Shown one piece after another: positions 1 to 5,542 of a stretch of 5,542 nt of DNA. Location of the stretch: contig CAMLRV010000161.1 in assembly GCA_946482495.1 (NCBI GenBank), forward strand, positions 1-5,542, in the 5' to 3' direction. The translations under genes and the position numbers were made by a program. The first letter of the stretch is position 1; every line of letters starts with the position of its first letter. The notes below the pieces were generated by a model that saw only the letters and a program-made list of their open reading frames with translations, was not told where the DNA came from and did not search any database. This stretch comes from an uncultured Flavobacteriia bacterium (GTDB taxonomy: Bacteria; Bacteroidota; Bacteroidia; Flavobacteriales; Flavobacteriaceae).

Positions 1-7
1 CAATTAG

Positions 8-49
8 TATTAGAAAAAATATAATTGATATTAGAAGAAATACAATAGG
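8..49. repeat. 21-bp imperfect direct repeat, two copies
   Basis: Two copies of TATTAGAARAAATAYAAT start at 8 and 29, a period of 21 bp, with two differences over the 18 shared bases. The stretch lies downstream of the 243-residue gene and is very AT-rich, so chance similarity is possible. The period is a multiple of three, and the plus frame from position 3 is open until a TAA at 84-86 (27 residues, basic and isoleucine-rich, with a heptad-like I-R-x-N pattern). It could therefore be the tail of a plus-strand gene that begins outside the window. That reading is weak. Confidence 0.35.
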
Positions 50-98
50 AGTAATAAAATTTAAAATGGGGTTGTTAAATTTTTAAACTACAGGTAGC

Positions 99-830
99 TT
101 ATTTTCTAGCTTTTGTAAATTTAATACCTTTTACTTGTGCATATTCTGGACTTGTAGTTCCGTAAACAGATTTAACATATTTTTTTACCTCAGCAGCAAT
201 ATCTACTAATCCCGTAATAGGATCATATAATGTTTTATTACGCTGTATTCTTGAATTACTAACTATTGTATAAGCAGTTGCAACGGCATTGTTTTTAGAT
301 GTTAAATCGATTTGCTTGGCTGCCAAAGTTGTTAATTTTAAATCATTTTCATTTGGAAGATAAGTAGCTTCTGATTGTAAAACAGAAACTAATGCGGCAA
401 AGTGTTGAATTAATTGATCATATGATTGCTGACTTGTACTAATTGTAGCTGGAGCCGGAGCATTTGAGTCATTTGGGGATTGTGTTGACGAAGATCTTCT
501 ACCTTGCATTTTACGATTGAAACCTTTTGCGTCGCTAATTTTTTCTTTTGGTGCATTTGTAGTTTCTAACGCACTTACCAATCTTGTTGATAATGATTTT
601 AACCCTGTGAACGCAATTATTCTATCATTCACGGAATTATTGTAAGCAGTATTTTTCGCAAGTACATCAGCTAATTTGGTTTGCGCTAATGTAGAAAGTG
701 TAATGAGTTGAGGGATTTTTAATGTGTTTTTTACAGGATTGTATGTTGCCCCGTAGCCTGTAACGAATGCAATAAGGTCTTGAAAGTTGGCAATGTTTTT
801 TGCATGACCTGTCTCTGATGTTGATACCAT
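99..830 (-). CDS. Hypothetical protein with an internal two-fold repeat
   Basis: A 243-residue protein of no function I can name. It has no signal peptide, membrane segment or recognisable catalytic motif, so it is probably cytoplasmic. It consists of two related helical halves, roughly residues 16-90 and 137-225. Each contains an A-T-Y-x-P segment (28-32 and 155-159), followed by an N/D-x-L-K stretch and a long Ala/Asn/Thr-rich helix. They are joined by a Ser/Pro/Ala-rich linker (about 103-136) that begins with a basic G-F-N-R-K-x-Q-G-R-R patch. The C-terminus is basic. The ATG at 830 is fixed by an in-frame TAA two codons upstream (834-836 on the plus strand). It is separated from the operon upstream by 153 bp that hold its own candidate promoter, so it is likely transcribed independently. 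Its base composition is visibly richer in G and C than the deaminase operon, which suggests it is resident rather than part of the island. That it is a real gene is nearly certain; its role is unknown. Confidence 0.85.
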   Translation of the reverse strand: MVSTSETGHAKNIANFQDLIAFVTGYGATYNPVKNTLKIPQLITLSTLAQTKLADVLAKNTAYNNSVNDRIIAFTGLKSLSTRLVSALETTNAPKEKISDAKGFNRKMQGRRSSSTQSPNDSNAPAPATISTSQQSYDQLIQHFAALVSVLQSEATYLPNENDLKLTTLAAKQIDLTSKNNAVATAYTIVSNSRIQRNKTLYDPITGLVDIAAEVKKYVKSVYGTTSPEYAQVKGIKFTKARK

Positions 831-876
831 AATTTAAATATGCTTTTTCTTGTTAATAAAAAATTATGGGTGCTAA

Positions 877-900
877 AATAAATAAACAAATTTATTTATT
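877..900. repeat. Perfect 10-bp A/T palindrome
   Basis: AATAAATAAA at 877-886 and its exact complement at 891-900 flank a 4-base loop. The arm consists only of A and T. It overlaps the candidate -7 box of the 243-residue gene, so it could be an operator-like element or simply a low-complexity accident. Confidence 0.35.
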
Positions 901-918
901 GTATGATTTTTATTACAA
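887..918 (-). promoter_or_regulatory. Bacteroidota-type promoter for the 243-residue gene
   Basis: Read on the minus strand, TTG at 918-916 is followed after 21 bp by TAAATTTG at 894-887, an exact match to the flavobacterial -7 consensus TAnnTTTG with accepted spacing. Transcription would start near 880 and give a leader of about 50 nt. A second exact TAAATTTG lies at 923-916 but has no TTG at a suitable distance. In sequence this AT-rich such boxes can arise by chance; the position just upstream of a gene start supports it. Confidence 0.45.
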
Positions 919-942
919 ATTTATTATGAATACTTATTTTTT

Positions 943-969
943 GAAAATTAATATTTTCAGAAATATTAA
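943..969 (-). terminator. Candidate intrinsic terminator of the deaminase operon
   Basis: A perfect 9-bp inverted repeat (TTAATATTT at 948-956, AAATATTAA at 961-969) with a 4-base loop lies 14 bp past the stop codon of the DUF5131 gene. On the minus strand it is followed by four U and a C. The stem has no G or C, so it would be weak, but its placement directly after the last gene of the operon fits a terminator. Confidence 0.4.
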
Positions 970-983
970 AGGCGATAGATATT

Positions 984-1709
984 TTAGATTGAATATTGTA
1001 ATTCAATTTTAGGCATTTCATCATATGTTCTTCCATTCAATAGGCGCCCATTTGCTTTTTTATTTTTCCCTCCCCATTGCTTAAAGAAAAAAGCAACGTT
1101 GTTTACTTTGCATTGCTCTTGAATCTCCAAAACCCATTCTTTATCCATTCGTCTAGATTTATGCCCACTTTCACCGCCTACAATTACCCAATCAATATTA
1201 TTTAAATCAATTTCTCCTAAAGGCGCAAGCAATGGCTCTAGTGATAAAAACTTAACTTTTGCATTAATGTTTCTAATATCATCAATTCTATGCTTTTCTT
1301 CAGAATTTTCAACTGAAACACCCATCCAAATATTATGAGTCCATATTAATTCTGCATGTATTTCTAATAATCTTTCTGCTCTTTTAGTTAATACTTGGAA
1401 AATATGTTGTGGATTATCATTCATTACCTTAAACACTTTTTGAATGAATTCTAAATGAATATCTTCATGAAATAAATCACTCATAGAGTTCACAAAAACG
1501 ACTTTTGATTTTTTCCAAGTATAAGGAACCCTCAAACTATCTTCATGTGTTCTAACTTTGAAATTATCTTTATATTTTTCCAACCCCATTGCTTTTAACC
1601 TTTTTGACATAATCTCTGCATAACAGAATTTACATCCAGGTGATATTTTGGAGCATCCAGTCGTTGGATTCCACGTCATTTCTGTCCATTCAATACTAGA
1701 TTGGGCCAT
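984..1709 (-). CDS. DUF5131 / phage Gp37-Gp68 family three-Cys-motif protein
   Basis: A 241-residue member of the DUF5131 family (Pfam Gp37/Gp68), full length. The N-terminus carries the family signature: W-T-E-x-T-W-N-P (8-15), then the cysteine cluster C19-x6-C26-x2-C29 followed by Y-A-E (30-32). Other family blocks visible are V-N-S-M-S-D-L-F (73-80), W-M-G-V-S-V-E-N (128-135), F-L-S-L-E-P-L-L (154-161), V-I-V-G-G-E-S-G (175-182) and F-F-F-K-Q-W-G-G (207-214). The cysteine spacing recalls the iron-sulfur cluster motif of radical SAM enzymes, although the family's reaction is not established to my knowledge. Its ATG follows the TcmP stop codon directly (TAAATG), so translation is probably coupled and the two proteins are made together. 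Homologues occur in phages, mobile elements and bacterial genomes. Family call is firm; biochemical role is inference. Confidence 0.93.
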   Translation of the reverse strand: MAQSSIEWTEMTWNPTTGCSKISPGCKFCYAEIMSKRLKAMGLEKYKDNFKVRTHEDSLRVPYTWKKSKVVFVNSMSDLFHEDIHLEFIQKVFKVMNDNPQHIFQVLTKRAERLLEIHAELIWTHNIWMGVSVENSEEKHRIDDIRNINAKVKFLSLEPLLAPLGEIDLNNIDWVIVGGESGHKSRRMDKEWVLEIQEQCKVNNVAFFFKQWGGKNKKANGRLLNGRTYDEMPKIELQYSI

Positions 1710-2834
1710 TTAATTTTTTTTAAAAGTAACAATAATTTCATCACCAAAAGTTCCTGGTTTAGGTGGTTTTCCCTTTTTGGAAATTGCTTCAATTTCTTTA
1801 TTTTCATATAAATACAATAATGCTTCTTTATAATTTTTACTTATATATGGAGTATCTACATTATGATCATCATAAATTTGTTTCATTGTTAATTTTTTAC
1901 CAGCGTATTTAATTTTCAGTTCATCTTTTAAATCATCTAATGGCCTAGATAACTTAAATAGTAAAGTTTGTTGTGGCAAAAAGTCTGCTGGGTTATATGC
2001 AAATGTTGGTACGCCTTGATTATTATTAGTACTTTCTTTTGCCATTATATCTTTCATAATACCATACCCTTTTGGATTTTTACTCACATAAATAAGATGA
2101 TGACTTGTTTTCTCCCCTTTATTATTCCTAAATCTAAATGGCAAAACATATCTTGAGCCATATTCTTTCAATGCTTGACAAAGTTCTTCAATAATAATTA
2201 ATTCTCTATTATTTGCGCCTTTATTTTTTATTTTATTTCTTAAACTCTCACACCTATTGTCACCAAACAAAGCATTCATATGAGATTCTACTTTTGAATT
2301 ATTTAAACCCATATTTATTCTATTGTAATTAAAAAAAAATATCGCATCACATCCCCAATCTTTAAGAACCGAATTCACTAATCTTATTGATAATCCTTTA
2401 TAACCCCAAGGATCAACAAAAAATAAAGTTGGAATAAGGCTAATTTTTTCGAATTCTTTTACAATTTTTTCCCCAACTTCTTGATTCCAAATCTCTGGTT
2501 TATACTTTAAATTTTCTATACCAGTAATTTCAGAAATTGTTTTCTCCAATTCTTGTGTATTTGTTTCATCCTTATCATTAAAAACTGTTACTAACCTGTT
2601 ACTTAGGTCTAGATTTTCAACAGCATTAGACAAAATCATATATGGAGTTGAAACAGTTCCATCTTTATATCTTCCTGGACCAGCAAAAAGGTCTATATAT
2701 GCAATTTTTTGAGAATGTTGAGGATTTCTTTTTTGAGTACCTATTATTATTTTTGCCCAAACATCAAAATATTTTGAAACTATTGTTGACTTTACTAATG
2801 ATTGCTCTTTTTGTTCATTAAAAAACTCACTCAT
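1710..2834 (-). CDS. tcmP: Three-Cys-motif partner protein TcmP
   Basis: A 374-residue TcmP protein, the family defined by lying next to DUF5131 (three-Cys-motif) genes, exactly as here. The first ~190 residues look like a class I SAM-methyltransferase fold. Y-I-D-L-F-A-G-P-G at 46-54 matches the glycine-rich motif I, F-N-D-K-D at 85-89 fits the acidic end of strand 2, and F-V-D-P-W-G at 139-144 sits where a motif IV (D-P-P-Y-like) would be. A strand F-F-F-N-Y-N-R (166-172) follows. The C-terminal ~90 residues (from about 285) look like a small helical or winged-helix domain with a Lys/Pro-rich loop (353-360). No methyltransferase activity is proven by this. The ATG is fixed by an in-frame stop five codons upstream (2847-2849). 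It lies 35 bp after the deaminase gene with no terminator or promoter evident between them, so it is the second gene of the operon. Confidence 0.93.
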   Translation of the reverse strand: MSEFFNEQKEQSLVKSTIVSKYFDVWAKIIIGTQKRNPQHSQKIAYIDLFAGPGRYKDGTVSTPYMILSNAVENLDLSNRLVTVFNDKDETNTQELEKTISEITGIENLKYKPEIWNQEVGEKIVKEFEKISLIPTLFFVDPWGYKGLSIRLVNSVLKDWGCDAIFFFNYNRINMGLNNSKVESHMNALFGDNRCESLRNKIKNKGANNRELIIIEELCQALKEYGSRYVLPFRFRNNKGEKTSHHLIYVSKNPKGYGIMKDIMAKESTNNNQGVPTFAYNPADFLPQQTLLFKLSRPLDDLKDELKIKYAGKKLTMKQIYDDHNVDTPYISKNYKEALLYLYENKEIEAISKKGKPPKPGTFGDEIIVTFKKN

Positions 2835-2869
2835 AAATGTATTATTTTAATTAAATTCTAAATTTTACT

Positions 2870-4921
2870 TCATAGACCTTCAACATCTTCCTCATTATTT
2901 TCAAATTTCGAAAGTCCTAGGTCAATTATCATTTGCACATCTTCTAATGATTTAATACTTTGAATTTGTTCATATTTTGGATAAATTTTCTTCAAAATAT
3001 TTTTAAATTGATTTATATTAATATTTTTATTATCCATTTCTAAAGTCATTGTTATTTCATCCTTAGAAGACAAATAAGGTTCATATAATTTATGATAAGA
3101 ATTACCAATAGCACCTGAAAATGGGAAAAGTATTGGTTTAATTCTTCCTCCATGAAGTATTTGGTCAACCGCAATTCCTGGATATGGGTCTATGTAATAA
3201 ATAATCCTTATTCCTAATTGATAAGCTTTTTTTGAACATAACTCACATGGACTAGCAGTAGTAAAAAGAATCCCATGTTCAATCCCTAACCCGCCAGATT
3301 TAGTAAGTTGTAACATAGCGTTTTCTTCAGCATGTAATGACCTTGTATGCACTTGATTAGATTCACCCTCGTAATGATTGTGTATAGATTTAAAACAAAA
3401 AGAACAATTTTTACCATTAAGTTCTTCTTTTTTTATGTTATAATCATCTTGAAAATAATCAATTATAGCATCCTTAAAATTAGAAACGGAGCTGTCTTTA
3501 TATTTATATTCAGAAGTATTAGTGATGTTTCCTTTTTCAAATTCGCTATAATGAACACTGTCGTTAATATTACCGTTGAAATAATCCTCTACATTTCTAA
3601 GATTACATGGAGTATGTCCTTTTGCTACGTCATTCCAACCTATTGATTTTGCAACAAAATTTTTATCTGTAATTACTGCACCTACTTGTCTAGAAATACA
3701 TCCAGAATTTAATTTAGCTGTATATGCAATTTGCATATTTCTTTCACTTGCACTTGGTGTTATTAATCCAGGTTGATAAATAAGAGAAATCAATTTCATT
3801 AATTGTTCCTCTCTGGTTAAGAAAGTATTAAAAATCTTATCTTTTTCTAAAGAAGTAGCATCATGTTCTTTTTCAAATATTCCCAAAAAAGAATTAATTT
3901 GATCAACTTTAAGATTGAATATATGATAATCACTTTTTTGAATACAATTCTCTACGTTTGGAGAAGTGAATATCCCTTTTGAAAAATCTTTATTTTTATA
4001 TTCAGTTTCATCTAAATCAATTAGTTTTTCAACTAATTCTAATCTCTCAGATTTATTAGGAATTTTTTCCAAAAATCTTTCATCTAATCTTTCTTTTGAA
4101 TTTTCAAGAATATCCTTAGTTGCTATCATATAAAAAGCAGAATATCGCTCTTTAAAAAAAGTAATTTCTAATGAGTTTCTAAGTGAGTCAATAGCAATTT
4201 TTGTAGGTCTAGACACTGAAACATTAAATTTTTTCCTTGCTTTAATAATTTTATTTATCAATTCAGCAATGGTATAGACATTATTAGGATTAGTATTGTT
4301 AACAATAGTTGATCTTTTAGATTTTCTAATATTACATGAAGCAAAATGTAACAATCGAGTTCTTCTAAAATAATTCCCATCTGATTCTAAAACACTCATA
4401 AAATCATTAGCAAATTCCATAAACTCCTCACCAAAAAAAATATTATTTAATGACAACAAGCTATCATTACTTTTTATTTTTTCAAAATTTGGCAATTGAT
4501 TAATGCTCTCCAATAAATCTCTAAATTTGACAAAAATAATTTCTAATTTGATATATTTATTTTCAACTAAATCTTTGTTATCTTCTGTTTTACTTTCTCT
4601 GTAAAATTTATTTAAAAGATTCTTTATTTTTATAAAATCTTTTCCTGTCTTTTTTATTATGTATAATAATAAAACTTTTTTATATTCAATTATATCATAT
4701 TGTTGCCAATTATTTCCAAACGACAAATAGTTCTTGGTAATCTCAAATTTTCTTTTAAATATAGGGTCTGAAAAATCACTAACTTCTCTTAATCCTTGAA
4801 TCAAATTATTAAAATCTTTACTAAGTAAATCTGAGATTTGTGAACATCCTGAACCGGTTCTTCCTGTAAGACCGATTATTGTAAAATCTGTTCTATGTTT
4901 ATAAAGTTCTTTTAATTTCAT
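2870..4921 (-). CDS. avcD: Anti-phage dCTP/dCMP deaminase (AvcD/DcdV type)
   Basis: A 683-residue two-domain nucleotide deaminase. The family protects bacteria by deaminating dCTP/dCMP on infection, depleting dC nucleotides so that phage DNA synthesis stalls. The N-terminal domain begins with a P-loop-like G-L-T-G-R-T-G-S-G-C-S (17-27), in which Cys26 stands where a Walker A lysine is expected. A family-typical kinase-like segment follows, I-D-S-L-R-N-S-L-E then F-K-E-R-Y-S-A-F-Y (244-264). The C-terminal deaminase domain (about 385-610) has S-G-C-x3-V-G-A-V-I (406-417), G-W-N-D (428-431), the catalytic H-A-E (His530, Glu532) and P-C-x2-C (Cys559, Cys562) for zinc. A ~95-residue insert between G-W-N-D and H-A-E contains C506-x2-C509 and nearby His514/His516, possibly a second metal site. 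An in-frame TAG two codons before the ATG (4925-4927) rules out a longer N-terminus. It is the first gene of a three-gene operon and has a long leader (see 4922-5104). The length is usual for the family. All catalytic residues are present, so it is probably active. Confidence 0.93.
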   Translation of the reverse strand: MKLKELYKHRTDFTIIGLTGRTGSGCSQISDLLSKDFNNLIQGLREVSDFSDPIFKRKFEITKNYLSFGNNWQQYDIIEYKKVLLLYIIKKTGKDFIKIKNLLNKFYRESKTEDNKDLVENKYIKLEIIFVKFRDLLESINQLPNFEKIKSNDSLLSLNNIFFGEEFMEFANDFMSVLESDGNYFRRTRLLHFASCNIRKSKRSTIVNNTNPNNVYTIAELINKIIKARKKFNVSVSRPTKIAIDSLRNSLEITFFKERYSAFYMIATKDILENSKERLDERFLEKIPNKSERLELVEKLIDLDETEYKNKDFSKGIFTSPNVENCIQKSDYHIFNLKVDQINSFLGIFEKEHDATSLEKDKIFNTFLTREEQLMKLISLIYQPGLITPSASERNMQIAYTAKLNSGCISRQVGAVITDKNFVAKSIGWNDVAKGHTPCNLRNVEDYFNGNINDSVHYSEFEKGNITNTSEYKYKDSSVSNFKDAIIDYFQDDYNIKKEELNGKNCSFCFKSIHNHYEGESNQVHTRSLHAEENAMLQLTKSGGLGIEHGILFTTASPCELCSKKAYQLGIRIIYYIDPYPGIAVDQILHGGRIKPILFPFSGAIGNSYHKLYEPYLSSKDEITMTLEMDNKNININQFKNILKKIYPKYEQIQSIKSLEDVQMIIDLGLSKFENNEEDVEGL

Positions 4922-4984
4922 TTTCTATTTTAATTTTTAACACTCTTACTAATTTACTTCCTCTTTATTCAACTTTTGATATCT

Positions 4985-5009
4985 AATCTTTAATTTAATT
5001 CTAAAGATT
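4985..5009. repeat. Inverted repeat in the deaminase leader
   Basis: AATCTTTA at 4985-4992 and TAAAGATT at 5002-5009 are exact complements separated by 9 bases. On the minus strand it is not followed by a U-run, so it is not a terminator for the leader. Read on the plus strand it is followed by TTTATATT, but no plus-strand gene precedes it. Confidence 0.4.
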
Positions 5010-5028
5010 TTTATATTATAGTCTTTTT

Positions 5029-5059
5029 CAAACTTAACAATAATAAATAGGTCACACAA
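5029..5059 (-). promoter_or_regulatory. Proximal promoter of the deaminase operon
   Basis: On the minus strand TTG (5059-5057) is followed after 20 bp by TAAGTTTG (5036-5029), an exact TAnnTTTG -7 box at near-ideal flavobacterial spacing. The start would be near 5022, giving a leader of roughly 100 nt. The GAAA-loop hairpin at 5061-5074 lies just outside it and would be transcribed only from the distal promoter. Confidence 0.5.
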
Positions 5060-5060
5060 T

Positions 5061-5074
5061 AGGTATTTCTACCT
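5061..5074. repeat. Small inverted repeat, GAAA-capped hairpin on the minus strand
   Basis: AGGTA (5061-5065) and TACCT (5070-5074) are complementary with 4 bases between. On the minus strand the loop is GAAA, a stable GNRA tetraloop. On the plus strand the stem extends by a U-G and two A-U pairs and is followed by a short U-run. It could be an RNA structural element of the leader or a repressor half-site pair next to the proximal -33 box. Confidence 0.35.
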
Positions 5075-5109
5075 GTTTTTCTAAAACTTTGACAGATATT
5101 TTGACACAC

Positions 5110-5143
5110 CAAACCTATAAATTATTACACCACTTTAGAGCAA
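5110..5143 (-). promoter_or_regulatory. Distal promoter of the deaminase operon
   Basis: On the minus strand TTG (5143-5141) precedes TAGGTTTG (5117-5110), an exact TAnnTTTG match, by 23 bp, the upper end of the range described for flavobacteria. The start would be near 5104. It lies within the open extension of the divergent plus-strand gene, so the two readings of this stretch compete. Confidence 0.4.
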
Positions 5144-5182
5144 TGCAGAACCAACGACGATTGGGAAAATATAACCATAAAA

Positions 5183-5518
5183 ATGGAAGAGTATTTAACC
5201 AAAATGAAAAACACAACTGGACCACAACAATATAAAATGCAAGTAAATTTAGAATTCCCGATTGATAGGTTACTTCAGTTTATTTCTTTGTATAATAATT
5301 TTATTGACCAAGGCGGGAAATTTTACGAGAAGTTTAAAGTAATTTTAAATAGCTATGAAAATGAAAAGCAATGCGAATCCAAACTACCATTAGAATATAA
5401 AAAACTCAAAACAGATATTGATATTGCCATTGATAAATTCAATATAGCCTATAAACCTGTAGAAATTAATGGCACCAAAATGAAAGAAATTTTATACGGT
5501 TTAAATGAATTCGAGTAG
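5183..5518 (+). CDS. Hypothetical protein, 111 residues, possibly truncated at the N-terminus
   Basis: A small, charged, mostly helical protein that I do not recognise. No signal peptide, membrane segment or catalytic motif is visible. It has a mid-protein hydrophobic/aromatic stretch (residues 24-50: F-P-I-D-R-L-L-Q-F-I-S-L-Y) and a Lys/Asp/Ile-rich C-terminal half. The chosen ATG at 5183 has only an A-rich upstream region, and codon 8 (5204) is an alternative start. The frame remains open upstream to a TGA at 5102-5104; the intervening 26 codons contain no ATG but read like protein (see findings). The gene may therefore be the remnant of a longer one or use a non-ATG start. It ends in TAG followed at once by TAATAA. 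It is divergent from the deaminase operon, and no exact TAnnTTTG box precedes it on the plus strand. Nothing ties it to the defence genes except position. Confidence 0.6.
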   Translation: MEEYLTKMKNTTGPQQYKMQVNLEFPIDRLLQFISLYNNFIDQGGKFYEKFKVILNSYENEKQCESKLPLEYKKLKTDIDIAIDKFNIAYKPVEINGTKMKEILYGLNEFE

Positions 5519-5542
5519 TAATAAAAAAAGCAGTCAACTATT

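Follow-up and report, generated by a model that had tools for sequence, protein, structure and literature searches.

A rare, recurrent combination of an AvcD-type deaminase with the candidate defence pair TcmP–DUF5131

Characterised dCTP/dCMP deaminases such as AvcD deplete deoxycytidine nucleotides during phage infection (PMC10511110). The two proteins TcmP and DUF5131 appear in PADLOC-DB as components A and B of the candidate systems PDC-M30 and PDC-M41. The embedding study is reportedly that of Payne et al. 2024 (bioRxiv 2024.01.29.577857). In a passage of PMC10855318, PDC systems are described as nonexperimentally validated and as coming from 'guilt-by-embedding'; the part of the same source that deals with a panel of 100 P. 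aeruginosa strains predicts PDC-M30 in 32 strains, 68.8% of which were resistant, and PDC-M30 is named also in PMC11878078. A preliminary description of the DNA studied here had treated TcmP–DUF5131 as known mainly as a pair of unknown function, which we correct, the pair being already catalogued as defence candidate PDC-M30/PDC-M41. Among the papers listed in searches of the open-licence PMC literature there was no experimental paper on the pair, no phage assay of it and none describing it in a trio with a deaminase, and a term search of the DefensePredictor paper (PMC13092281) gave no match; the preliminary description was likewise not aware of the trio as a described system.

Three intact open reading frames lie on the minus strand of the window (the whole stretch of DNA that was analysed, 5,542 nt). 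The deaminase comes first, followed after a gap of 35 nt by TcmP and then, with a gap of 0 nt, by DUF5131. The layout originally proposed, three genes on one strand with this spacing, is thereby borne out, and all three genes have profile matches. The features are as follows.

2870..4921, minus strand: AvcD-type deaminase, 683 aa, with an N-terminal P-loop region (GLTGRTGSGCS), a long middle and a C-terminal zinc deaminase (HAEEN, PCELC)
1710..2834, minus strand: TcmP (PDC-M30A type), 374 aa, class I methyltransferase-like, with a C-terminal GMT-like winged helix
984..1709, minus strand: DUF5131 (phage Gp37/Gp68 family; PDC-M30B/M41B), 241 aa, with a CX6CX2C motif; probable radical-SAM-like TIM-barrel protein
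2835..2869, minus strand: deaminase–TcmP spacer, 35 nt, without a stable hairpin
942..1007, minus strand: two weak AU-rich stems, unconvincing as a terminator
4922..5182, minus strand: deaminase leader, with no Rfam match and no exact Bacteroidota promoter match, unconserved relative to loci L001 and L002

Neither of the flanking ORFs, at 99-830 (minus) and 5183-5518 (plus), has a match in Pfam, NCBIfam, PADLOC or PHROGs; no Rfam family was matched at gathering scores, and a plasmid search with the window DNA returned no near-identical sequence. Spacing and shared strand suggest that the trio is co-transcribed. The additional signals once cited for an operon, a promoter only at the front and a hairpin only at the end, proved weak. 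A sigma-70 scan of the window gave 28 sites, compared with 35.7 in shuffles, with several on the minus strand inside genes and none on the minus strand in 4922-5182. The Bacteroidota-type promoter pattern, TTTG-N17-23-TAnnTTTG, occurs once in the window (887-919, minus; 0.73 expected), where it precedes the next gene and not the deaminase. At the end of the trio, AU-rich 7-bp stems lie at 988-1007, within the last DUF5131 codons, and at 942-959, past the stop; 9 of 200 shuffles fold equally well, neither stem is followed by a U-tract, and the terminator scan has no entry there. The deaminase leader folds too, no better than shuffles.

As had been proposed, the first gene product is by its sequence a relative of AvcD type; its P-loop, HAE and PCxxC motifs are all intact. 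It scores 47.5 bits against PF00383 and 382 bits against the PADLOC dCTPase profile, the P-loop (GLTGRTGSG) and zinc-deaminase motifs (HAEEN, PCELC) lie within a single chain, and H530, A531, E532, P558, C559 and C562 are invariant among 30 aligned relatives. We call it AvcD-type, and not a member of the equivalog family, because its score against NF041025 is 305 bits, under the cut-off of 400. A scan of species genomes with the 30-member deaminase alignment turned up 201 relatives. We fetched the best 80 with their surroundings, and a simple longest-ORF rule supplied the gene calls for every fetched locus. Among these 80 the nearest deaminases, L001 and L002, are 86-88% identical to that of the window, and metagenomic deaminase proteins reach 88%. 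The DNA upstream of the gene is unconserved among the window, L001 and L002, so that the deaminase ORF itself looks like a cassette.

The second protein scores 205 bits against TIGR04474 (cut-off 53) and 85 bits against PDC-M30A in PADLOC, and carries a C-terminal PF22560 GMT-wHTH domain. Its structural model combines a Rossmann-type methyltransferase fold with a glycine-rich motif I, as in class I SAM methyltransferases. In a wider set, D.FAG.G was found in 39 of 65 TcmPs; motif I therefore varies. Searching BFVD with the model returned chiefly assorted methyltransferases, and no convincing sequence relatives were found in the PDB. The model, moderate like that of DUF5131 (pLDDT 72 for both), suggests an RNA-type methyltransferase similar to RlmJ or Trm1.

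DUF5131 matches PF07505 with 335 bits (cut-off 28.9) and the PADLOC profiles PDC-M41B and PDC-M30B with 428 and 426 bits. By sequence it is homologous to TIGR04471, a named family of radical SAM enzymes (E 4.5e-33; 115 bits, under that equivalog's cut-off of 355), and CX6CX2C is present in 88 of 90 DUF5131 proteins. Foldseek returned no match to the model at E<=0.001, and no convincing PDB sequence relatives were found; a second-look aligner alone ranked radical SAM enzymes top, in a range tied with a designed TIM barrel. The model suggests, less surely than for TcmP, a radical-SAM-like protein in the manner of lipoyl synthase, viperin or RlmN.

The trio is rare but recurrent, and is a combination of known kinds; it is not restricted to one strain, a restriction that the preliminary description had named as counting against its proposal. 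Among the best 80 of the 201 deaminase relatives, the pair lies at the deaminase or one gene from it in six loci (L010, L014, L024, L026, L032 and L038), whereas chance would give about 0.06 linked loci in 80 by our own arithmetic, which takes genomes of ~3.6 Mb and uniform placement, an assumption broken by defence islands. None of 22 viral deaminase loci has the pair. Of 395 sampled Bacteroidota genomes, 67 encode DUF5131 at E<=1e-70 and ten an AvcD-type deaminase at E<=1e-30, four of these above the curated cut-off. Two genomes, G603 and G658, have both. In G603 (locus L194), a canonical dCTP deaminase (NF041025, 466 bits, above the cut-off) has TcmP and DUF5131 next to it on the same strand, so that one of the ten deaminase-bearing genomes places the pair beside a canonical enzyme; in G658 the deaminase and DUF5131 are on separate contigs. 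The trio genes are same-stranded in the window and in all seven other trio loci, and occur in three orders: deaminase–TcmP–DUF5131 (with two TcmPs in L024), TcmP–DUF5131–deaminase, and TcmP–DUF5131–hsdS–deaminase (L038). Further metagenomic trios, proposed from contigs of equal size (P0030/P0131, 10770; P0117/P0125, 14790), were dropped; equal sizes are suggestive only, because they also occur among small contigs (2259, 2109) that have no room for both genes.

In 397 Flavobacteriaceae genomes we found DUF5131 above cut-off in 28, a full-length deaminase in 8 (G403 broken by stops) and no linked trio, the sole genome with both genes, G315, having them ~630 kb apart. Some match to the deaminase profile was seen in 383 of the 397 genomes; besides the 8 full-length proteins, G139, G063, G068 and G211 have partial ones, and the other matches listed come from short ORFs, some 140-180 aa long. 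With at most three candidates scored per genome, copies may be missed.

We favour, at a probability of roughly 60%, the reading that two autonomous defence modules are stacked in one probable transcription unit and do not make up an obligate three-part system. The first module would be the deaminase, which may deplete deoxycytidine nucleotides in phage infection, as its homology to the characterised dCTP/dCMP deaminases suggests. The second would be TcmP–DUF5131, the candidate PDC-M30, which may likewise act against phage; its two proteins, DUF5131 as a probable radical-SAM-like enzyme and TcmP as a probable winged-helix methyltransferase of the nucleic-acid type, would perhaps act jointly on a nucleic-acid base or a nucleotide. 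Both modules behave as cassettes that repeatedly enter defence operons, above all those of type I restriction. Several observations count against stacking: the deaminase scores under the NF041025 cut-off, no AvcI-like RNA was recognised and both structural models are of moderate quality (pLDDT 72); pairing is incomplete, 20 of 63 pairs are solitary and only one of 20 Flavobacteriaceae pairs belongs to a type I operon; and DUF5131 is found on phages and plasmids, with no linked trio in the 397 Flavobacteriaceae genomes.

The neighbourhoods of both modules were compared in two flanked sets, 80 deaminase loci and 88 DUF5131 loci (20 from Flavobacteriaceae and 68 from the phylum-wide search). Of the 22 strongest DUF5131 matches in Flavobacteriaceae, 20 have TcmP directly upstream, and none of the eight weaker ones has a recognised TcmP; phylum-wide, it is within 600 nt in 46 of 68 loci, 21 being without it and one more ending at a contig end. 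The pairing is thus not universal, and DUF5131 may in some cases work by itself or alongside different partners. Strict gene calls give 63 pairs, and the looser rule 66 loci (46 of the 68, plus the 20 from the family).

Type I restriction genes were found in the flanks of 19 of the 88 DUF5131 loci (18/68 phylum-wide, 1/20 in Flavobacteriaceae, namely L149) and in 17 of the 80 deaminase loci, versus 1 of 40 control regions, which were 19.5 kb each and drawn from long contigs in 28 of the 67 genomes with DUF5131, many test loci being shorter; viral deaminase loci had none (0/22). The hsd query proteins, initially identified by eye, were then confirmed in Pfam by HsdR, Methylase_S and HsdM domains; L149, L038 and L014 match by construction, because the queries came from those loci. 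When neighbours were clustered (same strand, up to three genes, gaps of at most 300 nt), the 63 pairs had HsdM/HsdS at 16 and HsdR at 12, with other non-TcmP clusters at two or fewer, and 79 deaminase loci had HsdM/HsdS at 12, DUF5131 and TcmP at six each, and every other cluster at four or fewer, these including MazG-like, multiubiquitin/ThiF/DUF6527, HsdR, Schlafen-type helicase, Piwi and AbiH proteins (one example scanned per cluster). In L014 and L038 both modules lie within one type I restriction operon. The expectation that the pair has defence-type neighbours is upheld by these counts and by its position in two Gordonia phages, described below. A deaminase is near only one of the 88 DUF5131 loci.

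The leading alternative, itself unlikely, is that the pair is a mobile or selfish cassette with no role in defence, brought beside defence genes by shared variable islands and phages. Such a cassette would account for the solitary pairs (20/63), for the several Flavobacteriaceae pairs flanked by genes that look from their sequence like housekeeping genes, and for the presence of DUF5131 on mobile elements: at an equal E-value limit, its relatives number 405 plasmid and 159 phage records, and those of TcmP 15 and 5. DUF5131 is therefore not solely a host-defence gene. Against a purely selfish cassette, the pair sits within type I operons between hsdR and hsdS/hsdM (for example in L149, L161, L162, L201, L203 and L215), the cysteine and methyltransferase motifs are conserved, and in two inspected phages, Gordonia phages Easley and Angelique, the pair, with its genes convergent, lies between the integrase and the immunity repressor. 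Three mycobacteriophage records that were inspected hold a distant DUF5131 (37-41% identity) with no recognised TcmP nearby; its neighbours there are replication or recombination genes.

On the S. meliloti plasmid pSymA, a TcmP follows a helicase that matches PDC-S28 (802 bits), and DUF5131 with a second TcmP is on the opposite strand. In Table 1 of PMC12445080 the entry for the TcmP SMa2243 comes straight after that for the defence helicase Hna (SMa2245), and NolR raises both about two-fold; by position and family, the helicase ORF that we matched is probably SMa2245. Associations of this kind bear on a second alternative, improbable and ranked below the selfish cassette, in which the pair is an accessory to the defence gene that accompanies it and might, for instance, modify the nucleic acid or nucleotides of the host so as to spare the host or lower the partner's cost. 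The variety of partners speaks for it: besides type I restriction, dCTP deaminases and the PDC-S28 helicase, they include a type IIG enzyme ahead of the trio in L010, an EcoRI-type methylase and a type II enzyme in L142, and an OLD/GajA-like ATPase in L143. The solitary pairs speak against it, as do the many occurrences of the partners where the pair is absent.

It is more doubtful still that the pair is an anti-phage module of new chemistry, in which a viperin- or RlmN-like radical-SAM enzyme and a Trm1- or RlmJ-like methyltransferase would make a modified nucleotide or base, and that the stack would be synergistic through a cytidine nucleotide pool shared with the dCTP deaminase.

Returning to two stacked modules, each part mostly occurs without the other in these samples. 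The genomes of L001 and L002 have no DUF5131; the L001 deaminase adjoins a MazG-like protein and a Schlafen-type helicase, and that of L002 a type IIG restriction enzyme. From the other side, 87 of the 88 DUF5131 loci have no deaminase in the fetched flank. On a quick maximum-likelihood tree of deaminases (n=80), six changes of the trio label are needed and six are forced by well-supported branches; a single ancestral trio is rejected for this reason. The scatter of the seven trio rows resembles that of shuffled labels, which need 6.8 changes on average, and 110 of 500 shuffles reach a number as low. One of the 80 fetched loci was left out of the tree and of the neighbour clustering because no sufficiently long deaminase ORF was recognised. 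An obligate three-gene machine, for instance one in which the pair senses and the deaminase kills, is very improbable, for although the modules are directly adjacent in the window and in six of the seven other trio loci (hsdS lying between them in L038) and the arrangement recurs in several deaminase clades and with the canonical enzyme, the nearest fetched relatives do without DUF5131, 73 of 79 deaminase loci lack it among their same-strand neighbours, a deaminase is near only 1 of 88 DUF5131 loci, and the gene order takes three forms. The composite system first suggested for this locus thus becomes the weaker alternative, and its companion proposal, a defence role of the pair's own, fits better, the pair staying a candidate.

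An anti-phage-type deaminase and a candidate module thus combine repeatedly, like interchangeable parts, and the locus is small and cloneable, so that the function of a widespread pair can be probed beside a deaminase that is a likely positive control.

Compared with described systems, the window deaminase resembles AvcD, NF041025 and the PADLOC dCTPase in joining an N-terminal P-loop region to a C-terminal zinc deaminase with HAE and PCxxC motifs. It differs in length, with 683 aa against 437 model positions, in its NF041025 score (305 bits, below 400), and from AvcD in that no recognisable AvcI-like RNA lies upstream, as judged by Rfam, from which AvcI may be absent, and by the leader comparison. 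TcmP shares only ~10% identity with the RNA methyltransferases Trm1 and RlmJ and, unlike them, has an additional C-terminal winged helix. The closest known systems for DUF5131 are radical SAM enzymes (lipoyl synthase, viperin, RlmN; the TIGR04471 family), from which it departs in having CX6CX2C in place of the canonical CX3CX2C cluster motif. As in PDC-M30 and PDC-M41, the window genes are adjacent with TcmP first, in the A + B adjacency that defines PDC-M30; the window pair sits behind a deaminase, whereas its relatives are often found within type I restriction operons.

The pair of TcmP and DUF5131 is also found joined to a second deaminase subfamily, since at one locus of genome G603 a canonical dCTP deaminase, which matches NF041025 at 466 bits, and an 85-aa ORF directly follow TcmP-DUF5131 (L194:7454-10951). 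Immediately past the trio (the pair with an AvcD-type deaminase) of L024, a NACHT-domain (STAND-type) protein is encoded on the opposite strand (L024:13051-16641). On pSymA of S. meliloti, DUF5131 and two TcmPs adjoin a PDC-S28 helicase, probably Hna, with one of the TcmPs directly behind it (L262:4083-9402).

AvcD-type deaminases have further neighbours of their own. A gene row of multiubiquitin, DUF6791/ThiF (E1-like), deaminase and DUF6527 occurs at 4 of the 79 deaminase loci, including L039, where the domain scan was made; the other loci were assigned from clusters of neighbouring genes. MazG-like and Schlafen-type helicase neighbours form clusters of 4 and 3 of these 79 loci, and both proteins stand immediately upstream of the deaminase in L001 (L001:5286-7813), the locus covered by the domain scan. 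Downstream of the deaminase in L005 is a Piwi-domain protein belonging to a 3-locus neighbour cluster (L005:10080-12161). The full-length deaminase match at G403:C14:23252-25246 is broken by five stop codons and is a decayed copy.

Two ORFs flank the three genes in the window:

99-830, minus strand, flanking ORF of 243 aa
5183-5518, plus strand, flanking ORF of 111 aa

Neither has a family match in Pfam, NCBIfam, PADLOC or PHROGs, and neither was matched in any of the fetched loci.

DUF5131 also occurs with no TcmP recognised beside it. At three of the 21 unpaired Bacteroidota loci (L172, L188 and L170) type I restriction genes are close by and the genes upstream of it encode other proteins; DUF5131 perhaps has a different partner or a diverged TcmP here. 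Three mycobacteriophage DUF5131 proteins (L264, L265 and L266), situated amid replication or recombination genes, likewise have no recognised TcmP nearby; in contrast to these unpaired proteins, the DUF5131 of Gordonia phages is of the paired type.
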